IMG/VR virus record: IMGVR_UViG_3300036851_000218 | Span: 1 to 64,000 of that record | Source of the DNA: a virus | DNA length: 64,000 bases | Strand: one strand, 5' to 3' | Shown here: piece by piece, positions 1 to 64,000 of the stretch | Numbering within the stretch: the first letter of the stretch is position 1 | How the letters are laid out: each line of letters starts with the position of its first letter | Program-made: the position numbers and the translations under genes | The notes under the pieces: generated by a model | Told to the model about the DNA's origin: nothing | Databases searched by the model: none | Seen by the model: the letters and a program-made list of their open reading frames with translations, nothing else

Positions 1-2
1 TC

Positions 3-269
3 TGTGCAGCGGTTGACGGCGAAGAAAGTGGTTGGATGCCAAGTGCGCCATCGATCAGTATTCCGGTAGCCGACTTTCCTCCTGGTGGCTGTTATTACGT
101 CTATTTAAACGATGGTAACGGACGATGGCTAATCACGGATTTGGATCATCCTGACGGCATTGTATTACAGCCGGATAATAACGGCTGGCTGGAACTGATC
201 GGCTCACCTGGGCAGGATGAAACCCCCGATCATTATGAGCCTGTACGGTTTGATTGCGGGGCGGGTTAG
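3..269 (+). CDS. Hypothetical protein, 5' end cut by window edge
   Basis: The reading frame is open from the first bases of the window to a TAG at 267-269, so this is the C-terminal part of a longer gene. An in-frame ATG at 36 exists, but only a weak purine stretch precedes it and the frame continues upstream. The visible part is acidic and aromatic-rich, with a WLITDLDHPDG stretch and no recognised domain. It ends just before the promoter of the tRNA array, so it belongs to the preceding transcription unit. Function unknown. Confidence 0.55.
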   Translation, partial: CAAVDGEESGWMPSAPSISIPVADFPPGGCYYVYLNDGNGRWLITDLDHPDGIVLQPDNNGWLELIGSPGQDETPDHYEPVRFDCGAG

Positions 270-276
270 CAAATTC

Positions 277-305
277 TTGACACCGTTTCGAAGCTGTGGT
301 ACACT
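277..305 (+). promoter_or_regulatory. Sigma70-like promoter for the tRNA array
   Basis: A perfect -35 TTGACA (277-282), a 17-base spacer and a -10 TACACT (300-305) preceded by TGG, an extended -10. The first tRNA starts about 20 bases downstream. The same arrangement recurs at 2629, 4916, 13132, 16394 and 35667. Confidence 0.8.
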
Positions 306-324
306 GGTTTTTGTCTCAGGGAAA

Positions 325-395
325 CATTCATTCGTCTAGTGTTCTAAGACTACTCACATAACCGAGTAACACAGGTTTAAATCCTGTATGAGTGA
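325..395 (+). tRNA. tRNA, isotype uncertain, 8-nt anticodon loop
   Basis: Acceptor arms 325-331 and 388-394 pair over seven positions with one G.U; the D stem is GTCT/AGAC, and the T arm (371-387) has five pairs around TTTAAAT. The best anticodon stem, 351-355 with 364-368, leaves an 8-nt loop (356-363) and only two variable-loop bases. Because of this odd geometry the anticodon cannot be read safely. It may be a degenerate tRNA or one with an expanded loop. Confidence 0.6.
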
Positions 396-432
396 GAACT
401 GACACCTATTTATTGTTATAGTTTTAACAGTA

Positions 433-492
433 GGAATTTCGCTCTCTGTAACGGCTGCTATGGTTGCGTAATGCTCGTAACAGCGGAATTCC
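433..492 (+). repeat. Long hairpin between tRNA genes
   Basis: Bases 433-443 pair with 482-492 over 11 positions (one G.U), and further imperfect pairing (CTGTAACG against CGTAACAG) continues inward. No poly-T tract follows, so it is not a standard terminator. A cloverleaf does not fit because there is no T arm. A role in processing the tRNA transcript is possible but inferred. Confidence 0.55.
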
Positions 493-501
493 ACCTTATA
501 T

Positions 502-597
502 GTCCCTGTCGTCTAGTGGCTCAGGACGACACCCTCTCAAGGTGTAGACGTAGATGTTTTTATATGACATCTTTGAGTTCGAATCTCACCAGGGACA
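502..597 (+). tRNA. tRNA-Glu (CTC) with an extra variable arm
   Basis: The acceptor stem is GTCCCTG (502-508) with CAGGGAC (590-596), and the discriminator is A597. The D arm resembles the tRNA-Glu consensus. Anticodon stem 529-533/541-545 encloses the loop CTCTCAA, giving anticodon CTC, which reads GAG. The variable region contains a 6-bp hairpin (AGATGT/ACATCT), making the gene 96 bases long instead of about 75. The T loop is TTCGAAT, and the T stem has one terminal mismatch. Bacterial glutamate tRNAs normally have a short variable loop, so this class II shape is odd. Confidence 0.8.
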
Positions 598-599
598 CT

Positions 600-679
600 G
601 TTACAGTCAGTTGAATTGGACTCCTTATGTGTAGGTTTGGGGAAACCGACAAATTTAAACTCAATTCACTGGCTGTAAC
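600..679 (+). repeat. Long hairpin between the two arm-bearing tRNA-Glu genes
   Basis: Bases 600-620 pair with about 660-679, some 19 pairs with one bulged T and a few G.U pairs; the outer seven (GTTACAG/CTGTAAC) are perfect. The interior has no normal anticodon or T arm, so I do not call a tRNA. It fills the whole spacer between two tRNA genes, as other hairpins do in this array. Confidence 0.6.
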
Positions 680-682
680 CAC

Positions 683-778
683 GCCCTTATCGTCTAGTGG
701 CTCAGGACGCTGCCCTCTCAAGGCAGAAACGTAGATGTTTTTATATGACATCTTTGAGTTCGAATCTCACTAAGGGCA
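683..778 (+). tRNA. tRNA-Glu (CTC) with an extra variable arm, second copy
   Basis: The acceptor stem is GCCCTTA (683-689) with TAAGGGC (771-777), and the discriminator is A778. Anticodon stem 710-714/722-726 encloses CTCTCAA, anticodon CTC. From about 728 to 770 the sequence matches the first copy base for base, including the extra hairpin (733-738 with 748-753) and T arm, while the acceptor and anticodon stems differ. That suggests duplication with selection, or recombination, keeping the 3' half constant. Confidence 0.8.
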
Positions 779-883
779 TAGGTGATTAATACTCACCGAA
801 ACAGATTTGTCTCCTGTTGGTTTGGTTGCTTGTTGCGTTCGTGTTTGGTTGTACGTCGTGAGTGTGGACGCTAAACATACTCA

Positions 884-954
884 GCCCCTATCGTCTAGCG
901 GCAGGACGGCTATCCCTCAGATAGCAGACATCGGTTCGAATCCGGTTAGGGGCA
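884..954 (+). tRNA. tRNA-Glu-like (CTC), normal length
   Basis: The acceptor stem GCCCCTA/TAGGGGC is perfect (884-890, 947-953), discriminator A954. The D arm is like the two longer tRNA-Glu genes. Anticodon stem GCTAT/ATAGC encloses CCCTCAG, giving anticodon CTC but with C at position 33 instead of the near-universal U. The variable loop is short, and the T arm (930-946) is normal with TTCGAAT. The C33 may weaken decoding. Confidence 0.75.
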
Positions 955-982
955 TGTTTTCAATCAATCTATGGAGGCCGTT

Positions 983-1081
983 ATGTCTGAGGCATTGGCA
1001 ATTCTGTTTTTTATTGTGGTTGTCGGTACTGTGTTTGTGTTCGTTTTCGACCTGCTTTTTCACGGACTGCGGCAAAAGTAG
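983..1081 (+). CDS. Small single-span membrane protein (32 aa)
   Basis: An ATG at 983 follows an ATGGAGG Shine-Dalgarno region (971-977). The 32-residue product begins MSEALAILFF, has one hydrophobic helix covering about residues 4-26, and ends in a basic tail (HGLRQK). It lies between the third tRNA-Glu and the HNH gene. The ribosome binding site and clean transmembrane design support it; length alone would not. Function unknown. Similar peptides occur at 23816, 34437 and 56508 (minus strand). Confidence 0.55.
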   Translation: MSEALAILFFIVVVGTVFVFVFDLLFHGLRQK

Positions 1082-1103
1082 TTTTTATAGTGGGGTTAGT
1101 AAC

Positions 1104-1553
1104 ATGCCTTTTTGTGTAGGTTGTGGAAATTCATTCCCGAACCGAGTTGTAATCGACAATAAAGTAAAAGTTCTCGGCAGTAGAAAGTATTGTCTCGACT
1201 GTTCTCCTTACAACCTACATAATACAACCAACCCATTAATATCGGACGAAGAAAGATTGAGAATTAAGCGCGAAAAGTCCGTTATTGCTGTTAAAAAGCG
1301 GCGTAAAAAATTAATGGATATGTCACGGGAATACAAAGGTGGATCGTGCCAATTGTGCGGTTATAACCGCTGCACAAGGGCTTTGGAATTCCATCACATA
1401 GACCCCGAAATTAAGAGTTTTTCAATAAGTGGTGAAGGGCATACTCGTTCTTGGAGCGAAATAAGAAATGAACTTGACAAATGTATTCTGTTATGCTCCA
1501 ACTGCCATCGAGAAGTAGAATCGGGATTAATAGTTTTACAAGACGATATATAG
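1104..1553 (+). CDS. HNH endonuclease, free-standing
   Basis: The 149-residue protein carries two zinc-binding units. The N-terminal one has C4, C7, C30 and C33. The C-terminal HNH nuclease fold has C82-x2-C85, the HH pair at 97-98 and C131-S-N-C134-H135. The segment between is basic. The frame stays open upstream to 807, but that stretch overlaps a tRNA gene, so I place the start at the ATG at 1104. HNH enzymes of this size make double-strand breaks or nicks and often sit in phage tRNA clusters as homing endonucleases. Its place inside the array, transcribed with it, fits that role. Its target is unknown. Confidence 0.85.
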   Translation: MPFCVGCGNSFPNRVVIDNKVKVLGSRKYCLDCSPYNLHNTTNPLISDEERLRIKREKSVIAVKKRRKKLMDMSREYKGGSCQLCGYNRCTRALEFHHIDPEIKSFSISGEGHTRSWSEIRNELDKCILLCSNCHREVESGLIVLQDDI

Positions 1554-1559
1554 CCGTAT

Positions 1560-1632
1560 AGGACGATAGTTTAACTGGATAAAATGCTCGTCTCCAAAAC
1601 GAGTGATACAGGTTCAAATCCTGAGCGTCCTG
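1560..1632 (+). tRNA. tRNA-Trp (CCA)
   Basis: Acceptor arms 1560-1566 and 1625-1631 pair, with one imperfect inner position. Anticodon stem CTCGT/ACGAG (1587-1591, 1599-1603) encloses CTCCAAA, giving anticodon CCA, which reads UGG. The T arm has the loop TTCAAAT. The discriminator is G1632, as expected for bacterial tRNA-Trp. It begins seven bases after the HNH stop codon. Confidence 0.85.
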
Positions 1633-1635
1633 ATA

Positions 1636-1763
1636 GACAATTTGACAGGATAGCGCAATCAGTGTACAATGCTCTTGCGTGAAACTCACTTGGAATGGTG
1701 GGGGTGTGCGGTGCGCCACACTAGGCGTATAAATCCCAGGATACCCCACTCTGTTAAATTGTC
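1636..1763 (+). ncRNA. Structured multibranched spacer RNA in the tRNA array
   Basis: An outer stem of 13 consecutive pairs (1636-1648 with 1751-1763, one G.U) closes a region of about 100 bases. Inside are further complementary blocks: GCGCAA/TTGCGT, GTGA/TCAC and GTGGGG/CCCCAC, the last enclosing a GTGTG/CACAC hairpin. No T arm with the usual loop is present, so it is not a normal tRNA. It lies exactly between two tRNA genes. It could be a processing element or an independent small RNA; both are inference. Confidence 0.5.
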
Positions 1764-1767
1764 TTAC

Positions 1768-1839
1768 GGGAGTATAGTTTAATTGGCAGAACACTTGCGC
1801 CTGAGCAAGAGGTTGTAGGTTCGAATCCTACTACACCCA
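1768..1839 (+). tRNA. tRNA, probably Gln (CTG), with a 6-nt anticodon loop
   Basis: Acceptor GGGAGTA/TACACCC has one A.A mismatch. The D stem is GTTT/GAAC, and the T arm (1815-1831) is perfect with loop TTCGAAT. Discriminator A1839. The anticodon stem CTTGC/GCAAG (1794-1798, 1805-1809) encloses only six bases, GCCTGA, one short of normal. The centre reads CTG, suggesting glutamine, but the loop geometry makes that uncertain. Confidence 0.65.
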
Positions 1840-1841
1840 CT

Positions 1842-1915
1842 AAGAGACGGGTCGGAGATAATGGGTTATCTTATGGCTAGAAACTTCCCATATCAAGAAT
1901 TTACCCGTCTCTTTT
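1842..1915 (+). terminator. Long stem with T-run closing the tRNA array
   Basis: Eleven perfect pairs (AAGAGACGGGT at 1842-1852 with 1903-1913) end in a short T tract (1912-1915). The interior holds two smaller hairpins: AGATAA/TTATCT and ATGG/CCAT. It may act as an intrinsic terminator of the array, though its roughly 50-base interior is unusually large for one and could instead be a structured RNA. Confidence 0.5.
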
Positions 1916-1938
1916 CATGTTTAATCTAAGGAGATATT

Positions 1939-2358
1939 ATGTACAAATTAGGGGATAAAGTATTATACGTACCCAAAGATTCAGACGAAAATATTCAGTT
2001 GGTGGGTGAAGTGGTCGGCGTGTTAAAAGACCTGCGATACCCGCTATATTTTCTTAGCAGCGACAAACATCCGTATTCGGCTGACGCGCTAACGCCTTTA
2101 CCACAGCATTATGAGTTTTGGATTGAGTTGGATACCGAAAATGCTGAGTTTACGGTAGATCGTATTGACTCGGTTAATCAGGCGATTCGCAGTCGGGCAG
2201 AATATCTTAATTCGTTCAAGATTGTGGATGTTAAACCCGAAATTGTGGTTTCGGTGTATTGGTCAACGATTCCTGGTTCAATCCCTAAACGCAGCGTAAA
2301 AGAATACCTGCGTGACGTTGTGTTATCTGGTTCACGTATATCTGAGAGGACAAATTGA
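1939..2358 (+). CDS. Hypothetical protein (139 aa)
   Basis: The start ATG at 1939 follows a strong AAGGAG site. The N terminus (GDKVLYV then GEVVGVLKD) has the hydrophobic-glycine pattern of a small SH3-like barrel, and the rest is mixed alpha/beta. No catalytic motif is visible. The stop codon overlaps the next ATG by one base, so the two are probably translated together. First gene after the tRNA array; function not recognised. Confidence 0.75.
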   Translation: MYKLGDKVLYVPKDSDENIQLVGEVVGVLKDLRYPLYFLSSDKHPYSADALTPLPQHYEFWIELDTENAEFTVDRIDSVNQAIRSRAEYLNSFKIVDVKPEIVVSVYWSTIPGSIPKRSVKEYLRDVVLSGSRISERTN

Positions 2359-2621
2359 TGGATTATCCTAACACTTTACGTATTTTAACGCATACTGCAA
2401 AAACAGCCTTTCATCCGGCGGTAAGCAGTATTTATTTTGAAGATAATATGGGCGCGGTATGGAAAGTGACAATCGACACCCGCTTCAAACGTGTCCCTGT
2501 TCCTAAACTGCGGAATGTCACTAAGCACATGCCGGATAATTGGCGTGATTTAAGTGCTGATGAAATCGATTTGGTTATAGCGCAGAAGTTTTTAGATAGC
2601 TTGCCTGTGCGGGAGGATTAG
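2358..2621 (+). CDS. Hypothetical protein (87 aa)
   Basis: I place the start at ATG 2358, which overlaps the previous TGA by one base and follows GAGAGGA; a TTG one codon upstream is less likely. The product begins MDYPNTLRIL. It has a beta-rich middle (SSIYFEDNMGAVWKVTID) and an acidic helical C terminus. Its 3' end runs directly into the promoter at 2629. No known domain. Confidence 0.7.
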   Translation: MDYPNTLRILTHTAKTAFHPAVSSIYFEDNMGAVWKVTIDTRFKRVPVPKLRNVTKHMPDNWRDLSADEIDLVIAQKFLDSLPVRED

Positions 2622-2628
2622 CAATTTC

Positions 2629-2657
2629 TTGACATTTTCCGCAGTCAGTGGTAACAT
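2629..2657 (+). promoter_or_regulatory. Sigma70-like promoter
   Basis: TTGACA (2629-2634), a 17-base spacer, and TAACAT (2652-2657) with TGG directly before it. The context TTAGCAATTTC before the -35 nearly repeats the one before the 277 promoter (TTAGCAAATTC). It should drive 2729 and the genes after it. Confidence 0.8.
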
Positions 2658-2728
2658 GAAACTGTGACATCAATTCAGCAACTTTGCAAAAAAATTTAAG
2701 CGCCACTACCACCGAAAGGTACATCTAT

Positions 2729-3010
2729 ATGAATCTTCTAAGCCTGTTGGAAAAGCTGCATGACGCAGCCATTAGTGTGTTCGAACCTAATATGGTTAAG
2801 GCGAACCTGAATGACAAAGTTCGTCCCGTCCGCTTTACTGTCACCGTCTGGAATGTTCCGCTGCGAAAACTGCAAGATGAAAAATATGTTGCAGATATAG
2901 AGCGCGAGTTTCGAGACGCAATCAAATCACTTGGTCTGGAAATCGTATCTAAAACTGTCGGTTACGACATGAAAATGATGCGGTTTGATATTGTTCTTAA
3001 GCCTGTTTAG
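2729..3010 (+). CDS. Hypothetical protein (93 aa)
   Basis: The frame is open from a TTG at 2684, but the ATG at 2729 has a GAAAGG site at proper spacing and fits the promoter at 2629, so I start there. The product begins MNLLSLLEKL and has a basic middle, with an alternating pattern suggesting a small alpha/beta fold. First gene of its transcript, hence probably early and well expressed. Function unknown. Confidence 0.7.
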   Translation: MNLLSLLEKLHDAAISVFEPNMVKANLNDKVRPVRFTVTVWNVPLRKLQDEKYVADIEREFRDAIKSLGLEIVSKTVGYDMKMMRFDIVLKPV

Positions 3011-3022
3011 TCGGGTTTTTTT
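2999..3022 (+). terminator. Weak intrinsic terminator or attenuator
   Basis: AAGCCTG pairs with the bases just after the TAG stop (two wobble pairs), with the stop codon in the loop, and seven T follow. The stem is short and wobble-rich, so some read-through into the next gene is likely. Confidence 0.4.
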
Positions 3023-3051
3023 CGTTCCCCAAATCTAAGGAGTATAATCTA

Positions 3052-3270
3052 ATGATCGACGTTCTAAATTTCGTAATCCCCGCCGCATTTATCCTGTGGT
3101 TGCTGCTGAACCTGGAAGTAACCGAAGAACTTGTTTACACGCCGCCTTTTACCGACATCGATTTTGACGACGTGGACTGGCAGGTAGACGCTGCCCAACT
3201 CAGCCTTGACATTTTCTTCGATCAGATGTTTAATATCTATGATCGACCCGCACCTGCCGGAGTGTTCTAA
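3052..3270 (+). CDS. Small acidic membrane-anchored protein (72 aa)
   Basis: The start follows AAGGAG at good spacing. Residues 5-21 form a hydrophobic helix (FVIPAAFILWLLLNL). The remaining 50 residues are strongly acidic (FTDIDFDDVDW). An N-terminal anchor with the acidic part on one side of the membrane is the likely topology. It ends two bases before the next start codon. Function unknown. Confidence 0.65.
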   Translation: MIDVLNFVIPAAFILWLLLNLEVTEELVYTPPFTDIDFDDVDWQVDAAQLSLDIFFDQMFNIYDRPAPAGVF

Positions 3271-3271
3271 A

Positions 3272-4054
3272 ATGTCATACTCACAACAAACACGCTGCCT
3301 GTTTTGCCAATCTTCTGATGGTTTGACCCCTATATACGCTTGTGTTTTAAGCAACGGGCGAGATACTAGAGGACTTTTTAATTTGTGTTTGTCCTGTCGA
3401 TCAGCTATGCCAGCAGGCTGTATTAACTTCGGCGTATTAAATCCAGCATGTGTGTGTGAGGACGGCGCAGGTTTCCCTAATCAGGACACTTTCGAATTTT
3501 TCAGCAATGTATTACTTCGGCGCAGTGGTGCATCCAGTGACGTGTTATATGATCTGGCTGAAAGCGCCTGTTCTGTAAAAGGTTTGGCTAAAGCCTTCCG
3601 CATCTATTGCACCTATGATTGGCGTATCATGGTGGATGATAGCGCCCCCTACCTGGGAGACAAACCGATATTCTTACACAATGTTGATTACGAGTGGCTA
3701 GCACAGCTTTACTACGTCAATCGAGAGTTAGAATCCGACCAAGTTCGTGTAATCCTTTTTCATCACGAAACTGCACGTGCTTATGCACTCATCTTCTCTA
3801 CTGAGCCGGACGACAAAGTTCAAGATACGATTAAGTTCTTATTTGAAAACTGGTCACACCCGATCATTGTGTTTGACGAAATATGGACAGTTCCGCCTAA
3901 AGAAGTTGAATCCTATCTGCACGAGTTGTACATCATTAAAAACAAGTTGGACGATATTGGCGGCATTTTCAGGGTGTACGGTAAGTATGACAGCCGTGAA
4001 GTGCGGGTGTTACCCAAGAACCGACGGTTGATGTACGAACGAGAGAGGGTGTAA
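3272..4054 (+). CDS. Zinc-ribbon protein, early paralogue family (260 aa)
   Basis: I choose ATG 3272 (MSYSQQTRCLFC), two bases after the previous stop, over the longer frame from 3206 that overlaps that gene. The N terminus has CLFC at about 9-12 and CLSC further on, a treble-clef-like zinc pair. The body has the segment AFRIYCTYDWRIMV followed by VDYEWLAQLYYV. A similar TxDW plus V-[DN]-[YW]-x3-LA pattern is seen in the next gene, and a TxD[WY] motif in the genes at 8087, 8695 and 9465, so I read this as a paralogue family. No enzyme motif. It overlaps the next ATG by one base. Confidence 0.75.
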   Translation: MSYSQQTRCLFCQSSDGLTPIYACVLSNGRDTRGLFNLCLSCRSAMPAGCINFGVLNPACVCEDGAGFPNQDTFEFFSNVLLRRSGASSDVLYDLAESACSVKGLAKAFRIYCTYDWRIMVDDSAPYLGDKPIFLHNVDYEWLAQLYYVNRELESDQVRVILFHHETARAYALIFSTEPDDKVQDTIKFLFENWSHPIIVFDEIWTVPPKEVESYLHELYIIKNKLDDIGGIFRVYGKYDSREVRVLPKNRRLMYERERV

Positions 4055-4893
4055 TGAGTCAAGTAAGTCTGAAACCAAACATTTGTTTTATATGTGGCGG
4101 CTCATATGGTTCAATACTGGGGGAACTAAAACGGGATATTTACTTCCGAGAACCTGTTTTTTATGGCGACAATCGAGCTAATCCACGTGGAACAAAAGTC
4201 TGCAATCGTTGCTTCGATCTGGTAGCGCAGTCATGGACACCGATCAAGCCCGATGAAATTGTTATAACGTTAGACGAGTTTCCTGATTTGAACACCTATT
4301 TTGCGCTGCAATCGTTGCTGCGTAAGACTTTTAATCAACCAAACTTGCCTGAATACGTTGCGAAAGCGCAGCAGGCTACTGACCTGGATGACTTTACCCG
4401 CTATTTGAAAATGCAAATCAGCGACGACTGGCATCACACCTACATGGCTGATAGCCGTATTGATATAAAAAGTGTCAATTGGAAGATGCTGGCAACCTGC
4501 CTCTATCGCATCACAGGCAAGCAGTTATACCCCGATGTGGTTAAATTTTACTTGATGATTTCTCAAGTAAATCGTTACGGTTTCAGTGGTAAGTTAACAG
4601 ACCATCCAATTCTGCGAGTGCTTATCACCACCGATAAAGACCACTACGACAATACTGGCGCACAAATTGTAGCCGTTCTTAACACAGTGGTGCTGGAAGA
4701 AACCGAATTGATGGTTTCCCGTAACGATCTTCTAATCGCGGAACAGCAGTTAACTGCCCTGGTACTTGATGAATACCTAGGCACTTATAACTTACAAGTC
4801 TATACTAAAATCGGATGCCGTAGCTTTTCGAATGTGGAACGGGTGTTCCGCTACCCCGATGAAAGCACCCGTAAGTATGACCCCGATTGGTAG
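4054..4893 (+). CDS. Zinc-ribbon protein, early paralogue family (279 aa)
   Basis: It starts at ATG 4054 on the last base of the previous stop. The N terminus has CFIC (residues 11-14) and, 40 residues later, CNRC, the same arrangement as the upstream gene. The body has the DW motif (ISDDWHHTY) and VNWKMLATCLYRI, which line up with TYDWRIM and VDYEWLAQLYYV next door. The two genes are probably a tandem duplication that has diverged widely. A small nucleic-acid-binding or adaptor role is possible; there is no direct evidence. Confidence 0.75.
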   Translation: MSQVSLKPNICFICGGSYGSILGELKRDIYFREPVFYGDNRANPRGTKVCNRCFDLVAQSWTPIKPDEIVITLDEFPDLNTYFALQSLLRKTFNQPNLPEYVAKAQQATDLDDFTRYLKMQISDDWHHTYMADSRIDIKSVNWKMLATCLYRITGKQLYPDVVKFYLMISQVNRYGFSGKLTDHPILRVLITTDKDHYDNTGAQIVAVLNTVVLEETELMVSRNDLLIAEQQLTALVLDEYLGTYNLQVYTKIGCRSFSNVERVFRYPDESTRKYDPDW

Positions 4894-4915
4894 TATTAAT
4901 CTATAATAAACCCCC

Positions 4916-4944
4916 TTGACACCGTTTTCGTCCTGTGCTACACT
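4916..4944 (+). promoter_or_regulatory. Sigma70-like promoter
   Basis: TTGACA (4916-4921), a 17-base spacer ending CTGTGC, and TACACT (4939-4944). The TTGACACCGTTT start is the same as at the 277 promoter. It serves the gene at 4993 and those following. Confidence 0.8.
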
Positions 4945-4992
4945 GTTGTCAGTTGGTTTCTCGTCAATCAATACTAAGGAGTTTGCTCTACC

Positions 4993-6306
4993 ATGCCATT
5001 AGTTCTCACTGATAAAATTGTTTACAATCAGCGTTTTCAAGTGTCCACCGACCCAAATGCGATCAGCGATTCCGGCGTTAGTGAAGTTGAAAATTATATC
5101 AAGGGTGTCAGCTTACGTAACCCCGACTGGCGTATGCTGCTGCCACCTGATTATGATCCTTACGATTATAAGAAGGATCGTTTGCCCCAACTACCGGATG
5201 ATTGGGAGTGGACGGCAAAATCAGACGGTAAAAAAGTATTATCCGACGGGAATAAATACTCAGGCCGTTTCACCCGCCGCTATTCGCAGTTCGTGTACAA
5301 GACTACCAAAATCTCTGTGCCTGTAGACTGGCTGGAAAAGATGGGTAATATCGTGGCTTCGCATTCAGAAAAGAATGCAGGTTATTCCATCGATTTCACC
5401 AAAGATTTACACTCGTGGAGGGCGGGGGAGTTTGGGGACGGCGGTTCGTGTTTCTGGCAGAGCCGCGCTAGCGCCCGTGATGTCATGAAAAAACATGATT
5501 GCTTCGCTATTCGGTTCTATATGGGTAACGATCCGGTTAACAAAGTATCTTACGAACGAGGGACAGCCCGTGCCTGGGTTGTACCGAATGTACCGGAGCA
5601 AGGTATGCTGACAGTCTTTAATGGTTACGGGTTTGCTGGTGATCCGACCCGTGTTATTGTTCGGGTGTTAGTGCAGCATTTAGAAAACACCCTGAACATG
5701 AAGAATGCAATCCACTACCGCGAAGTCCGACTGCTTAATAACAATTCAGCCGATGGCAATCTGTACATCAACGGTAGCCGCGCCTTTATTGTGGGTGAGG
5801 CCGAAGTCTGCAAGAAATATACCGAAATTGACTTGAAGTGGAAAGATAACGTCCTGTGCCAGTGTTACGAATGCAATGACAGCATCTATGAAGGTGATGA
5901 TTACCACGAACACAACGGGCGTTATTACTGTGACGATTGTTTCCATGACAACTTCTCAAGCTGCCAACACTGCGACACCTACGTGCCTCAAGAGGACATC
6001 AATGAGTTGACTGTCCAAACCGCTGACGGAACGGATACACAATACCTGTGTGACCGATGCTATGACAACGTATCTGTGACGTGTGGACACTGCGGCGACG
6101 TGGTGCATGAAGATGATGCAATTTATCTGGACGGTGAAACTGAATACGTCTGTGAACAGTGTTACGAAGAAGAGACATCCAGTTGCACCAACTGTAATAA
6201 TCTGTTCTATACACACAATCTAACCGAACACGGCGAAGATGAGCATGGCGACACAATTATACATTGTGCCGTATGTGCTGCCGATCTAGTAGAAGAGGCG
6301 GTATAA
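4993..6306 (+). CDS. Cys-rich multi-zinc-finger protein, LIM-like C terminus (437 aa)
   Basis: The first 285 residues contain GDGGSCFWQSRASARDV and GTARAWVVPN, which look like a conserved globular domain I cannot name. Residues from about 289 to the end form a chain of CxxC pairs (CQCYEC, CDDC, CQHC, CDRC, CGHC, CEQC, CTNC, CAVC) separated by 15-20 acidic residues, the spacing of LIM or treble-clef zinc fingers. Such chains usually mediate protein-protein or nucleic acid contacts. It has its own promoter at 4916 and an ATG preceded by AAGGAGTT. Tandem LIM-like modules are rare in phages as far as I know. Confidence 0.75.
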   Translation: MPLVLTDKIVYNQRFQVSTDPNAISDSGVSEVENYIKGVSLRNPDWRMLLPPDYDPYDYKKDRLPQLPDDWEWTAKSDGKKVLSDGNKYSGRFTRRYSQFVYKTTKISVPVDWLEKMGNIVASHSEKNAGYSIDFTKDLHSWRAGEFGDGGSCFWQSRASARDVMKKHDCFAIRFYMGNDPVNKVSYERGTARAWVVPNVPEQGMLTVFNGYGFAGDPTRVIVRVLVQHLENTLNMKNAIHYREVRLLNNNSADGNLYINGSRAFIVGEAEVCKKYTEIDLKWKDNVLCQCYECNDSIYEGDDYHEHNGRYYCDDCFHDNFSSCQHCDTYVPQEDINELTVQTADGTDTQYLCDRCYDNVSVTCGHCGDVVHEDDAIYLDGETEYVCEQCYEEETSSCTNCNNLFYTHNLTEHGEDEHGDTIIHCAVCAADLVEEAV

Positions 6307-6308
6307 CG

Positions 6309-8087
6309 ATGAAGAAAATTAAAATCAACGAAGAACAATTACGCGCTCGGTGTTTGCAACCGGAGACGGAGTTCTTTGAACTTGGTGAAGTTGTAACCAC
6401 TCAGGGACGCGGTGTGAATGCCCAGGAATCATTCTATATCTATAAAGATAATGGAGCGAAAGTCCTGGCAGTGGCGCATCTGGACTCAGTTATTATGCCC
6501 GATGAAAACTGGACATTCGAACGGGCGCGGTTAGGCCGCAACGGAGCGAAGCAAAACTATATCTGGAATCCGCAGTTAGATGATCGTCTAGGTGTGTACA
6601 TCATTCTGGATTTGCTGCCATCATTAATCGGTGAAGATCAGTACGATATTCTGCTGACCACCGACGAAGAAATTGGCGCAACTACGGCTGAAAACTTTGT
6701 AGCGCCAGCGGGTAAACAGTATAATTGGATTTTCCAATTTGACCGACGCGGCACAGGTGTAGTGCTTTATAATTATCAAGGCGGTGATTGGACACCCGCT
6801 GTCAGTGAATTTTTAACTGTCCAGCAAGGTTCGTTCTCGGACATTTCACGGCTGGAACACCTGGGTTGTAAGGCTATGAACGTTGGCACAGGCTACCACG
6901 ATGAACACCGTGATATGTGTTATATGATCGTAGAAGAAACCGAAGCCCAAGTCCGTAAGTTTCTGCGGTTCTATTACACCTATCGGGATGTGCATTTCCC
7001 GCACACAAAGGTTGTTACCCGTTACGGTGGCTACAGCCGATGGGACGATGAGGTTTACGAGAATGATTGGGTAAAAAATTATGGCACAGGCGGTTCAGGT
7101 TGGTGGGATGCATCTACTAATACGTGGCAGACAGGTACAAAACCCTCTTCCGGTACGATTAATGCCGACACTATCAGGGGGAAATACCTGACCAACAACA
7201 GCGCCAAGCTGACCCCATCTGAGTGGGTTAAACGACCCGACGTAACCGTTTTCACGATGAAACTGGACGGTCACGACCATAAGATTAAAATGTATAGTGA
7301 TCCGATCACAGGCCGACAGGCAATACACTGCGAGTCCTGCGGTGAAATCGAGCCTGTCGAGTCGATGTACTGGACAAAGCTAGAAGGTTTCCCTGTTTGC
7401 GAATCGTGCTACAATCTGAATAAAATGCCTGAGTTAAAGGCAGCGGATTTTTTGGAACTGAGGAATGAGTGGGGTGCAATCGAAGAGGACGGTACACAGT
7501 GGCATACACCAGACCGTCTGGTTTGGATTGCAGAAGGCGGATGGATCAGGAAATCCGGTTATAGCTGGATCAGGATCACGCCCCGTTGGGATCAGTTATA
7601 CGGTTGCCCCACAGGTTCAGTACCTAAAGCGGTTAGCTGCTCCCGTTGTCAGCAACCTGAATGGCAAGATGCGGCTGTTTTAAAGAAAGGCGCAGGACGT
7701 AAAGGACAGGATGTTTATTACTGCCGTTGGTGTGATGCCCATACTGGCGGCGATACAACCGAAGATGAAGAGGACGATACCGCTTACGGTTATGCTGATG
7801 ATGACGGTATGCGCCAACCCGACTATGCAGGTATCCTTGAGAAAGCTGGACGGGTCTACGATGATACATTAAATAGCCTGGATAACATTTTGTTGCTGCC
7901 TGCTGCTGGTGATACTCAGGAGATGGAAGGAATTGATTTGCAAGAAGATAGTTACGGCATGATGGATAACACCTGGGATCAGGATTGGCACTATACTGTA
8001 ACCGAAGATGGTCGTTCGTTTTGGGTACGTAATGGTCAATACATTCCGGTAGTGAATGACCCAACCGACGGGGAAGGCGCTGTATAA
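6309..8087 (+). CDS. M20/M28-like zinc metallopeptidase with C-terminal zinc ribbons (592 aa)
   Basis: I start at ATG 6309, just after the previous stop, not at the overlapping upstream ATG 6264. Residues 1-230 carry what looks like a complete di-zinc peptidase active site: AHLDS (H57, D59), LDDRLG (D91/D92), TTDEEIG (E120, E121), FDRRG (D145) and GYHDEH (H197/H200). This order matches the M20/M28/M42 clan. Residues about 340-520 add CESC...CESC and CSRC...CRWC zinc ribbons, followed by an acidic C terminus. It probably hydrolyses a peptide or amide bond in the cytoplasm; no signal peptide is visible. The substrate is unknown. It overlaps the next gene by one base. Confidence 0.7.
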   Translation: MKKIKINEEQLRARCLQPETEFFELGEVVTTQGRGVNAQESFYIYKDNGAKVLAVAHLDSVIMPDENWTFERARLGRNGAKQNYIWNPQLDDRLGVYIILDLLPSLIGEDQYDILLTTDEEIGATTAENFVAPAGKQYNWIFQFDRRGTGVVLYNYQGGDWTPAVSEFLTVQQGSFSDISRLEHLGCKAMNVGTGYHDEHRDMCYMIVEETEAQVRKFLRFYYTYRDVHFPHTKVVTRYGGYSRWDDEVYENDWVKNYGTGGSGWWDASTNTWQTGTKPSSGTINADTIRGKYLTNNSAKLTPSEWVKRPDVTVFTMKLDGHDHKIKMYSDPITGRQAIHCESCGEIEPVESMYWTKLEGFPVCESCYNLNKMPELKAADFLELRNEWGAIEEDGTQWHTPDRLVWIAEGGWIRKSGYSWIRITPRWDQLYGCPTGSVPKAVSCSRCQQPEWQDAAVLKKGAGRKGQDVYYCRWCDAHTGGDTTEDEEDDTAYGYADDDGMRQPDYAGILEKAGRVYDDTLNSLDNILLLPAAGDTQEMEGIDLQEDSYGMMDNTWDQDWHYTVTEDGRSFWVRNGQYIPVVNDPTDGEGAV

Positions 8088-8686
8088 TGCCTAGAGTTAA
8101 AACTTTGAAACCGCCGTTGACTGAAACCGATGTTGCCATGATGGAGTGGCTAGACACATTTTGGTCAACGACGTTCAAGAACCGCGCCCGTGCTACCATC
8201 CGTTTTGCCGACGGACTCGATGACGCTGTTACCGCTTTTCGTATGGCGGTAACACGCGATTGGTCGGACACAACCTTCACAATATGGGGTAGGCGGTTTT
8301 CTTTCACAGAGGTAAACTTTCGTAACGTAGTAGAGAACTTGTGGTCAAGTTGCCGTCGGGGAAACCAGCGTAAAATGGTACAGGTGTTCATGGTGCAATT
8401 ATCCTCACGTTATCTATCCGTGCCGACACAAGGATACTTTTTTGTGCTGGCAACTGATGACCCGAACTACTATAACCGCGCTTATCGGCACAGCTATAAC
8501 AGCCACAACGTCTTGTCCGAGTTTACTTACCAGCCAGAAACAAAGGCTGGCGCTGTCCAGAAATTGTTAGAACTGCGGGATGCTTTGCGGAGTCAGGGCG
8601 CTCGTATTGAAATGGACGTTAAGATCGGCAACCTGAAACTGGATGGGTATAATCTTCGTCCATATTATATGTACGAAAACATATAG
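8087..8686 (+). CDS. Hypothetical protein, early TxDW paralogue (199 aa)
   Basis: It starts with a TAATG overlap on the peptidase gene. The central segment AFRMAVTRDWSDTTF followed by VNFRNVVENLW matches the pattern in the genes at 3272, 4054, 8695 and 9465. No zinc motif here. The C terminus is rich in Tyr and Arg. The family appears helical with a conserved aromatic core. Its role is unknown; arrangement beside four relatives suggests expansion by tandem duplication. Confidence 0.7.
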   Translation: MPRVKTLKPPLTETDVAMMEWLDTFWSTTFKNRARATIRFADGLDDAVTAFRMAVTRDWSDTTFTIWGRRFSFTEVNFRNVVENLWSSCRRGNQRKMVQVFMVQLSSRYLSVPTQGYFFVLATDDPNYYNRAYRHSYNSHNVLSEFTYQPETKAGAVQKLLELRDALRSQGARIEMDVKIGNLKLDGYNLRPYYMYENI

Positions 8687-8694
8687 GGGGTTGT

Positions 8695-9468
8695 ATGGCT
8701 AGTAACATGGCTAACCTGGATACAATTAGTAACTACGAACAGATGATGTTGCGTAAAAAAGCAGAACAGGAACAGAGGATACAAACTGTACAAGACGAAT
8801 CTAAAGAGATGAATAGGTTTGTTATGCAGTTGCTTGGCAACCATATACCGGACAGCGAAACATTAAACACGATTGAGTACCTGTACAACATGCCAGAAAA
8901 TATGAGCCGGACAATGGTAGAAAAGCATACGTTTTTGGGGTCACTTATTCGCTCCAAGAAAGCCCGTAGAGAGGCATCGAAACAGATGGCGAGTAAATGC
9001 CTTACAGCTAAAGAGTTAAAACAAGCCATGATGATTTGCTGGACAGAAGATTGGCTGTCGCCGCAGAAATATGTGTATGACGCTTTCGATCAAGAGCATT
9101 TGAAAGTTGATATGCGTCATGCTGATTGGCAGTTCATAGCAGACCGTGTATTAGAAATCGATAACATAGTACCAACTTTCCCACGAAATCTTTACATATA
9201 TGGTGTGAGCCGACGCGAATTTACAGGATTGGCATCTCGCTTTGAGGTCTTAGGAACAGATCAAATTGAGACGCTGCGGTTGGCTAACCGTTTGAATAAC
9301 GTAAGTTCTCATTCAATAACATTTTCAACAATGTCTGTACAATCTATGGACGATGTTGAGAGACTGTTCATACAGTATCAATTACGGACACATCCGTACC
9401 TGTTATTAGGATGTCGAGAACTTCGTCCAGGCTATTCACGGCCTATGTATGGAGGGGAAATGCGATGA
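8695..9468 (+). CDS. Hypothetical protein, early TxDW paralogue (257 aa)
   Basis: The start follows a run of five G. Residues 15-50 (KKAEQEQRIQTVQDESK) are predicted coiled coil by eye. The segment LKQAMMICWTEDW then ADWQFIADRVLEI carries the family motif. The remainder has no recognised domain. Its last codons overlap the next gene as ATGA, so the two are coupled in translation. Confidence 0.7.
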   Translation: MASNMANLDTISNYEQMMLRKKAEQEQRIQTVQDESKEMNRFVMQLLGNHIPDSETLNTIEYLYNMPENMSRTMVEKHTFLGSLIRSKKARREASKQMASKCLTAKELKQAMMICWTEDWLSPQKYVYDAFDQEHLKVDMRHADWQFIADRVLEIDNIVPTFPRNLYIYGVSRREFTGLASRFEVLGTDQIETLRLANRLNNVSSHSITFSTMSVQSMDDVERLFIQYQLRTHPYLLLGCRELRPGYSRPMYGGEMR

Positions 9469-10145
9469 GTTACATGTCAAGACTAGCCAAACATGCAGAC
9501 ATGGCGGATTTAATAGCAGGAAAAGTGGACAGTTACACCGCTGCATTCTTAGCGGATTGGAGGAATCATTTGCGGGATGGATCAGCCACAGCAGATTGGT
9601 TAATGGAAGCGACAATATCTTCTATTGATAATGCCATTGTATTTCAGGACGGTTTCAATTCATTCCGTATGTGTGTAACTGATGATTACCTGCGGCGGGA
9701 ACGGTGGGGGTATTTATGGGAAAACATGGACTTAAAGGGGATGTATACCGCATTTTGGGATATGCTACGTAACCCTGACCGTAAGCCAAGAATGTTATAC
9801 ATGGTGGCTTATTCTTACTGGCACAAATGGGATACGTATCTGTCCGAAGAATACCACAACCACTATATTGTACATGACAAACCGGATAGGTTGGCAGAAA
9901 AGGCTGATTACTATAACAGAACCACATTACATGCAGGTTACTGCACTTATGATATAACCCGCGTGGAGGCCGAACTCGGTGAAATTACTGAGGAAACAGT
10001 GATGGATATGTGGAAACTACTATCCCCCTATAATAAAGACATGGATGTGTTGTTAAACTGTTACTTCACTTACGATGTTACTATTGGTAATTATCGCTTT
10101 GACGAAGGCACAACTCGCCCCCGAATATATGGAGAACGACTTTAG
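9465..10145 (+). CDS. Hypothetical protein, early TxD[WY] paralogue (226 aa)
   Basis: I choose ATG 9465 (MSYMSRLAKH), which has GGAGGGG about seven bases upstream and an ATGA overlap; the frame is open from an ATG at 9411, but that start would overlap the previous gene by 58 bases. The motif SFRMCVTDDYLRRERW replaces the usual W by Y, and MYTAFWDML follows at the usual distance. Tyr- and Trp-rich throughout. It ends just before the next promoter. Function unknown. Confidence 0.7.
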   Translation: MSYMSRLAKHADMADLIAGKVDSYTAAFLADWRNHLRDGSATADWLMEATISSIDNAIVFQDGFNSFRMCVTDDYLRRERWGYLWENMDLKGMYTAFWDMLRNPDRKPRMLYMVAYSYWHKWDTYLSEEYHNHYIVHDKPDRLAEKADYYNRTTLHAGYCTYDITRVEAELGEITEETVMDMWKLLSPYNKDMDVLLNCYFTYDVTIGNYRFDEGTTRPRIYGERL

Positions 10146-10148
10146 GGA

Positions 10149-10177
10149 TTGACAGATTTCCAATTCTGAGCTATTCT
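10149..10177 (+). promoter_or_regulatory. Sigma70-like promoter
   Basis: TTGACA (10149-10154), a 17-base spacer and TATTCT (10172-10177), beginning right after the preceding stop codon. It lacks the CTGTGG element seen in most others here. It serves the gene at 10206. Confidence 0.7.
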
Positions 10178-10205
10178 AGTAAAATCAAAACGAAAGGAAA
10201 CCACT

Positions 10206-11360
10206 ATGTCTTTTACCCTGGTAAATATAATAGAAGTAGATAACAAATGGCTCGTTCCGCCTATCATGCCCAAGTCTAATGGTTATGAGTCTGCTGATAA
10301 ATGGGACGCTTTGGATTGGGCAAGCGCCGAAGCGCATGAATATGAAAAGAAAACAGGTCGGATTAAAATTCCGGTGCTGTCAGATAATACTGTAGTCAAG
10401 CGTTACCGTGTACAGTTAGGGGATAAAGCTGTCAAACGGCTGGAACTGGACACCCGCGAAATTCACCGTCTACCTGTCTATAATATCCGCTTCATTCCCA
10501 TGCCGCCGTCATTGGCACAAGAGAACGGGTTGTCAATTGGATCATCTACAAATTATGGCGTTTATTTCGGCATCGTAATTAGCAGGGGAAAATGGGCATC
10601 GGTGTGTACTTCGCAGGTGCGTAAGACAGAAATGACTGATAACTTATCCTGGTCGAACCATTCGGTGCAGCGCCTTAAGATGCAGTATAATTACCCCAAG
10701 AACCGATACATGCCGGATGATGAACCTACACCGCCGATTGCACCGCAGTCTGAGTCACCTAAACGTACCGCAGACAAATTCAGCGCCTTTTATTCTCCGT
10801 ATAATAAAATGAGCATTACGGCAGAAGAGTTAGGCCAAGCCTTTAGCCGTATCACTGACTCATTATCCAGTATGGCGCTCTCTTCTGCGCCCCGTCCTGA
10901 ACCAATTATAGATGATGCACACCGACGCGAAATGCTTTATGGTCAATTTATTAGGCCAGAACCATCAGTGGAAGATGCTAACCCACGACGGAATGAATCC
11001 TATCAAGAGTGGTTGAACCGACGCTATCCTGAGTTGACTCATCAACCACCGCGACTACACGCATCTTGGGACGATCCTATAACTTTTAATCCGCTGCCGC
11101 GCATTGTGGCTTTCGATCCAGGGGCAAATTCACCGACGGATATTCCAGATCGTTACTTTGGTCAACATAATTGGGTATCCAGTGGAACAATCTCAGGCCA
11201 TTATACACCGCCGCCAATAGCGGAAGAAGATTTTCCTGACAATCCTGTACCGGAAACTGATGGGAATGTGACAGCCGAACTTGATTTCAACAATGATAAT
11301 CCGCACAGCTTTATGGATGGGTTAATTGAGTTGTTAGATGGGGGTGACACCGATGAATAA
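10206..11360 (+). CDS. Hypothetical protein with disordered Pro-rich C-terminal half (384 aa)
   Basis: The start follows GAAAGGAAACC. Residues 1-160 look globular, with a beta-rich stretch around NYGVYFGIVISRGKW. From about residue 165 the chain is rich in Pro, Asp, Glu and Ser (DDEPTPPIAPQSESPK) and looks disordered, ending acidic (LLDGGDTDE). This layout suits a scaffold or binding protein. It is the first gene after a promoter and overlaps the next start by eight bases. Confidence 0.65.
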   Translation: MSFTLVNIIEVDNKWLVPPIMPKSNGYESADKWDALDWASAEAHEYEKKTGRIKIPVLSDNTVVKRYRVQLGDKAVKRLELDTREIHRLPVYNIRFIPMPPSLAQENGLSIGSSTNYGVYFGIVISRGKWASVCTSQVRKTEMTDNLSWSNHSVQRLKMQYNYPKNRYMPDDEPTPPIAPQSESPKRTADKFSAFYSPYNKMSITAEELGQAFSRITDSLSSMALSSAPRPEPIIDDAHRREMLYGQFIRPEPSVEDANPRRNESYQEWLNRRYPELTHQPPRLHASWDDPITFNPLPRIVAFDPGANSPTDIPDRYFGQHNWVSSGTISGHYTPPPIAEEDFPDNPVPETDGNVTAELDFNNDNPHSFMDGLIELLDGGDTDE

Positions 11361-11739
11361 AAAATATCCGCAGTCGATATTAAATCAAGTAATTCAGAAA
11401 AACCGTAAAGACTTCAACGACGGTTTACAAACTGCTTTTGGTGTGTGGGTTGTCCTCCTAGTCGTAATTGTTTTAACCAATGCGGGTGCGGGACTGGCCT
11501 TTATAGTGGGTACTTTGTCCGGCACGGCTCTTACTCAAGCATTGTTCGGAAAACGTACAGGTATGTATATACAAACCATGTCCCAACAAATCAAGGACAA
11601 CCCCGAACTGGCAATCCGTATTGCAGACGTTATGCAGACGGAGAATAATCCAATCCCGCCGCTGTTTGGTATGGGCGATCAGAAAGAAATAGTAGCGTTT
11701 CGTAAGAAACTAGGTGAAAAATTCCATGACAATTCCTGA
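11353..11739 (+). CDS. Small membrane protein (128 aa)
   Basis: I use ATG 11353 (MNKKYPQSIL), six bases after GGGGGTG, rather than the ATG at 11338. After a basic N terminus, residues 28-62 are hydrophobic with glycines (FGVWVVLLVVIVLT and LAFIVGTLSGTAL), probably two spans or a hairpin. The C-terminal half is charged and cytoplasmic by charge pattern. No known family recognised. Confidence 0.65.
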   Translation: MNKKYPQSILNQVIQKNRKDFNDGLQTAFGVWVVLLVVIVLTNAGAGLAFIVGTLSGTALTQALFGKRTGMYIQTMSQQIKDNPELAIRIADVMQTENNPIPPLFGMGDQKEIVAFRKKLGEKFHDNS

Positions 11740-12214
11740 TTATGTGCAGGAAGCCTTCGATGCTTATAAGACTGCTGCCGATAACCTCAGAGACTTCCGA
11801 TCTGAGGTCGGTAACATTATAGAAAAAGAAGAAGAGATGACGCGGGAAAAAACGAATGCGCGTCGTGTACTTGACAACTCTGTATTAAAGTATTACAATA
11901 GTGATAGTTCGCAACGATCTTTTTTTGACGATAGTGTTAGTATACACAAAGATATTGTATTAGAGATTGTCGATGAATCCTGGGCGCTACGCGCCATCTT
12001 AGCTTTCTGCGACAACTATCAACAGACATACAGCGTTGATATGCGTACAGCATTCCTGAAAATTCTAGTAGGTTCGCTTAAGGAAAAGTTGTTAGCCGAT
12101 CCTGCGGCCTTCGGACTGGTAGACATTTCGAATGGTGAGCATGACATCCACTGGATCAGCCCAGGTTTCGAAGTCAAAACAGTTGATAAAGTAACAGTAA
12201 CTAATAAGGTATGA
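11726..12214 (+). CDS. Hypothetical protein with coiled coil (162 aa)
   Basis: Start ATG 11726 (MTIPDYVQEAF) lies inside the end of the previous gene and follows AGGTG. Residues 10-60 are helical and highly charged (EVGNIIEKEEEMTREK), probably coiled coil. The rest is mixed. It overlaps the next gene as ATGA. No domain recognised. Confidence 0.65.
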   Translation: MTIPDYVQEAFDAYKTAADNLRDFRSEVGNIIEKEEEMTREKTNARRVLDNSVLKYYNSDSSQRSFFDDSVSIHKDIVLEIVDESWALRAILAFCDNYQQTYSVDMRTAFLKILVGSLKEKLLADPAAFGLVDISNGEHDIHWISPGFEVKTVDKVTVTNKV

Positions 12215-12798
12215 GAAGATATATAATACTTGTATACCTACTATGTGCATTTATCGTTTCCTTAACCATAACACTTTCAATAGTAGTCGGTAATAATTCT
12301 AAGCAATTTGATATTAAGCTATACGAAAAGTATATGCCAGGGCAATCTGTGTATTCGTCACAATGCGACAAAGTTATCTGGCACAATACTTATTATAGTC
12401 AACGATTAAATTCCGCACCTGCATTCTCCTGTACTATTTTATTTACCCATAATCCAGTTGTCAGTGTATCCCTTACTATCGAAGACTCGCATATAATAAC
12501 ATATACTATCATAAGTTTTGATCCAGGTCGGGTTCAATTTGACGACATTTTAGATGACTATTCGAATGTTATATTAAAACCATACCGAAAATATGTCATT
12601 GTATATGACAAAAATATATTATCTGCCGTACTTAACTATATGTTACGACCATCTAAAACTTATAACTGGCAGAAAAATATGGGCGTTCTTTTTGTAAGAC
12701 GACCATACATTGTAGTAGCGGATAACATAACTATCTATACAAACTGGAAAAAAGGTACAGACCTATTTGGCGTTTCGCAATTAATTATTAGGAAATAA
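12211..12798 (+). CDS. Membrane-anchored or exported protein (195 aa)
   Basis: The N terminus MRRYIILVYLLCAFIVSL has two arginines followed by a hydrophobic stretch to about residue 27, an N-terminal anchor or uncleaved signal. The remaining 165 residues are beta-rich with two cysteines (SQCDKV, AFSCTI) 24 apart that could form a disulphide outside the cytoplasm. The segment is more AT-rich than its neighbours. Coupled to the previous gene by ATGA. Possibly a superinfection or envelope protein; this is a guess. Confidence 0.6.
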   Translation: MRRYIILVYLLCAFIVSLTITLSIVVGNNSKQFDIKLYEKYMPGQSVYSSQCDKVIWHNTYYSQRLNSAPAFSCTILFTHNPVVSVSLTIEDSHIITYTIISFDPGRVQFDDILDDYSNVILKPYRKYVIVYDKNILSAVLNYMLRPSKTYNWQKNMGVLFVRRPYIVVADNITIYTNWKKGTDLFGVSQLIIRK

Positions 12799-12800
12799 CA

Positions 12801-13127
12801 ATGTTCAATCCAAACAAAATTAAGCCTGGGCAAATCTCACGGACGCAGGCAGTTAAACCATTACCTGTGTTTGCCCCACGTGTTATTCCGGCTGACCCTA
12901 TATGTAATACGGCACAGTGTAAAAATCCAGCAGAGTTTATGATGGCTGGCAGTAAAGGATTTCACTTCGTTTGTACAGGCTGCGCGTTCAACGAGTCGGA
13001 GGCTATGCGCCTATCGGGAAAAAACCCGCACGACTATTTGTTGAAACTGCACACGCTGGAAGAGTTTGAAGAGTTGCGGAAAAAGAACGAAGTGCGAGTG
13101 CCATCTATTACACCTGCGGATGAGTAA
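12801..13127 (+). CDS. Small zinc-binding protein (108 aa)
   Basis: The N-terminal 33 residues are basic and Pro-rich. CNTAQC and, 18 residues later, CTGC together form a four-Cys zinc site around a FHFVC strand, much like zinc-ribbon proteins in phage early regions. The C terminus is helical and charged. It starts two bases after the preceding stop and ends just before a promoter. Probably binds nucleic acid or protein; not demonstrated. Confidence 0.65.
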   Translation: MFNPNKIKPGQISRTQAVKPLPVFAPRVIPADPICNTAQCKNPAEFMMAGSKGFHFVCTGCAFNESEAMRLSGKNPHDYLLKLHTLEEFEELRKKNEVRVPSITPADE

Positions 13128-13131
13128 CCGC

Positions 13132-13160
13132 TTGCCAAAATTTGAAATCTGTGGTAGTCT
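13132..13160 (+). promoter_or_regulatory. Sigma70-like promoter
   Basis: TTGCCA (13132-13137), a 17-base spacer ending CTGTGG, and TAGTCT (13155-13160). It has one -35 mismatch but the shared TGG before the -10. It serves the gene at 13177, giving a leader of only about ten bases. Confidence 0.65.
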
Positions 13161-13176
13161 GTAGTTGTGAGGAAAA

Positions 13177-13659
13177 ATGATCGACCAATTTACTCGACTT
13201 TGTAACGCTTATCAAGCCATGACCGATCACCTGGGAGTACCCTATGAAGGGCATGTATCCGAAATCCTGTATTATAGAAATCTACAGGAGTATAGCGAAA
13301 GCCCAACACCAGAGTCCGCTAGGATTATCTTCTCGTATGCGTCAGACAAAGGACTTATGGCGCAAGGAAAGATGCCCCTACGAGTTCTGGAATACCCCCA
13401 CATAGAACGCTATGCACGGATGTACTTCTATTGGAACAGGACGGTGGTGGACACCTTTGAAATACATATCGATCCACGTCGCCACCGGAAAAATTCGCAC
13501 ATCCGCTACGAGAAAACTGTGTACGATGTGCGAGAGGATTATGATGGGTACATGGAATCGACAGTAGCGCATAGGTTTATAAACTCATACAAGTTACAAA
13601 CGTTCCTAAAAATTGGAGATCGAAACGATCACGAAAACATCCAGCTATGGAATATATAA
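13177..13659 (+). CDS. Hypothetical protein (160 aa)
   Basis: ATG 13177 follows GAGG at short spacing and lies close to the promoter. The product has an N-terminal helical part and a basic central segment (HIDPRRHRKNSHIRYEKT). The tyrosine content is high. No conserved motif recognised. It is followed after 12 bases by the RYDD-repeat gene. Confidence 0.65.
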   Translation: MIDQFTRLCNAYQAMTDHLGVPYEGHVSEILYYRNLQEYSESPTPESARIIFSYASDKGLMAQGKMPLRVLEYPHIERYARMYFYWNRTVVDTFEIHIDPRRHRKNSHIRYEKTVYDVREDYDGYMESTVAHRFINSYKLQTFLKIGDRNDHENIQLWNI

Positions 13660-13671
13660 GGAGTAAAAATC

Positions 13672-14337
13672 ATGGCAACGAGTTCGTCAGGCATTCGAGA
13701 GCGTTACGAAGCAGAGCAGCGTAACCGACGCATCCAAAACTCCGAACCGCAGCGCCCCATTAACCGAAAGAACGGTAAGCAGCGGGACGGACGTTACGAT
13801 GAACGATATGACGATAGATACGATGATCGGTATGATAGTAGGTATGATGACCGTATACCGGATCGGGGCGGCTCACGCTTCTCCAACTCACCGCAGCGCA
13901 GCCAAGTAATCACGTTGAACCGTCTGGTGATTGAATGGTGGTTCATGGATAATACTATAGAAGTAGAAGAACGTGGCAGGAAGGTGGTGAAAAAAGAGCC
14001 TATCCTTATCCCCATCTTCACCGATATGTACTACTCGGACAAGTTCGGTGGACGGGCTAACCTGCAACACTGGAACGAATGGAAAAGCACCAACCTGCCG
14101 CTGCGGATTGACGGCATTGACTATAACGGAAAAGTGTACAAGCGAACCGATAAGGTCACACGTGAGGTATCGGAACGGGCAGACTTAGCCCACAATCAGA
14201 TGCTTGAGGCGGTGATTGACTTCTGGTTCACACCTAAACCTGATCCGAAAAAAGTCAAGCATTACGCTAGGGGATTTTTCCTGGCATCGTTTCTTATTAA
14301 CCTTGTGCTAATCTTGCACACCATTGGAGTATTTTAA
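13672..14337 (+). CDS. Tail-anchored membrane protein with RYDD tandem repeats (221 aa)
   Basis: The first 75 residues are disordered and highly charged and include five copies of RYD[DES] (residues 41-60). A globular region follows, with VIEWWFMDNTIEVEE and several Trp and Tyr. The last 20 residues (FFLASFLINLVLILHTIGVF) form a single membrane helix, so the protein is probably tail-anchored with its bulk in the cytoplasm. The RBS is AAGGAG. Charged repeats of this kind can mediate multivalent binding or condensate formation; function unknown. Confidence 0.7.
   Translation: MATSSSGIRERYEAEQRNRRIQNSEPQRPINRKNGKQRDGRYDERYDDRYDDRYDSRYDDRIPDRGGSRFSNSPQRSQVITLNRLVIEWWFMDNTIEVEERGRKVVKKEPILIPIFTDMYYSDKFGGRANLQHWNEWKSTNLPLRIDGIDYNGKVYKRTDKVTREVSERADLAHNQMLEAVIDFWFTPKPDPKKVKHYARGFFLASFLINLVLILHTIGVF
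13792..13851 (+). repeat. Five 12-bp tandem repeats encoding RYD[DES]
   Basis: Five in-frame 12-base units of the pattern CGN-TAY-GAY-GAN. Arg codons vary (CGT, CGA, AGA, CGG, AGG), as do the Tyr and Asp codons. Codon variation with a conserved peptide points to selection on the protein, not a recent DNA expansion. Confidence 0.8.
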
Positions 14338-14341
14338 ATTA

Positions 14342-14914
14342 ATGAACGTAGGCGAAATTCGGTTAGTAGATGATAGCATAGGAAGGCTTATCAAATTAAC
14401 TGACACCACTGCAATTTTCCTTTGTCTCTCTTTCCCCTACTTCCGATCCATGCGCCTCAGTGACGCTGATAAATGTAAAAAGTTATCAGCGTCACTTGGA
14501 GATTTCCAGCAGTTATTAGACCTCCCCGCTAACAATGCCTGGACACTCACCGCATGGCGGGGAGAGTTAAAACGTTTGACGCAAGCTGCCATAGAAGAGT
14601 ATGAAGATAGTCTGGAAGATTTAGACGACGACGGAGAAACCAGTTTTGCGAGAATGGATTTACTATTGAAGAAAATTATTAAGCAGCAGATAGATGAATC
14701 AGATTGGTTAACTGATCCGGTGGGTCAGGAAAAAGTAATCCAATATTCTATTAACTATTTAGATGTTACACCCGACTTGATTTATAAGTTTGTCAAAGAT
14801 ACAGACCGCCATCGATGGCAGTCAATTAAAAAAGCATCAGCCACCGCACATCTGATGATTGATGTTTACCAGTCAGCTAAACTTAAATTAAAGAACAGCT
14901 TATCTGACTATTAG
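14342..14914 (+). CDS. Hypothetical helical protein (190 aa)
   Basis: I start at ATG 14342 (MNVGEIRLVD), four bases after the previous stop, with GGAG about 13 bases upstream; a TTG at 14324 would overlap that gene. The N-terminal 40 residues look like a small beta barrel and the rest is helical and acidic (EEYEDSLEDLDDDGE). No motif recognised. Last gene before a 176-base non-coding stretch. Confidence 0.65.
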   Translation: MNVGEIRLVDDSIGRLIKLTDTTAIFLCLSFPYFRSMRLSDADKCKKLSASLGDFQQLLDLPANNAWTLTAWRGELKRLTQAAIEEYEDSLEDLDDDGETSFARMDLLLKKIIKQQIDESDWLTDPVGQEKVIQYSINYLDVTPDLIYKFVKDTDRHRWQSIKKASATAHLMIDVYQSAKLKLKNSLSDY

Positions 14915-14953
14915 GAATAGTATTACTTCCTTACATAATGCTTGAAAGTGGTC

Positions 14954-14983
14954 TTGACTTTTTGGTACTGAAAAACATAATAT
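14954..14983 (+). promoter_or_regulatory. Probable promoter in the 14915-15090 gap
   Basis: TTGACT (14954-14959), an 18-base spacer and TAATAT (14978-14983). It lies in a 176-base gene-free stretch that also contains a short direct repeat, TTAATAGAACAA, around 15010-15035. I see nothing else in the gap except the GCGAGG ribosome binding site of the next gene. Confidence 0.55.
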
Positions 14984-15090
14984 ATAATTATGGTTTTGGA
15001 GACCATAAGTTAATAGAACAATTAATAGAACAACACTTAGTTTAGGTCTTACCTGCTTAGCTTTAACATGACCCCCGCGAGGTACATATA

Positions 15091-15369
15091 ATGGACATAC
15101 ATAAGTTTAACAGATTAGAAAAATTGCCATACAGCCCTCTTATTGGATGTGAGACTGAATCAACTAACGGGTGGCACAGATTTGATGCTACTAAAATATT
15201 TTATTATAAGAACGGGTACGTGTTAGGTGTCATCTGGTTGTGGGCGTGGAAAAATAAAGATAGAAAATTTCATGGTTGCATCTATGATATAGAAACACAT
15301 AGACCAATTCACAGCTTTAAATTCAAATACCTACGAACGCTTATGCGATATATAAAACGACTATGTTAG
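15091..15369 (+). CDS. Hypothetical protein (92 aa)
   Basis: ATG 15091 follows GCGAGG. A small, basic, Trp-rich protein (VIWLWAWKNKDRKFHG) with beta-like N-terminal strands. It overlaps the next gene by seven bases. It lies in a short AT-richer run of small genes (15.1-16.2 kb) with weaker ribosome binding sites than the rest. No function recognised. Confidence 0.6.
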   Translation: MDIHKFNRLEKLPYSPLIGCETESTNGWHRFDATKIFYYKNGYVLGVIWLWAWKNKDRKFHGCIYDIETHRPIHSFKFKYLRTLMRYIKRLC

Positions 15370-15734
15370 ATGTATATATTGTACCTGAGTGGCATTTGCT
15401 CGATGACGACGCTAAGAACTATCTGATAGAAAAAGCATTGACAAAATTTTCAAAGTGGTGTACGATGGATTATGAAGCAGGGTACTACTCTGCTCGACAA
15501 CAGTTGGTAGACCACATCGTTGAAACAGACTTTATCCAAGTACAGGCAACTAATGTCTTATCTTATTGGGTTGACTATATGAACACCCTGAAAATAGATT
15601 TATCGGATAATAGTAAAATACGTAGTTTGTGGTACGAAGTGGTTTACTTACTGACCGACCACCATTGGGAGAAAGGGTTGCACCATTTGGTGCGCCGTAT
15701 TATGATTGAAAATTATGCATTACAAATTGGCTGA
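15363..15734 (+). CDS. Hypothetical protein, possible TxD[WY] relative (123 aa)
   Basis: Start ATG 15363 inside the previous gene's end. The segment LTKFSKWCTMDYEAGYYSA resembles the FR-x3-T-x-D-[WY] motif of the 3-10 kb family, followed by LSYWVDYMNTL. Helical. Similarity is short and could be chance, so membership is tentative. The end overlaps the next gene. Confidence 0.6.
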   Translation: MLDVYIVPEWHLLDDDAKNYLIEKALTKFSKWCTMDYEAGYYSARQQLVDHIVETDFIQVQATNVLSYWVDYMNTLKIDLSDNSKIRSLWYEVVYLLTDHHWEKGLHHLVRRIMIENYALQIG

Positions 15735-15966
15735 GTATGAAATAAAACATCTGTTCAGACTTATAGTGGAATTAGATGACTTAGAAAAACATTGGTATGA
15801 ATTAAGCCAAGCAACCTATGGCTTCTCACTCCACCTTGACGCTGTAGAACGACAAATTCAGGACAAAGAACAAACAATACTTGATACTATCCGCGCATTT
15901 AAGTACGTCAATGAGTATCCAGAAGAGGTTAAAAATTACAACAAAGTGGCTCAACCGGAGTGTTAA
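15715..15966 (+). CDS. Hypothetical small helical protein (83 aa)
   Basis: I use ATG 15715 (MHYKLAEYEIKH) rather than the TTG at 15706; neither has a strong ribosome binding site, so it is probably translated by coupling to the upstream gene. Almost wholly helical, with heptad-like hydrophobic spacing (LDAVERQIQDKEQTIL). Function unknown. Confidence 0.55.
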   Translation: MHYKLAEYEIKHLFRLIVELDDLEKHWYELSQATYGFSLHLDAVERQIQDKEQTILDTIRAFKYVNEYPEEVKNYNKVAQPEC

Positions 15967-16174
15967 AGAGGTACACGCTTTAATAAAACAAAACAAACGT
16001 CTAGCGTGTCGAATACATATTGATGGTAAAGACCGTACCGTAATGTTTATCCGCAAAGTTGGCAACAGCTTTGAAGTTACCTATCAGAACAGCGACCTCA
16101 TAGGGGGAACGTCCAAAGATACTGAGATGATCGTATTACACCCATCCGATAATGTTCAAATCAATTTATTATAG
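15911..16174 (+). CDS. Hypothetical protein (87 aa)
   Basis: The frame is open from a TTG at 15881; ATG 15911 (MSIQKRLKIT) gives the smaller overlap with the previous gene and is preferred, though no clear Shine-Dalgarno precedes it. Basic N-terminal helix followed by a small beta-rich part (GKDRTVMFIRKVGNSFEVTY). Could be a small nucleic-acid-binding fold; not shown. Confidence 0.55.
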   Translation: MSIQKRLKITTKWLNRSVKEVHALIKQNKRLACRIHIDGKDRTVMFIRKVGNSFEVTYQNSDLIGGTSKDTEMIVLHPSDNVQINLL

Positions 16175-16183
16175 GAGTTTAGA

Positions 16184-16402
16184 ATGACACTACTTGCACG
16201 TGGACGCGGAGATGTTTTGGCTTACTGGCCTACCAGGGGAGAACGTATGATTGAGGTACTTGCTGCCACATCTGACTCACCTCGTTCTGTGTGGATTAAC
16301 CCACTCTGTACCCGCAAAGCACCGAACTTTGAATTGGCGCTACAAGAGGCAAAGGAGCTAGTCAACCAACAAACGGTATATTCAAAATTGCACTTGAAAT
16401 AA
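16184..16402 (+). CDS. Hypothetical protein (72 aa)
   Basis: ATG 16184 follows TAGGAGTTTAGA. A small mixed protein with a basic N terminus and a C-terminal helix (LALQEAKELVNQQ). The 3' end of the gene carries the promoter of the next gene (16394-16422). No domain recognised. Confidence 0.6.
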   Translation: MTLLARGRGDVLAYWPTRGERMIEVLAATSDSPRSVWINPLCTRKAPNFELALQEAKELVNQQTVYSKLHLK

Positions 16403-16422
16403 TTTTCAACCTGTGGTAAGAT
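16394..16422 (+). promoter_or_regulatory. Sigma70-like promoter for the SSB-like gene
   Basis: TTGAAA (16394-16399), a 17-base spacer ending CTGTGG, and TAAGAT (16417-16422). The -35 lies inside the end of the upstream gene. Confidence 0.7.
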
Positions 16423-16455
16423 ACAAATTCAAACTATTCAATCTATGGAGAAAAA

Positions 16456-17715
16456 ATGACTACTAACGACCTAGTACATACACCTGATTATTTGATCGAC
16501 ATGCTGGAAACCGAAGCACAGACCGGATCAACCGATCTGTTCCGCAGCGACGACAGCGAACGACTTCCACCAATGCGCCGTATTGAATTCCCGCAGCAGA
16601 ACTCCCGTAAGCACGGTGGGCAAGCGGGTAAGATTTTTATCAGCGGCTTGACGGCTGACCAGGAAGGCGAATACGTAGATTACATCGACCTGCTGTTGGT
16701 TGATCCGCTGGTTATCGGACGTGATGATGCTACCGACTGGATGCAAAAAGACGGCAACATCATGAACCACATGCCTTACGGCGGACGTACTATGTGGGAA
16801 TTTGATGAACAAGGCAAGCGTGTCAGTTCATCCGAAGCACCTGTATGTTCGTCCAATAATGGGCTTGAACCCTGGCGGCAGTATCGTGACAAAGAATATT
16901 TTGACTACCGCACGAAAGAAACTCACCGAATTGGCTGGACGAAAGATGAAGCAGGCGCACCCGTACCAATGCCAAATGCTTGCGTCGGTTGCCCCTTTGC
17001 TCAGGATGTGACTGTACCTGTGGGTGTTGATGCCGAAGGTAAGCCCGTCACCAAATGGTTCAGTTCGATGTGCCGTGAAAGCTATACCTACGTGGTATGG
17101 GATGTGGATCGCAAAGAACTGATGACTTTGAAAGCAGTCAACCTGGGTATGCAATTCGCTCTGACTGGTCGCCGCAACAAAGCTGGACGGCGTTATGATG
17201 GTGAAGAATTTAAAGGAATCCGCCATTACTTCTCACACCTGGGTGGCTTCTGGACTAGCCCTGATACGGGTAAACGTTATCCTACATTCAGCAACCGTCC
17301 ACAAGGTAAGCCCTCAGTGGATAATCCAAATGCTCCCGTCCATCCGGTTCGTATGACTGTGACTTTGAACAACTTTGACCCTAACACCTACGTGCCTAAC
17401 TTCACCGTTCTGGACGGCAAAGGCAACAAGATGATCCTGGGTGTCAATCCTAAAAAGGGCATGGTTGATGGTTCGGTTATGATTGAGGGGGGTGAACGCA
17501 CGATGACACCCGAAGAGTATGTCGCCTATCTGAAAGACCAACAGATGTTCATTCAGGACGACATGAAAAATCGTATGATGGCTATGTATCTGGTTACTCG
17601 TACTGATGTTCCCGCAACTTTCGAACGACAGTTACCGGCTGGTGCAGCCGAAGGCGCTCAACTGCCTGCCACTACACCTGCGGATACAACGGCTGATTAC
17701 GACAATCCGTTTTAA
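16456..17715 (+). CDS. Putative single-stranded DNA-binding protein (419 aa)
   Basis: The C terminus is a disordered Ala/Thr/Pro linker ending DYDNPF, the acidic tip with a final Phe that SSB proteins use to recruit replication partners. The body has several Cys (PVCSSNN, CVGCPF, SSMCRES) that could bind zinc, and aromatic, basic stretches suited to DNA contact. It has its own promoter and a terminator directly behind it, as expected for a protein needed in large amounts, and it heads the replication module. It could alternatively be another abundant replication factor. No OB-fold motif can be proved by eye. Confidence 0.6.
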   Translation: MTTNDLVHTPDYLIDMLETEAQTGSTDLFRSDDSERLPPMRRIEFPQQNSRKHGGQAGKIFISGLTADQEGEYVDYIDLLLVDPLVIGRDDATDWMQKDGNIMNHMPYGGRTMWEFDEQGKRVSSSEAPVCSSNNGLEPWRQYRDKEYFDYRTKETHRIGWTKDEAGAPVPMPNACVGCPFAQDVTVPVGVDAEGKPVTKWFSSMCRESYTYVVWDVDRKELMTLKAVNLGMQFALTGRRNKAGRRYDGEEFKGIRHYFSHLGGFWTSPDTGKRYPTFSNRPQGKPSVDNPNAPVHPVRMTVTLNNFDPNTYVPNFTVLDGKGNKMILGVNPKKGMVDGSVMIEGGERTMTPEEYVAYLKDQQMFIQDDMKNRMMAMYLVTRTDVPATFERQLPAGAAEGAQLPATTPADTTADYDNPF

Positions 17716-17720
17716 TAATT

Positions 17721-17750
17721 AGAGGGGGCGTAATTGCCCCCGTCTCTTTT
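17721..17750 (+). terminator. Intrinsic terminator after the SSB-like gene
   Basis: GGGGGC (17724-17729) and GCCCCC (17736-17741) form a GC-rich stem around GTAATT, extended by GAG/CTC with mismatch, and followed by CTCTTTT. It should reduce transcription from the SSB-like gene into the methyltransferase and primase genes. Confidence 0.7.
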
Positions 17751-17763
17751 AATAGGAGGAGCT

Positions 17764-18066
17764 ATGCTGCATGTAATAGCTTTACTCATATCTTTACGCA
17801 TCCTATTTCGGTTTCATTTCCGCCGACTTACGGGGAATACATCTAGCTGGACTACAGCGGTGGTGGCTGACCAACTAAACGAACAGGCAGCTAAACTACA
17901 ACATCATTCTCCTTATTCTACTATCCGGCGTTTAATATATTATTGGATCATATGGAACTCTCGCGTCGTTCACCCCACCCTTGAAGGTTGGAACACTGCA
18001 CAGTGGGTGTTTTGGGCGAACAAATGGTATGCGGAGGTTAAAGCAAATAACAGGGTGGGTTTATGA
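17764..18066 (+). CDS. Small membrane-associated protein (100 aa)
   Basis: I start at ATG 17764, four bases after AGGAGGA; a longer frame from 17734 runs through the terminator. The N-terminal 15 residues are hydrophobic (MLHVIALLISLRILF), followed by a basic, Trp-rich chain (YYWIIWNSRVVHP, TAQWVFWANKWYAEV). Overlaps the next gene by ATGA. Function unknown. Confidence 0.6.
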   Translation: MLHVIALLISLRILFRFHFRRLTGNTSSWTTAVVADQLNEQAAKLQHHSPYSTIRRLIYYWIIWNSRVVHPTLEGWNTAQWVFWANKWYAEVKANNRVGL

Positions 18067-18557
18067 TTACGATTAATACAATGTTGTCCGGCTCACCTTT
18101 ACACGGGGCGGTGACGATAAACGTATTTGGTGACTTTTATGTAGATGATGAAATTAATTTTTACGCAAACTTAACAGGTTCTAATGTAACCTGGGTAGAC
18201 AGTGAAGTTTATACTGGCTGTGAACTGAGTTCTGATTTTAAATTTCGGGACGGTGAATGGCTGTTAGACGAACTTGGTATCTTTGTTCCATCCACTAACG
18301 ACAGGGCGGCATGGAGTCGTCGGATCGACACCCAAGTTATCCGTGATGAGGATATATCAAAGCAAGATCAACGTATAGTCGAACACCTGCTTAAAAGTAT
18401 CCGTTCAGCAGGAAGACCGGAAACCTTAAAAAAGTTACGAGATGGGGTTATCAAAGATCGCGTGGATGTTTACGCTAGCCGAATCATCACTCTCGAAAAT
18501 GAAATATCAGCGTTAGCACGTAAGCTGACACGGTATCAGGATATGCTTCATGGTTAG
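18063..18557 (+). CDS. Hypothetical protein (164 aa)
   Basis: The start codon overlaps the previous stop (ATGA) and follows GGGTGGG. The N-terminal half is beta-rich and acidic. The C-terminal 70 residues are helical with a probable coiled coil (ITLENEISALARKL). It overlaps the methyltransferase gene by eight bases. Possibly a partner of that enzyme, judged only from position. Confidence 0.65.
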   Translation: MITINTMLSGSPLHGAVTINVFGDFYVDDEINFYANLTGSNVTWVDSEVYTGCELSSDFKFRDGEWLLDELGIFVPSTNDRAAWSRRIDTQVIRDEDISKQDQRIVEHLLKSIRSAGRPETLKKLRDGVIKDRVDVYASRIITLENEISALARKLTRYQDMLHG

Positions 18558-19245
18558 TAATAATATTGCTCAAATAATCCACATACCAGGAGGTCGAGTT
18601 GCAGCCAATCCGTTTGATTTTTATGACACGCCCAGGCATTTCATATCGGCTGTTCTCGACATACTACCAAGCAGCTTCTCGCCAACGAAGATACTCGATC
18701 CAGGCGCGGGTGGCGGTGGATGGGGATACATGGCGCGTTATAAATGGCCTGCGTCACACATCGAAGGCATTGAAATCCGAGAAGATGTGGTTGCACCACC
18801 GACGGGTATCTACGACGTTTGGCGCACGATGGATTTCCGCCAATACGTTCCTGATTCGTCGTTCGATCTCGTAGTCGGCAACCCGCCCTACAGTATCGTG
18901 GACGGTAAGCGGGATAACCTACTTGCAGAAAAGTTTATACGGACTGGTTTAGAAGCGGTTCGGGAAAATGGATTGGTATTCTACCTGCTTAAGACGGTGT
19001 TTCTGGAAGGTTCGGGGCGTGGATTAGGTTTATTCACTGAGATGCCACCCAACTATATGTTCCAGTCTATCAGCCGTATCCCGTTCCGTCCTGACTTGGG
19101 TAACAAAACAAATGCGGTTGCCTACTGCATGATGCTGTGGCAAAAGGGCAACGTAGCGTCGGAAACAAAAATTAGATGGTTTGATTGGCGGTTGGGTGGT
19201 AAGCTAGAGTATGTACGGGACTACCCTGCCTTAGAATTAAAGTAG
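18550..19245 (+). CDS. Adenine-type DNA methyltransferase (231 aa)
   Basis: A Rossmann-fold methyltransferase. Motif I is DPGAGGGGWG from residue 50 (S-adenosylmethionine binding), motif IV is NPPY at 111-114 (catalytic), and TRP-FIS-like residues lie in the N terminus (FYDTPRHFISAVL). NPPY is typical of N6-adenine enzymes. No restriction endonuclease lies beside it, so it more likely protects phage DNA or acts in replication control. The target sequence cannot be inferred. Confidence 0.85.
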   Translation: MVSNNIAQIIHIPGGRVAANPFDFYDTPRHFISAVLDILPSSFSPTKILDPGAGGGGWGYMARYKWPASHIEGIEIREDVVAPPTGIYDVWRTMDFRQYVPDSSFDLVVGNPPYSIVDGKRDNLLAEKFIRTGLEAVRENGLVFYLLKTVFLEGSGRGLGLFTEMPPNYMFQSISRIPFRPDLGNKTNAVAYCMMLWQKGNVASETKIRWFDWRLGGKLEYVRDYPALELK

Positions 19246-19251
19246 ATTTAT

Positions 19252-22200
19252 ATGACAAAAATTGGAAATGTCACTGAACTGCTGACATTATGGCCTGATG
19301 AAGTAGTACCTAAAAGGGCAAGAGACGAAGTACACGTTCCTTGCCCTTTCTGCCCTGTTGTAGATCAATCTGATACGTATTATAAAAATGGTGTATCTTT
19401 CGTTGGTGACGACAGGTTTAAAATTTTCTCTGATGGACATGCGTGGTGCAATGTATGCGGTAGGGAAGGACGAGGCCATAATGGTGTTTATTTATTACCT
19501 GAGATAGCCCAACGTCTTGTTTTTGATGTAGCTGCACAATTTGATATTACACCGCTAGAACGAATTGTTGTACCTTTATCCACCATTGGCGAATTTGATC
19601 TGACACTGGCACATGCGTTGGTGCATCGAGATTACTGGTACAAGTTCGGATGGGATGATGTAACGATTGACTACTTCCGCTTGGGTTATTATGAGATGTA
19701 CCACGTGGATGGTCCGGTTCATGTTATCCCGATGGAAGTCAGAACTGATGAGGATGGTTCGGAAGTTAAATGGTTTCTGGAAGGCCGCAACCCCGATCCA
19801 CAGGAGGGTCAAGCCAAGACTAAGCGATTACGCGGATCAAGCCGTAATTATTTCTGGCACATTAACACCGACCCATCTGATAGGATGGTAGTGCTGGTAG
19901 AAGGTGCGAAGGATGCTGTAAGCGCCTATCATCTAGGTTATAAGAACATCGTAGCTAACCTGGGAACAGGCACATGGACGATGCGTAAGACGGCTTTCCT
20001 GAAACGTTTTGGCTATCAGAAATTTATCATCTTTGGGGATAACGATCCGGCGGGACAGGATTTCAGTCTTAAAGGTTATATATGGGCTGACAGATTGGGG
20101 CTTGACACCCAGGTAATTAAGTGGACAGACGACAAACGTGAGAACTACGACCTTACCAATTTACTGGAAGAAAACGGGGTAGAACAAACCCGCTTATACA
20201 TACAGGATAACCTATATAAACCAAATATATCCCAAGAAGTAACCGCATCCAAACCTGTATTCATCCAAGACTTCCGTGAGGTTGACCCGTTTTACGAGCC
20301 TGAAAAATTAAATCTTATTACGTTAGACGACATTCGTGGTGATGGCGACCTGTCAATGCGCTCCGCTATCCGCCGCTACATAACATCTTATTCATCCCGC
20401 AAACGTAGAGGGCATGGCATCCTGCTGCTGTTAAACGCACCACCTGGGTCGGGTAAAACCCATGTCATGGTAGAGACTGCCGAGCAAGCTGCGTTAGAAT
20501 CAATGCGCCGTAAGGCCGAAGAATGGCAAAAACTCACTGAGGATTATAATGACGCACTTAAAGCAATCGACTTGGCAGACGATCCAGAAGAGAAGGATGT
20601 TAACCGCAAGGTTTCAGAAAATATTAAGAGACGCATCGAAGCGTTCTCCCAGGCCGCTGTACTCTGGTCAACTCAATACAAATCGGGATTTGATAACTCG
20701 GTGGATGTCCCTATAGACCACGAATTGTGGTTCGAATTTGAAGCCCGTAACATTAACAACTGTGCTAACTACGAAGTTGCCACAACGTTAGGACAATTTA
20801 ATCACAATGTCGGGGCATATTGTGCCGTTGCTTGCCCTATGCGGGATGCTTGTAAGAAGCGGGGCTACTTAGCCCAGGACACCGAACGTCGCAGCAAGCC
20901 GATTACGGTGGTACGACACCAGCATTTACGTGACAGTAATATGCTATCAGATTATACTGATCTGGTGTTGATCGATGAGTCGCCACTTGGTATTATCGAC
21001 ACACCGATGTACTTTGAACCAGGGGATTTCCGTCCCCACATCTCCGGTTGGGAGATGGAAGTGGCGGATGGCGAAATGGTACACGCAATTAACCTGTTTG
21101 AAAAGGCGCTGCGTTCTGCTATCCAATCCAATTCTGGTGAGCCGCAGCAGTTTGAAAACAAGCTACCTAATGAACGCTACATGATTAGTGGTTCGAAGTT
21201 CCTGGCGCTGATTGATAGCAATCTGAAAGCCAGCAGCAGCGGGGCATTCGATCTGACACGGGTGGCGACTAAAATTGATCCGAAAATTCTGCATGATATT
21301 TATCAGCCGAGTTTTCTGAATGGTAACATCAATGCTATCCAGCGCCGTTGTATGCCGTTTGTGTTTGATGCCATCCTGAAAGAGTTCGAACATTATAAAG
21401 TCGATCCAGATAATGAATTCCCTTCCGCGCTGCATCTGGTGGCAGGTGTGCTGGAAGTGTACGAGAATGACTCACTTAAGATCAACGCTTCAACGCCTGT
21501 GATGGTAGCCGATGCAACCGCCGATATGCCTGAACTGTATGCAGGCGCATTCAACCGTGAACTGGACATCTATGCGCCAAAGGTTCGGAATGACAACGCC
21601 CACATTGTTGTGGTGACAGGTAGTGATTGGACACGGGGAGAATTGGAACGCAAGATGGGCAGGCAGATACGGGATCGTGCCAACCGTAAGGCTGAATTTG
21701 TTCAGAATATGGCAGGTGAGAAATTCTACCTGCATGATATACCTACCAATCCTAATTTATACGATAATAATAGTCTACTAAAGGATTACGCAGATGCTAT
21801 ATATTCCCTGGTCGAACATCATTCGTCTGTACTCGTTGTCATCCATAAAAAAGTGCGTGATATTCTTGAAGATGTGTTCCGGTATAAATATCCTGCGGCT
21901 AATGCTAAAATATCCTGGGGACATTACGGTGCGCTTCGCGGGACTAACCAGTATAAAAGTTGTGATGCAGTGGTCTTACTTGGAGTCTCAAGAATTCCTT
22001 ATGATGTGGTATGGCGAAAAGTACAAGCCTGGGCAAGTCTACTTCAAATTGACACGCCTATTAAGTATCAGTTCGTTTACAAACCCAGGCCGTATCACGG
22101 TCAATATACAGGTCACTCATTCCGAACATTCGAACATCCATTTGCCCAACGCTATGTAGACATGGTGGAAGAGGGCGAAATGATCCAGTCGATGGAACGT

Positions 22201-22497
22201 ATTCGCCCTCATGCAACCACCGATGAGAAACACATTTATATCTTTGCCAGCCGTCCAGTAGGCCAGCATGTGACCACTGTGACGACTAAGACCCAGGTGC
22301 TTAATCTGTTCCGCAGTGACAGCAGCTTGAACCGTGTTAAAGACTATATGAGCAGCTATTATACTGAGTGTGGTAAGTTCCCAACCAAGCGTGAAGTAAT
22401 GACCGCATTAAAGTGCGGCTACGAAACCTACAAAGAAGCTCGATCCTTGACAGAAAATGAATTAGGGATTAGAATAGTCAGACAACGAAGACGATAA
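19252..22497 (+). CDS. Primase-helicase: zinc ribbon, TOPRIM and SF2-like helicase (1081 aa)
   Basis: N-terminal zinc ribbon (C31, C34, about C65 and C68) as in DnaG-type primases. TOPRIM: VLVEGAKDA around 215-223 and IIFGDNDPAG around 259-268, with the conserved Glu and DxD. Walker A APPGSGKT near 395-402. Between Walker A and the Walker B-like LVLIDES near 570-576 lie four Cys (about 503, 523, 528, 534: NNC, AYCAVACPM, DACKK), the position of the iron-sulphur cluster in XPD/DinG helicases. The last 60 residues look like a helix-turn-helix. Phage primases are usually joined to a DnaB-type helicase, so this pairing is unusual. It should prime and unwind DNA at the phage fork. Confidence 0.75.
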   Translation: MTKIGNVTELLTLWPDEVVPKRARDEVHVPCPFCPVVDQSDTYYKNGVSFVGDDRFKIFSDGHAWCNVCGREGRGHNGVYLLPEIAQRLVFDVAAQFDITPLERIVVPLSTIGEFDLTLAHALVHRDYWYKFGWDDVTIDYFRLGYYEMYHVDGPVHVIPMEVRTDEDGSEVKWFLEGRNPDPQEGQAKTKRLRGSSRNYFWHINTDPSDRMVVLVEGAKDAVSAYHLGYKNIVANLGTGTWTMRKTAFLKRFGYQKFIIFGDNDPAGQDFSLKGYIWADRLGLDTQVIKWTDDKRENYDLTNLLEENGVEQTRLYIQDNLYKPNISQEVTASKPVFIQDFREVDPFYEPEKLNLITLDDIRGDGDLSMRSAIRRYITSYSSRKRRGHGILLLLNAPPGSGKTHVMVETAEQAALESMRRKAEEWQKLTEDYNDALKAIDLADDPEEKDVNRKVSENIKRRIEAFSQAAVLWSTQYKSGFDNSVDVPIDHELWFEFEARNINNCANYEVATTLGQFNHNVGAYCAVACPMRDACKKRGYLAQDTERRSKPITVVRHQHLRDSNMLSDYTDLVLIDESPLGIIDTPMYFEPGDFRPHISGWEMEVADGEMVHAINLFEKALRSAIQSNSGEPQQFENKLPNERYMISGSKFLALIDSNLKASSSGAFDLTRVATKIDPKILHDIYQPSFLNGNINAIQRRCMPFVFDAILKEFEHYKVDPDNEFPSALHLVAGVLEVYENDSLKINASTPVMVADATADMPELYAGAFNRELDIYAPKVRNDNAHIVVVTGSDWTRGELERKMGRQIRDRANRKAEFVQNMAGEKFYLHDIPTNPNLYDNNSLLKDYADAIYSLVEHHSSVLVVIHKKVRDILEDVFRYKYPAANAKISWGHYGALRGTNQYKSCDAVVLLGVSRIPYDVVWRKVQAWASLLQIDTPIKYQFVYKPRPYHGQYTGHSFRTFEHPFAQRYVDMVEEGEMIQSMERIRPHATTDEKHIYIFASRPVGQHVTTVTTKTQVLNLFRSDSSLNRVKDYMSSYYTECGKFPTKREVMTALKCGYETYKEARSLTENELGIRIVRQRRR

Positions 22498-22506
22498 GGA
22501 GTTATC

Positions 22507-22776
22507 ATGTTAGTCGATCTAAAATATCAATACAATGTTTATGTGTTCTCTGAATACGACGTTGACCACGAAAATCTTGAAGCCTTTATGCAGTGTTTAG
22601 ATTATGACTCAGTTGAAGATTTCGTCAGCCGAGAAGTCCGTCCGTTTTCCCAGGTGCATATCGTTAATCCAGTAAAATTCCCTGATTTCAAGATTGAGAA
22701 AATACACGACACGCCACCTACCCATATGCAGTATCCATTATTCAACGGATTTCCAATCGTTTACCTCTATAATTAA
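22507..22776 (+). CDS. Hypothetical protein (89 aa)
   Basis: ATG 22507 follows TAAGGAGTTATC, a strong site. A small acidic N-terminal part with paired strands and helices (YNVYVFSEYDVDHENLEAFM) that could be a ferredoxin-like fold. Between the primase-helicase and ClpP-like genes. Function unknown. Confidence 0.65.
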   Translation: MLVDLKYQYNVYVFSEYDVDHENLEAFMQCLDYDSVEDFVSREVRPFSQVHIVNPVKFPDFKIEKIHDTPPTHMQYPLFNGFPIVYLYN

Positions 22777-22784
22777 GGACTATA

Positions 22785-23378
22785 ATGTTACCGCCACTCA
22801 ATTCTAGCAAGCAGGATTTGTTCGAAGCAATAGATGGGTTCAGTGATAACGCTAATGTCCTTCGCGTTGGTAGACATATTTACTTCTACGCTGATGTGGA
22901 TACTGACACCGCTTTAGAGTTAACCAAGTTGTTGCGGGAAGTAGATGGCGAAGTTGAGTGGGATAAAACAGCAGGGGCTTTAAAGCCCATAATCCTACAC
23001 ATTCAGTCAAACGGTGGCTACCTATCATCCGCCCTGGCTATAGCTGACATCATTGAGTCCCTTGACACCGCCGTTGTATCAGTCATTGAAGGGTGGGCAG
23101 CTAGTGCATCTACGATCATATCGACAGCCTGCGACAGTCGTAAAATCACCCGCAACTCAATCATGCTCATACATCAGTTCAGTGGATCGTTTTGGGGTAC
23201 ATATGAGCAGTTTAAAGACAACCAGAAATTACATGAAATTCAGATTGAGCAATTACGAAACTTTTATAGAGATCACTGTAAACTTGGAAAGAAAAAAATC
23301 ACTGAGATGCTCAAACATGATTACTGGATGAGCAGCAAAGAATCATTAGAACATGGATTTGTAGATGAGGTTGTATAA
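22785..23378 (+). CDS. clpP: ClpP-like serine protease (197 aa)
   Basis: Matches the ClpP fold in length and motif order: HIQSNGGYLSSALAIAD (the oxyanion region), GWAASAST with catalytic Ser107, MLIHQ with His130, and HDYWMSSKESLEHGFVDEV with Asp179, so the catalytic triad looks complete. ClpP forms barrel-shaped tetradecamers that degrade proteins fed by a Clp ATPase; none is seen in the window, so a host ATPase would be needed, or it may act on peptides. The late operon has its own prohead protease, so this early copy likely has a regulatory or anti-host role. It overlaps the next gene by one base. Confidence 0.85.
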   Translation: MLPPLNSSKQDLFEAIDGFSDNANVLRVGRHIYFYADVDTDTALELTKLLREVDGEVEWDKTAGALKPIILHIQSNGGYLSSALAIADIIESLDTAVVSVIEGWAASASTIISTACDSRKITRNSIMLIHQFSGSFWGTYEQFKDNQKLHEIQIEQLRNFYRDHCKLGKKKITEMLKHDYWMSSKESLEHGFVDEVV

Positions 23379-23635
23379 TGGACAATGAATTCAGAATCAC
23401 AATCGATGTCGGTACAACCGAAGAGGGATTAGTTAAAATTCTGCTAGAGATGTTAAACTTAGTATCACATGAATATATAGATGCTGACGTATATTTTAGT
23501 TGGGCGGGAGATTGGACTGGTAATTTCATAGGAAGTTTTGATTTTATCCACTCAGGCTCAGTTAGAGAGGAAGCCGACGACATACTAAAAACTGCTGATA
23601 AGTGGTTAACAACTAAGTTGTTGGGGGTAACATGA
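23378..23635 (+). CDS. Hypothetical protein (85 aa)
   Basis: A TAATG overlap links it to the ClpP-like gene. Acidic, with strand-helix-strand pattern (EFRITIDVGTTEEGLVKILL) and an aromatic middle (DVYFSWAGDWTGNF). It may be a ClpP partner by position only. It overlaps the next gene as ATGA. Confidence 0.65.
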   Translation: MDNEFRITIDVGTTEEGLVKILLEMLNLVSHEYIDADVYFSWAGDWTGNFIGSFDFIHSGSVREEADDILKTADKWLTTKLLGVT

Positions 23636-23859
23636 AACGTTACGTTGTTCGCTGGTTTAAGAATGGTAAATTAGCTGGCATATTGGGTACAGACGATAAA
23701 GATGAAGCCCTAAAAGTTGCCGAAGTATACGCCAGTACCCCAGGAGCATCCAGCCTTGTACTTGACAATGTTGAACATAAAGACATAGCCGAATATTGGT
23801 ATGGAAGAGAACCCAATGAAAACATTTCAGAAAGAAAAGTTGGAGATACAGACGTATAA
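23632..23859 (+). CDS. Hypothetical protein (75 aa)
   Basis: Coupled to the previous gene by ATGA, with TTGGGGGT upstream as the ribosome binding site. Begins MKRYVVRWFKNGKLAGILG and has a helix DKDEALKVAEVYAST. It looks like a small alpha/beta protein. Its last 44 bases overlap the membrane peptide at 23816. Function unknown. Confidence 0.6.
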   Translation: MKRYVVRWFKNGKLAGILGTDDKDEALKVAEVYASTPGASSLVLDNVEHKDIAEYWYGREPNENISERKVGDTDV

Positions 23860-23917
23860 AGTAATAGGATTTGTTATCGTCCTTGTAGTATATTTTCTTA
23901 TTAAATTCTATCGATAG
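23816..23917 (+). CDS. Small single-span membrane protein (33 aa)
   Basis: ATG 23816 follows GGAAGAGA. The product starts with a charged segment (MKTFQKEKLEIQTYK), then a single hydrophobic helix (VIGFVIVLVVYFLI) and a basic end (KFYR). Without it the interval to the next gene would be empty. Third-codon and amino acid pattern fit a real transmembrane peptide. Function unknown. Confidence 0.5.
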   Translation: MKTFQKEKLEIQTYKVIGFVIVLVVYFLIKFYR

Positions 23918-23925
23918 GCGGTAAC

Positions 23926-25884
23926 ATGCCAGTTACATTGCGGGACTACCAAGCGGACACGCTTGATGCTATTCAATTTCAGTGGCAGCGGGGCTACCAT
24001 TCAACACTGGCAGAACTCTTCACCAGCGCGGGTAAGACGGTTATCTTTGTTGAATATGTCAAGCGCCACATTAATCTAACCGACAAGCGGGTGTTGGTAA
24101 TGACACCCGCCCATTTGATCTTACAGACCAAGTTACGTTTCTTGCAATTCTATGCTGAGTTTGAGGGCTACACTAACACAGGCATCACTCAACGCCCGAC
24201 ATTAGGTGTTGAGATGGCAGAGTTTACAGAACCGCAAGCCCGTTTAGTAATTGGTTCTGTGCCGACAGTGATTGATCGTGTACCAAGTGATTTTGAACTC
24301 ATCACGCCGCAGGATTTAACTGTGTTGCCGGATGGCGGCATCGTTAAAAGTGCAACCAGTAAGCGCAAGGTTCTTATATCCAGGCGAGTAGATGAAATTC
24401 TTCGTTACGGCATGATCGATGAAATCATCTTTGATGAAGCCCATCACGCCGTTGCTCCTGGCGGTTTCTTGCTCATCAATCGGTTGTGGGACATCTGCCG
24501 CGCATTAGACAGACCACTGACCCGACTGATTGGCTTCACTGCTACTGCTTTCCGTGATGACGGAGTAGCATTGTCGAACCTTTTCCAGACAATCTGCATA
24601 CGCCGCAATCAGAAGTGGGCAGAAACACACGGTTTTGTCGCACCGCTGAAAGACCCAATCCGTGTTCATGCACAGATACCGATGGGTAAAGAGGACATCT
24701 TAAAGACCGACAATTGGGCTACCAGCATTGTACAGGCGTGGCAGGAGAAAGGTGAGAACCGACCAACCTTCGCTTACCTGCCCAACGTAGCTGCATCCAG
24801 GGCATTGAATGATGCTTTTCGTGATGCAGGTATAGCCAGCGCCCATGTAGACAGTAACACCACAATCGATATTGATGGCAGCGTACATGACAAAGATTAC
24901 CGCGACAACATCTTAAATAAAGTTGTCAAGGGTGAATGTAAAATTGTTAATAATTACGGCGTGTTCCTGGAAGGCACAGATTGCCCACCCGTATCGTGTA
25001 TGATATGGGCGCGAGAAACTGATAACGTCGTCCTGACAACCCAAGCAATCGGTAGAATCATTCGTCTATTTGACGGTAACGACTATCTGCCAGCCAAGCA
25101 GGATGCCCTCATTATCGATGTGACAGCGGGTGACTTAACAGTGTTAACCGCAGGTACATTAGCTGGCTACCGCATCGATCCACTCACAGGTTTGTACCAA
25201 CGGGTGGAAGACGATGAGGCCGAAGTAGAAACACTGGTAGATGGACGCGATATACGGGACACTCAGAAGGGTGTCATAACTTCTTCGGGTTTGATCTACT
25301 CGATTGGCAAACTGATCCGAAAATCGGGTAGTGACTGGTATCATGATGAACGCTTTGATGTTTTATCATTAGGAGTATCTGATAATGAGACACTTATTAT
25401 TGTACCTCCCTTTTACACCCTTGCTACCCTTCTCGGTCAGGTACTTTCTGCCATTGAGGAATCACTCGAAACTTCATTCTCGCAAGAAAAGTATAAAGAG
25501 TATGCCAATGTTGACTTCGCCAAACAAATGTTTGAGAATTACACATTATGGCACTATAAGAAAGGTGAAACCCCGAAAGAATTTGTACACAAAGATGTTT
25601 CCCTTGACCGACTGATGGACTTTGCTGTACCCTATATGAACGACGTAACCGATCTGCGTCAATCGTATGTCAGTAAATCGAGTAGCTGGAAACGCAAACC
25701 AATGTCAGATGCACAAAAGAAATTCTTGACAAACCTGTGCAACCGACATAGAATGGAAATTGACAGTCATTGGACACAAGGAGATGCCAGCCAGATTATT
25801 TCTCACCTGTTGTCTTTTAATGAAAATGTTCGACTCCGTATCGGTCAGATTTATAAATCTATGCAAAGGTACATAAATGGATAG
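23926..25884 (+). CDS. DEAH-box SF2 DNA/RNA helicase (652 aa)
   Basis: Motifs in order: RDYQ (Q-motif-like, residues 6-9), Walker A TSAGKT (34-39), FDEAHHA (Walker B, D170), FTATAFR (motif III, about 203-209), FLEGTDCPPV (motif V) and QAIGRIIR (motif VI, about 375-382). This is the pattern of the SSL2/RadD/UvsW type of SF2 helicases, which remodel forks or recombination intermediates. The C-terminal 220 residues are a family-specific extension. It sits between the ClpP-like gene and the Dam-like methyltransferase in the replication-recombination module. Confidence 0.85.
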   Translation: MPVTLRDYQADTLDAIQFQWQRGYHSTLAELFTSAGKTVIFVEYVKRHINLTDKRVLVMTPAHLILQTKLRFLQFYAEFEGYTNTGITQRPTLGVEMAEFTEPQARLVIGSVPTVIDRVPSDFELITPQDLTVLPDGGIVKSATSKRKVLISRRVDEILRYGMIDEIIFDEAHHAVAPGGFLLINRLWDICRALDRPLTRLIGFTATAFRDDGVALSNLFQTICIRRNQKWAETHGFVAPLKDPIRVHAQIPMGKEDILKTDNWATSIVQAWQEKGENRPTFAYLPNVAASRALNDAFRDAGIASAHVDSNTTIDIDGSVHDKDYRDNILNKVVKGECKIVNNYGVFLEGTDCPPVSCMIWARETDNVVLTTQAIGRIIRLFDGNDYLPAKQDALIIDVTAGDLTVLTAGTLAGYRIDPLTGLYQRVEDDEAEVETLVDGRDIRDTQKGVITSSGLIYSIGKLIRKSGSDWYHDERFDVLSLGVSDNETLIIVPPFYTLATLLGQVLSAIEESLETSFSQEKYKEYANVDFAKQMFENYTLWHYKKGETPKEFVHKDVSLDRLMDFAVPYMNDVTDLRQSYVSKSSSWKRKPMSDAQKKFLTNLCNRHRMEIDSHWTQGDASQIISHLLSFNENVRLRIGQIYKSMQRYING

Positions 25885-25890
25885 GATAAT

Positions 25891-26601
25891 ATGAGGTATC
25901 TCGGCGGAAAAAGTCGTTTATCTGGTAGGATTGTGGAACAGCTTGAAAAGCTACGACATCCTAACCAGATATATTTTGAACCCTTTGTAGGCTCGGCGGC
26001 TGTCGTATCTAAAATGGGCGGAATCAGGATAGCTTCGGATATCAATTCAGACTTAATTAGTTTATGGAGAGCCAATCAGACGGGCTATGAATTTCCTGAA
26101 TGCGTAACTAAAGACGAGTACGACAAAGTTAGGAGCAACCCCTCCGTGTTGGACGATACACCCCATCTACGGGCGTTTTACGGAATCTGTTGTTCATTCG
26201 GGGGTAAGTGGTTCGGCGGGTACGCACAAGGGGGCGGGAGGAATTTTGCAGACGAAGCCAAACGCGGTTTGCAGAGAATTAAAACTGAGATTCAAGATGT
26301 GGCGTTCTTATCTAAGGCTTATGATGCGTTCGCACCAAAAGGGATGCTTATCTACTGCGACCCGCCTTATGCCAACACAACTAAATATGATTTTGCGAAA
26401 GACTTTGACACTTGCAAGTTCTGGAAAACCATGTTAGAGTGGTCAAAAGATAACGTCGTGGTTGTGTCAGAGTACACCTGCCCATTACCCGATACGGAGG
26501 TGCTGGCGGAGTGGGAGACTAAAACGACTGTTTCAAAGAGTCTAAACCTAAATAGCCACCGGATAGATAAACTATTCTTAATAAGGTACATCAATGATTA
26601 A
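25891..26601 (+). CDS. Dam-like (D12 class) N6-adenine DNA methyltransferase (236 aa)
   Basis: The N terminus MRYLGGKSRL is the GGK signature of the D12 class. EPFVGSAAV (30-38) is the AdoMet motif and DPPYANT (157-163) the catalytic motif. Length and motif order (FxGxG before DPPY) fit Dam/M.DpnII-like enzymes. Many phages carry one to resist host restriction. With the second methyltransferase at 18550 and the Mom-like gene at 31537 it suggests heavily modified adenines. Recognition sequence unknown. Confidence 0.9.
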   Translation: MRYLGGKSRLSGRIVEQLEKLRHPNQIYFEPFVGSAAVVSKMGGIRIASDINSDLISLWRANQTGYEFPECVTKDEYDKVRSNPSVLDDTPHLRAFYGICCSFGGKWFGGYAQGGGRNFADEAKRGLQRIKTEIQDVAFLSKAYDAFAPKGMLIYCDPPYANTTKYDFAKDFDTCKFWKTMLEWSKDNVVVVSEYTCPLPDTEVLAEWETKTTVSKSLNLNSHRIDKLFLIRYIND

Positions 26602-26824
26602 AATGCAAAAAGTTTTCCTGGCTCTATCTCGCCTACGCATCCCTGATAAAGCCTGTGTGGAAGTAACGGATATAACGGATGGAGTTAGCGTTATCCTTCG
26701 GTTGGGTATAGACCCCATCAATCTGCTTGTACCTGACTACATCTTAAATCTGGATGTGGATCAAATCGTCAATTACATCGGTGCAGAGTGGAATCCACAT
26801 TTCCTAAATCGGGGGGGGGAATAA
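26594..26824 (+). CDS. Hypothetical protein (76 aa)
   Basis: ATG 26594 lies inside the end of the methyltransferase gene; ATG 26603 is an alternative start. The product has strand-rich middle parts (CVEVTDITDGVSVILRLG). The 3' end is a run of nine G (26811-26819) that encodes RGG and also supplies the Shine-Dalgarno of the next gene. Function unknown. Confidence 0.6.
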   Translation: MIKMQKVFLALSRLRIPDKACVEVTDITDGVSVILRLGIDPINLLVPDYILNLDVDQIVNYIGAEWNPHFLNRGGE

Positions 26825-27078
26825 TGTTTAAATTAGCTTCTATCGCAGTGGGTGCAATTGTATATGGCTTTGTGGCCTACGCCTTACTCGCATTTCGATT
26901 TCTACCTCAGTGTGAATCATTCTTAGATGTTATCTATGTTGTCTCGATTACTTTTTCTATGTTTGGTGTTATGCTAACTACAACGGCACTTGGAGTGTCT
27001 AAAATAGAGGAAAAAAATGTACATTACAAATCCCGATCAAGCAAGTTGGCTACTAGAAGTTCCCGCATTCTCGGTTGA
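26824..27078 (+). CDS. Small two-span membrane protein (84 aa)
   Basis: I use ATG 26824 with the G-run upstream, not the ATG at 26788. Two hydrophobic segments (LASIAVGAIVYGFVAYALL and VIYVVSITFSMFGVMLTT) are joined by a short loop, and the C-terminal tail is basic (KSRSSKLATRSSRI). It overlaps the polymerase gene by 62 bases, so the last part may be constrained by that gene. Function unknown. Confidence 0.6.
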   Translation: MFKLASIAVGAIVYGFVAYALLAFRFLPQCESFLDVIYVVSITFSMFGVMLTTTALGVSKIEEKNVHYKSRSSKLATRSSRILG

Positions 27079-30013
27079 TATTGAAACCGACACAGAGGAA
27101 TCAGGAGATGCTTGGAAAGGTAAACGCGGTCTGTCGTTCGTGTCAGACATCACCTGGGTATCGTTCTACGCCGACGGATTCGCCCCTGTGGTTTTCGATT
27201 TGGCGCACATCAATCCTGAACGACCCGCCATCATTGAATTTATACGAAAAGTTTTTAGCCGATCTGGATATACTGCAATCGCCCACAACGCCGTGTTCGA
27301 TCTGCGGTCACTTGGAGGTCAGTACGGGTTTAAAATCCCGTTAGGTTCTAAGGTGTGGGACACCCTGACCTTTGCCATTCTGCTGCTGATGGGTGAAGAT
27401 TTTAAAGGCGACATATCCCTTAAGTCACTGGCAACCCGTTATAGTCTATTCAAAGACGTGGAAGAACTTGAGTTCTTAGAGCGCATGAAGTCCAAGCGGG
27501 ATGCCCTGCATTTGCAGGAGAGTGATGATGTAATGCGTTATGTTGTAGCCGATACCGTCATAACGTGGAGATTGTACGAACTGCAAAAAGCTATTATCGC
27601 AACTTCACCTGACCCTACCGTTGAACCTTTTTCATCGGTTACGGAGGGGCAGTTTAAAATTGACATCGGCACACGCCAGAACCGACCCCGTTTTCTGTCA
27701 ACTAAACGCTGGACGAACTTACCAGAACTGGTGGAATGGGAACAGCGTATTAGCCGCTGGTGTTGCAACTCAGCCGCACGGGGTATCAAGCTGGATAAGA
27801 CCGCAGTTGCCCGACACCTTAAAATCCTGGCAGATGAATTCCGTGCTGCGCTCGATCAGGTACAGGCGGATGTCGATCAAGCCCTACGTCCCGATAAGTT
27901 AAACCAGTTATCGTTATTAATATATTATAAACGCTTAATGGATCATACCTATCATGGCAAGCCAAGTCCAAGCGTTGCCCGTTGGACATACTTTAAAGCC
28001 AATGAAGTTTATCCGTTAGAAATACAAGGCTTGTCTATCTATGTTAAGACGGATTACGGCGATCCGCTTGAGATAGCGGATTGGTTGCACAATGCAACGC
28101 CAAAACACAACATCCCGCAGAATGAAATGTACCGTGACAACCCGCCTGTGCTGGATGTAGTGCAGTGGATTGTCGATAATATTATGAGCGAGGACGGTGA
28201 ATGGAACTGTGCCTCAGAGCAGGATGTGTATGAAAAGGCTAAGATCATTTACGAATGGTATGATGCCTTCTTCACCCGCACTACACCGATTGACCCGATG
28301 AAGTTGGCGAACATGAAATTGTTCCAGCCTTTTTATACCTTCATCGTGAAGAACTTTCCGTTCCCCAACAACGAAGATATTGCCCGTCAGCCGTTACTGG
28401 TGACAGACAAGCTGGCGAAGATGGTAGAGGCGGGTGCGGACTTAGATTTTAAAGCCGAAGTTTTTGCCAACTACGGTTGGTCATTCAGCGAAGATGCGAT
28501 CCGCACTTACTGGCCTGACCTGAGTGACGAAGACCCGAATTGGACAGATGATCCGTTCGTGATCTTGTTGCAGCATAAAGCTAAGATGAGCCGCATTGAT
28601 GAGTTCTACCGCCACACCGAACGGGATGGACGTTTGCACTCGATCATTGCCCGTAAGACACGGACAGGCCGCGCTACGTCGGTAACGATGAACCTGCAAA
28701 ACATCGATGTCAAAACCTATAAGGGTTATCTTGTGCCAGATGATGACACCCGTGTGTTGATCGGGATTGACATCTCGAATGCCGAGAACTGGATTTTGGC
28801 TATGACCTTTGGCGACAGCGGCTTGGCAGAAGCCTGTGCCAGCGGTGACTTCCACTCGCAGATGACCAGCATTTACTGGCCTGATTTCTACCGCCAGTTG
28901 ATTGCCGAAGAACGGTGGGATGACTTGAAAGCATTACGCCGTAAATCCAAAGCGGTAACGTTCGGTTCAGCATATGGCGCTGGCGCACGGAAGATCAGCC
29001 GCATGATTGGTACGACACCCGAAGAAGCGAAAGTGCTGTTGGCGAACCGCGATAACCGTTTTATGAATTACTCGCAAGGCCGTATCAAACTGACACAGCG
29101 TATTGAGAAATGCTACCGTGACGGACACCGACCCGCCTTTACTACACTGTGGTCGGGGCGACGGGTAGCCATCCCGATGAAAGAAACCACTCGCCGCTTT
29201 ATGCGGGAAGGTAAGTTCGTGGAAGAACGTCGGGTAGAACTGGCAGCTTATAAAGCCACCAACTACCTGCCACAAGGTGGCGTTGGAGAAATTATCTGGC
29301 GCGGCATTGTCCTGGCGAATGAGCAATTTGAACGGGACGGTATTGATGCCCACATCTGCTTACAGGTGCATGATGAAATCATTGTGGATACACCTGTGGA
29401 TAAAGCCTTTGAAGTGGCATCGATCATTATCAAAATCCTGGCTAGTATCGTGCCGCAGGAATTCATGAACCGGACTGTACCTGCCTGTCGCATCCTGTCT
29501 GCGTTAGGACCTGAGAACGCCAAGAAATGGGGCTTCCAGTATGACCGTGACTACCCGCTGCCCAAGAACAAGTTTGTCAATGAGTGGGGTGTGTTCGATA
29601 TGCCCGAAGGTGAGGTAGAAGCGCCCACGTGGATCGGCCCGTTTCACCAGGGTTATACCCTTGAAAGAGAAATTGCAGCCGCCTATCAAGAGCCGACTGA
29701 TGAGGCCGAAGGGAAAGATACGACTGTAGAGTTAAAGCCTAATGACCAGTGGCGGCAGCTTGAGGACTTGATGACTATTACCCGTCAGACAATGACCGCC
29801 TTAAGTCAGTATCAAAATGTATCGCGGTTGGTGATTGATGGCGAAGATAAAGGGCTGTTCGACTTCGCTAACCGGATGCTTATTCAACAGGACTTAGCCC
29901 ATAAAGGTTATGCCTGCGGGGATGAATACTGGACGGTGTTGAATCAAATCGAACAGCTTGAAGATAATCTAAAACAAATCGTACAATGGAAACAATCAAT
30001 GGGGATCAGATAA
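27017..30013 (+). CDS. polA: Family A DNA polymerase with 3'-5' exonuclease (998 aa)
   Basis: The exonuclease domain shows FSVDIET (D21, E23), AHNAVFDLR near residue 95 and YVVADTVITWR near 175. The polymerase domain shows motif A GIDISNAEN near 583 (usually DYSQIE), motif B RKSKAVTFGSAYG near 643-655 and motif C QVHDEI near 782-787. All catalytic acidic residues are present; motif A retains D, S and E but otherwise differs. A large insert lies between exonuclease and palm (about 230-480). Start ATG 27017 with GAGG upstream overlaps the previous gene. Replicative polymerase of the phage. Confidence 0.95.
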   Translation: MYITNPDQASWLLEVPAFSVDIETDTEESGDAWKGKRGLSFVSDITWVSFYADGFAPVVFDLAHINPERPAIIEFIRKVFSRSGYTAIAHNAVFDLRSLGGQYGFKIPLGSKVWDTLTFAILLLMGEDFKGDISLKSLATRYSLFKDVEELEFLERMKSKRDALHLQESDDVMRYVVADTVITWRLYELQKAIIATSPDPTVEPFSSVTEGQFKIDIGTRQNRPRFLSTKRWTNLPELVEWEQRISRWCCNSAARGIKLDKTAVARHLKILADEFRAALDQVQADVDQALRPDKLNQLSLLIYYKRLMDHTYHGKPSPSVARWTYFKANEVYPLEIQGLSIYVKTDYGDPLEIADWLHNATPKHNIPQNEMYRDNPPVLDVVQWIVDNIMSEDGEWNCASEQDVYEKAKIIYEWYDAFFTRTTPIDPMKLANMKLFQPFYTFIVKNFPFPNNEDIARQPLLVTDKLAKMVEAGADLDFKAEVFANYGWSFSEDAIRTYWPDLSDEDPNWTDDPFVILLQHKAKMSRIDEFYRHTERDGRLHSIIARKTRTGRATSVTMNLQNIDVKTYKGYLVPDDDTRVLIGIDISNAENWILAMTFGDSGLAEACASGDFHSQMTSIYWPDFYRQLIAEERWDDLKALRRKSKAVTFGSAYGAGARKISRMIGTTPEEAKVLLANRDNRFMNYSQGRIKLTQRIEKCYRDGHRPAFTTLWSGRRVAIPMKETTRRFMREGKFVEERRVELAAYKATNYLPQGGVGEIIWRGIVLANEQFERDGIDAHICLQVHDEIIVDTPVDKAFEVASIIIKILASIVPQEFMNRTVPACRILSALGPENAKKWGFQYDRDYPLPKNKFVNEWGVFDMPEGEVEAPTWIGPFHQGYTLEREIAAAYQEPTDEAEGKDTTVELKPNDQWRQLEDLMTITRQTMTALSQYQNVSRLVIDGEDKGLFDFANRMLIQQDLAHKGYACGDEYWTVLNQIEQLEDNLKQIVQWKQSMGIR

Positions 30014-30228
30014 TGGCGCAAATGCAAAATACAAATCAACTGTTTTTGAAAACTCAGGTGTGGCGAGAGGGCGGTAAGTGGTATGTTAACTTCACTGCAC
30101 CGCGTTGGTTCATTGATGAACTGGAACATGCTACTATCCGTGTAGAGTCGTCCCGTATTCTAGCGGGTGGCACTCAGTTTGATGAGGCTGGATTGCTCAT
30201 TAGTTTTAAACCCGAAGAGAAAGATTAG
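30013..30228 (+). CDS. Hypothetical protein (71 aa)
   Basis: I use ATG 30013, with a TAATG overlap on the polymerase stop, rather than the ATG at 29986 inside the polymerase gene. The small protein begins MAQMQNTNQLFLKTQ and has a beta-rich pattern with paired aromatic residues (VWREGGKWYVNFTAPRWF). It is last in its transcript before the next promoter. Function unknown. Confidence 0.65.
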   Translation: MAQMQNTNQLFLKTQVWREGGKWYVNFTAPRWFIDELEHATIRVESSRILAGGTQFDEAGLLISFKPEEKD

Positions 30229-30256
30229 CAATTTCTAAAGTTCCCTGAACAACTCC

Positions 30257-30284
30257 TTGACATTTGTGAATTTTCAGTTAGAAT
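30257..30284 (+). promoter_or_regulatory. Sigma70-like promoter
   Basis: TTGACA (30257-30262), a 16-base spacer and TAGAAT (30279-30284). It starts a new transcript for the recombination and modification genes at 30326-34444. Confidence 0.75.
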
Positions 30285-30325
30285 GTAGGTAGTGTTCGGG
30301 GATATATTATATAAGGGTGAATCTA

Positions 30326-30547
30326 ATGAGCGAAGAACAGAAGAAAGTAATTCAGTTAGCGTTGGGGGTCAATTCCGGTAGACTAACACTTCTCGATGAT
30401 GACGACTATCGGGTGTTAGGGTTTGATCCAAATAAAATACGTCGTTACGGTGGTCCTACCATTAATGAGGTTAAAGCAGTCTGTGAGGAAGTCCTGACCG
30501 ACCTACTGGTAACGCTGTGGGAAGATATGTACGAGGCAACAGTATAA
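30326..30547 (+). CDS. Hypothetical protein (73 aa)
   Basis: ATG 30326 follows AAGGG eight bases upstream; a GTG at 30317 is less likely. Small helical, acidic protein with a DDDDYRVLGFDPNKI stretch. Overlaps the next gene by one base (TAATG). No domain recognised. Confidence 0.6.
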   Translation: MSEEQKKVIQLALGVNSGRLTLLDDDDYRVLGFDPNKIRRYGGPTINEVKAVCEEVLTDLLVTLWEDMYEATV

Positions 30548-31029
30548 TGGACAAGCAAAGCCGTCTTTTGAAAGCCCTTTTAATTCAGAAACGAATGGGA
30601 GGCGCAAGGGCGACTTTGCCCACGCCGAACTACTCGCCTAGGGCAACGTGGGTGTCTCACCACCTGCGCCGTAATTACGGTTTGTACAAACATCTGTGGA
30701 ACGACGACACTCCAACCACCGTAGAGAAACATGCGCTTAAGGATATTATTACGTGGCAGAAAGAGGTATATGTCAGCCAGCTAATTGCTTTAAGCGCCTG
30801 TACGCCTATCGAATTGGAGTCGCTGTTTACAGACCGATCCATTTGCCCCTTCCTGGTTGTGTACGGCAACACAAAAATCCTGTGTGATGGAAATCACCGC
30901 TTCTGGTGGTTGTATAACCTGGGTTACGAAACAGCTTATTTCCACACACTGCACTATGACCCAACCGCACGACCCATTAAAAAAATACAAATACTTGAGA
31001 TGGGGGTTGACAATACGGTGAGAGTGTAA
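30547..31029 (+). CDS. ParB/Srx-like domain protein (160 aa)
   Basis: I start at ATG 30547 (MDKQSRLLKA), overlapping the previous stop. The motif ILCDGNHRFWWLYNLG at 110-126 matches the DG[NH]HR signature of the ParB/sulfiredoxin fold, found in ParB-like nucleases and nucleotide-hydrolysing proteins. It lacks the helix-turn-helix of partition ParB. Phages use such proteins in DNA modification or transcription regulation. The exact role is unknown; it lies immediately before RusA. Confidence 0.6.
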   Translation: MDKQSRLLKALLIQKRMGGARATLPTPNYSPRATWVSHHLRRNYGLYKHLWNDDTPTTVEKHALKDIITWQKEVYVSQLIALSACTPIELESLFTDRSICPFLVVYGNTKILCDGNHRFWWLYNLGYETAYFHTLHYDPTARPIKKIQILEMGVDNTVRV

Positions 31030-31042
31030 TAGAATATATTAC

Positions 31043-31636
31043 ATGATACCAACACCGGAAGAACCACTTATCTTAATTTACCCTGGTCGCATCCCTGCCA
31101 TGAAAAACTCTATCCAACTGAGCCTGGATAATGAGGGGCATGTGACCAGCGTTGGGAGGAGCAAAGCAGTGCGAATTGCTTTAACGCAATTCGCTGGCAG
31201 TTCCGAACAACAACGTATCCGCCAGGGTTTTGAAGTCATTCCGCTGCCCTGGCGGATTGGGGCGTGGGTGAAACTTGGTTTTTACCTTGCCCCTAAATCA
31301 AAAGCTGTCATCACTAAACAAGATGCAGATAACGCTTACACCACTATTCAGGAAACCTGGGCAGGTGGTGTATGTGAGAATGACCGTCAGGTGTTTGATT
31401 TCCACGTCACTCAAAACCTCATCCGCAATAAAAATTTATTATACTCTGTCGCCTTTGTTTATGCCCTTGACCCTGAGCTACCGTCCCCCACTGATAGTTT
31501 TATTAAACTATATAATAAGTTTAAGGATATGAAGACATGGCAGTTGAGCCAGCAGGCGTATACGCCGGATCGGGTATTGGAGAAATACAAGGATGTAATG
31601 ATCCAGTCATCTCCCATCAGTATGCCCGAAGGTTAG
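31043..31636 (+). CDS. rusA: RusA-like Holliday junction resolvase (197 aa)
   Basis: The N-terminal YPGRIPAMKNS fits the RusA pattern. The catalytic-site region DADNAYTTIQETWAGGV (from D94) and ENDRQVF resemble the DxDN...D-D-x-Q-V motif of RusA enzymes, whose acidic residues bind magnesium. RusA cleaves four-way junctions during recombination or before packaging. The C-terminal 60 residues extend beyond a typical RusA (about 120 aa) and overlap the Mom-like gene by 100 bases. Confidence 0.75.
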   Translation: MIPTPEEPLILIYPGRIPAMKNSIQLSLDNEGHVTSVGRSKAVRIALTQFAGSSEQQRIRQGFEVIPLPWRIGAWVKLGFYLAPKSKAVITKQDADNAYTTIQETWAGGVCENDRQVFDFHVTQNLIRNKNLLYSVAFVYALDPELPSPTDSFIKLYNKFKDMKTWQLSQQAYTPDRVLEKYKDVMIQSSPISMPEG

Positions 31637-32442
31637 CCACCCGCGACGAAGATCGTCAGCAGCCCGAAATCTCACAACTTCCTGACAATTTAAAAGCATC
31701 TCACTTCACATTCTCATATGTACAACCCTCTAACAAAGACCTTATTGACAAAGTTAATGCTTTTATAGTACGATATGAATGGTTGGGAAAACCCTCACTA
31801 TATGTCACCCACCGCTTCGTCGCAATGTACAAAGATTTGATCGGCGGTGTGGTGACAATGGATATGCCAATCGCCTTTAGTAAGCTGCTTGGTGAGAATA
31901 CACGAAAAATTGAACGGCTGGTATCCAGGGGTGCAAGCGCATCATGGACACCCAAGAACTTAGCCAGCGCCCATATCATGTGGGCAATCCGTTGGATGGT
32001 ACAGAATACAGACTACAGGATATTCACAGCTTATGCTGATCCAGAAGCCAAAGAACTCGGAACAATTTATCAAGCCTGCAATTTCACCTATCTTGGACAG
32101 CGATACGGAACTACCACCATGCTCCGTGACCCTGCTAATCTTGAACGCGGATGGTTCACTGACCGAACATTACGATCACCATCCTCATTTGCTAGATACG
32201 CTAAAACATTGGGGGTTGATTGGAAACGGGGACAACCCCTCTCTGTTGGACAACGAGATGTATTCAATCAATACGCAAAATTAGTTGAAGCTAAATGTGA
32301 AGTGAAGCGGCAACCCGCTAAACATAAATATATGTACATATTAGGAAAGACGAAAGCTGAAACAAAGAAACTCACTGCCGAATTCCGACGGTTAAATCCT
32401 AAGTTAATAGATTTACCCTATCCGAAAGTAAGAGGCCAGTAA
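31537..32442 (+). CDS. Mom-like DNA modification protein, GNAT-type (301 aa)
   Basis: The core (about 55-205) shows RYEWLGKPS, FVAMYKDLIGGVV, an Arg-rich helix RKIERLVSRGA, NLASAHIMWAIRWM, TDYRIFTAYADPEA and GTIYQACNFTYLG (from residue 175). This order, with the IYQA-N-x-x-YLG ending, resembles the Mom family as I remember it, which adds a methylcarbamoyl group to adenine in phage Mu DNA and blocks restriction. About 40 N-terminal residues overlap RusA and may not be part of the fold. If correct, adenines in this phage's DNA are hypermodified. Confidence 0.6.
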   Translation: MAVEPAGVYAGSGIGEIQGCNDPVISHQYARRLATRDEDRQQPEISQLPDNLKASHFTFSYVQPSNKDLIDKVNAFIVRYEWLGKPSLYVTHRFVAMYKDLIGGVVTMDMPIAFSKLLGENTRKIERLVSRGASASWTPKNLASAHIMWAIRWMVQNTDYRIFTAYADPEAKELGTIYQACNFTYLGQRYGTTTMLRDPANLERGWFTDRTLRSPSSFARYAKTLGVDWKRGQPLSVGQRDVFNQYAKLVEAKCEVKRQPAKHKYMYILGKTKAETKKLTAEFRRLNPKLIDLPYPKVRGQ

Positions 32443-33614
32443 TGACAAAGAAATCAGCAGAGACTTTTATACCCGAAGAGATTTTAAATGTATTACAAGC
32501 ACTTAAAGCGAAACACAATTGGGTGGATGTATCTCCTTATAACAAATGGCTCAGAGAGAACCGTCCCACCATCCCTAAGAGTACCGTTACCCGCTGGACG
32601 CGCTCGTTCACTACGGGTGCGGCGCATTCTGAGACCCCCACTTGGCACAAACATTACCGTGAAGAGAAGTCACTTGTCCCGTCTCGCTTTTCTGCTCTCA
32701 AAAATGGAGCAATCCAAGCAGCAAGGGCGCAGTGGGAGCGAGATGGACAAATCCGCTACGTAAACATGTCTGATTTTCATCGACCTCTCGGTGACGGGGC
32801 GATACTCACACTCGGTATGAGGATTGTGAGGGACTTTAAACCCAATGCTTTCCCCTGTTTCACTGATTGGTTTGACATGGATCGCTTTAACCAGCACCCA
32901 CCTAAACCTGGGAGTGCGGGGGTGGAGTTCAGTGACGATCCTGAGAACGAAGAAATTGTAATAGAACGTAAGAACAAATTCAGCGAACTGGAAGCCATGT
33001 CGCTTGAGACCATTAACATGGTTAAGGCGGCTGTCCCTGTTGATTGCGTCCTGCTTAATCTGTGGGGCAATCATGAACAGTGGTTGCTGCGTTCGATGTT
33101 AGGCGAACAAATCGATAGCGAATTTGGCGAATATTATATTGACAAATATTTTCAGTTGTTGTACGATAATGATATATTATGGTGTGAAGGAGAAAAGAAC
33201 CATTGGCTACCACTAACGAAACTTTTTTGGGTCGGTCATGGACACCGTTCCCGCAGCGGCTTTGGAAAGACAGCGCAAGGGTATCTAAACTTACTACGTG
33301 CGACTGCGAGTGTTGCGGTGGGACACACTCACCGACAGGAAGTAGTGTATGTACCTGTGCCATACGACGGGCAACGATTCGCCGCTGTTGCGGGTACTAT
33401 GGGGCAAGTACAACCCGTTTATACCAACCGAGAATTTACAGGCCATAGTTGGGGGTTTCAACTGATTGAACACCCATTCCACCATTCCAAAGGCAATCAC
33501 GTTGAAGATGTACGGATTAACTATCAGGATGGTTATTACGTCACCCGTGTATTTGGTAAAGAATATTCGGAGCAAGCCACATTCACCTATGACGAATATA
33601 TGGATTTCATCTAA
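32442..33614 (+). CDS. Calcineurin-like phosphoesterase with N-terminal DNA-binding region (390 aa)
   Basis: Metallophosphoesterase motifs: SDFHRP near 109-114, TDWFDMD near 142-148, GNHEQW (209-214), VGHGHRS near 264-270 and GHTHRQ (294-299), giving a complete two-metal site. The first 60 residues (PKSTVTRWTRSF) look like a helix-turn-helix. Similar phage proteins act as nucleases or nucleotidases. The TAATG overlap couples it to the Mom-like gene, suggesting a shared role in DNA processing or modification; that is inference. Confidence 0.8.
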   Translation: MTKKSAETFIPEEILNVLQALKAKHNWVDVSPYNKWLRENRPTIPKSTVTRWTRSFTTGAAHSETPTWHKHYREEKSLVPSRFSALKNGAIQAARAQWERDGQIRYVNMSDFHRPLGDGAILTLGMRIVRDFKPNAFPCFTDWFDMDRFNQHPPKPGSAGVEFSDDPENEEIVIERKNKFSELEAMSLETINMVKAAVPVDCVLLNLWGNHEQWLLRSMLGEQIDSEFGEYYIDKYFQLLYDNDILWCEGEKNHWLPLTKLFWVGHGHRSRSGFGKTAQGYLNLLRATASVAVGHTHRQEVVYVPVPYDGQRFAAVAGTMGQVQPVYTNREFTGHSWGFQLIEHPFHHSKGNHVEDVRINYQDGYYVTRVFGKEYSEQATFTYDEYMDFI

Positions 33615-33838
33615 TGAAGCCCAAGATGTTAACCTGGGAACACCGTTATCAAATCTGGCTATTCAACTACATGAACTGCCACGTAGCACCGCCGGAAGTT
33701 CATCAAAAGTTACATGATCTTGGATGGATTGAACCCCATCCAGACAAACCAAAAGGTCATATTCGTATGACCGTTGAAGGCGCAAAAGCTATACATGCAT
33801 TATGGTTAGGAGAAGTATATGTCAACAAAGACGTTTGA
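33614..33838 (+). CDS. Hypothetical protein (74 aa)
   Basis: TAATG overlap with the phosphoesterase gene. Contains VHQKLHDLGWIEPHPDKP and MTVEGAKAIHALW, the pattern of a small winged-helix protein (helix, turn, helix, strand). Possibly a DNA-binding regulator. Overlaps the next gene by 20 bases. Confidence 0.65.
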   Translation: MKPKMLTWEHRYQIWLFNYMNCHVAPPEVHQKLHDLGWIEPHPDKPKGHIRMTVEGAKAIHALWLGEVYVNKDV

Positions 33839-34067
33839 GATACGCTTTCCTGACAATGTACTTGACAAAGAACCTGATTTTCTGGATAATGCTTTTCGCA
33901 CAATTCAAGCACAAGGACGGATTGTCCGCATAGAATACCATAAAGTATATTCGTACTGGAAACGTCATAGCGGCTATAGAACATTAGAAACAATGGTGGA
34001 CGAAATACCACTTGTTGAAATAGAAGAACCAATGGGTACTAACAGCATAAGTGTGGAGGTAGTATGA
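33819..34067 (+). CDS. Hypothetical protein (82 aa)
   Basis: ATG 33819 with TAGGAGAAGT upstream, inside the previous gene's end. A small acidic protein with a basic aromatic centre (YHKVYSYWKRHSGYRT). No recognised motif. Overlaps the next gene as ATGA. Confidence 0.65.
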   Translation: MSTKTFEIRFPDNVLDKEPDFLDNAFRTIQAQGRIVRIEYHKVYSYWKRHSGYRTLETMVDEIPLVEIEEPMGTNSISVEVV

Positions 34068-34444
34068 CAAAGCAGATGCACGACTTGGCTCAGGAAGACA
34101 AACGCGCTCGTCGGCTAGCTAGACGAACACACGAGGAGCTACAACGTATGGTATCGACCAATAAGCCCGAAGTTGGCGAAGTGTTCCGAGTCATGCCCGA
34201 TGACATTGATGAGTGGATTGTCGTTAATGCTAAGATGGATGGCGGCTCACACGGCGGACGTGGTGGAATGGACAGTGACTACCCCGATGGATGGCATGTG
34301 TTTGCCCGACGGTTAGATGCGGATGGTAACTACGATCCGAAAGGTATTAAGTGGGACTTCTACACCAGTGGATGTTTCAGTAACATGCTTCGTCAAGTGT
34401 GGCTGACAGGTCGCAAGCTAAAAAAGGTGGTTACATTTGAATAA
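34064..34444 (+). CDS. Hypothetical protein (126 aa)
   Basis: ATGA overlap with the previous gene and a GTGGAGG ribosome binding site. The N-terminal 30 residues are a highly charged helix (EDKRARRLARRTHEELQR). The C-terminal part is glycine and aromatic rich (DGGSHGGRGGMDSDYPDGW). No domain recognised. Its end overlaps a TTG-started membrane peptide. Confidence 0.65.
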   Translation: MTKQMHDLAQEDKRARRLARRTHEELQRMVSTNKPEVGEVFRVMPDDIDEWIVVNAKMDGGSHGGRGGMDSDYPDGWHVFARRLDADGNYDPKGIKWDFYTSGCFSNMLRQVWLTGRKLKKVVTFE

Positions 34445-34532
34445 AGACATCTCTCCCTACGTAGCGATATGCGTATGCTTAGTTGCCATTTTTATTGTGT
34501 ACGTTGTGTATAAGTTAGCCAGCGGTTGTTAA
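34437..34532 (+). CDS. Small single-span membrane protein, TTG start (31 aa)
   Basis: TTG 34437 sits six bases after a strong AAGGTGG site. The product, (M)NKDISPYVAI then CVCLVAIFIVYVVYKL, is a single membrane helix with a short tail. Its TAA overlaps the next ATG by one base, so translation continues in series. The start site and coupling support it; function unknown. Confidence 0.5.
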   Translation: MNKDISPYVAICVCLVAIFIVYVVYKLASGC

Positions 34533-34705
34533 TGAGTAAGCCCGTTGTGCTGACGGTTTGTTTCCCTGGCAGTTGGGAATCTAACACAGCCTTTATTGAC
34601 ACTGCAATTATGATGATCCAAAACCAGGGAACGATCAAACAAATCTATTACGAAGTACACGGCACAGTACATCAATTACAATTTTTTATAAGGAGATTCG
34701 AATAA
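34532..34705 (+). CDS. Hypothetical protein (57 aa)
   Basis: TAATG overlap with the membrane peptide upstream; its TAA is directly followed by the next ATG. Begins MSKPVVLTVCFPGSWESN. Small alpha/beta composition with a basic C terminus (FFIRRFE) that also encodes the AAGGAG site of the next gene. Function unknown. Confidence 0.5.
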   Translation: MSKPVVLTVCFPGSWESNTAFIDTAIMMIQNQGTIKQIYYEVHGTVHQLQFFIRRFE

Positions 34706-35158
34706 ATGGATAATCCAAGCGGTTTAGTTATTGCTCTATCTATTCTAGTTATCATTGGTGCAGCTGTGTATGTAGCATTTTTCCGTCTGCCAATGAAAGA
34801 TGTTGATCCCTTTGATCGGGCAGTAGATATTTATAATGCTGCTTTATTTCTAACGCCTAGCAACAAACAGTATTTAGACGATAAACTTATTGTCAACCGA
34901 AATGTAGACATAGTAAAAATTATATTGCGCGATAAAAACAGCACGGTTGTATTTGAAGCAGGTGACAGTATGAGTGTCCGAGATGTTTATCGAGGGCAAT
35001 ACAGCATTCCCACTAACATAAATACTCATCGTCCAGGTCAGTGGGTAGACTACTTACTTGACACCGCCGTACCTACTGTCAAGAAACAACGTCAGGAAGA
35101 AGTTCGTAGAAAACGTCGGGAGGCTAATCCGCCAGTTGATGATCGGGATTTGTTCTAA
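34706..35158 (+). CDS. Single-span membrane protein, paralogue A (150 aa)
   Basis: Residues 5-27 form a membrane helix (LVIALSILVIIGAAVYVAF). A globular domain of about 80 residues follows, then RPGQWVDYLLDT and a highly charged C-terminal helix (KKQRQEEVRRKRREA). The next gene has the same plan and a matching HPGLWVEHLVET segment, so the two are diverged duplicates. They could work as a hetero-oligomer in the inner membrane; spanin-like activity is possible but unsupported. Confidence 0.65.
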   Translation: MDNPSGLVIALSILVIIGAAVYVAFFRLPMKDVDPFDRAVDIYNAALFLTPSNKQYLDDKLIVNRNVDIVKIILRDKNSTVVFEAGDSMSVRDVYRGQYSIPTNINTHRPGQWVDYLLDTAVPTVKKQRQEEVRRKRREANPPVDDRDLF

Positions 35159-35658
35159 TGGAACGTATTATTTTAGACGCGCTTCCAAATTTAATAGTAG
35201 TGACATTGTTCCTTCTTATCTCAGTATTAATTATTAAAGGCGTTCATTGGTGGGTATTTCAGCGTACTCTGAAAGAGAAATTCACTCCTACTAAGCAAGT
35301 CAACTTAGATGACCCCAACATAAAAGCCAAAGAAGTATATGGTATGGCTTGGCGACTTGCATGGCAGGACGCGTATGAAGATGATTTCCTAAAGATTGAA
35401 AAAGACGGGGACGATATAACAATTTACCTTAAGGACGGAGAGAAGCGAATAACTGTTCTCAAAACTAATGGTGTGTCTAATATATACAATAATTCAATCG
35501 AACTGTCCGATCAAGAATTAGTTGAGTTTCATCCAGGGCTTTGGGTAGAACACTTAGTAGAAACTTTTTTAGATTACCATAAAGCCCAGGAAGAAGAAAG
35601 ACGCGCAGCGAAAGCACGGCGCTTTGCCAAGGTCAACGACGCGCATATATTCGATTAA
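35158..35658 (+). CDS. Single-span membrane protein, paralogue B (166 aa)
   Basis: Same design as its upstream neighbour: a membrane helix at about 10-27 (LIVVTLFLLISVLII), a domain of about 90 residues, HPGLWVEHLVET, and a charged C-terminal helix (KAQEEERRAAKARRF) ending in an acidic NDAHIFD (NPPVDDRDLF in paralogue A). The TAATG overlap couples the two. Function unknown. Confidence 0.65.
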   Translation: MERIILDALPNLIVVTLFLLISVLIIKGVHWWVFQRTLKEKFTPTKQVNLDDPNIKAKEVYGMAWRLAWQDAYEDDFLKIEKDGDDITIYLKDGEKRITVLKTNGVSNIYNNSIELSDQELVEFHPGLWVEHLVETFLDYHKAQEEERRAAKARRFAKVNDAHIFD

Positions 35659-35666
35659 ACAATGTC

Positions 35667-35695
35667 TTGACAATTCCCTTACGCTGTGCTATAAT
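35667..35695 (+). promoter_or_regulatory. Consensus sigma70 promoter for the holin-like gene
   Basis: TTGACA (35667-35672), a 17-base spacer ending TGC, and TATAAT (35690-35695). This is a perfect consensus with extended -10, the strongest promoter in the window by match. Confidence 0.9.
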
Positions 35696-35725
35696 ATGTT
35701 CATATAAATTGTCTAAGGAGACGAA

Positions 35726-36241
35726 ATGGTTAGCGAAAACAACGGAAATATTTTCGACCAACTCGGTCAACGTGGTCTGTCAGCCTTTCTGACAGGTTTT
35801 ATTCTGGTAGTATTGTATCTGATCGCGGCTGCAACAGGCCGTAACCCGCTGGAACTTCCAGTAGCCGAAGACGGCGTGACCGTCATCACCCCTGAGTTTA
35901 TCCTCAGTATGCTCGGCCCTGCCGTAATGCTGGTCTACACGCTGGCGAAACTCTTTAAGAGTATTACCACCCGTGTTGCCCTGCAAGCCCTGGCATCGGC
36001 TCAAGCGATTGATCCAGGCAACGTTATCGCACTGCTGAAAATCCGTGAATTCTGGATTACGGTTGTGACGACTGTGTTTGCTGGACTGATGATGTTCAAC
36101 CTGCGCTTTTGGGAAGAAGGTCAAGAAGCCACCGTCATTGACGTTATTGTAAATATGATTATGGCATTCATGGCTACCCTGCAAAGCAGCTACTCACAGC
36201 GTCCCGCCGGAGCGACTATCCAGATTGTCGAAGCTGATTAG
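35726..36241 (+). CDS. Multi-span membrane protein, candidate holin (171 aa)
   Basis: After a hydrophilic N terminus there are hydrophobic segments near 20-36, 55-77, 110-126 and 137-153, so probably three or four membrane spans. A strong promoter and AAGGAG site suggest high expression. Size and topology would suit a class I holin, but no endolysin is seen nearby and the loops are long, so it could be another phage membrane protein. Confidence 0.5.
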   Translation: MVSENNGNIFDQLGQRGLSAFLTGFILVVLYLIAAATGRNPLELPVAEDGVTVITPEFILSMLGPAVMLVYTLAKLFKSITTRVALQALASAQAIDPGNVIALLKIREFWITVVTTVFAGLMMFNLRFWEEGQEATVIDVIVNMIMAFMATLQSSYSQRPAGATIQIVEAD

Positions 36242-36287
36242 TTACTAACAAGTGTTTTACTACTTGATAAGATTATAGGAGAATAAA

Positions 36288-36755
36288 ATGGGAGTTTTAA
36301 AAACGATTCGTGTAACCCCTACCATTACTGCTGGCGCTTACAGCGCGGCGGATGCGGTAGGACAGAGGATGTCCGTGACCCTGCCTTTCGGCGCTCTTGG
36401 GAAATCGGGCTACCTCCGTGCTTTGACGGTCTTCGATAAGGGTAACGTTAAGGCCAATTTGCTTCTGCACCTATTCCGCGACACCTTCACAGGTGCAGTG
36501 GACAACGCAGCGTTCGCTGCAACCGACGCAGAAGTAGTGGCTAAAGGTGTCGGCATTGTGGACATTGCCGTTGCCGATTACAAGTCGAATGGTACGGTGT
36601 ACGCAGTTGCAACCAAAGCCAATCTTGACATCCCGATCACTTTCCCGCGTAGCAAGTCCACCCTGTACATTCAGTTGCAAGCAGTTGCGACCCCGACCTA
36701 CATTTCAACGTCTGACTTGACCCTGCTGTTCGCTTTCGAAACAGCAAACGACTAA
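36288..36755 (+). CDS. Putative virion protein, beta-rich (155 aa)
   Basis: ATG 36288 follows ATAGGAG. The protein is mostly short beta strands with many Ala, Thr and Val (VTPTITAGAYSAADAVG, YLRALTVFDKGNVKANLLLHLF, DIPITFPRSKSTLYIQLQAVA), the style of small capsid or tail decoration proteins found in many phage virions. It lies last in the rightward unit, against the bidirectional terminator. Virion incorporation is inferred from composition. Confidence 0.55.
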   Translation: MGVLKTIRVTPTITAGAYSAADAVGQRMSVTLPFGALGKSGYLRALTVFDKGNVKANLLLHLFRDTFTGAVDNAAFAATDAEVVAKGVGIVDIAVADYKSNGTVYAVATKANLDIPITFPRSKSTLYIQLQAVATPTYISTSDLTLLFAFETAND

Positions 36756-36788
36756 TTGTAAACACACTTGTTGGTAAAGCAGTAAAAG

Positions 36789-36816
36789 AAAAGCCACTCA
36801 ATTGAGTGGCTTTTTT
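36789..36816. terminator. Bidirectional terminator between convergent units
   Basis: A perfect 18-base palindrome (36793-36810) flanked by four A on the left and six T on the right, so it works as an intrinsic terminator on both strands. It separates the rightward early unit from the leftward late unit. Confidence 0.9.
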
Positions 36817-36821
36817 GTTGC

Positions 36822-37694
36822 CTATTTCAACCCATACAAAGTCATTTGTGAACCCCGTCGCCAATTCGTCGTAGATACCCAACTAATTTGTGTGACTGGA
36901 TGAAAAGTGGCTGCAATACACGCTGCCCAGGCTTGGGACAAATTACGGTTGGCTGTCGTGATTGGGGCTGTACCAATAAAACCTAACTTCCGAGTGTATG
37001 GCATAACACCCGCGTATTTATCGACATCGGCTAATGCATAATTAGGGATAAGACCGTACCCCAACATAGATGAACTAACTTGAAACGTTGTTCCTGCCGC
37101 TGGCGTTATAGCTTCATCTATTAAGGATGATTGTCCAGTAACGCCCGTACCTACAACTGCGGCTGCATCGTAGTTGATACGCCCAACATGGTAATTTGCA
37201 GTCGATACGCCATTTAATCGAAGTCCAGCGGCTACCGACACAGCCGCATCCACTAATCTGGCGGAGAAGGTAAAGAACAGATGTTTGTATGTTTGATCGA
37301 TTCCTGAAATCGATAAAGTAGTGCCACCATCGGCCTCCGCATTGAGAACGCTGTCTAAATACACCCAATCAAGTGATCTATCTTTTTCATAGTATGATAT
37401 AGGAGTCCCCGTTGACACCCCATCTGCCACATCATCAACGGGCAAAAATACATTCTCTATCGCTTCTGTGTCGGGGTCGAACCAGTAAAAAGTTGATCCA
37501 ACTGACGGAGCATTGGTTGATCCAGTCTGTTCCTCCCAGGCCGCAATCAGTTCAGCAGGCGTAGGCTCAGTGGATTGATACAGTACAATTGCCTGCGTTG
37601 ACTCATCAATCGGTTGTAATACAGCTAGCAGATTTGAAATATACTCACATTGTTCTGAGTATGTTGATTCCCACGTTTGCGTTAAACAAGCCAT
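36822..37694 (-). CDS. Tail-tip or receptor-binding protein, family member 5 (290 aa)
   Basis: Last gene of the late operon. The N-terminal module (about 36-90) has LYQSTEPTPAELIAAWEEQT and TFYWFDPDTEAIENVF, a diverged form of the motif shared with the four genes upstream. The C-terminal part has LRLNGVSTANYHVGR and ends GSQMTLYGLK, a common ending of phage tail-fibre domains. Probably displayed at the tail tip; adhesion is inferred from position and variability. The TAATG overlap couples it to the preceding gene. Confidence 0.65.
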   Translation of the reverse strand: MACLTQTWESTYSEQCEYISNLLAVLQPIDESTQAIVLYQSTEPTPAELIAAWEEQTGSTNAPSVGSTFYWFDPDTEAIENVFLPVDDVADGVSTGTPISYYEKDRSLDWVYLDSVLNAEADGGTTLSISGIDQTYKHLFFTFSARLVDAAVSVAAGLRLNGVSTANYHVGRINYDAAAVVGTGVTGQSSLIDEAITPAAGTTFQVSSSMLGYGLIPNYALADVDKYAGVMPYTRKLGFIGTAPITTANRNLSQAWAACIAATFHPVTQISWVSTTNWRRGSQMTLYGLK

Positions 37695-39427
37695 TATTCT
37701 TTATCCCATCTAGGTGTACCTGGAAACCCATACCAGCTAATTTTAGAACCGCTAACAAAGTTACCGAGCGCCCCTGCCAATGTCAATTCAATTTGGTTGA
37801 TTGGATCAAGGCTGTTACGTACACCAACACCACTGATCGTATTGTAGTTGGTTGAAGTAGCCACCGTACCGGCTACCGCCGCACCTTCGAAAATTGCTTG
37901 CTTCACATTGTCGTTGGATTGAATGGCGGGTATCCAAATCATATAATTACAAGTAGATTGTCCAGCTAATTGGTTGCCAGGAAAAGGAATAATGATTCCG
38001 CCGGATGTACCAGGGGCTATTTCATTTCGAGTTAAGCCAGCACCAGCAGCACGGAAATACAGTGTATGGTAATTTGCAGCCGCGCTGTCGCCATTAAACT
38101 TTAAGAAGGCTTGATTTAAAACAGCGGAAGTTGCGCCAACGGCCTCTACAATAATCAGAATATGTTCTATATCTGAGGGGATTGCCAGACCCGATAAAGA
38201 CACACCTGCGGTTGTACCTGTCAAGTCATCTTGTTGTAACAGTCGGACATTCCCCGCTGGATCAACATACTGACTAACTTGGTAGACCTTTCCAGTGCTT
38301 TCAAAACCATCAGGAGCGACTGATCGCATAGTGATCGGTCCTGACAATGATGACACTACAACCGTTCCAGTCGAATCAACACTTACATTTTGTGCCTCAG
38401 TTGCGCTGCCGCCTATTCTATTAATCCAAGTACGCGCTGCTTCACTTGAATCATTAGGTACAAGGTAGCTATCTACTGCCTCATACCATACACCTTCATC
38501 TGAACCGTCGGGACGAATTCTGTAATTAGAGAAATAAATCCACTCCCCATCAGGACTCCATGTAGGTCCATGAATACCAGTATTAATTCCAGTTACCGTA
38601 CTCAAAGGAGTTTGATTTGCTCCGTTCGAATCCATAATGTAGATAGTACGATTAACTCCTGTACCCGATAGATAACAAATTTTCGTACCATCAGGAGACA
38701 ACTGCGGTAGACGAGAGGTAGCTCCACCACCTGTAGTCGTCAACCGCGTTCTGCCAGTCCCATCATCATTCATGATGGCAATTTCAAAAGTTACACCGTA
38801 TTCATTTGTCTCATATACTATTCGAGTTCCGCGCCAATGGGGAAAGCTGTCATTAAAAGCATCGTTGGTTAGACGAACAACACCTGTACCATCGACGTTC
38901 ATTTTAGCCAATTCATTTCCGCCGAACTCGCTGGTATTGAACACAATCATTGTACCTGCATCATTCCATGCAGGCTCTTTTCGTATGCCCGTAGAAGGTG
39001 TTAAAGCGGTTTCTTCATTAGCCATCATGTCGGTGACAACAAGTGTGTCGAGTGAGCCCGTCAACAACCGTTGGAAAACAACTTTACGGGTTGTCCAATT
39101 CCAATCGGGATCAGCATCAGTGTATCCGAATACCATCACGTTGGATGCTTGATCTTCAACTGTTCGGAAAACTCCACCAATCTGTAGCCGATCCGTGTCG
39201 TACCACAAAAACTCTACGGATGTGGGGATAGGCAGGACGTTGCCAACCGCTGCTGCCAGCCACGCCGTTTCAAAATCGTCTTGAACAGGTACAGACGATT
39301 GACGTAAAGTAATTGGATTTGCCCCACATAACTCATTTATGACAACCTGTAATGCGTCAAAAAAGGCTTCTTGGTCAACAGGAGTTTCACTGTAGTCACA
39401 AATATCAGGTAGATCACTAAATGCCAT
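37694..39427 (-). CDS. Tail-tip protein with TolB-like beta-propeller, family member 4 (577 aa)
   Basis: The N-terminal module has LRQSSVPVQDDFETAWLAA and EFLWYDTDRLQIGGVFRT, like its neighbours. Residues about 150-320 carry repeated WD40/PD40 units typical of TolB (PAWNDAGTMIVF, MNVDGTGVVRLT, LSPDGTKICY, IYIMDSNGANQTPL, WSPDGEWIYFS). The C-terminal domain with LKFNGDSAAANYHTLYF and GSKISWYGFPG matches member 5. A propeller between anchor and tip domain suggests host-surface binding. Largest member of the family. Confidence 0.7.
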   Translation of the reverse strand: MAFSDLPDICDYSETPVDQEAFFDALQVVINELCGANPITLRQSSVPVQDDFETAWLAAAVGNVLPIPTSVEFLWYDTDRLQIGGVFRTVEDQASNVMVFGYTDADPDWNWTTRKVVFQRLLTGSLDTLVVTDMMANEETALTPSTGIRKEPAWNDAGTMIVFNTSEFGGNELAKMNVDGTGVVRLTNDAFNDSFPHWRGTRIVYETNEYGVTFEIAIMNDDGTGRTRLTTTGGGATSRLPQLSPDGTKICYLSGTGVNRTIYIMDSNGANQTPLSTVTGINTGIHGPTWSPDGEWIYFSNYRIRPDGSDEGVWYEAVDSYLVPNDSSEAARTWINRIGGSATEAQNVSVDSTGTVVVSSLSGPITMRSVAPDGFESTGKVYQVSQYVDPAGNVRLLQQDDLTGTTAGVSLSGLAIPSDIEHILIIVEAVGATSAVLNQAFLKFNGDSAAANYHTLYFRAAGAGLTRNEIAPGTSGGIIIPFPGNQLAGQSTCNYMIWIPAIQSNDNVKQAIFEGAAVAGTVATSTNYNTISGVGVRNSLDPINQIELTLAGALGNFVSGSKISWYGFPGTPRWDKE

Positions 39428-40437
39428 TATACCAACTCCCCTGTCAACCCTTTAAATAAACCATATACCCACACCGCGCTGTCTAAATTATAACCGCCTG
39501 AATCTCTACCAACACGAGGCATATCTTCGCGCATAGGGTACTCATCCGATTTCTGACTAGCCGCTTGTTGTAGAAACAGGTTGTTAGCAGCGAAGGTTGC
39601 ACCGAGCGACGATCCAATATGTAATCCACCAGGGGCAAGTGACACATCCGTAGGCGTATGGACACCACCACTGGTTGTAGTTGCCAATCCATAGCGGTGT
39701 AAAAAGATAACACCTTCACTAAATGCACCCGAATATGCAGATGATAAAGTAATATTAGTAGCAATAGCAGATTTCTCAGTGTCGTCATTGACACCCAAAT
39801 TGGTAGCGGCATTTGTGACTTCAACATAAAAAGCCTTTTGAGCCGCAATAGAATAGTCTTCTTGCCAATCGTCGATGGGGGCAGTAGATCGAAAGAACAG
39901 GGTTAGATCGCCTGCACTTGTATCAAGCACTCTGATTTTATACATAATCATAAATGATTGTAAACCGAGTTGCGCCCATCGGTATAATTGATTCTTATTA
40001 AATATTAATGCGACAAAGTTCTTTGATAGATCAACTGGAACAATAGAAATGCTTTCACCGGATAGAGGATGAGTATGGAGATTGGCCTTCCCCAATAATC
40101 GAATTGAAGGACGATCCCAATCGGTATCCAAATACGGGTACACTGTACCACTGGATGCCTGACCCGCTACTAAGTCATTAGTGGTGACAAAGGATTTTGC
40201 ATCCCCCTTAGACCAATCCACCCATATTAACTTTGTGCCAACGGGTATGGGCAATCCCAATCCAGTTTGAGATACGAAAGCCGTCTCCCATTCGCTTTGA
40301 GTCGGTTCAAGTATTTGTCGCAGGAACACCGCTTGTTTCCTGGCCTGTATATTTTGTACACGTTCGAGTAACAGTTTTGCAAATGATCTTTGTTCGATAT
40401 AATTTATAGGCCACTGAGTATCGTATATATCTGCCAT
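39427..40437 (-). CDS. Tail-tip protein, family member 3 (336 aa)
   Basis: I start at ATG 40437 (MADIYDTQWP), overlapping the upstream stop by one base, not at 40491 inside that gene. The N-terminal module has FLRQILEPTQSEWETAFVSQ and KLIWVDWSKGDAKSFV. The C-terminal 230 residues are beta-rich with no recognised fold. Coupled in translation with both neighbours. Likely part of the tail tip or fibre. Confidence 0.6.
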   Translation of the reverse strand: MADIYDTQWPINYIEQRSFAKLLLERVQNIQARKQAVFLRQILEPTQSEWETAFVSQTGLGLPIPVGTKLIWVDWSKGDAKSFVTTNDLVAGQASSGTVYPYLDTDWDRPSIRLLGKANLHTHPLSGESISIVPVDLSKNFVALIFNKNQLYRWAQLGLQSFMIMYKIRVLDTSAGDLTLFFRSTAPIDDWQEDYSIAAQKAFYVEVTNAATNLGVNDDTEKSAIATNITLSSAYSGAFSEGVIFLHRYGLATTTSGGVHTPTDVSLAPGGLHIGSSLGATFAANNLFLQQAASQKSDEYPMREDMPRVGRDSGGYNLDSAVWVYGLFKGLTGELV

Positions 40438-41198
40438 TATTGCACCATTGCTCGAATTGCGAAAGAAGTGACATTGTTCGCCCCGCCCCAAGCTAAGGTG
40501 GGGGCAGTTCCAGGCGCACCAGCAACTCCGAGTAAAGGTTTAACGGTATGAATACCGGCTGGCATATCTTCCAGAACATAGGATACGCTCTGTAAATTTG
40601 TGATAGGTAGGTTTTCAACCAACCCACCATTGGGGGGAACAGCTTGATACTGACTTCCTAGTTTTACGCCATCTAACATAAAGTCAACACCTGACGCAAC
40701 ATTGGTGGTCGTCATAACAAAATTAAAATCTATAAACAGGGTGCAAATCACATCAGTAGTGAAGGTAATCTCAGGCAAGAACGCACCATTGCCCATCAAA
40801 CTAGCTGAGGACGAACGTGCTGTGGCATCATACTCAACATCCGATACAAGGATTGTACCAGGGACATACTCAGCAGTTCGAGACTCAACGGTTGCACTAC
40901 CTGTAATCGTTCCGTACTGCCCACCTAATTGACTGTTAGTTGTGTCATACCACAACAGGGTAGCACTAGCAGGTATAGGAAGTGCGAATCCCGTCTGGAC
41001 AGTGTAAGCTGCCTCCCATTGACCTTGCGTGGGTTCAGTCGCCTGAGATAGTATGACAACGGAACTCAAGTTCGCCTCAACATACTCGCGCAGTTCATTT
41101 AATTTGTCCTGCATGGTTTGAATGAATATTTGTTGGTCGAAACAATCGTCAGGCCAAACACCTAAGTCAGTGAAATCAAGAATTGAACATGAAGCCAT
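40437..41198 (-). CDS. Tail-tip protein, family member 2 (253 aa)
   Basis: The N-terminal module reads ILSQATEPTQGQWEAAYTVQ then TLLWYDTTNSQLGGQYGT, the clearest version of the family motif. The C-terminal 150 residues are beta-rich with small residues (VDFMLDGVKLGSQYQAV), jelly-roll like by pattern. TAATG overlaps link it to members 1 and 3. Probably a structural tip or adhesin protein. Confidence 0.6.
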   Translation of the reverse strand: MASCSILDFTDLGVWPDDCFDQQIFIQTMQDKLNELREYVEANLSSVVILSQATEPTQGQWEAAYTVQTGFALPIPASATLLWYDTTNSQLGGQYGTITGSATVESRTAEYVPGTILVSDVEYDATARSSSASLMGNGAFLPEITFTTDVICTLFIDFNFVMTTTNVASGVDFMLDGVKLGSQYQAVPPNGGLVENLPITNLQSVSYVLEDMPAGIHTVKPLLGVAGAPGTAPTLAWGGANNVTSFAIRAMVQ

Positions 41199-42019
41199 TA
41201 TTGTGCTACCTCTAAAGTATAAAAGCCATAAACTAGGCTAGTGAAATGGGAAGGTCTTAATCCAGCAGAAGCGGACAGAGACGCTTGATAATTTAAACCG
41301 CGTACACCCCCACCTGCACCGCCAGGAGAGAACATGCTAACTCTAAGCTGTAGTGTTGATGGGCCTGTCAAAGTTACGGGATGCGTGTGCCGGATGTACT
41401 GAGGTATCCAGTTGGTGGCAAATGTCCCACCTGAAAATTCTCCGTAGCCGTCGGTATTTGCGGCTGTACCAAATTGAGTGTGATGATAATTCTGAGTAAC
41501 TACGCTGCCTAAGACTGAGTACGACCAACGAATGGCGGCTGCGCTATAAAAAGATAAATAGAACCTTAGTCGGGAAGGGATGCTATCTAATAGAGTTCCA
41601 TTTGAAGGGATGAAAGTTGCAATTGTGTCAGCAAAGTTTGAACCAAGCGCCGTGTTTTCATTAGTGATTGCTAAAAAAGGTACTATTGAGTATATTGTTC
41701 CAGGCTGACGAGTGTAAGTGACGGGTACAACCACTCCACTGATAACTGTAAAGCTACCACCAAACCTAGCATTGCTAGTATCGTACCACAACAAACTTGC
41801 TCCGTCTGTAATAGGTAATGTCTTACCTTGACGCAACCACTCCGATTCCCAAAACCCTTGACCTGGAATTGATGGGCTGTAGATTATAATTTGTGGACGG
41901 ATGTTGTCATTAATATCTGTTTGTAAATCAGATATAACTTCCAGATTGTCCGCCATTAACTCCGGTTGTTCATCACAATCGCATGACCAATCTAATACAA
42001 TGGGTGTTTCAATTGCCAT
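41198..42019 (-). CDS. Tail-tip protein, family member 1 (273 aa)
   Basis: First of five genes with the shared N-terminal module (IIYSPSIPGQGFWESEWLRQ and SLLWYDTSNARFGGSFT). The C-terminal part has VTQNYHHTQFGTAANTDG and a beta-rich pattern, related to the NYH segment of members 4 and 5. It directly follows the Tal-like gene, where tail fibres or receptor-binding proteins usually begin. Function inferred from position. Confidence 0.6.
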   Translation of the reverse strand: MAIETPIVLDWSCDCDEQPELMADNLEVISDLQTDINDNIRPQIIIYSPSIPGQGFWESEWLRQGKTLPITDGASLLWYDTSNARFGGSFTVISGVVVPVTYTRQPGTIYSIVPFLAITNENTALGSNFADTIATFIPSNGTLLDSIPSRLRFYLSFYSAAAIRWSYSVLGSVVTQNYHHTQFGTAANTDGYGEFSGGTFATNWIPQYIRHTHPVTLTGPSTLQLRVSMFSPGGAGGGVRGLNYQASLSASAGLRPSHFTSLVYGFYTLEVAQ

Positions 42020-42022
42020 ATT

Positions 42023-43618
42023 TTATATCCACACAATATGGGTAGTCAAGGTTGCACTATAGGCATTGACCCACCCTACGTTTTTTAAGCCGATTTTCAT
42101 AACTGCATCCCCGCCAAAGACAGGATCACTAACTATCTCAGCAATAACTGTCCCGTCAGGTGATGTTCCGTAGGATGCCCCCACTAAATAAACATTAGTT
42201 GCACCCACTGGCGCAGCAGGAAGGTCTATCGTTACTTGCCGAGCCGTTAAACCATTGCTGAGTTCGTCGTCCGCACCCCCACCCGACACATTCGTAACAA
42301 TTGTAGCAAATACAGGTGTAAATGCAGGGGCATAAACCGCACCTGCGGGTGGAGATTCTCGTTTTGTTTCGTCGTACACACTAACAAACAAATCTTCTTG
42401 TTCTACTAAGGTCGCTCCATCTATTAGATCAAATTCCCAAACAGTTTTATCACCTGAAAAGTCAACCGATAAAGCCGTAACTCGAATATCATCATCTATA
42501 GAAGACTCAACAAATTCTACTTCGTCGGTAAACGGATCAATAATTGGTTGGCGATAAGTTGCATGAACGAATACGGTGTCTCCGACATCAACATATAGAT
42601 TATCCCCAATTGCAGACACCGACACTTCTCGAACATTACTAGAATGGTCTTGAAGGAAAGCCACACCCCGCTGGTACAAAGATAGGGCAGCAGCATTGAT
42701 AGCTGCTAAAGTTGCATTCCCCGATTCTTTGGGGGGTGTATATTGCGTGTAACGTTCAACAGATTGAGAACCCTCTAAAGCTGACACCGAGTTATTATGG
42801 ATATAATATACATAATTGGCTATTTCGGTAACGATGGGGAAATCAGGATCAGCCGACAATGCGGGGTTCGCCACCAGTGAATCCCTCAAAGTGATAGCGC
42901 GGGTTACGCCCAAGTTGTCTTGGACATCTCCACCAATAACTTCAACTGCATTAATAATATCCGTCAAAGTAACACTTTGGTTTATATCAATGATAGCTCC
43001 GTCGCTCTCTAAGAACTCTTGTACTAACTCCCCATCCGGCGGACGGTGAAGTTCGATACCACTCAGTTCTGAAAATGAGCCAACATCGATAGAATGTTTA
43101 CCTGCAACAAAGCCCCCATAACGGAAGAATACACCTGGGATGCCCTCTATTAAAGTTACAATCTGAGGGAGAAGTCGCTTTTCGGAACGTAGGTCAATCG
43201 TCGTAACTTGAGTAGGATTTTCCAGGGTGTTTATTTTATTTAAACGCCATCCAGCCCGTCGTAACAATTCGCCCAAAATAAGCAGAAGTTCCTTACTCTC
43301 GTAGTAGGCTTGGCTGTAAGCCCTGACAGAGTATAGGTCATCCAATCGACCTCTTCCTTGCAAACTCAAAACCAATTCGTTCTTACTCCATTTTTCTGAA
43401 AACTGTTGTAAGACTCCTTCAATCAGCAATTCATTATTGTAATAAATTTCAACATTATTGCCTTCGGCTACGCCTTGAACAGCAAGAACATTTTTAGGAA
43501 ACGACCCACTCCACGATGAACTTTGATTTAAAGTCCACTTTATATTAGCCGACAAAGCGGGAGTGTCGGCTATTACGGTGTCTGTATCAACATCTATAAA
43601 TCTAAATCTAACACTCAT
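42023..43618 (-). CDS. Tail-associated baseplate hub protein, Tal-like (531 aa)
   Basis: It follows the Dit-like gene, as Tal does in siphophages. The N-terminal 380 residues have the feel of the gpD/gp27-like hub fold (LSLQGRGRLDDLYSVRA, LLLILGELLRRAGWRLN, YVDVGDTVFVHATYRQ). The last 150 residues add a beta-rich C-terminal domain after a Pro/Ala hinge (RESPPAGAVYAPAFTPVF). It should form the trimeric hub below Dit and start the fibre section. No lysin domain is visible. Confidence 0.65.
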   Translation of the reverse strand: MSVRFRFIDVDTDTVIADTPALSANIKWTLNQSSSWSGSFPKNVLAVQGVAEGNNVEIYYNNELLIEGVLQQFSEKWSKNELVLSLQGRGRLDDLYSVRAYSQAYYESKELLLILGELLRRAGWRLNKINTLENPTQVTTIDLRSEKRLLPQIVTLIEGIPGVFFRYGGFVAGKHSIDVGSFSELSGIELHRPPDGELVQEFLESDGAIIDINQSVTLTDIINAVEVIGGDVQDNLGVTRAITLRDSLVANPALSADPDFPIVTEIANYVYYIHNNSVSALEGSQSVERYTQYTPPKESGNATLAAINAAALSLYQRGVAFLQDHSSNVREVSVSAIGDNLYVDVGDTVFVHATYRQPIIDPFTDEVEFVESSIDDDIRVTALSVDFSGDKTVWEFDLIDGATLVEQEDLFVSVYDETKRESPPAGAVYAPAFTPVFATIVTNVSGGGADDELSNGLTARQVTIDLPAAPVGATNVYLVGASYGTSPDGTVIAEIVSDPVFGGDAVMKIGLKNVGWVNAYSATLTTHIVWI

Positions 43619-44766
43619 TAGTACAACCCAAAATCATGCAGATAAGCGGCTTCATAATTTAAATCATCAGACAGATATTCTATCTTATTGTAACCACGAC
43701 CTGTCTCTCCTGGATACGCACCAGGGTAGCTCCATCGAGGTCTTACGCCAGAAAGGATTTCACCGCCTCGTATGACGAAGCCAGGGAAAGGTGAAGCATA
43801 GCCTGTTACTATCTGGTCAGTTGTCAACAGACCCCCCAAACCTCCATTTATTAAATCTGTATTTAACTGTGCAAGGTCTAAGGTGCTTTCATCGACAAGG
43901 TTTGATTGACTAAAATAGTTATAATTTCTCGTAACTCGCAGGGTGATAGTTCCGGTGAGGTTACTAAAATTTGTGAAGGAGTACACACTATTTGGACTTG
44001 CGCTCCATCTTTCGGGATCGGAATTAAAACTATGTTCTCCAATGGAAACGTAGTCTGACCCAATGCCACCCATTCGTCCATTTGTATATTTCAACCCCCA
44101 ATACGACGGATCGTACTTTGATAATGTTACCCCCCAACGAAAGAAGTAACCCTTACGGTGTAACTCACTCAATCTGTTTGGCAAAATAAATGTATTACTG
44201 ATCGATCCACTTCGGAGTGTAGGAGACAACGGATTGACAATTTTATCTTTTCGATACTCCCACTCCCAAGAATTTAGTGCTTTCCATTTTGTTCCAAGTA
44301 CCATTGATATAGATACAGGGAAAGTTGACGCTGACCAGGGTTTCTTTGAACTATGATATGAGCTATCTTGTGGTAGCTTTGTTATTATACCATAATTTAC
44401 GATCCAGTCAAGAGTGGTATTACAAGCAGAACAACAAGACCCTTCGGGTACATGCTCACATTCTTCATAATGAAACCCAATAACAGGTGTTAGCGGAATA
44501 CCACCCATTGACAGCAAACGATTAAATAGTGCCTGTGCGGATATTTGATCTTCGTCACAAACAAACATACCTTTTAATTCTAATTTTTGTGACTCACTCA
44601 AAGGGCGACCCAAATCGGAGAACAGATGTTCACCAGATGTTTGTGTGAATTCAGTAGTTGGCGCTTTCCACTCACGATTAGCATCCAGACTAACTTCGCC
44701 GCTATCAAAATTTCTAAGATTAAAGAATAGAGGTAAATCCCCTATCTGATAAATCATCAAACCCAT
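43618..44766 (-). CDS. Distal tail protein, Dit-like (382 aa)
   Basis: Directly after the tape measure gene, with GGGGAGAAG as ribosome binding site inside it. An N-terminal LPLFFNLRNFDSGEVSLDA followed by a cysteine-containing insert (HEEC-like: YEECEHVPEGSCCSAC), then a beta-rich C-terminal part. The position and size suit the Dit ring between tail tube and hub. The four-Cys cluster in the insert (residues about 120-135) may bind metal and is unusual for Dit. Confidence 0.65.
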   Translation of the reverse strand: MGLMIYQIGDLPLFFNLRNFDSGEVSLDANREWKAPTTEFTQTSGEHLFSDLGRPLSESQKLELKGMFVCDEDQISAQALFNRLLSMGGIPLTPVIGFHYEECEHVPEGSCCSACNTTLDWIVNYGIITKLPQDSSYHSSKKPWSASTFPVSISMVLGTKWKALNSWEWEYRKDKIVNPLSPTLRSGSISNTFILPNRLSELHRKGYFFRWGVTLSKYDPSYWGLKYTNGRMGGIGSDYVSIGEHSFNSDPERWSASPNSVYSFTNFSNLTGTITLRVTRNYNYFSQSNLVDESTLDLAQLNTDLINGGLGGLLTTDQIVTGYASPFPGFVIRGGEILSGVRPRWSYPGAYPGETGRGYNKIEYLSDDLNYEAAYLHDFGLY

Positions 44767-47700
44767 TTAACTTCTCCCCGATGTGCGTAAACGTTCACGT
44801 ATTTTAATGTCTCGGTTGCTTTGTTCTTCACGAACTAGGTCACGAACTTGTGCAGCCAGAACTTCGCCTGGAAGATTGTTACCTTGAATGGTTATGTTAA
44901 TATCGCCCTCTTGTATGCTGAATGAATTGCTTCCACTGCCAATTGCTCCATTTGGAACATTTTGTGTGGCTGGAATACCGCCGAAAGTTGGAATACCAGC
45001 GGTTGGTAATGCAGGACGAACCGCACCCCCACCAGGAGATAGTAAGAAAGCGCGTCCATTTTGGAATAGAATTTCTGGTTCGTTCTTTTCCAAAATTTCA
45101 AAGATGCCTGGGAAGACAGGTCCGCCCTCAGCGAGTCCGCCAGCAACACCAGTACCACTGCCGCCTCCTACATCCGATGCGCCGACTGTTGCCAGCTTGC
45201 CCAACACTTCATCCAGTATCACCCTCAAACCTTTTAGTTTGCCGATGACGACTTCCAGACTACGTGCAATCGATGTGCTGCTGTTCATAAAAGCAGTCTG
45301 TAGCAGAACCAGTTGGGCGCTGACTAAAGGATTTATCAACGTTAACGTTGACAGAATTGCACGTAATCCGTCCGGTATCCGACGCAAGCCACCGTTAATG
45401 GTGTTAAGCGAGTTTGTCAGGAAATCGTTTAAGGTTGTCCAGACGGTTTGTATATTAGTAGTTTCAGTTGTGAATGTGCCAGATGTAGTTGTGACAGTCG
45501 TGCTTAATAAATTCAAATTAGTGATGTTGTCATTAATCTTGGTAGCGAATTCATCAAAGGATGTCTTAGCGATTAAAATATTATCATTCAAAGTTTGGAA
45601 GTTTAGAACAAGCGCATCAACGTCCTCTTCGCTTTCAATGCCCACAAAGGTAGGAGCAAGTGGAATTTCAGGGGTGATGGGTTCACTCCCGCCTGCCCCC
45701 GCAATAGCTTCTTCTGCCTTCGTAATAAAGTCATCCTTAGTTTGCGTTGGGTCAGAGAAGATCAAGAACGGGCTGACAGGGACAGTCGGAGTTAGAGGAG
45801 CTTGTTCAGGGCCGAGTATAGCTGCTTCAAGTCCAGAAGTGAAGTCTGCACCACCGCCTTTATTTCCTGGAACGATTTCAACATCGGGGTCAACAATTAA
45901 TGTTTGATCCTGTAGAGCCGCACCCTCATCTACCAATGCTTGATACTTGGCAACAATATCGTTAATTTGCTTGATAGCTGCTTCACGTTGTTCTGCCGAT
46001 AGTTGTCCTTCACCACCAAGCGGCAACAAGTTTAAGATGTTAAGGGCTTCATCACTTGGCAGCGTACCCGCTTGCACTTCGGTGACAATAGCCCCGATGA
46101 TAGCGTTGGCTTGGTCTTGCGTTATAATCCGCTGATCGCCTGGGGCAGCTAACAACGCACCGATTTCAGTAAAGAAACGGTTCTTCAATTCTTGATCGCC
46201 GGACAAAACAATGTTCTTAGCAAAATCGTCAACCGAGCCGGACAGGTCAAGTTGACCTAAGACTTTTCCAAACTCGGTTGTATCAATGAATTGCGTTTCG
46301 TCTACTAAGGACGTTTGTAAAGCCGATAAAATCAAGCCTGCGTTTTTACGAGAGAACCGATCCAAATCATCCTGGGAGATGGTTGAGTCACCGACGGCTG
46401 CACTCAGGTTATCAATACTAAAGGTCTTTGGATCAAATACGGCTGCGGCTTTGAAGAATGGATCATCTTCGGGGTTAGTGCTGCCGATAGTGCGGATACG
46501 TGCGGCTGCATCCGACACTGCAAGTTCGATGTCAGCCCCTAAGATATTCAATTTCAATCCCAAGTCGTTAAATACTTGCGTAAAGAAGGTTGACAGGCTT
46601 TGGCCTACCGCGATAAAGGACGATTTAACTGTGAACACAAGTTGTCCCAGGATTAGTATAAATTCATCTTTGGTTTTACCTGCAATCTCAGTAATGCCGA
46701 AGAACTCAGCAATGGTAAACACTGCGTCTAATACTGTTGACCCAATGAAATCAATGATACTTGAGAATATCCCGCCTAGACTGTCGAAGGTGGCAGTCAA
46801 ATCCAGAGAGATGATCGATCCAATAAGCGAAATGATATTAAAGAATACATCAAACAACTTATCTGCATTGTTAATAGCAGATGCGATTGCCAGTAAGATA
46901 ATTCCAATCGGAACAACTGTACCTGCTAAGAATTTAGCAAAGCTGCCAAGTGCTGTAGCTAATACCGTTACTTTACTAGCCAGCGCACCCGCACCTGCGG
47001 CTGCTGCTCCGCCTCCCACTCCTGCCAACGTACCGATAAAACTGACAACTGTACCAATGCCTGCTAATATAGCTTGACCATTGTACAGAGCTAGTGCAAC
47101 AGCTATCGCTGTGAACACTACTGCAATCTTATCTTTCTTCTCCTGTGGCAGTTCAGCGAAAGATTGTACCGCTTTTATGAACAGAATTACGGGGGAGAAT
47201 ATGATTGTGCCAATTACCGAAATGAACGGTGTGGCAATCTGTATAACTCGATCAATAGTGTCTCGAATGCCTTCAATTACGCCTTTGACACCGTTAATAA
47301 AGTTAATAATTCCATTGCCCACATTCACCAGTAATGTGTCAACACCACCAGCTAGTTTCTCAACAGTGGATCGAACATCGGCTTCGGTTTGTCCAAAGAT
47401 TGTATCGATACCAAACAACCCTAATATGTCAAAAGTGATACCCGTTGCAACAGATAACCCGAAATCTACCAGTTTGCCAGCCGCCGATGCAACATCCAAA
47501 TCAAGCAATGAGTCGATTGCATCCACTAAAATAGCGCCGTTTTCAGCTATGTTTTTAATGGTTAATACAATTGAAGCCAGCCCACCAAATCGTAGCAGGG
47601 AAGATACAACACTGCTTATGCCTGCGGCTACCGCCGGATTGAGTAGAACCAGTGTCCCACCAATACCTGCAATTGCAGCAGCAATAATACCGATCTTATT

Positions 47701-50700
47701 ACTGTCTAGTTCTGATAGCGCCTGAATGAAATCACCAATTCCAGCTAATGGTGCAGTTAAAGTTTCCAGGCCAAGTGAAACCAAGTTGCTAACGAAGTCG
47801 AATATACCTTGCAACACGTCCTGGAAAGTAGCTACGTTTTCTGAGCCTTCTGATAATGTATTACCAGAGAAGATGTCAACAACGGTTTGTATCGCTTCTC
47901 CTATTTTAGAGAAGATCGTACCGATGTTGTCAAAGATGGTCGTTTCATTATCGTTCAGGAAGAAATCGCGGATGTTATCAATCGCTCCCTGGAAGGCGGT
48001 CTTTAATGTCTCCTCCGCGTTGGTTGTATCCAGATTAAGCAGATCACCGATGGTCAAGAAACCATCCATCACTGCATCCGCAAGACCCTGTAGAATGTCA
48101 GTAGCAATACCAGCAAACTTAGCAGCGGGGTTGTCACCTAAGAATTCGCTTATAGCTGTGCCAACACCATTTAAAATTGTTTGGCCTAGAGAAGTAAAGC
48201 TATCAAATCCGAGTAGTCCGGCTATACCATCTAACGCAAAACTCAACAGTCCGCTTATCACTTCGGCAAGCTGTTGGATTATATTGGCGTTAGGGGTTAA
48301 TTTAATATCGAAAACGTTGGCTAGTAAGTCTTGGATGACTTTGCCGATTGTTTCTCCGATGTTTCCCGCTTGATCTAAAGCGCCGGAGAAATCTCCTGCA
48401 AACAATAATCGGAAGAATTCTGCAAATTGAGATACCAAATTACCGACGAAATCAAATATAGACTTGAAATCGATTGATCGGATCAAGTCTCTTAATGGTA
48501 GAATGATGTTGTCGCTTAAGAACTTTAAGCCAGCCGACAATGTGTTCAGAACATTTGTAACAACGTCCAGCAAGTTAAACTCAGCTATGGCTTGCCCCCC
48601 ACCTGGGAATAGGGCTGCGAACAAATCGCCAAACAAACCAACTACGTTACTGACTAAATTGCCAAGCGTTTCAACGAACAGAATGATTGGTTCGACACCT
48701 GATCCGAAAGACTTACGGATTGCAGTAGCTAGATCATCACCTGCCAGTAAATTAAACAGCGTGTCTACTATACCACCGAAGAGGCCAGTGAGTACCCGTT
48801 CGACTTCGCGGAATACGTCACCAATTTCAGTCAAGCCCAGGAAGTCGAACAACGCTGTAGCCAGTTTTCCAGGTGTGAACAGGAAACTGAATAAACTCGT
48901 CAGGAAACTGCTGATGCCTTCACGGTTGTTGAGTATTAAAGTCTTTACGCCTTCAATAGCTCTGCCGATTAAGGAAGCAATTGCTTCACCGATCTTACCA
49001 GCGTCTAATAGTTTTATTTCATTGACCAGATCAACCCCAAACAAACCCTGAATAGTTTGCAGAGCCAATGATCCAATCTTAGAGAAACCAGCCGTCAAGG
49101 ATTGTTGGGCAAAAGCCAGGGCTTGATCGATCCCACCACCGCTTGTTAAGATAGTGAAGAAGCCAGCGGCGGCATTACCGATTTGAGTGAACGCACCTTT
49201 TAACTGATTTAACCCGCTGCGGAGATTCCCAAACAGAACTCTGACGTTATCGCCTGTCGCTTCAAGTCCTGATTTATCTAACAGGAATTTAATCAAGGGG
49301 TTGGCAGCAAAACTGTCTGCGCTCGTTTGACTTAGAATACCGTTCTGGAAGAAGCCAGCGAACAGGCTAATTGCACTGCCCACTCTGTTCAAGTTAGCTG
49401 CAAAAGTTTTAGCAGGGGCGGCTAAGCCATTAAAAATATTACTAAACGTTTGACCAACTGACTCTAAACTGGCATCCCCACCACCAAACACGATACCAAG
49501 TAAATTACTGATAGACGTAGCGACGTTACCAACAGCAGAAAACACTAGCCCCAATGAGTCTTTCAAAGCGGTAAGAGCATCGGATGCTCCACCTACATTA
49601 GTAGAGAATATTTTTATTAAAGATCGGAAACCGGAAGCCAGTGCCGTCAAGATCAACACTAGAGGACCGGCAATCACAGCGAAAGCTGCTAAGCCCCCTA
49701 GAAACGCCAAGAAGCTACCGAGGGCAGTTGCCAATATCGACAAAACTCCGGTAAATGTTAATAGCGGAGTCACAACCCCTAAGATAGCCGCACCGAATGT
49801 TATGAACCCACCTGTTATAACTAACGCCGTTCCAAGTATAGATGCCAAAGCTGCACCGAATGTAGCAGCGGTAGCAGCGGTAGCCAACAGTTCACCGTCA
49901 ATGGTTAATAGGGTATTAACAAACGCCAACATAACATTTGCTAGGGGACGGAAAATCGTATCAATCAGGGGCAGGAATACGTTCTTTAATAGTGTTTCAA
50001 ACGAACCCTTAATCTGGTCAACCGTAGCGCCGAACGTATCTAATAATTGCTGCGCTCGTTCGGCAGCAGTGGGGAAACGTCCAGTCTCATCAATGAAGTT
50101 TTGGATAGCGTCTGTACCTTCACCAATCAGAATGGCAGCACCTTGCTGACCAAATGTTCCAAAGATTGTCTGTATGGCTTCAAAATTTTGTTGCTGTGTA
50201 CGTGTAATTTCTAATGTAATTCGTTCTGCTTCGGATTGGCTTCCTGTAATTTCAGCAATGACAGCAGCGGCGTTGGCTTGAACCTGTGTTAGTTCACCAA
50301 CTTTTGCGTTAGCCTTATCTGTATTGAGTGCGCCAGTTACTAGGCCGTCGTTGTACTGAATAATCTGAGCCGACGCTTTAGCATAGGCTTTAGTGGCTGC
50401 GTCCAGCCGAGTAGATTGTTCGTCGGTCAAATTGCTAGTGCTGATTGTTACTGTTTTAGTTTCAGTAAACGATTTGTTTATATCGTTAATAATATCATTT
50501 AAGCTGCGGAAGTTTCCTTGCTGGTCAACTAGCGAAACACCTAGTTCGTTCAACTTACCTTTGACGGCTTCCGTTGGGCGAGTTAAATTAGACAGCAAAG
50601 AACGTAATTGTGTTCCGGCCTCTGCACCGCGAATTCCACGATCTTCAAATAAACCAAGGACAGCTACCGTCTCTTCCATTGTCAAGCCAAATTGTGTCGC

Positions 50701-52704
50701 CAGAGGACCGACATTGGCTAACCCCGCACCCAGGCTCTCAACTGATGCAGTAGAGTTGTCCGCCGCAGCCGATAAGATGTCTGCTACAACTGCGGTATTA
50801 TCAAAGCTAGAGACCACACCTTCACGAAGTTCCGCAAATGAAGAAACTGCCTGGATAACGATACGACTGATATTTTGAATGTCTCCGCTTTCGCTTAAAG
50901 CCGTCAGATCAGCAATCGGAGACACTGCACCTTGAAGGTCGCCAACACCCAATCCTGCTTTTTGCAAATCAATGATGGCTTTTAAGGCTTCGTTAGCCGA
51001 CAGCGGGTATTTGATACCGATAGCATCTGACAAATCCAGGACGGTCTTTAATTGATCCTCTGACAAATCACCGAACACTTGTGCGCGGTTAGCCAGATCA
51101 TCGAATTCCGTCGCTATAGCGAAACCTTGTGACCCCGTTATTGCATCCAAGCCAAAGCTATTAATCAGGTTCGTCCCGAAACCTGTCAAAGACGATCCAA
51201 TACCTTTAATCTTGGTTACTAAGTTATTCAGAATTTGAGTAACGCGGGTATCGATTGTAACAAAAGTTTGGATGAAACTAGAGGAGAATTTAGCTAACAA
51301 CACCGCCGGATTTAAATCGCCCAGGAATACCCTAGCGATAGTTTTAGCGATTTGTATTTTAAAGAATTCGTCTAGTAGGCTTCTACCGAAATGCGTACCG
51401 ATGCCACCACCAGCTTTACCCGCTTGTTGTTTTAGCGCGTCGAACCCTTGAGAACTAAATATTTGTCCTAAACCTTTAAGTGCATCCGCAGCATTCTTAT
51501 TTACTTTCAAGCCGCTGAGTTCTTTAAAGGCTCGGATAACGTTCCGTAAACTCTCAACCGTTTTATTACTAATCCCGCCGCTAGCTTTTTCATCATCTAT
51601 TTCTGACAGAGATCGGAAGATAGCACCTACGCCTTGAAAGGCTTCGCCCACGCCACCTAAATTAGCACCTCTAATTCCTTTTAGTTGTCGTAGAATATCA
51701 ACTACAAACTTAACTCGATCCGATAAGACTTTCGTTATTGATTTTGATTTTCCAACATTCTTTATATCGATGCCCTTAAATACTGCATCGAACAAAGATG
51801 CTACACCAGAGAACGCAGTACCCAACGCTTTTAGTTTTTCCGTATTACCTGCGAACCGACTAAGAACGTTGAAACCTAAAACCAAACCAGTCAACAGCGC
51901 GGCTAGCTTCTTTGAGTTACCGACATCTATCTTGTCGATATGTCGGAATAGGCCGGACATACCGATACCCAGGCGTTCCAACGTTAGTGACAACTCTCGA
52001 ATAGTGTTGTTACCAGGAAGTCTTTTAGAGATTGCACCAACTAAACCAAGTACCGTTTGTAAGCTGAGTAGGAACGCCCCTAGTTTTGCCGATGATCCGA
52101 GTTTAACTTTACTCAGGCTGTCGAACAACTTTTTAATACCTGCTCCAAGACTACCGATAGCTTTGACAACAGGGGTGACATCTTCAATGGTGCTAAAACG
52201 CGAAAGCTGCGTTAAGCCAGATAATATCTTAGCGAAGTTTGCTTCTTGGACACTGGCAGAACTTAACTTAGAGAATGCTTCCCCTAATTTGGTAAGATTC
52301 TTAATAACTTTACCGACATCTGGCAGCTTACTGCTATCAGACAGAATCGAAAGCGCCTTTGCAATATTATTGAAAGGCTTAATATCAATCGCAGACATTT
52401 TCGCTAGCGCAGCCGATAGCTCAGTGAAGCCTTGGACTGTAGAAGATTTAAAATTAAGCTGCGACAGCTTTTCCAGATTTTCAATTAACTTAGCTATCTG
52501 ATTAATTTTAGCACGGCTAATGACATCCAGCAGCTTGGTTAAATTATCTACACCGTCAAACTTAAATTCAATCTTGGCTGAACGTTTACGAAGTATTTCA
52601 GTTGTGTTTGAAACTTTTGTTAGGCGGGTATCAATCTGCTCGATAACACCGAGGAGTCGTTTAAAGACTTTATCATCAAGCGTTAACTCTGTCTTTTGAG
52701 GCAT
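44767..52704 (-). CDS. Tape measure protein, TP901 type (2645 aa)
   Basis: The largest gene in the window. The N-terminal 450 residues are helical with repeating Ser/Lys/Leu pattern. Residues about 520-770 hold the TP901 core (FDDLANRAQVFGDLSEDQL, LSANEALKAIIDLQKAGLG, GLTMEETVAVLGLFEDRG, GTQLRSLLSNLTRPTEA). Several hydrophobic segments follow, as needed for the DNA channel in the host membrane. Using the common 0.15 nm per residue rule, the tail would be about 400 nm long. It fills the tail tube and is ejected with the DNA. TAATG overlap with the upstream gene. Confidence 0.95.
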   Translation of the reverse strand: MPQKTELTLDDKVFKRLLGVIEQIDTRLTKVSNTTEILRKRSAKIEFKFDGVDNLTKLLDVISRAKINQIAKLIENLEKLSQLNFKSSTVQGFTELSAALAKMSAIDIKPFNNIAKALSILSDSSKLPDVGKVIKNLTKLGEAFSKLSSASVQEANFAKILSGLTQLSRFSTIEDVTPVVKAIGSLGAGIKKLFDSLSKVKLGSSAKLGAFLLSLQTVLGLVGAISKRLPGNNTIRELSLTLERLGIGMSGLFRHIDKIDVGNSKKLAALLTGLVLGFNVLSRFAGNTEKLKALGTAFSGVASLFDAVFKGIDIKNVGKSKSITKVLSDRVKFVVDILRQLKGIRGANLGGVGEAFQGVGAIFRSLSEIDDEKASGGISNKTVESLRNVIRAFKELSGLKVNKNAADALKGLGQIFSSQGFDALKQQAGKAGGGIGTHFGRSLLDEFFKIQIAKTIARVFLGDLNPAVLLAKFSSSFIQTFVTIDTRVTQILNNLVTKIKGIGSSLTGFGTNLINSFGLDAITGSQGFAIATEFDDLANRAQVFGDLSEDQLKTVLDLSDAIGIKYPLSANEALKAIIDLQKAGLGVGDLQGAVSPIADLTALSESGDIQNISRIVIQAVSSFAELREGVVSSFDNTAVVADILSAAADNSTASVESLGAGLANVGPLATQFGLTMEETVAVLGLFEDRGIRGAEAGTQLRSLLSNLTRPTEAVKGKLNELGVSLVDQQGNFRSLNDIINDINKSFTETKTVTISTSNLTDEQSTRLDAATKAYAKASAQIIQYNDGLVTGALNTDKANAKVGELTQVQANAAAVIAEITGSQSEAERITLEITRTQQQNFEAIQTIFGTFGQQGAAILIGEGTDAIQNFIDETGRFPTAAERAQQLLDTFGATVDQIKGSFETLLKNVFLPLIDTIFRPLANVMLAFVNTLLTIDGELLATAATAATFGAALASILGTALVITGGFITFGAAILGVVTPLLTFTGVLSILATALGSFLAFLGGLAAFAVIAGPLVLILTALASGFRSLIKIFSTNVGGASDALTALKDSLGLVFSAVGNVATSISNLLGIVFGGGDASLESVGQTFSNIFNGLAAPAKTFAANLNRVGSAISLFAGFFQNGILSQTSADSFAANPLIKFLLDKSGLEATGDNVRVLFGNLRSGLNQLKGAFTQIGNAAAGFFTILTSGGGIDQALAFAQQSLTAGFSKIGSLALQTIQGLFGVDLVNEIKLLDAGKIGEAIASLIGRAIEGVKTLILNNREGISSFLTSLFSFLFTPGKLATALFDFLGLTEIGDVFREVERVLTGLFGGIVDTLFNLLAGDDLATAIRKSFGSGVEPIILFVETLGNLVSNVVGLFGDLFAALFPGGGQAIAEFNLLDVVTNVLNTLSAGLKFLSDNIILPLRDLIRSIDFKSIFDFVGNLVSQFAEFFRLLFAGDFSGALDQAGNIGETIGKVIQDLLANVFDIKLTPNANIIQQLAEVISGLLSFALDGIAGLLGFDSFTSLGQTILNGVGTAISEFLGDNPAAKFAGIATDILQGLADAVMDGFLTIGDLLNLDTTNAEETLKTAFQGAIDNIRDFFLNDNETTIFDNIGTIFSKIGEAIQTVVDIFSGNTLSEGSENVATFQDVLQGIFDFVSNLVSLGLETLTAPLAGIGDFIQALSELDSNKIGIIAAAIAGIGGTLVLLNPAVAAGISSVVSSLLRFGGLASIVLTIKNIAENGAILVDAIDSLLDLDVASAAGKLVDFGLSVATGITFDILGLFGIDTIFGQTEADVRSTVEKLAGGVDTLLVNVGNGIINFINGVKGVIEGIRDTIDRVIQIATPFISVIGTIIFSPVILFIKAVQSFAELPQEKKDKIAVVFTAIAVALALYNGQAILAGIGTVVSFIGTLAGVGGGAAAAGAGALASKVTVLATALGSFAKFLAGTVVPIGIILLAIASAINNADKLFDVFFNIISLIGSIISLDLTATFDSLGGIFSSIIDFIGSTVLDAVFTIAEFFGITEIAGKTKDEFILILGQLVFTVKSSFIAVGQSLSTFFTQVFNDLGLKLNILGADIELAVSDAAARIRTIGSTNPEDDPFFKAAAVFDPKTFSIDNLSAAVGDSTISQDDLDRFSRKNAGLILSALQTSLVDETQFIDTTEFGKVLGQLDLSGSVDDFAKNIVLSGDQELKNRFFTEIGALLAAPGDQRIITQDQANAIIGAIVTEVQAGTLPSDEALNILNLLPLGGEGQLSAEQREAAIKQINDIVAKYQALVDEGAALQDQTLIVDPDVEIVPGNKGGGADFTSGLEAAILGPEQAPLTPTVPVSPFLIFSDPTQTKDDFITKAEEAIAGAGGSEPITPEIPLAPTFVGIESEEDVDALVLNFQTLNDNILIAKTSFDEFATKINDNITNLNLLSTTVTTTSGTFTTETTNIQTVWTTLNDFLTNSLNTINGGLRRIPDGLRAILSTLTLINPLVSAQLVLLQTAFMNSSTSIARSLEVVIGKLKGLRVILDEVLGKLATVGASDVGGGSGTGVAGGLAEGGPVFPGIFEILEKNEPEILFQNGRAFLLSPGGGAVRPALPTAGIPTFGGIPATQNVPNGAIGSGSNSFSIQEGDINITIQGNNLPGEVLAAQVRDLVREEQSNRDIKIRERLRTSGRS

Positions 52705-53258
52705 TATTGTTGATCCGTTGTTACAATGACAGCAAGACCTTCTTCATTGATTCTCTCTTGGGCGCGGCGGAGTATTTCTTTCGTGAAATTCCTGGGTTCA
52801 ATTCCCCTGCCGATAAAAGGTCTATAAATTACATCTTCGTTAGACCCCGCCATATTAATTTCTGGACTGCCAGGGCGAGTCATAGGGGTATTTCCGTAAT
52901 CAGGTCGTCGGGGAAGATGGATAGGCCATGCTTTCAGTCCGTAATCACTAGCTGCACCGAGAGCATCCATTCCCTCATTCAAAACGTGGAATACCAAATT
53001 GCCACCTTCTCCCTCTTTAGGGACTTGTACGGTGGCTTTATAAACATAGCCGTTGCGAGTTCGTTCAGTTCGCTCTGTCTCAGCCGTGCCTAGAATACCC
53101 GTTATACCTGCACCCGCAGCTTCGTTGAATAATTTTTCGTACTCTTCTTCAACAATCTCCGCAGCACGTTGTACAGCCTCTTCAAAGCTGGCTTGTACGT
53201 AACCCCGCATGAATTCAATTGCACGTTTTCGATCTTTCAGAATATCAATCTTAGCCAC
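52704..53258 (-). CDS. HK97 gp10-like minor virion protein (184 aa)
   Basis: The N-terminal helix (KRAIEFMRGYVQASFEEAVQ, AAEIVEEEYEKL) leads to a beta-rich middle and a basic Pro-rich segment (WPIHLPRRPDYGNTPMTRPG), ending in another helix. This resembles gp10-like or tail-completion proteins. Such genes normally sit before the major tail gene, so its place between the tail chaperones and the tape measure is unusual. Overlaps the chaperone gene by eight bases. Confidence 0.5.
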   Translation of the reverse strand: MAKIDILKDRKRAIEFMRGYVQASFEEAVQRAAEIVEEEYEKLFNEAAGAGITGILGTAETERTERTRNGYVYKATVQVPKEGEGGNLVFHVLNEGMDALGAASDYGLKAWPIHLPRRPDYGNTPMTRPGSPEINMAGSNEDVIYRPFIGRGIEPRNFTKEILRRAQERINEEGLAVIVTTDQQ

Positions 53259-53634
53259 TGTGCCGATTCTCCATAGCTTTCACTTTTTGTTTCTGCAAAG
53301 AGTCATGTCGGCCTAGAATTTCTACGATATTCTCAAGATAGCTGTGGGCAATTAGTTTAGCGCGGGTGTGGATTGGCAGGGCTTGAAAAGCATCAAAATC
53401 TTTCCAGTCACCTGCCTTTTTAACAATGGATATGACGTTGTATTCGTCGGGGTATTCTTCTACAATGGACGAACCAAGCAACTCTTCTTTATACCGCTTG
53501 GCTCTATCATCGGTATTACTCAGTAGTTTCGACAGCTTCTCCCACCGGAGTAAGATCGACGCTTTGAATTTTACCCTTCTTCCGCTTAGTGGGTCGGTCT
53601 CCGTCACTGTCGTCAAGGGGGATAACTTTTCCAT
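53251..53634 (-). CDS. Tail assembly chaperone, downstream partner (127 aa or frameshift product)
   Basis: The frame is open upstream to 53727, inside the first chaperone gene. ATG 53634 (MEKLSPLTTV) has GGTGGAG six bases before it and could start an independent protein. Alternatively the frame is entered by a +1 shift at 53617-53621 to make a long fusion, as in lambda G-GT-type chaperones. The product is helical and charged. Position just before the gp10-like and tape measure genes fits a tail assembly chaperone. Confidence 0.6.
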   Translation of the reverse strand: MEKLSPLTTVTETDPLSGRRVKFKASILLRWEKLSKLLSNTDDRAKRYKEELLGSSIVEEYPDEYNVISIVKKAGDWKDFDAFQALPIHTRAKLIAHSYLENIVEILGRHDSLQKQKVKAMENRHSG

Positions 53635-54229
53635 GTACATCTCCACCAGTTGACTCAGGTGGAAATCCGGTACGCGAATCTTTATCGCCGTCCCCCACTT
53701 CTGACACCAGTTTGGCGAAAGCATCATTAATGCGGCTCATCACCTGTTGCTGCAACATAGGGTCAGAGTCTAAGTAATCCATAATCTGTTTTAAACGATA
53801 TTCTGTTTGATTGTTTAGATCATGAACCGGATCAGGGATAATTGTAATACCGCGTGGTACGCGCTGCGGTTCATAGGGGGTTGGTACATTGGTGAATTCA
53901 TTATTCTCCAACAGAGCCAAAATCCAACCATGCTTTTGGGCTTCATATGCCCACTTCTCATAGTACGAAACTGCTTTGCGAATTACTTCGTTACCGTCTT
54001 GTATACGAAACACATTTGCAACCAACAGCGCAATACGATCCGTAACCGGAATGCTGTTGATATTAAAGGGGATATTGCGAGAAGTATGGAGTGCCGACAC
54101 ATACTGGTCAGCAAAGTCGCGGGTATCTTTGTCAAAGAGGATATGTAAGCGAGGAGGGAACATGCCTTCGGGGGCATCTACCCATTCATCAACAATCTTA
54201 GTAACTTCGGGCTTTGTATTTGCAACCAT
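53516..54229 (-). CDS. Tail assembly chaperone, upstream partner (237 aa)
   Basis: It has its own promoter at 54269-54297 and lies between the tail-tube candidate and the tape measure, the standard place for gpG-like chaperones. The first 170 residues are helical and globular, the rest is disordered and charged (GDGDKDSRTGFPPEST, RPTKRKKGKIQ). The disordered tail overlaps the second chaperone frame, as in known frameshift pairs. It would bind the tape measure during tail assembly and not enter the virion. Confidence 0.6.
   Translation of the reverse strand: MVANTKPEVTKIVDEWVDAPEGMFPPRLHILFDKDTRDFADQYVSALHTSRNIPFNINSIPVTDRIALLVANVFRIQDGNEVIRKAVSYYEKWAYEAQKHGWILALLENNEFTNVPTPYEPQRVPRGITIIPDPVHDLNNQTEYRLKQIMDYLDSDPMLQQQVMSRINDAFAKLVSEVGDGDKDSRTGFPPESTGGDVHGKVIPLDDSDGDRPTKRKKGKIQSVDLTPVGEAVETTE
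53617..53621 (-). promoter_or_regulatory. Candidate +1 frameshift site in the tail chaperone genes
   Basis: On the minus strand five C in a row (ATC CCC CTT) lie inside the overlap. A proline tRNA on CCC can slip forward by one and still pair with CCC, which moves the ribosome into the downstream frame. The frame relation between the two genes is +1 (or -2), so a -1 slip would not work. No structure has been computed. Confidence 0.4.
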
Positions 54230-54268
54230 CTTATTTATTAACCTTTAAGTGGAATAATGATTGGTCAT

Positions 54269-54297
54269 ACTATATCACGAAATAAGGATTTTGTCAA
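54269..54297 (-). promoter_or_regulatory. Minus-strand sigma70-like promoter before the tail chaperones
   Basis: Read on the minus strand: TTGACA (54297-54292), a 17-base spacer and TATAGT (54274-54269) with TGA before it. It lies directly behind a terminator, so the tail module can be transcribed separately from the head module. Confidence 0.8.
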
Positions 54298-54300
54298 GAG

Positions 54301-54328
54301 GAAATAAAAGAGACACCCGAAGGTGTCC
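54301..54328 (-). terminator. Minus-strand intrinsic terminator after the tail-tube candidate
   Basis: GACACC and GGTGTC (54312-54317, 54322-54327) form a perfect stem around a TTCG tetraloop on the minus strand, followed by CTTTTATTT. It limits read-through from the abundant structural protein gene into the tail chaperones. Confidence 0.85.
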
Positions 54329-54355
54329 CCCTTATCTAGTTATTATAGATTAATA

Positions 54356-55849
54356 TTAGGCGTTGGGGTAGAACGGTTTACCGAACACCACTTCGCCGTC
54401 ATCAGTCGTAGCCAGGAAGATGTTGAAGTCATCGTCCACATTCATGGTCACGCTGGTGTAGTTGCCCGTAACGGCCTGACCGTTTTCCAGGGTGATAGTG
54501 CTGAATACGAAGTCGGTGAACAAGTCACGTTTGTGCAAACCGTCAACCGTAGCCACGACTGCACGATGTTCATTACCAGCAATACCAACAATCGCTGCCG
54601 ATCCAGGTATCCCTGGTTCAGTCCAGGTAGCTCCACCGTCCAGGCTTTCAGCGTAGTAGCCAGCCGCGCCACCCACAGCAAGGTGGTCTTTGTTGAATAC
54701 GTTTACCGCATTCAGTGCGCCAGGAGCGCCTGGGAGATTGGCACTAATGTCAACCACCTGTACTGCGCTACCGACAAAGCGACCTTTCAGCAACGTACCG
54801 GCTTCGCCAACAACATAGAAGTTGTCGCCTTCGGTGTCCGAAGCAACGGCGGTAAAAGCCGCAGCCGCAGGGAAGGCCGAAGAAGTAACTGTCGTCCACG
54901 ATGTACCATTGTCTTCCGACACATACATTACCGGAGCGCCTGCGGCAGTGCCACCGACGGCGATAATGCTGTTGCCAAAATACTTGATACCGAAAATCGG
55001 AGCAACCACGCCTGCAACAGCAGTGAAGGATGCGCCACGATCCTGGGATACACGCAGCGTACCAGCCGTACCAGTGGCAACGGGGGCATCTGATGTACCA
55101 GCGACAATGACATCATCACGGGTCGCAACCGCATACGCGAAATCGGTAGCAGTGCCACCAATTGTCAACGTGGTTGGTGCAGAACCGAAGCGGTCATCTG
55201 TCAGCAAACCTTCGGGGACAGCCGTGCCGTCGCCACCCGTAACTACGATGTCGAGAGCAATGCCCTCATTACATCCTGGGCAGTCAACAGTCATGAACGC
55301 CGAAGCATACAACTGCTGTACCGGAGTTTCGCCGTTGGTGTAGATAATTTCGTATCCCTGCGCCCATAGGCGCAGTTTTTCGGAAATCGTCAGCACCGAT
55401 GTTGACGAGATGATATTTTCATCATCAATCGTCACCAAGTCCCCTTCTTCAACTGGCTCATCCAACAGGCCATCGGGGAAGATGTCTGCATGGTTGTAGC
55501 GAGTTTCAGCAGGGCATAGATACTTCATGTAGAACGTGCGGCGGCAGTTGCGTTTCAACGCAAGCTGCTGAGCCGGAGTCCACAAAGCACCCGCAGGGAA
55601 GCCGATTGTGTAGGTACGGCTGCGCACTTCGGCAGCACGTTTAACCTTAACAACGGTTTTGATACGTCCGCCGCGCAGTTCAACGCGGGTAACAGTCAGA
55701 GCGTCACTTGAATCGGCGCTTGGGCTTGTTACGGCGTGTCCTAGCAGGGAGACGGGGGTGCTAATAGGGGTGTCACCAGCCATCATGAACAGATAGTCTT
55801 TACTGTCAATACCTTCGGCTGGACCCCAAAATGCGGGAAGATTAGCCAT
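54356..55849 (-). CDS. Major tail (tube) protein candidate with C-terminal beta-propeller (497 aa)
   Basis: The N-terminal half (1-200) has features of a tail tube subunit and CPAETRY and CPGC cysteines. From about 230 the chain shows repeated BNR-type units (SQDRGASFT, SEDNGTSWT, ESLDGGATWT) spaced about 45-65 residues apart, the pattern of a sialidase or HCF136-like beta-propeller. This would decorate the tube surface. The gene is followed by a terminator and then the chaperones, as expected of a major tail protein. Confidence 0.65.
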   Translation of the reverse strand: MANLPAFWGPAEGIDSKDYLFMMAGDTPISTPVSLLGHAVTSPSADSSDALTVTRVELRGGRIKTVVKVKRAAEVRSRTYTIGFPAGALWTPAQQLALKRNCRRTFYMKYLCPAETRYNHADIFPDGLLDEPVEEGDLVTIDDENIISSTSVLTISEKLRLWAQGYEIIYTNGETPVQQLYASAFMTVDCPGCNEGIALDIVVTGGDGTAVPEGLLTDDRFGSAPTTLTIGGTATDFAYAVATRDDVIVAGTSDAPVATGTAGTLRVSQDRGASFTAVAGVVAPIFGIKYFGNSIIAVGGTAAGAPVMYVSEDNGTSWTTVTSSAFPAAAAFTAVASDTEGDNFYVVGEAGTLLKGRFVGSAVQVVDISANLPGAPGALNAVNVFNKDHLAVGGAAGYYAESLDGGATWTEPGIPGSAAIVGIAGNEHRAVVATVDGLHKRDLFTDFVFSTITLENGQAVTGNYTSVTMNVDDDFNIFLATTDDGEVVFGKPFYPNA

Positions 55850-55864
55850 TTGTTACCTCCACAG

Positions 55865-56497
55865 TTATGGCAATTTATACGGATATGCGCTACTAAATAA
55901 GTTGCGCCGTACCGCACTGTCATTCAAATCTTCTGGTTGCAAGGCCCCCGCCTTCCAGAATGACCGCAGTGCGTTTTGTCGAACAGTCTCGATGTCTGGA
56001 TACAGAAATTCCAACTCCTTCGACCAATCGTAAACAGAACACGCCTTTTCTAACTCTACCAATTGTTCAGCCCTAGTATTCTCAACCTTAGATGTCTCAA
56101 CCAGATAGGCACTAACCGGAGCATCAAGTGTTACCACAAGATAGGCTTCCTTCCCGTCGCATTGATAAACTACGGGGCTTACTAATTTAACGGGGGTCTT
56201 TGGACCGCCGATGGTTGACGATTTATCTTCCTGAGCAATTTGATCTTTAGAGCGTGGATCAGGAAGTCCCTGCTGCGACTTATTGAGAGCCGCTACCTCT
56301 TCATTCAAATAAAACTTCTCTTCTGACTGAGTTTCAGCCATGCTGCCTTCAAAGTTTGAAGCGCCGTCAGTGGCATTGAATGCTTTTTCAGTTGCCTCTC
56401 CAAATTCGTTTGTCGCTTTGTCAGCAGCTTTATCTACATCCGAGTTTGAATTCGAACGTCCAAAAAAACCACTATTGCTACTTTCTTTCTTTGACAT
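55865..56497 (-). CDS. Hypothetical late protein (210 aa)
   Basis: ATG 56497 follows AGGAGAATAAAA. The N-terminal 100 residues are disordered and charged (GFFGRSNSNSDVDKAADKA), and the C-terminal 110 residues (PVVYQCDGKEAYLVVTLDA) look globular. In siphophages genes between head and tail tube often encode tail terminator or head-tail joining proteins. No direct match by eye. Confidence 0.6.
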   Translation of the reverse strand: MSKKESSNSGFFGRSNSNSDVDKAADKATNEFGEATEKAFNATDGASNFEGSMAETQSEEKFYLNEEVAALNKSQQGLPDPRSKDQIAQEDKSSTIGGPKTPVKLVSPVVYQCDGKEAYLVVTLDAPVSAYLVETSKVENTRAEQLVELEKACSVYDWSKELEFLYPDIETVRQNALRSFWKAGALQPEDLNDSAVRRNLFSSAYPYKLP

Positions 56498-56507
56498 TTT
56501 TATTCTC

Positions 56508-56663
56508 CTATTCCAATCGCAGATCGAACAATAACGCGATACCAGCTACGAAAGCCAGAAATGCTGTGACTGCCGGAGGAATTACAATTCCAGCTAATCC
56601 AGCAGAAGCGATAGCGAATACTATCAAAAACAAGGCCAGGAGTATCTTTGCAAGTTTAGTCAT
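56508..56663 (-). CDS. Small two-helix membrane protein (51 aa)
   Basis: ATG 56663 (MTKLAKILLA) has AGGAG six bases upstream; an ATG two codons earlier is too close to that site. Two hydrophobic helices (ILLALFLIVFAIASAG and VTAFLAFVAGIALLF) are joined by IVIPP. Strong site, clean transmembrane pattern and tight fit between two late genes support it. A small late membrane protein could be a holin or an assembly factor; unknown. Confidence 0.6.
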   Translation of the reverse strand: MTKLAKILLALFLIVFAIASAGLAGIVIPPAVTAFLAFVAGIALLFDLRLE

Positions 56664-56672
56664 CTTCATCTC

Positions 56673-58079
56673 CTATACTAATGCGAACTTATGTTTCGGA
56701 ACTTTCGAGATAATGTCTGCGTAGGCTTGTTGACCACGCAAATCACCATATCTAAATTGATTGGTTACTGTACCTGTGAGTTGGTTGATGCTGGTTCTAC
56801 CATACATTTCCTGCTGGTAATAAATGAACCCGCGTTTTTCTTTACCGTCGTCCAAGAAACAACCACAATCAATAACGGGCAAATCCGCCGCAGTGCGAAA
56901 CACAATGGCTCGGATAACCTGACTGACAGCTTTTTGTAGTCTCTCAGATAAATAATTAGGGTTGGTTTTATATTTGAAAGTTAGTTTAAAATCGTGGCAA
57001 TTATCGGGAGACAGGCAGCTACATTCACTTGGAACGAGTACCCCTTCATCGTCAAACTTGCCATCGATGCAAAAGCTGACTACGCCATTGGCGGCATCGA
57101 CAATCTTGGTTGTCACCTGATATGTGCCGCTGTCGCAGCAGCAATCAGAGCAATCTTCACAGACGCATGACTTGGTTAACAAACCTTTGGATTCTACTTC
57201 GGTCAAACAGCGAAATTCTATCGTCTCTAGTAACTTATAAAATTCTCCATTAACCAAATTAGTAGTGTTGTTGTAAAATGCAGGATTGACAAGGCTATAG
57301 CTGTAAAGCCAATAGCGGCGAAATCCGCTACCAAGTACCTCATACGGTTTGGCCTGTGGAATAATCTGGTTTGTGCCTGGGTAGACTGGGTATAATTCTC
57401 CATCGTCACATTCATCCGTTTCTGGATCAATGTCCACGAACACATATTTTACATGCTGTACATTTACTTGATCGGCAATGTTGTAAGCAATGGTATCGTT
57501 ATCTAAGGTCACAATCCAATCAGAACCCGATTTGCGGGGTTTTACGGTGTCATCGATGGAGTATGTACCATTATCGCTATTACGTCGCAAAATGATATTG
57601 AGAGGATTGTCTACGAGGCTGTCTGGAATTGTTACTTCGGGTTTTCCAAGAACAATATTGACCGTTGCGTTTAAAAGGACGAATGGACTAATCGCCACTG
57701 CATTTAAACCTGTCACCGTATTCCATTGCGGTTCGACATCCACCGCTTCTATCCCAGGCCATGTGCGCCGACGGGCATCAAAAGGGAAATCCATTTCACG
57801 GGTGTGGTAACGAGTCGATACGTTGTAGCCAAGAAAGTTCTCAGCTTCGTCGGTAACACTTCGTAACGTTGTCCAGAGAGCGTCACGAAGGCAGTGATTA
57901 ATTGTAAAGTCTGACCAGTCTTGTTCATTCGCTTCGCCCGTTAAGACCCCATACAGGCGACCAAAATAATTCGTGTTCGAAGAGAACCGACCATAGGTAA
58001 CGGGTAGCATATTTATAAGATTGTAAACTTCATCGTCTGTCATGTTGGGGTCAAAAACAGCGGGGTTTACGATACTCAT
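56673..58079 (-). CDS. Late structural protein with Cys-rich insert (468 aa)
   Basis: I start at ATG 58079 (MSIVNPAVFD), with a TAATG overlap on the previous stop, instead of ATG 58157. The N-terminal 280 residues are mixed alpha/beta. Around 310-365 are CVCEDCSDCCC and CSCLSPDNC, an exceptional Cys cluster likely to bind metal or to cross-link. The C-terminal part includes a VIDCGCFLDDGKEKRG segment. By its place between the head and tail-tube genes it may be a head-tail connector or portal-proximal protein. Not recognised. Confidence 0.6.
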   Translation of the reverse strand: MSIVNPAVFDPNMTDDEVYNLINMLPVTYGRFSSNTNYFGRLYGVLTGEANEQDWSDFTINHCLRDALWTTLRSVTDEAENFLGYNVSTRYHTREMDFPFDARRRTWPGIEAVDVEPQWNTVTGLNAVAISPFVLLNATVNIVLGKPEVTIPDSLVDNPLNIILRRNSDNGTYSIDDTVKPRKSGSDWIVTLDNDTIAYNIADQVNVQHVKYVFVDIDPETDECDDGELYPVYPGTNQIIPQAKPYEVLGSGFRRYWLYSYSLVNPAFYNNTTNLVNGEFYKLLETIEFRCLTEVESKGLLTKSCVCEDCSDCCCDSGTYQVTTKIVDAANGVVSFCIDGKFDDEGVLVPSECSCLSPDNCHDFKLTFKYKTNPNYLSERLQKAVSQVIRAIVFRTAADLPVIDCGCFLDDGKEKRGFIYYQQEMYGRTSINQLTGTVTNQFRYGDLRGQQAYADIISKVPKHKFALV

Positions 58080-58315
58080 TAACTGGCCTCTTTTACTGCC
58101 GTGACCGACGGTGACTTTTCTCCGAGAGGGGTAACAGTGACACCTTGCGAACGCCAATAATTAATATTTTCTACGGAGGCTAGAACAGGAACAATATGGG
58201 CGGGGTACGCTTTATTGTCCAGACCAAGTAAAGACTCGGAGCAATCAGAGCATGTCACCAGGATATGACTCAATGTTCCCGTAGTTCTCTTTTTCTTCTG
58301 ACCGCACTTGCACAT
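58079..58315 (-). CDS. Small zinc-binding protein (78 aa)
   Basis: The N terminus MCKCGQKKK with CSDC 17 residues later gives four Cys for one zinc. It starts 71 bases inside the end of the upstream gene, with only a weak ribosome binding site, so it is probably translated by coupling. The C terminus is mixed and ends SVTAVKEAS. Overlaps the next gene by one base. Possibly an assembly factor. Confidence 0.6.
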   Translation of the reverse strand: MCKCGQKKKRTTGTLSHILVTCSDCSESLLGLDNKAYPAHIVPVLASVENINYWRSQGVTVTPLGEKSPSVTAVKEAS

Positions 58316-58697
58316 AGTCCACCACGATATTTAAAATAGCACTCACAGCAGTGATAGCGAAGTGAGTAACGAACAGATTGAAAAGTCCTTTAGTTTTACC
58401 TGTAACCAGCATATACGCTGTGAACGGTAAGGTTATCCAGAAAGATAAACAAGTCGGGCAAGACCACCGTTCCATTTTCCGTTCGTCAATGATCCACGTA
58501 TCATCGTGTATCGAGTAAGGGTTTAATGTAAATCTGCGTACCCAATCAAATAAGGTGACAGGTTGTACATGGCCTGTAGCTTCTCGGTAGGTTGATTTTT
58601 CAGTAGATGGGAACGGACCGTAATGGGACTCTTTTTCTTGATACAGGAGAATTTTCGTCAGATAAAATACAGCCAAGCAAACTTTTATAAGTAACAT
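58245..58697 (-). CDS. Membrane protein with CPTC motif (150 aa)
   Basis: An N-terminal hydrophobic stretch (VCLAVFYLTKILLY), the motif WSCPTCLSFWITLPF near 77-91, and further spans near 92-125. The C-x-x-C at a helix start before an aromatic stretch is reminiscent of DUF1360-type membrane proteins, but I am not sure. A membrane protein within the head gene cluster is unusual. Overlaps the next gene by 71 bases. Confidence 0.6.
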   Translation of the reverse strand: MLLIKVCLAVFYLTKILLYQEKESHYGPFPSTEKSTYREATGHVQPVTLFDWVRRFTLNPYSIHDDTWIIDERKMERWSCPTCLSFWITLPFTAYMLVTGKTKGLFNLFVTHFAITAVSAILNIVVDYVQVRSEEKENYGNIESYPGDML

Positions 58698-58736
58698 GAT
58701 TGAAGGGGCAAGATTGCTCCCGCCCCAACCTTTCTA

Positions 58737-59390
58737 TTACGCACCTGCAACCAGGGCAGTTTGGGTGTAGAAACGAACACCAGCGCGACCTACGATAATT
58801 TGAGTAATCGTGAAAGTAGCATTGGTATCATAGACATGAGCGCCTGGGACTTCTCCCACGCTGTACTCACCGTCACCCCAATCCCAAACCCAAGCCAGGA
58901 TGTCGCCAGTCGATGTATCCGTCACAACGATAGACGGGTCGCCAGCGATATTGACCGTGAAGCCACCTACCAGATCAATCGCGGCGGCGGGATCGTCGTC
59001 GTAATTAGTCTGTTGAGCGACAATGGGACGGATAACGCGCAGCAGATCGATGATAAACTGCCATTCGGTATCGGCGTAGGGCGGTCCTGCGTATGACTTA
59101 GCATACATAGCCGCAGCCAAAACCGCACCATACACGGGACGCATCTGAGCGTTCACACCGCGAACTGCGTGTTGCGATTCCAGGATTTTGGTAACAAGCT
59201 GAGTGTCAACCAGTTCATCGTAAGTCAGATAAACGGTTTCACTGAGCGCCGACGTAAACTCAATTTTGATATTGCTGTTGGGCGTAGGAAATGTTTCCAC
59301 GTCCGAAACGCGGGTAAGCGGGCCGTAAGGCGCAACGACTGCTGCGGCTGCGGCATCCACTTGGGCGTTTGTTTTTGTTGCTAAGGCCAT
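58737..59390 (-). CDS. Virion protein with PKD/Ig-like domain (217 aa)
   Basis: The N-terminal 130 residues are helical with Ala-rich stretches. The C-terminal 85 hold a PKD-like Ig fold: WVWDWGDGEYSVGEVPGAHV followed by TFTITQIIV, matching the WDWGDG...HVY signature. Such domains decorate capsids or tails and bind carbohydrate. Position after the major capsid gene and its neighbour suggests a capsid decoration or head completion protein. Confidence 0.65.
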   Translation of the reverse strand: MALATKTNAQVDAAAAAVVAPYGPLTRVSDVETFPTPNSNIKIEFTSALSETVYLTYDELVDTQLVTKILESQHAVRGVNAQMRPVYGAVLAAAMYAKSYAGPPYADTEWQFIIDLLRVIRPIVAQQTNYDDDPAAAIDLVGGFTVNIAGDPSIVVTDTSTGDILAWVWDWGDGEYSVGEVPGAHVYDTNATFTITQIIVGRAGVRFYTQTALVAGA

Positions 59391-59402
59391 TTATGTCTCT
59401 CC

Positions 59403-60020
59403 TTATTTTCCTTTAGGGGCGATAATTTCATCTACGAGTTCTTTATCGCGTGGGGGTCGTCCAGGCTTATTTTTGGGCGACTCCGTCTCTTTCTCTACTG
59501 GCTTATCAGAGTTGTCTTCGGCTGGCTCAGCTACAAGTTGTGGTTTAGATTTAGCGTCAGCTACATCTGCATCCGAAACCGGAATGTAAGACACCGCAAG
59601 ATCGGCGGAAGCGCGTTTAGCTTCTAAAGCAGCTTCCAACTCAGAGATCGACATTTCAGCCACAACTGCTTCTTTGCTTGGCTGTCCTGCCAATGCTAGG
59701 GCTTGTTCTAAGGTCATCCGTGCGGACACAGATTTAGCCCGTCCTTGTTCTGCCAACTTGCGTACCTGAGCGCCAATCTGAGCGTCCAGAGTGAATGTCT
59801 CAAAGAAACCTTCATTCCGGCGGTACACACGGGACTTGTCGATGATAGCTTTAGCGTCGTGTTCATTGACCATCATAACGCCACCGATTTTCAAGTGACC
59901 TTTTTCATCACGCTCCGGCTGATAAATCCGGCTTTTGACATTGAAAGTCAATGATTTTGTTGGGTGATAATGGATACCAATAAAGTACAACGGTATCATC
60001 CGTTCTGTTTTTTCTGCCAT
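59403..60020 (-). CDS. Late protein with disordered C terminus (205 aa)
   Basis: It has its own promoter (60080-60108) and a good AAAGGAG site. The first 90 residues look globular (IPLYFIGIHYHPTKSLTFN). Two helices (LEQALALAG and ISELEAALEAKR) follow and then an acidic, Pro-rich tail containing GRPPRD, an AT-hook-like motif. Located right after the major capsid gene; could be a capsid or assembly protein. Confidence 0.6.
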   Translation of the reverse strand: MAEKTERMIPLYFIGIHYHPTKSLTFNVKSRIYQPERDEKGHLKIGGVMMVNEHDAKAIIDKSRVYRRNEGFFETFTLDAQIGAQVRKLAEQGRAKSVSARMTLEQALALAGQPSKEAVVAEMSISELEAALEAKRASADLAVSYIPVSDADVADAKSKPQLVAEPAEDNSDKPVEKETESPKNKPGRPPRDKELVDEIIAPKGK

Positions 60021-60043
60021 TGAATAACTTACTCCTTTAAGTA

Positions 60044-60080
60044 TATGTTATGCCAGATTTCATATGTCTAGCATAACATA
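60044..60080 (-). repeat. 10-bp inverted repeat in the leader of the 59403-60020 gene
   Basis: TATGTTATGC (60044-60053) and GCATAACATA (60071-60080) are perfect inverted repeats separated by 17 bases, between the promoter and the ribosome binding site. It could be an operator or an mRNA hairpin. There is no poly-T tract on the minus strand after it. Confidence 0.7.
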
Positions 60081-60108
60081 TTATACACTATATTCTATCT
60101 TTTGTAAA
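60080..60108 (-). promoter_or_regulatory. Minus-strand sigma70-like promoter inside the head module
   Basis: Minus-strand reading: TTTACA (60108-60103), a 17-base spacer and TATAAT (60085-60080), directly after the major capsid stop codon. One mismatch to consensus. It starts a second transcript within the late operon. Confidence 0.75.
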
Positions 60109-60117
60109 TAGCGAGTA

Positions 60118-61542
60118 TTACAGCGGCGTTAGCAGCGGTGTACCGCTACCACCCTGAATACCGTCATAAGCGTAGAAATCTGGCGACCAGAAGTTCGCGC
60201 CTTCATTTTCCGCCGACAGCAGGGTAGCTACTGCAACGTTGTTGATACGAGCCTGGAACGGCTGTGCGTAGGAGGCCAAGCGACCACGCGCCTCAGCATA
60301 GTATTGGAAGCACTTGTTGTTTTCCATCAGCCAGCCAGCACGGACGAGGCCACCATTGACGGTGAACACATCTTCTGTACCGTTGGTTGGGTAATCCAGA
60401 GCGCCCCAATTGACGTACTGTTGTTCCAGCAGGGTGATGCCATTAGCACGGCGGGTCAGGATAAAGATGTCACCGGCTACGCCGCCAGCTTCTTCGTCCG
60501 TACCTGGGTTGATGGTGGCATTGTTGCCCATATTTTCGTCAGGGACAACCGCAATCGGCGTACCGTCAACGTCAATGAAGCCGTATCCGATTCCACCTTG
60601 CATAATCCGGCTGCGTTCCGCCAAGAAATCACGGTAGGTCATCTGACCAGCGAAGTTGTTGGTCACAAAGCCGACGTTCCCGCCCGAAGCGTGAGCATCA
60701 GCAATGTAGCTCCACATACCCGCAGGCATAACCACAACCATGTCGTTCTGAGCAACGCCCCAACGACGAGCCTGCAAACGAGCGCGCAGTTTACGAACCA
60801 CTGCACGGATCAATGTCAGGATAGCCACCGGATCAGTAACACCAGCACCATTCACAACCAGCGGGTTAGCCCAATGTGGAACGCCAGGACCGACCAAGTG
60901 AGACTGAACATATCCTGGGGCAATAACGGTATCCAGACCGTCGTACTCCATAACAGAGTTTGAACGATCACCGTTAACAATCAGGTAGTTCATGTGCTGC
61001 TGCATAACCATCAACGCACGGGCAACAGCCCAATCTGCGTCATTGTCGAGAACTGCGCCCAAGCTGTTACCGCGAACGGTGTAGATGGGTGAATTCTCAT
61101 AGTCGCGCATTCCGAAGTCATCAACATGGAGTTTCGGGCTGGTAAAGCTCCACTGGCCTTCCTCGGTCTGGTATTCGAAACCTGACCAAACAGCCGAAGG
61201 ACCGTAACCGCATTCCGAAATGTCGATGGTGCGCAGGTATTCCGCATAGGTGTCTGAACCGTCAAACCCTTCGGGAGCAACCCATTCCAGGTGGGCTACC
61301 GTCGGGAAACGGAAATCAACAGCACGGGTGGGAATCCACTGCAACAGGGGTGAGCCTGTATCGACTGCCATGCTGATAATATCATCAGCGATAAGCGAAA
61401 ACGGGCCGTTCTGATACAGAAGGCCGGATGTTGGGTGATCTCCTTGCAGGGTATCTTTAGCGTGAAATGCAAGTTTAGCCTTGATTTCGTCTACCGACAC
61501 ACCAGCTTTATCAGCCAACATTTTTAAATACTGTTCATTCAT
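60118..61542 (-). CDS. Major capsid protein, HK97 fold (474 aa)
   Basis: Lies directly after the prohead protease-scaffold gene, the canonical order. The N-terminal 60 residues are helical (YLKMLADKAGVSVDEIK) and may be removed on maturation. The body has features of HK97-fold capsids: a long spine-like helix (PVAILTLIRAVVRKLRARL), VVVMPAGMWSYI, and the P-domain-like GVAGDIFILTRRANGITLLEQ. The start has AAAAGGAGC upstream. Ends next to the 60080 promoter. Confidence 0.85.
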   Translation of the reverse strand: MNEQYLKMLADKAGVSVDEIKAKLAFHAKDTLQGDHPTSGLLYQNGPFSLIADDIISMAVDTGSPLLQWIPTRAVDFRFPTVAHLEWVAPEGFDGSDTYAEYLRTIDISECGYGPSAVWSGFEYQTEEGQWSFTSPKLHVDDFGMRDYENSPIYTVRGNSLGAVLDNDADWAVARALMVMQQHMNYLIVNGDRSNSVMEYDGLDTVIAPGYVQSHLVGPGVPHWANPLVVNGAGVTDPVAILTLIRAVVRKLRARLQARRWGVAQNDMVVVMPAGMWSYIADAHASGGNVGFVTNNFAGQMTYRDFLAERSRIMQGGIGYGFIDVDGTPIAVVPDENMGNNATINPGTDEEAGGVAGDIFILTRRANGITLLEQQYVNWGALDYPTNGTEDVFTVNGGLVRAGWLMENNKCFQYYAEARGRLASYAQPFQARINNVAVATLLSAENEGANFWSPDFYAYDGIQGGSGTPLLTPL

Positions 61543-61548
61543 TTTTAA

Positions 61549-62532
61549 TTAGCTCCTTTTCCCTGGTGCATGTGCAGGGACACCACTTTTAGTTCTGCGG
61601 ATATTCCGTGCATCTTCTTCCGCGTCACGCTCTTCCTCAGTCTGACGGGCAAGGTCGTCGGCAATAACTTGGGCTTCGATTTTCAGCTTAGCCGCTACGT
61701 GGGTTGAAAATGATTTCAAACCGTTATTGACATTGGCAATACCAGTAGCCAATACACGATGTTCCTCCACCGATTTAGCCTGATTGTCTGTAACCAGCGC
61801 AGTCAGGGTAGCAACTTCGGCTTTCAAGGCTTTCACCAAGTCCAAAACTGCTTTGATTTCACCGGACAGACCTTCGCTAACCAACTCTTCCTGGTCAGCT
61901 TCACCTTCATTGAACAGTTCATCGATGTCACCTGAATTGTCAGCACCGATCAGTTCTTCCAGTGACGGAAGTTCTTCTTCGGTGTTTTCCTGATTTTCAC
62001 CCAGGTCTTCATCTTCGAGTTTAAAGTTCTTCATAACTTCTGCTACCGCCTTTGGGTTAGCGGGAGTAGTCGTCAACGAGATTTCCGCTGGCATCCATTG
62101 TTTAATGAGGCCAGTTGCTCCGTCGATTTCTACTGCCGTTTGAACAGGTTGCGAACTTGCACCTAGCAGATTTTTCTCTGCCAACGCTGCCAACATATCG
62201 TGGTAGCGATAGGCGCGGCGCACTTCAATATCCCACAACTGACCATCATCCGTATCCTGGTAGAATTTAGCATAGCCTAACAGTTTCTTTCCTACCCGAT
62301 CATTCAGAGCATGGTCGTAGAAAGCGTAAATTGTGTCAACCACAACTTCACCGTTTTCATTCTTACCATAGTCAGTCGCAGACTTATCAAAGCGTTCACC
62401 TTGCAAGTCCACACCCCCTAAGTAATCCGGCCCACCATAAGGAATGCCTACGACACGAAACGTTGTAGCGTCATCGGTCTGTTTGACAATCTTGGCATTG
62501 GGCGTAAAGATTCTAGGAAGTGTTTCTTTCAT
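61549..62532 (-). CDS. HK97-type prohead protease fused to scaffold (327 aa)
   Basis: Residues 1-165 are a U35-type maturation protease with His74 (AFYDHAL), Ser126/127 (LLGASSQP), Glu150 and the conserved LTTTPANP motif at 153-160. Residues 175-327 are acidic and helical (EEELPSLEELIG, AVLDLVKALKAEVATLTAL), as expected for a scaffolding domain that fills the prohead and is then digested. The capsid gene follows after six bases with a good ribosome binding site. Confidence 0.85.
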   Translation of the reverse strand: MKETLPRIFTPNAKIVKQTDDATTFRVVGIPYGGPDYLGGVDLQGERFDKSATDYGKNENGEVVVDTIYAFYDHALNDRVGKKLLGYAKFYQDTDDGQLWDIEVRRAYRYHDMLAALAEKNLLGASSQPVQTAVEIDGATGLIKQWMPAEISLTTTPANPKAVAEVMKNFKLEDEDLGENQENTEEELPSLEELIGADNSGDIDELFNEGEADQEELVSEGLSGEIKAVLDLVKALKAEVATLTALVTDNQAKSVEEHRVLATGIANVNNGLKSFSTHVAAKLKIEAQVIADDLARQTEEERDAEEDARNIRRTKSGVPAHAPGKRS

Positions 62533-62561
62533 TTACCGATCCTTTCTTAATTTGAACTATT

Positions 62562-62581
62562 AACAAGCCCCGTAGCTTGTT
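62562..62581 (-). repeat. Hairpin between portal and protease genes
   Basis: AACAAGC and GCTTGTT (62562-62568, 62575-62581) pair perfectly around a 6-base loop and include part of the portal stop codon. No poly-T follows, so termination is doubtful; mRNA processing or stability is more likely. Confidence 0.5.
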
Positions 62582-64000
62582 ACACAGGAGTGAGTTTATC
62601 TGCCATGAAATCGCAAATTGTCTGCTCGTCAAGGGTTAGCGGCTGATCGGATACGACCTTATTTAGTGCCGTTTCTATTTGGTCAGGGGTATACAACGGC
62701 ATTTCCCCACTGTATTGTGCGATCAGTTCTCTTTTGAAACCAAAAAAGTTTTTTAGGGTATTACGATTATTCAGTTGTACTTGAGCATTTGCGGCTTCGT
62801 AGGCATCTTCATCACTGACTTGGGGTTCATCTTCGACCTCCATCTTAGATAATTTTTCATTTAGAATAGCTTTATAGGTGGTAAAGACTTTAAATCGGCG
62901 TTCCCGTATGTTTCCATGACTATCGACTGATACTTCATCGTAATCTGGTACGGGTTCGGAATATGCGGATTTCGATGGCGATTCTTGCGGGGGCTGAGAA
63001 CCGTTCTCTATTTCCTCACCTTCCTTGGGGACAGGGAATACAGCTAGGCTTTCTGCACTAGCCATATCCGAAGTGCCTGTACCTGTGGCAATCAATTCCA
63101 GGTCATTTGGTAGCACATGGATCGACTGCATCCAGGACAGGAGGGCTTCTAAACTCAATCCGGCTTGAAATACGGTGGCGACTTTTTCGAGCGCCTCGGT
63201 TGTCAACTTGAGGACTTGGGCGTTGGCAACCATACTGCTGGTATCGACTTCTTCAATAAAATTGAATTGAAGTCGGCTGCGTCCACTGGAAAACGGTTTG
63301 AGGATGCCGGATTGGTTAATTTGCCGTTCTTCACTGCGGACGTATGAGGATGGCCCTTTTTGCAACTGTCGCTGTTCCTGAATTTCTTCAAGGGCGCGGT
63401 TCGTTGTTCTTTCGGAGTTCCAGAAATGCCGGAGAGATAACCCCAACGCGGCTGAAATCTGGTTCACATAATCGAACACAAATTCTTCGCGTTCAAAGCC
63501 TTCCGGTATTTTAGAAAGTCCGAGCGTTGTGATTTGATCTTCAACGCTAGTGCCAGTCAGGTTGTTCATTTCTACAATCGGGATACCGACTTTTGAGGGG
63601 TCTTCTCCTGAGTGGAGAGCAATTTGGGTCAGCACAGCCTCTTCAATCGAGGCGGCTAAGTCGGAACTTCCAACGATGATAATATCGCGGATACGTCTGC
63701 CATCAGTAGATGCCATATCGTGTTCGCGGATTAACCAAGCAAGGTTGGCGGTTGGCATAACGTAGGCTATCGGGGAAATAAATAAGCCTGAACCACCGAG
63801 GGGCAGAGTGTGGTTTAAATACACATCTCCCGCCCTGAACTTACGCATGTCACCCGTATACGTCCAAACCTTATCCGTCGGACGAACTTCACCATTACGC
63901 TCTGGACGGGTGAATTGCAACATAGTGGGGTCAAGATATTCCAGGAAACCATTCGGTTCAGCCTTGGTTTTACCCGTTACTGTGAATGATGTTCTACCCA
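62580..64000 (-). CDS. Portal protein, 5' end beyond window
   Basis: The frame is open beyond ATG 63923 to the right edge (upstream codons read GRTSFTVTGKTK...), so the true start lies outside the window. Visible features: DVYLNHTLPLGGSGLFISPI, a region with WLIREHD and REEFVFDYVNQISAALGLS, and a helix of EKVATVFQAG type, in keeping with siphophage portals. The acidic C-terminal part has VEDEPQVSDEDAYEA. Immediately followed by the protease gene, the normal place for portal. It would form the dodecameric DNA gate. Confidence 0.65.
   Translation of the reverse strand, partial: GRTSFTVTGKTKAEPNGFLEYLDPTMLQFTRPERNGEVRPTDKVWTYTGDMRKFRAGDVYLNHTLPLGGSGLFISPIAYVMPTANLAWLIREHDMASTDGRRIRDIIIVGSSDLAASIEEAVLTQIALHSGEDPSKVGIPIVEMNNLTGTSVEDQITTLGLSKIPEGFEREEFVFDYVNQISAALGLSLRHFWNSERTTNRALEEIQEQRQLQKGPSSYVRSEERQINQSGILKPFSSGRSRLQFNFIEEVDTSSMVANAQVLKLTTEALEKVATVFQAGLSLEALLSWMQSIHVLPNDLELIATGTGTSDMASAESLAVFPVPKEGEEIENGSQPPQESPSKSAYSEPVPDYDEVSVDSHGNIRERRFKVFTTYKAILNEKLSKMEVEDEPQVSDEDAYEAANAQVQLNNRNTLKNFFGFKRELIAQYSGEMPLYTPDQIETALNKVVSDQPLTLDEQTICDFMADKLTPV

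What the first reader, a model, noticed from the sequence alone, without database searches (positions are those of the whole stretch)
502..778. Two tRNA-Glu(CTC) genes with an inserted variable-arm hairpin
Both tRNAs have a glutamate-type body and anticodon CTC, but each carries the same extra 6-bp stem (AGATGT/ACATCT) in the variable region, making them 96 bases long. Long variable arms are a mark of class II tRNAs (Leu, Ser, Tyr). The about 40-base 3' half is identical in the two while the acceptor and anticodon stems differ. If a host seryl- or leucyl-tRNA synthetase charges them, GAG codons could be partly recoded. If they are charged with Glu, the arm may protect them from anticodon nucleases.
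Basis: partly seen in the sequence, partly recalled or inferred. Interest (0 to 1): 0.7.

Follow-up and report, generated by a model that had tools for sequence, protein, structure and literature searches.

The report
Phage glutamate tRNAs with inserted hairpin
A divergent phage carries two sister glutamate tRNA genes that share an identical 23-base hairpin insertion. The hairpin interrupts the base of the T stem and is not a true class II variable arm; the tRNAs most likely still carry glutamate, so this is an unusual tRNA shape rather than a sign of recoding.

Summary
ARAGORN and Rfam both find two 96-nt tRNA-Glu(CUC) genes, at 502-597 and 683-778, each with the same extra hairpin. The 'class II arm' reading needs correcting. 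Removing exactly 23 nt (TAGATGTTTTTATATGACATCTT) leaves a standard 73-nt class I tRNA-Glu with a 4-nt variable loop and a complete GUGAG/CUCAC T stem. The insert therefore sits about one base pair inside the T stem (49|50), not at the class II position. The two genes differ at 13 sites; 12 form six compensatory double changes in the acceptor and anticodon stems, so both were selected as folded tRNAs. The insert is identical in both. Glu identity elements are present apart from C34; the Ser and Leu determinants checked are absent. No genuine tRNA-Glu with such an insert was found in IMG/VR or about 85,000 prokaryotic genomes, although class II-like arms on other class I isoacceptors occur in phage tRNA arrays, including Glu(UUC) in two jumbo phages. 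Best explanation: host-charged Glu tRNAs with a retained, tolerated hairpin, possibly a shield against tRNases. Splicing and decay remain open. No relatives, expression or charging data exist, so function is inferred.

The parts
502..597 (+). tRNA-Glu(CUC) copy 1, 96 nt (anticodon at 536-538)
551..573 (+). 23-nt hairpin insert in copy 1 (arm 552-557 / 567-572), between T-stem positions 49 and 50 (or 50 and 51; ambiguous by one T)
   Evidence: its removal gives a perfect 73-nt class I tRNA-Glu
683..778 (+). tRNA-Glu(CUC) copy 2, 96 nt (anticodon at 717-719)
732..754 (+). identical 23-nt hairpin insert in copy 2 (arm 733-738 / 748-753)
884..954 (+). Third tRNA-Glu(CUC), 71 nt, class I, no insert; variable loop AGAC as in copy 1; unusual anticodon loop CCCUCAG with C at position 33
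   Evidence: sequence
327..397 (+). tRNA-like element with a Glu-like 5' half (TCGTCTAGTG) and Trp-like 3' half, no G18-G19, 8-nt anticodon loop; not recognised by ARAGORN or Rfam; probable mosaic or decayed tRNA
   Evidence: (repeat D5)
277..305 (+). Sigma-70-like promoter TTGACA-17-TACACT with extended TG, just upstream of the tRNA cluster
   Evidence: consensus match only
598..682 (+). Long spacer hairpin between the two insert-bearing tRNAs, z = -4.6; possible processing element
405..501 (+). Spacer with a strong hairpin upstream of copy 1, z = -4.0

Best explanation
The two genes make phage tRNAs-Glu that read GAG. They descend from one class I tRNA-Glu(CUC) that acquired a 23-nt hairpin at the base of the T stem; the gene was then duplicated, or the 3' half was copied from one gene to the other. 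Shown by sequence: excision restores a perfect class I tRNA-Glu, the stems diverged by compensatory changes, and the insert is identical in both. Inferred: the hairpin stays in the mature tRNA and projects from the outer elbow near where class II arms leave; the host GluRS, a class I synthetase that leaves the variable-loop side facing solvent (general knowledge), still charges them with glutamate; they supplement Glu decoding during infection. The arm is either tolerated or makes the tRNA a poor substrate for a host tRNase; nothing here decides between these.
For: Both genes are called tRNA-Glu(CUC) with good scores. Removing 23 nt gives 73-nt tRNAs with a 5-bp T stem and a 4-nt variable loop, AGAC as in the third Glu tRNA. 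Six of six changed pairs are double compensatory changes, against a mean of 3.1 in shuffles, 8/500 reaching 6. Glu determinants from PMC9976931 are present: U11-A24, U13-G22:A46, no residue 47, U35, C36, A37, G1-C72. The phage carries a sigma-70 region 4 domain, pointing to a bacterial host, and a promoter-like site lies upstream of the cluster. Long arms on class I isoacceptors recur in phage tRNA arrays, including Glu(UUC) of 91 nt in two jumbo phages.
Against: No RNA or charging data. C34 replaces the Glu determinant U34. With the arm formed, the G49-C65 pair costs about 5 kcal/mol in the nearest-neighbour model and is left open in the predicted fold. Other tRNAs of the cluster look eroded: 6-nt and 8-nt anticodon loops, C33, and acceptor/T-stem mismatches in the Trp tRNA. 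No relative keeps the arm, so its conservation cannot be tested. Published V-loop aptamer insertions in E. coli tRNAs gave only marginal tRNA activity (reported in PMC7590224).
Confidence: 0.58

Rival explanations
1. Decaying tRNA genes: the insert is a harmless scar in tRNAs that the phage no longer needs; the 3' half is identical because of recent gene conversion or recombination.
For: Neighbours in the cluster look eroded or mosaic. The arm was found in no other phage. GAG is only 28% of Glu codons, so three CUC tRNAs are not obviously needed. None of the T-stem or D-stem pairs differ although 6 of 12 acceptor and anticodon pairs do, which fits 3'-block conversion.
Against: Six compensatory pair changes with no broken pair outside the insert junction; intact D arm, anticodon loop, T loop and acceptor.
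Confidence: 0.22
2. Intron-like insert: the 23 nt are removed after transcription, leaving a perfect class I tRNA-Glu.
For: Exact restoration of a canonical tRNA on removal; the insert is identical in both genes.
Against: Far too short for a self-splicing group I or II intron. By inspection of the exon-intron junctions, no bulge-helix-bulge with 4-bp exon-intron pairing is formed. The phage carries a bacterial sigma domain, and bacteria lack the archaeal tRNA splicing endonuclease (general knowledge). No RNA ligase or polynucleotide kinase appeared among the 18 Pfam families found or the PHROGs families listed for 53 phage proteins (25 of 43 PHROGs families shown).
Confidence: 0.08
3. Shield against host tRNases: the arm blocks docking of a tRNA-cleaving defence enzyme that destroys host tRNA-Glu, so the phage keeps translating.
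For: Phage tRNAs have been proposed to be anticodon-nuclease-insensitive (PMC10264068). RloC prefers tRNA-Glu when overexpressed in E. coli (PMC2610378). Three Glu(CUC) genes without codon enrichment.
Against: The proposed evasion in PMC10264068 is by anticodon-loop changes, not arms; the anticodon loops of the two tRNAs (CUCUCAA) look ordinary; host unknown. This is one possible purpose of the main explanation, not exclusive of it.
Confidence: 0.1
4. Recoding: a host SerRS or LeuRS charges these tRNAs through the long arm, so GAG is partly read as Ser or Leu.
For: Presence of a long arm; A73 is shared with Leu tRNAs.
Against: The arm is offset, with about six unpaired bases on its 5' side and inside the T stem. 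Ser G73 is absent; Leu A15-U48 and A20a are absent; Glu determinants are kept. SerRS rejects allo-tRNAs after a single bulge in the arm stem (PMC7590224).
Confidence: 0.02

Closest known systems
Ordinary class I bacterial/phage tRNA-Glu(CUC), e.g. Streptomyces phages KimJongPhill and Zuko
   Same: D arm, anticodon loop, Glu determinants, overall body; after excision length 73 nt
   Different: Those genes have no insert (75 nt)
Class II tRNAs (Leu, Ser, Tyr) and tRNA-Sec
   Same: An extra base-paired arm near the variable region
   Different: Here about six unpaired bases precede the arm, the 49-65 pair is split, the determinants checked differ, and the body is Glu
(9/3) and (8/4) allo-tRNAs from metagenomes
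   Same: Long arm on a non-standard tRNA with fewer than five T-stem pairs
   Different: Acceptor stem stays 7 bp (U8 faces C65, no extension); D stem is 4 bp; Glu determinants
Long-armed class I isoacceptors in phage tRNA arrays: Glu(UUC) 91 nt (L022, L023), Ile(UAU) 90-96 nt, Lys, Asn, Cys, Met, Thr
   Same: Class I anticodon with an extra arm, in a phage
   Different: In the examples read in detail (L022/L023 Glu, L010 Asn and Lys-CUU) the arm sits at the usual class II position with a full 5-bp T stem; no sequence similarity in the arm

Membership tests
tRNA (Rfam RF00005) | Cloverleaf above the gathering score | tested here: met
   49.5 and 51.1 bits, threshold 29
tRNA-Glu | Anticodon YUC with A37 | tested here: met
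   Loop CUCUCAA, anticodon CUC
tRNA-Glu | U11-A24, U13-G22:A46, absence of residue 47 | tested here: met
   Sequence; A46 and delta47 hold if the insert is placed after G49
tRNA-Glu | U34 (hypermodified) as strong determinant in E. coli | tested here: not met
   C34 (CUC), as in every Glu(CUC) isoacceptor
tRNA-Glu | Charged with glutamate by GluRS | not testable with these tools
   Needs aminoacylation assay
Class II tRNA | Extra arm between 45 and 48 with a few unpaired bases at its base and a complete 5-bp T stem | tested here: not met
   About six unpaired bases before the arm; T stem is 4 bp with U49-C65 mismatch, or split after G49-C65
tRNA-Leu | A15-U48 Levitt pair and A20a with A73 | tested here: not met
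   G15 and U20a; A73 alone is present (sequence)
tRNA-Ser | G73 and class II arm | tested here: not met
   A73 (sequence)
Allo-tRNA (8/4 or 9/3) | Acceptor stem of 8 or 9 bp | tested here: not met
   7 bp; position 8 U faces C
Archaeal-type tRNA intron | Bulge-helix-bulge at the exon-intron junctions | tested here: not met
   By inspection, no 4-bp exon-intron helix at the 23-nt boundaries; insert hairpin is self-paired

The most novel reading that the evidence does not exclude
A natural tRNA form in which a hairpin grows out of the T stem at 49|50 and is kept because it makes a glutamate tRNA resistant to a host tRNA-cleaving defence, or because it is spliced out by an unknown short-intron mechanism in bacteria.
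Probability: 0.12. Interest if true: 0.75.

Novelty: new variant of a known kind. Interest (0 to 1): 0.42.

Why it matters
Acceptor, anticodon and T arms are normally very constant in length. Two paralogous tRNAs that kept pairing everywhere else while sharing a hairpin inside the T stem would show that translation tolerates, or a phage exploits, a change at the tRNA elbow. That makes a direct test possible: 96-nt against 73-nt versions of the same tRNA in charging, decoding and tRNase assays.

Tried and rejected
Exact search for the arm in IMG/VR: none. Two degenerate searches for tRNA-Glu with a lengthened variable region in IMG/VR gave 8 and 6 contigs; the hits are ordinary tRNA-Glu genes with a chance downstream match, or a 5'-half match without an intact tRNA-Glu (L009). 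A control search with ordinary spacing hit its limit at 120 stretches. The same idea in ~85,000 genomes gave 3 contigs: a stretch with an assembly gap (L017), a partial duplication of the tRNA (L018), and a chance downstream match (L019). Searches for relatives by DNA polymerase, terminase and helicase in IMG/VR found none. The Streptomyces Comrade match is an unrelated tRNA-like element sharing 25 nt. No held paper found describing a T-stem hairpin insertion in a phage tRNA. Intron, recoding and allo-tRNA readings were weighed and set low.

Full report
Where it is. The window is positions 1-64000 of an 81,401-base virus record. The phage is very divergent: its DNA polymerase, terminase and helicase find no relative in IMG/VR, and the terminase matches known phages at about 22% identity. 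A sigma-70 region 4 domain, a Mom-like protein, a Clp-type protease and DNA methyltransferases point to a bacterial host. No further tRNA lies in the rest of the record.

What is there. The first 2 kb hold a tRNA cluster behind a sigma-70-like promoter at 277-305: a tRNA-like element at 327-397, Glu(CUC) at 502-597, Glu(CUC) at 683-778, Glu(CUC) at 884-954, an HNH endonuclease gene, Trp(CCA) at 1560-1632 and a tRNA with a 6-nt anticodon loop at 1768-1839. The two genes of the finding are confirmed by ARAGORN and Rfam, and each folds as a cloverleaf plus an extra hairpin.

The insert. Removing TAGATGTTTTTATATGACATCTT (551-573 and 732-754) gives 73-nt tRNAs with a 4-nt variable loop and a perfect GUGAG/CUCAC T stem. 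The variable loop of copy 1 is then AGAC, the same as in the third, insert-free Glu tRNA. This argues that the ancestor was a class I tRNA-Glu and that the hairpin entered between positions 49 and 50 (or 50 and 51). It is not at the class II position: about six unpaired bases would precede the arm, and the 49-65 pair would be U-C. The sequence of the insert occurs nowhere else in the window or in the rest of the record.

Selection. The copies differ at 13 of 96 positions. Twelve differences make six double compensatory changes, three in the acceptor stem and three in the anticodon stem; the thirteenth is in the variable loop. No pair is broken. Both genes were therefore kept as folded tRNAs. 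The insert, D arm and T arm show no differences. This can mean constraint or copying of the 3' half between the genes; with only two sequences these cannot be told apart.

Identity. From the published determinants (PMC9976931), U11-A24, U13-G22:A46, absence of 47, U35, C36, A37 and G1-C72 are present; U34 is C34. Serine's G73 and leucine's A15-U48 and A20a are absent. A class I synthetase such as GluRS leaves the variable-loop side of the tRNA free (general knowledge), so an added arm there need not block charging.

How unusual. These patterns need a canonical Glu D arm and T loop, so divergent cases would be missed. Among 888 tRNAs in the loci fetched here, 31 of 740 outside Leu/Ser/Tyr/Sec are 80 nt or longer, including Glu(UUC) of 91 nt in two jumbo phages and Ile(UAU) of 90-96 nt. 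The sample was drawn with tRNA-Glu patterns and is not random. Long arms on class I isoacceptors are thus not unique in phages; in the examples read in detail they sit at the usual class II place.

Function. The best-supported view is host-charged Glu tRNA with a retained hairpin. A shield against tRNases is plausible: RloC prefers tRNA-Glu when overexpressed in E. coli (PMC2610378), and phage tRNAs have been proposed to evade anticodon nucleases (PMC10264068). Nothing here tests it. Splicing is unlikely without a known bacterial mechanism. Decay is a real rival, because several neighbours in the cluster look eroded and GAG is not enriched (28% of Glu codons). Published insertions of an aptamer in the variable loop of E. 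coli tRNAs left only marginal activity (as reported in PMC7590224), so full activity should not be assumed.

Noticed in passing
L030, L047, L051, L081, L109, L111, L114, L117, L132, L134; Lactobacillus phage LpeD (MF787246.1:138772-138862): Phage tRNA-Ile(UAU) genes of 90-96 nt share a long arm whose loop carries a conserved YYAGAT-like motif while the flanking arm bases vary; an unannotated relative of the L051 gene lies in Lactobacillus phage LpeD. No held paper describing this was found.
   Followed up: partly
window 1768-1839: tRNA with a 6-nt anticodon loop (GCCUGA); ARAGORN cannot assign an amino acid.
   Followed up: no
window 884-954: tRNA-Glu(CUC) with C at position 33 and a possible C32-G38 pair closing the anticodon loop to 5 nt.
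   Followed up: no
window 405-501, 598-682, 1633-1767, 1843-1911: Long spacer hairpins between the tRNAs; the first three have z = -4.0 to -4.6, the last is a weak Rfam match. Possible processing stems.
   Followed up: partly
L022 about 1657-1784 and a second element upstream of the 91-nt Glu tRNA: Jumbo-phage tRNA-like genes with a roughly 55-nt insert in the anticodon region sharing a GAACTTGA..AATAAGGTTC..CAGCAA-like motif.
   Followed up: no
L013 (Streptomyces phage Comrade), ending near 425: Unannotated tRNA-like element with a long internal insert; its T arm and acceptor 3' strand match copy 1 over 25 nt.
   Followed up: no
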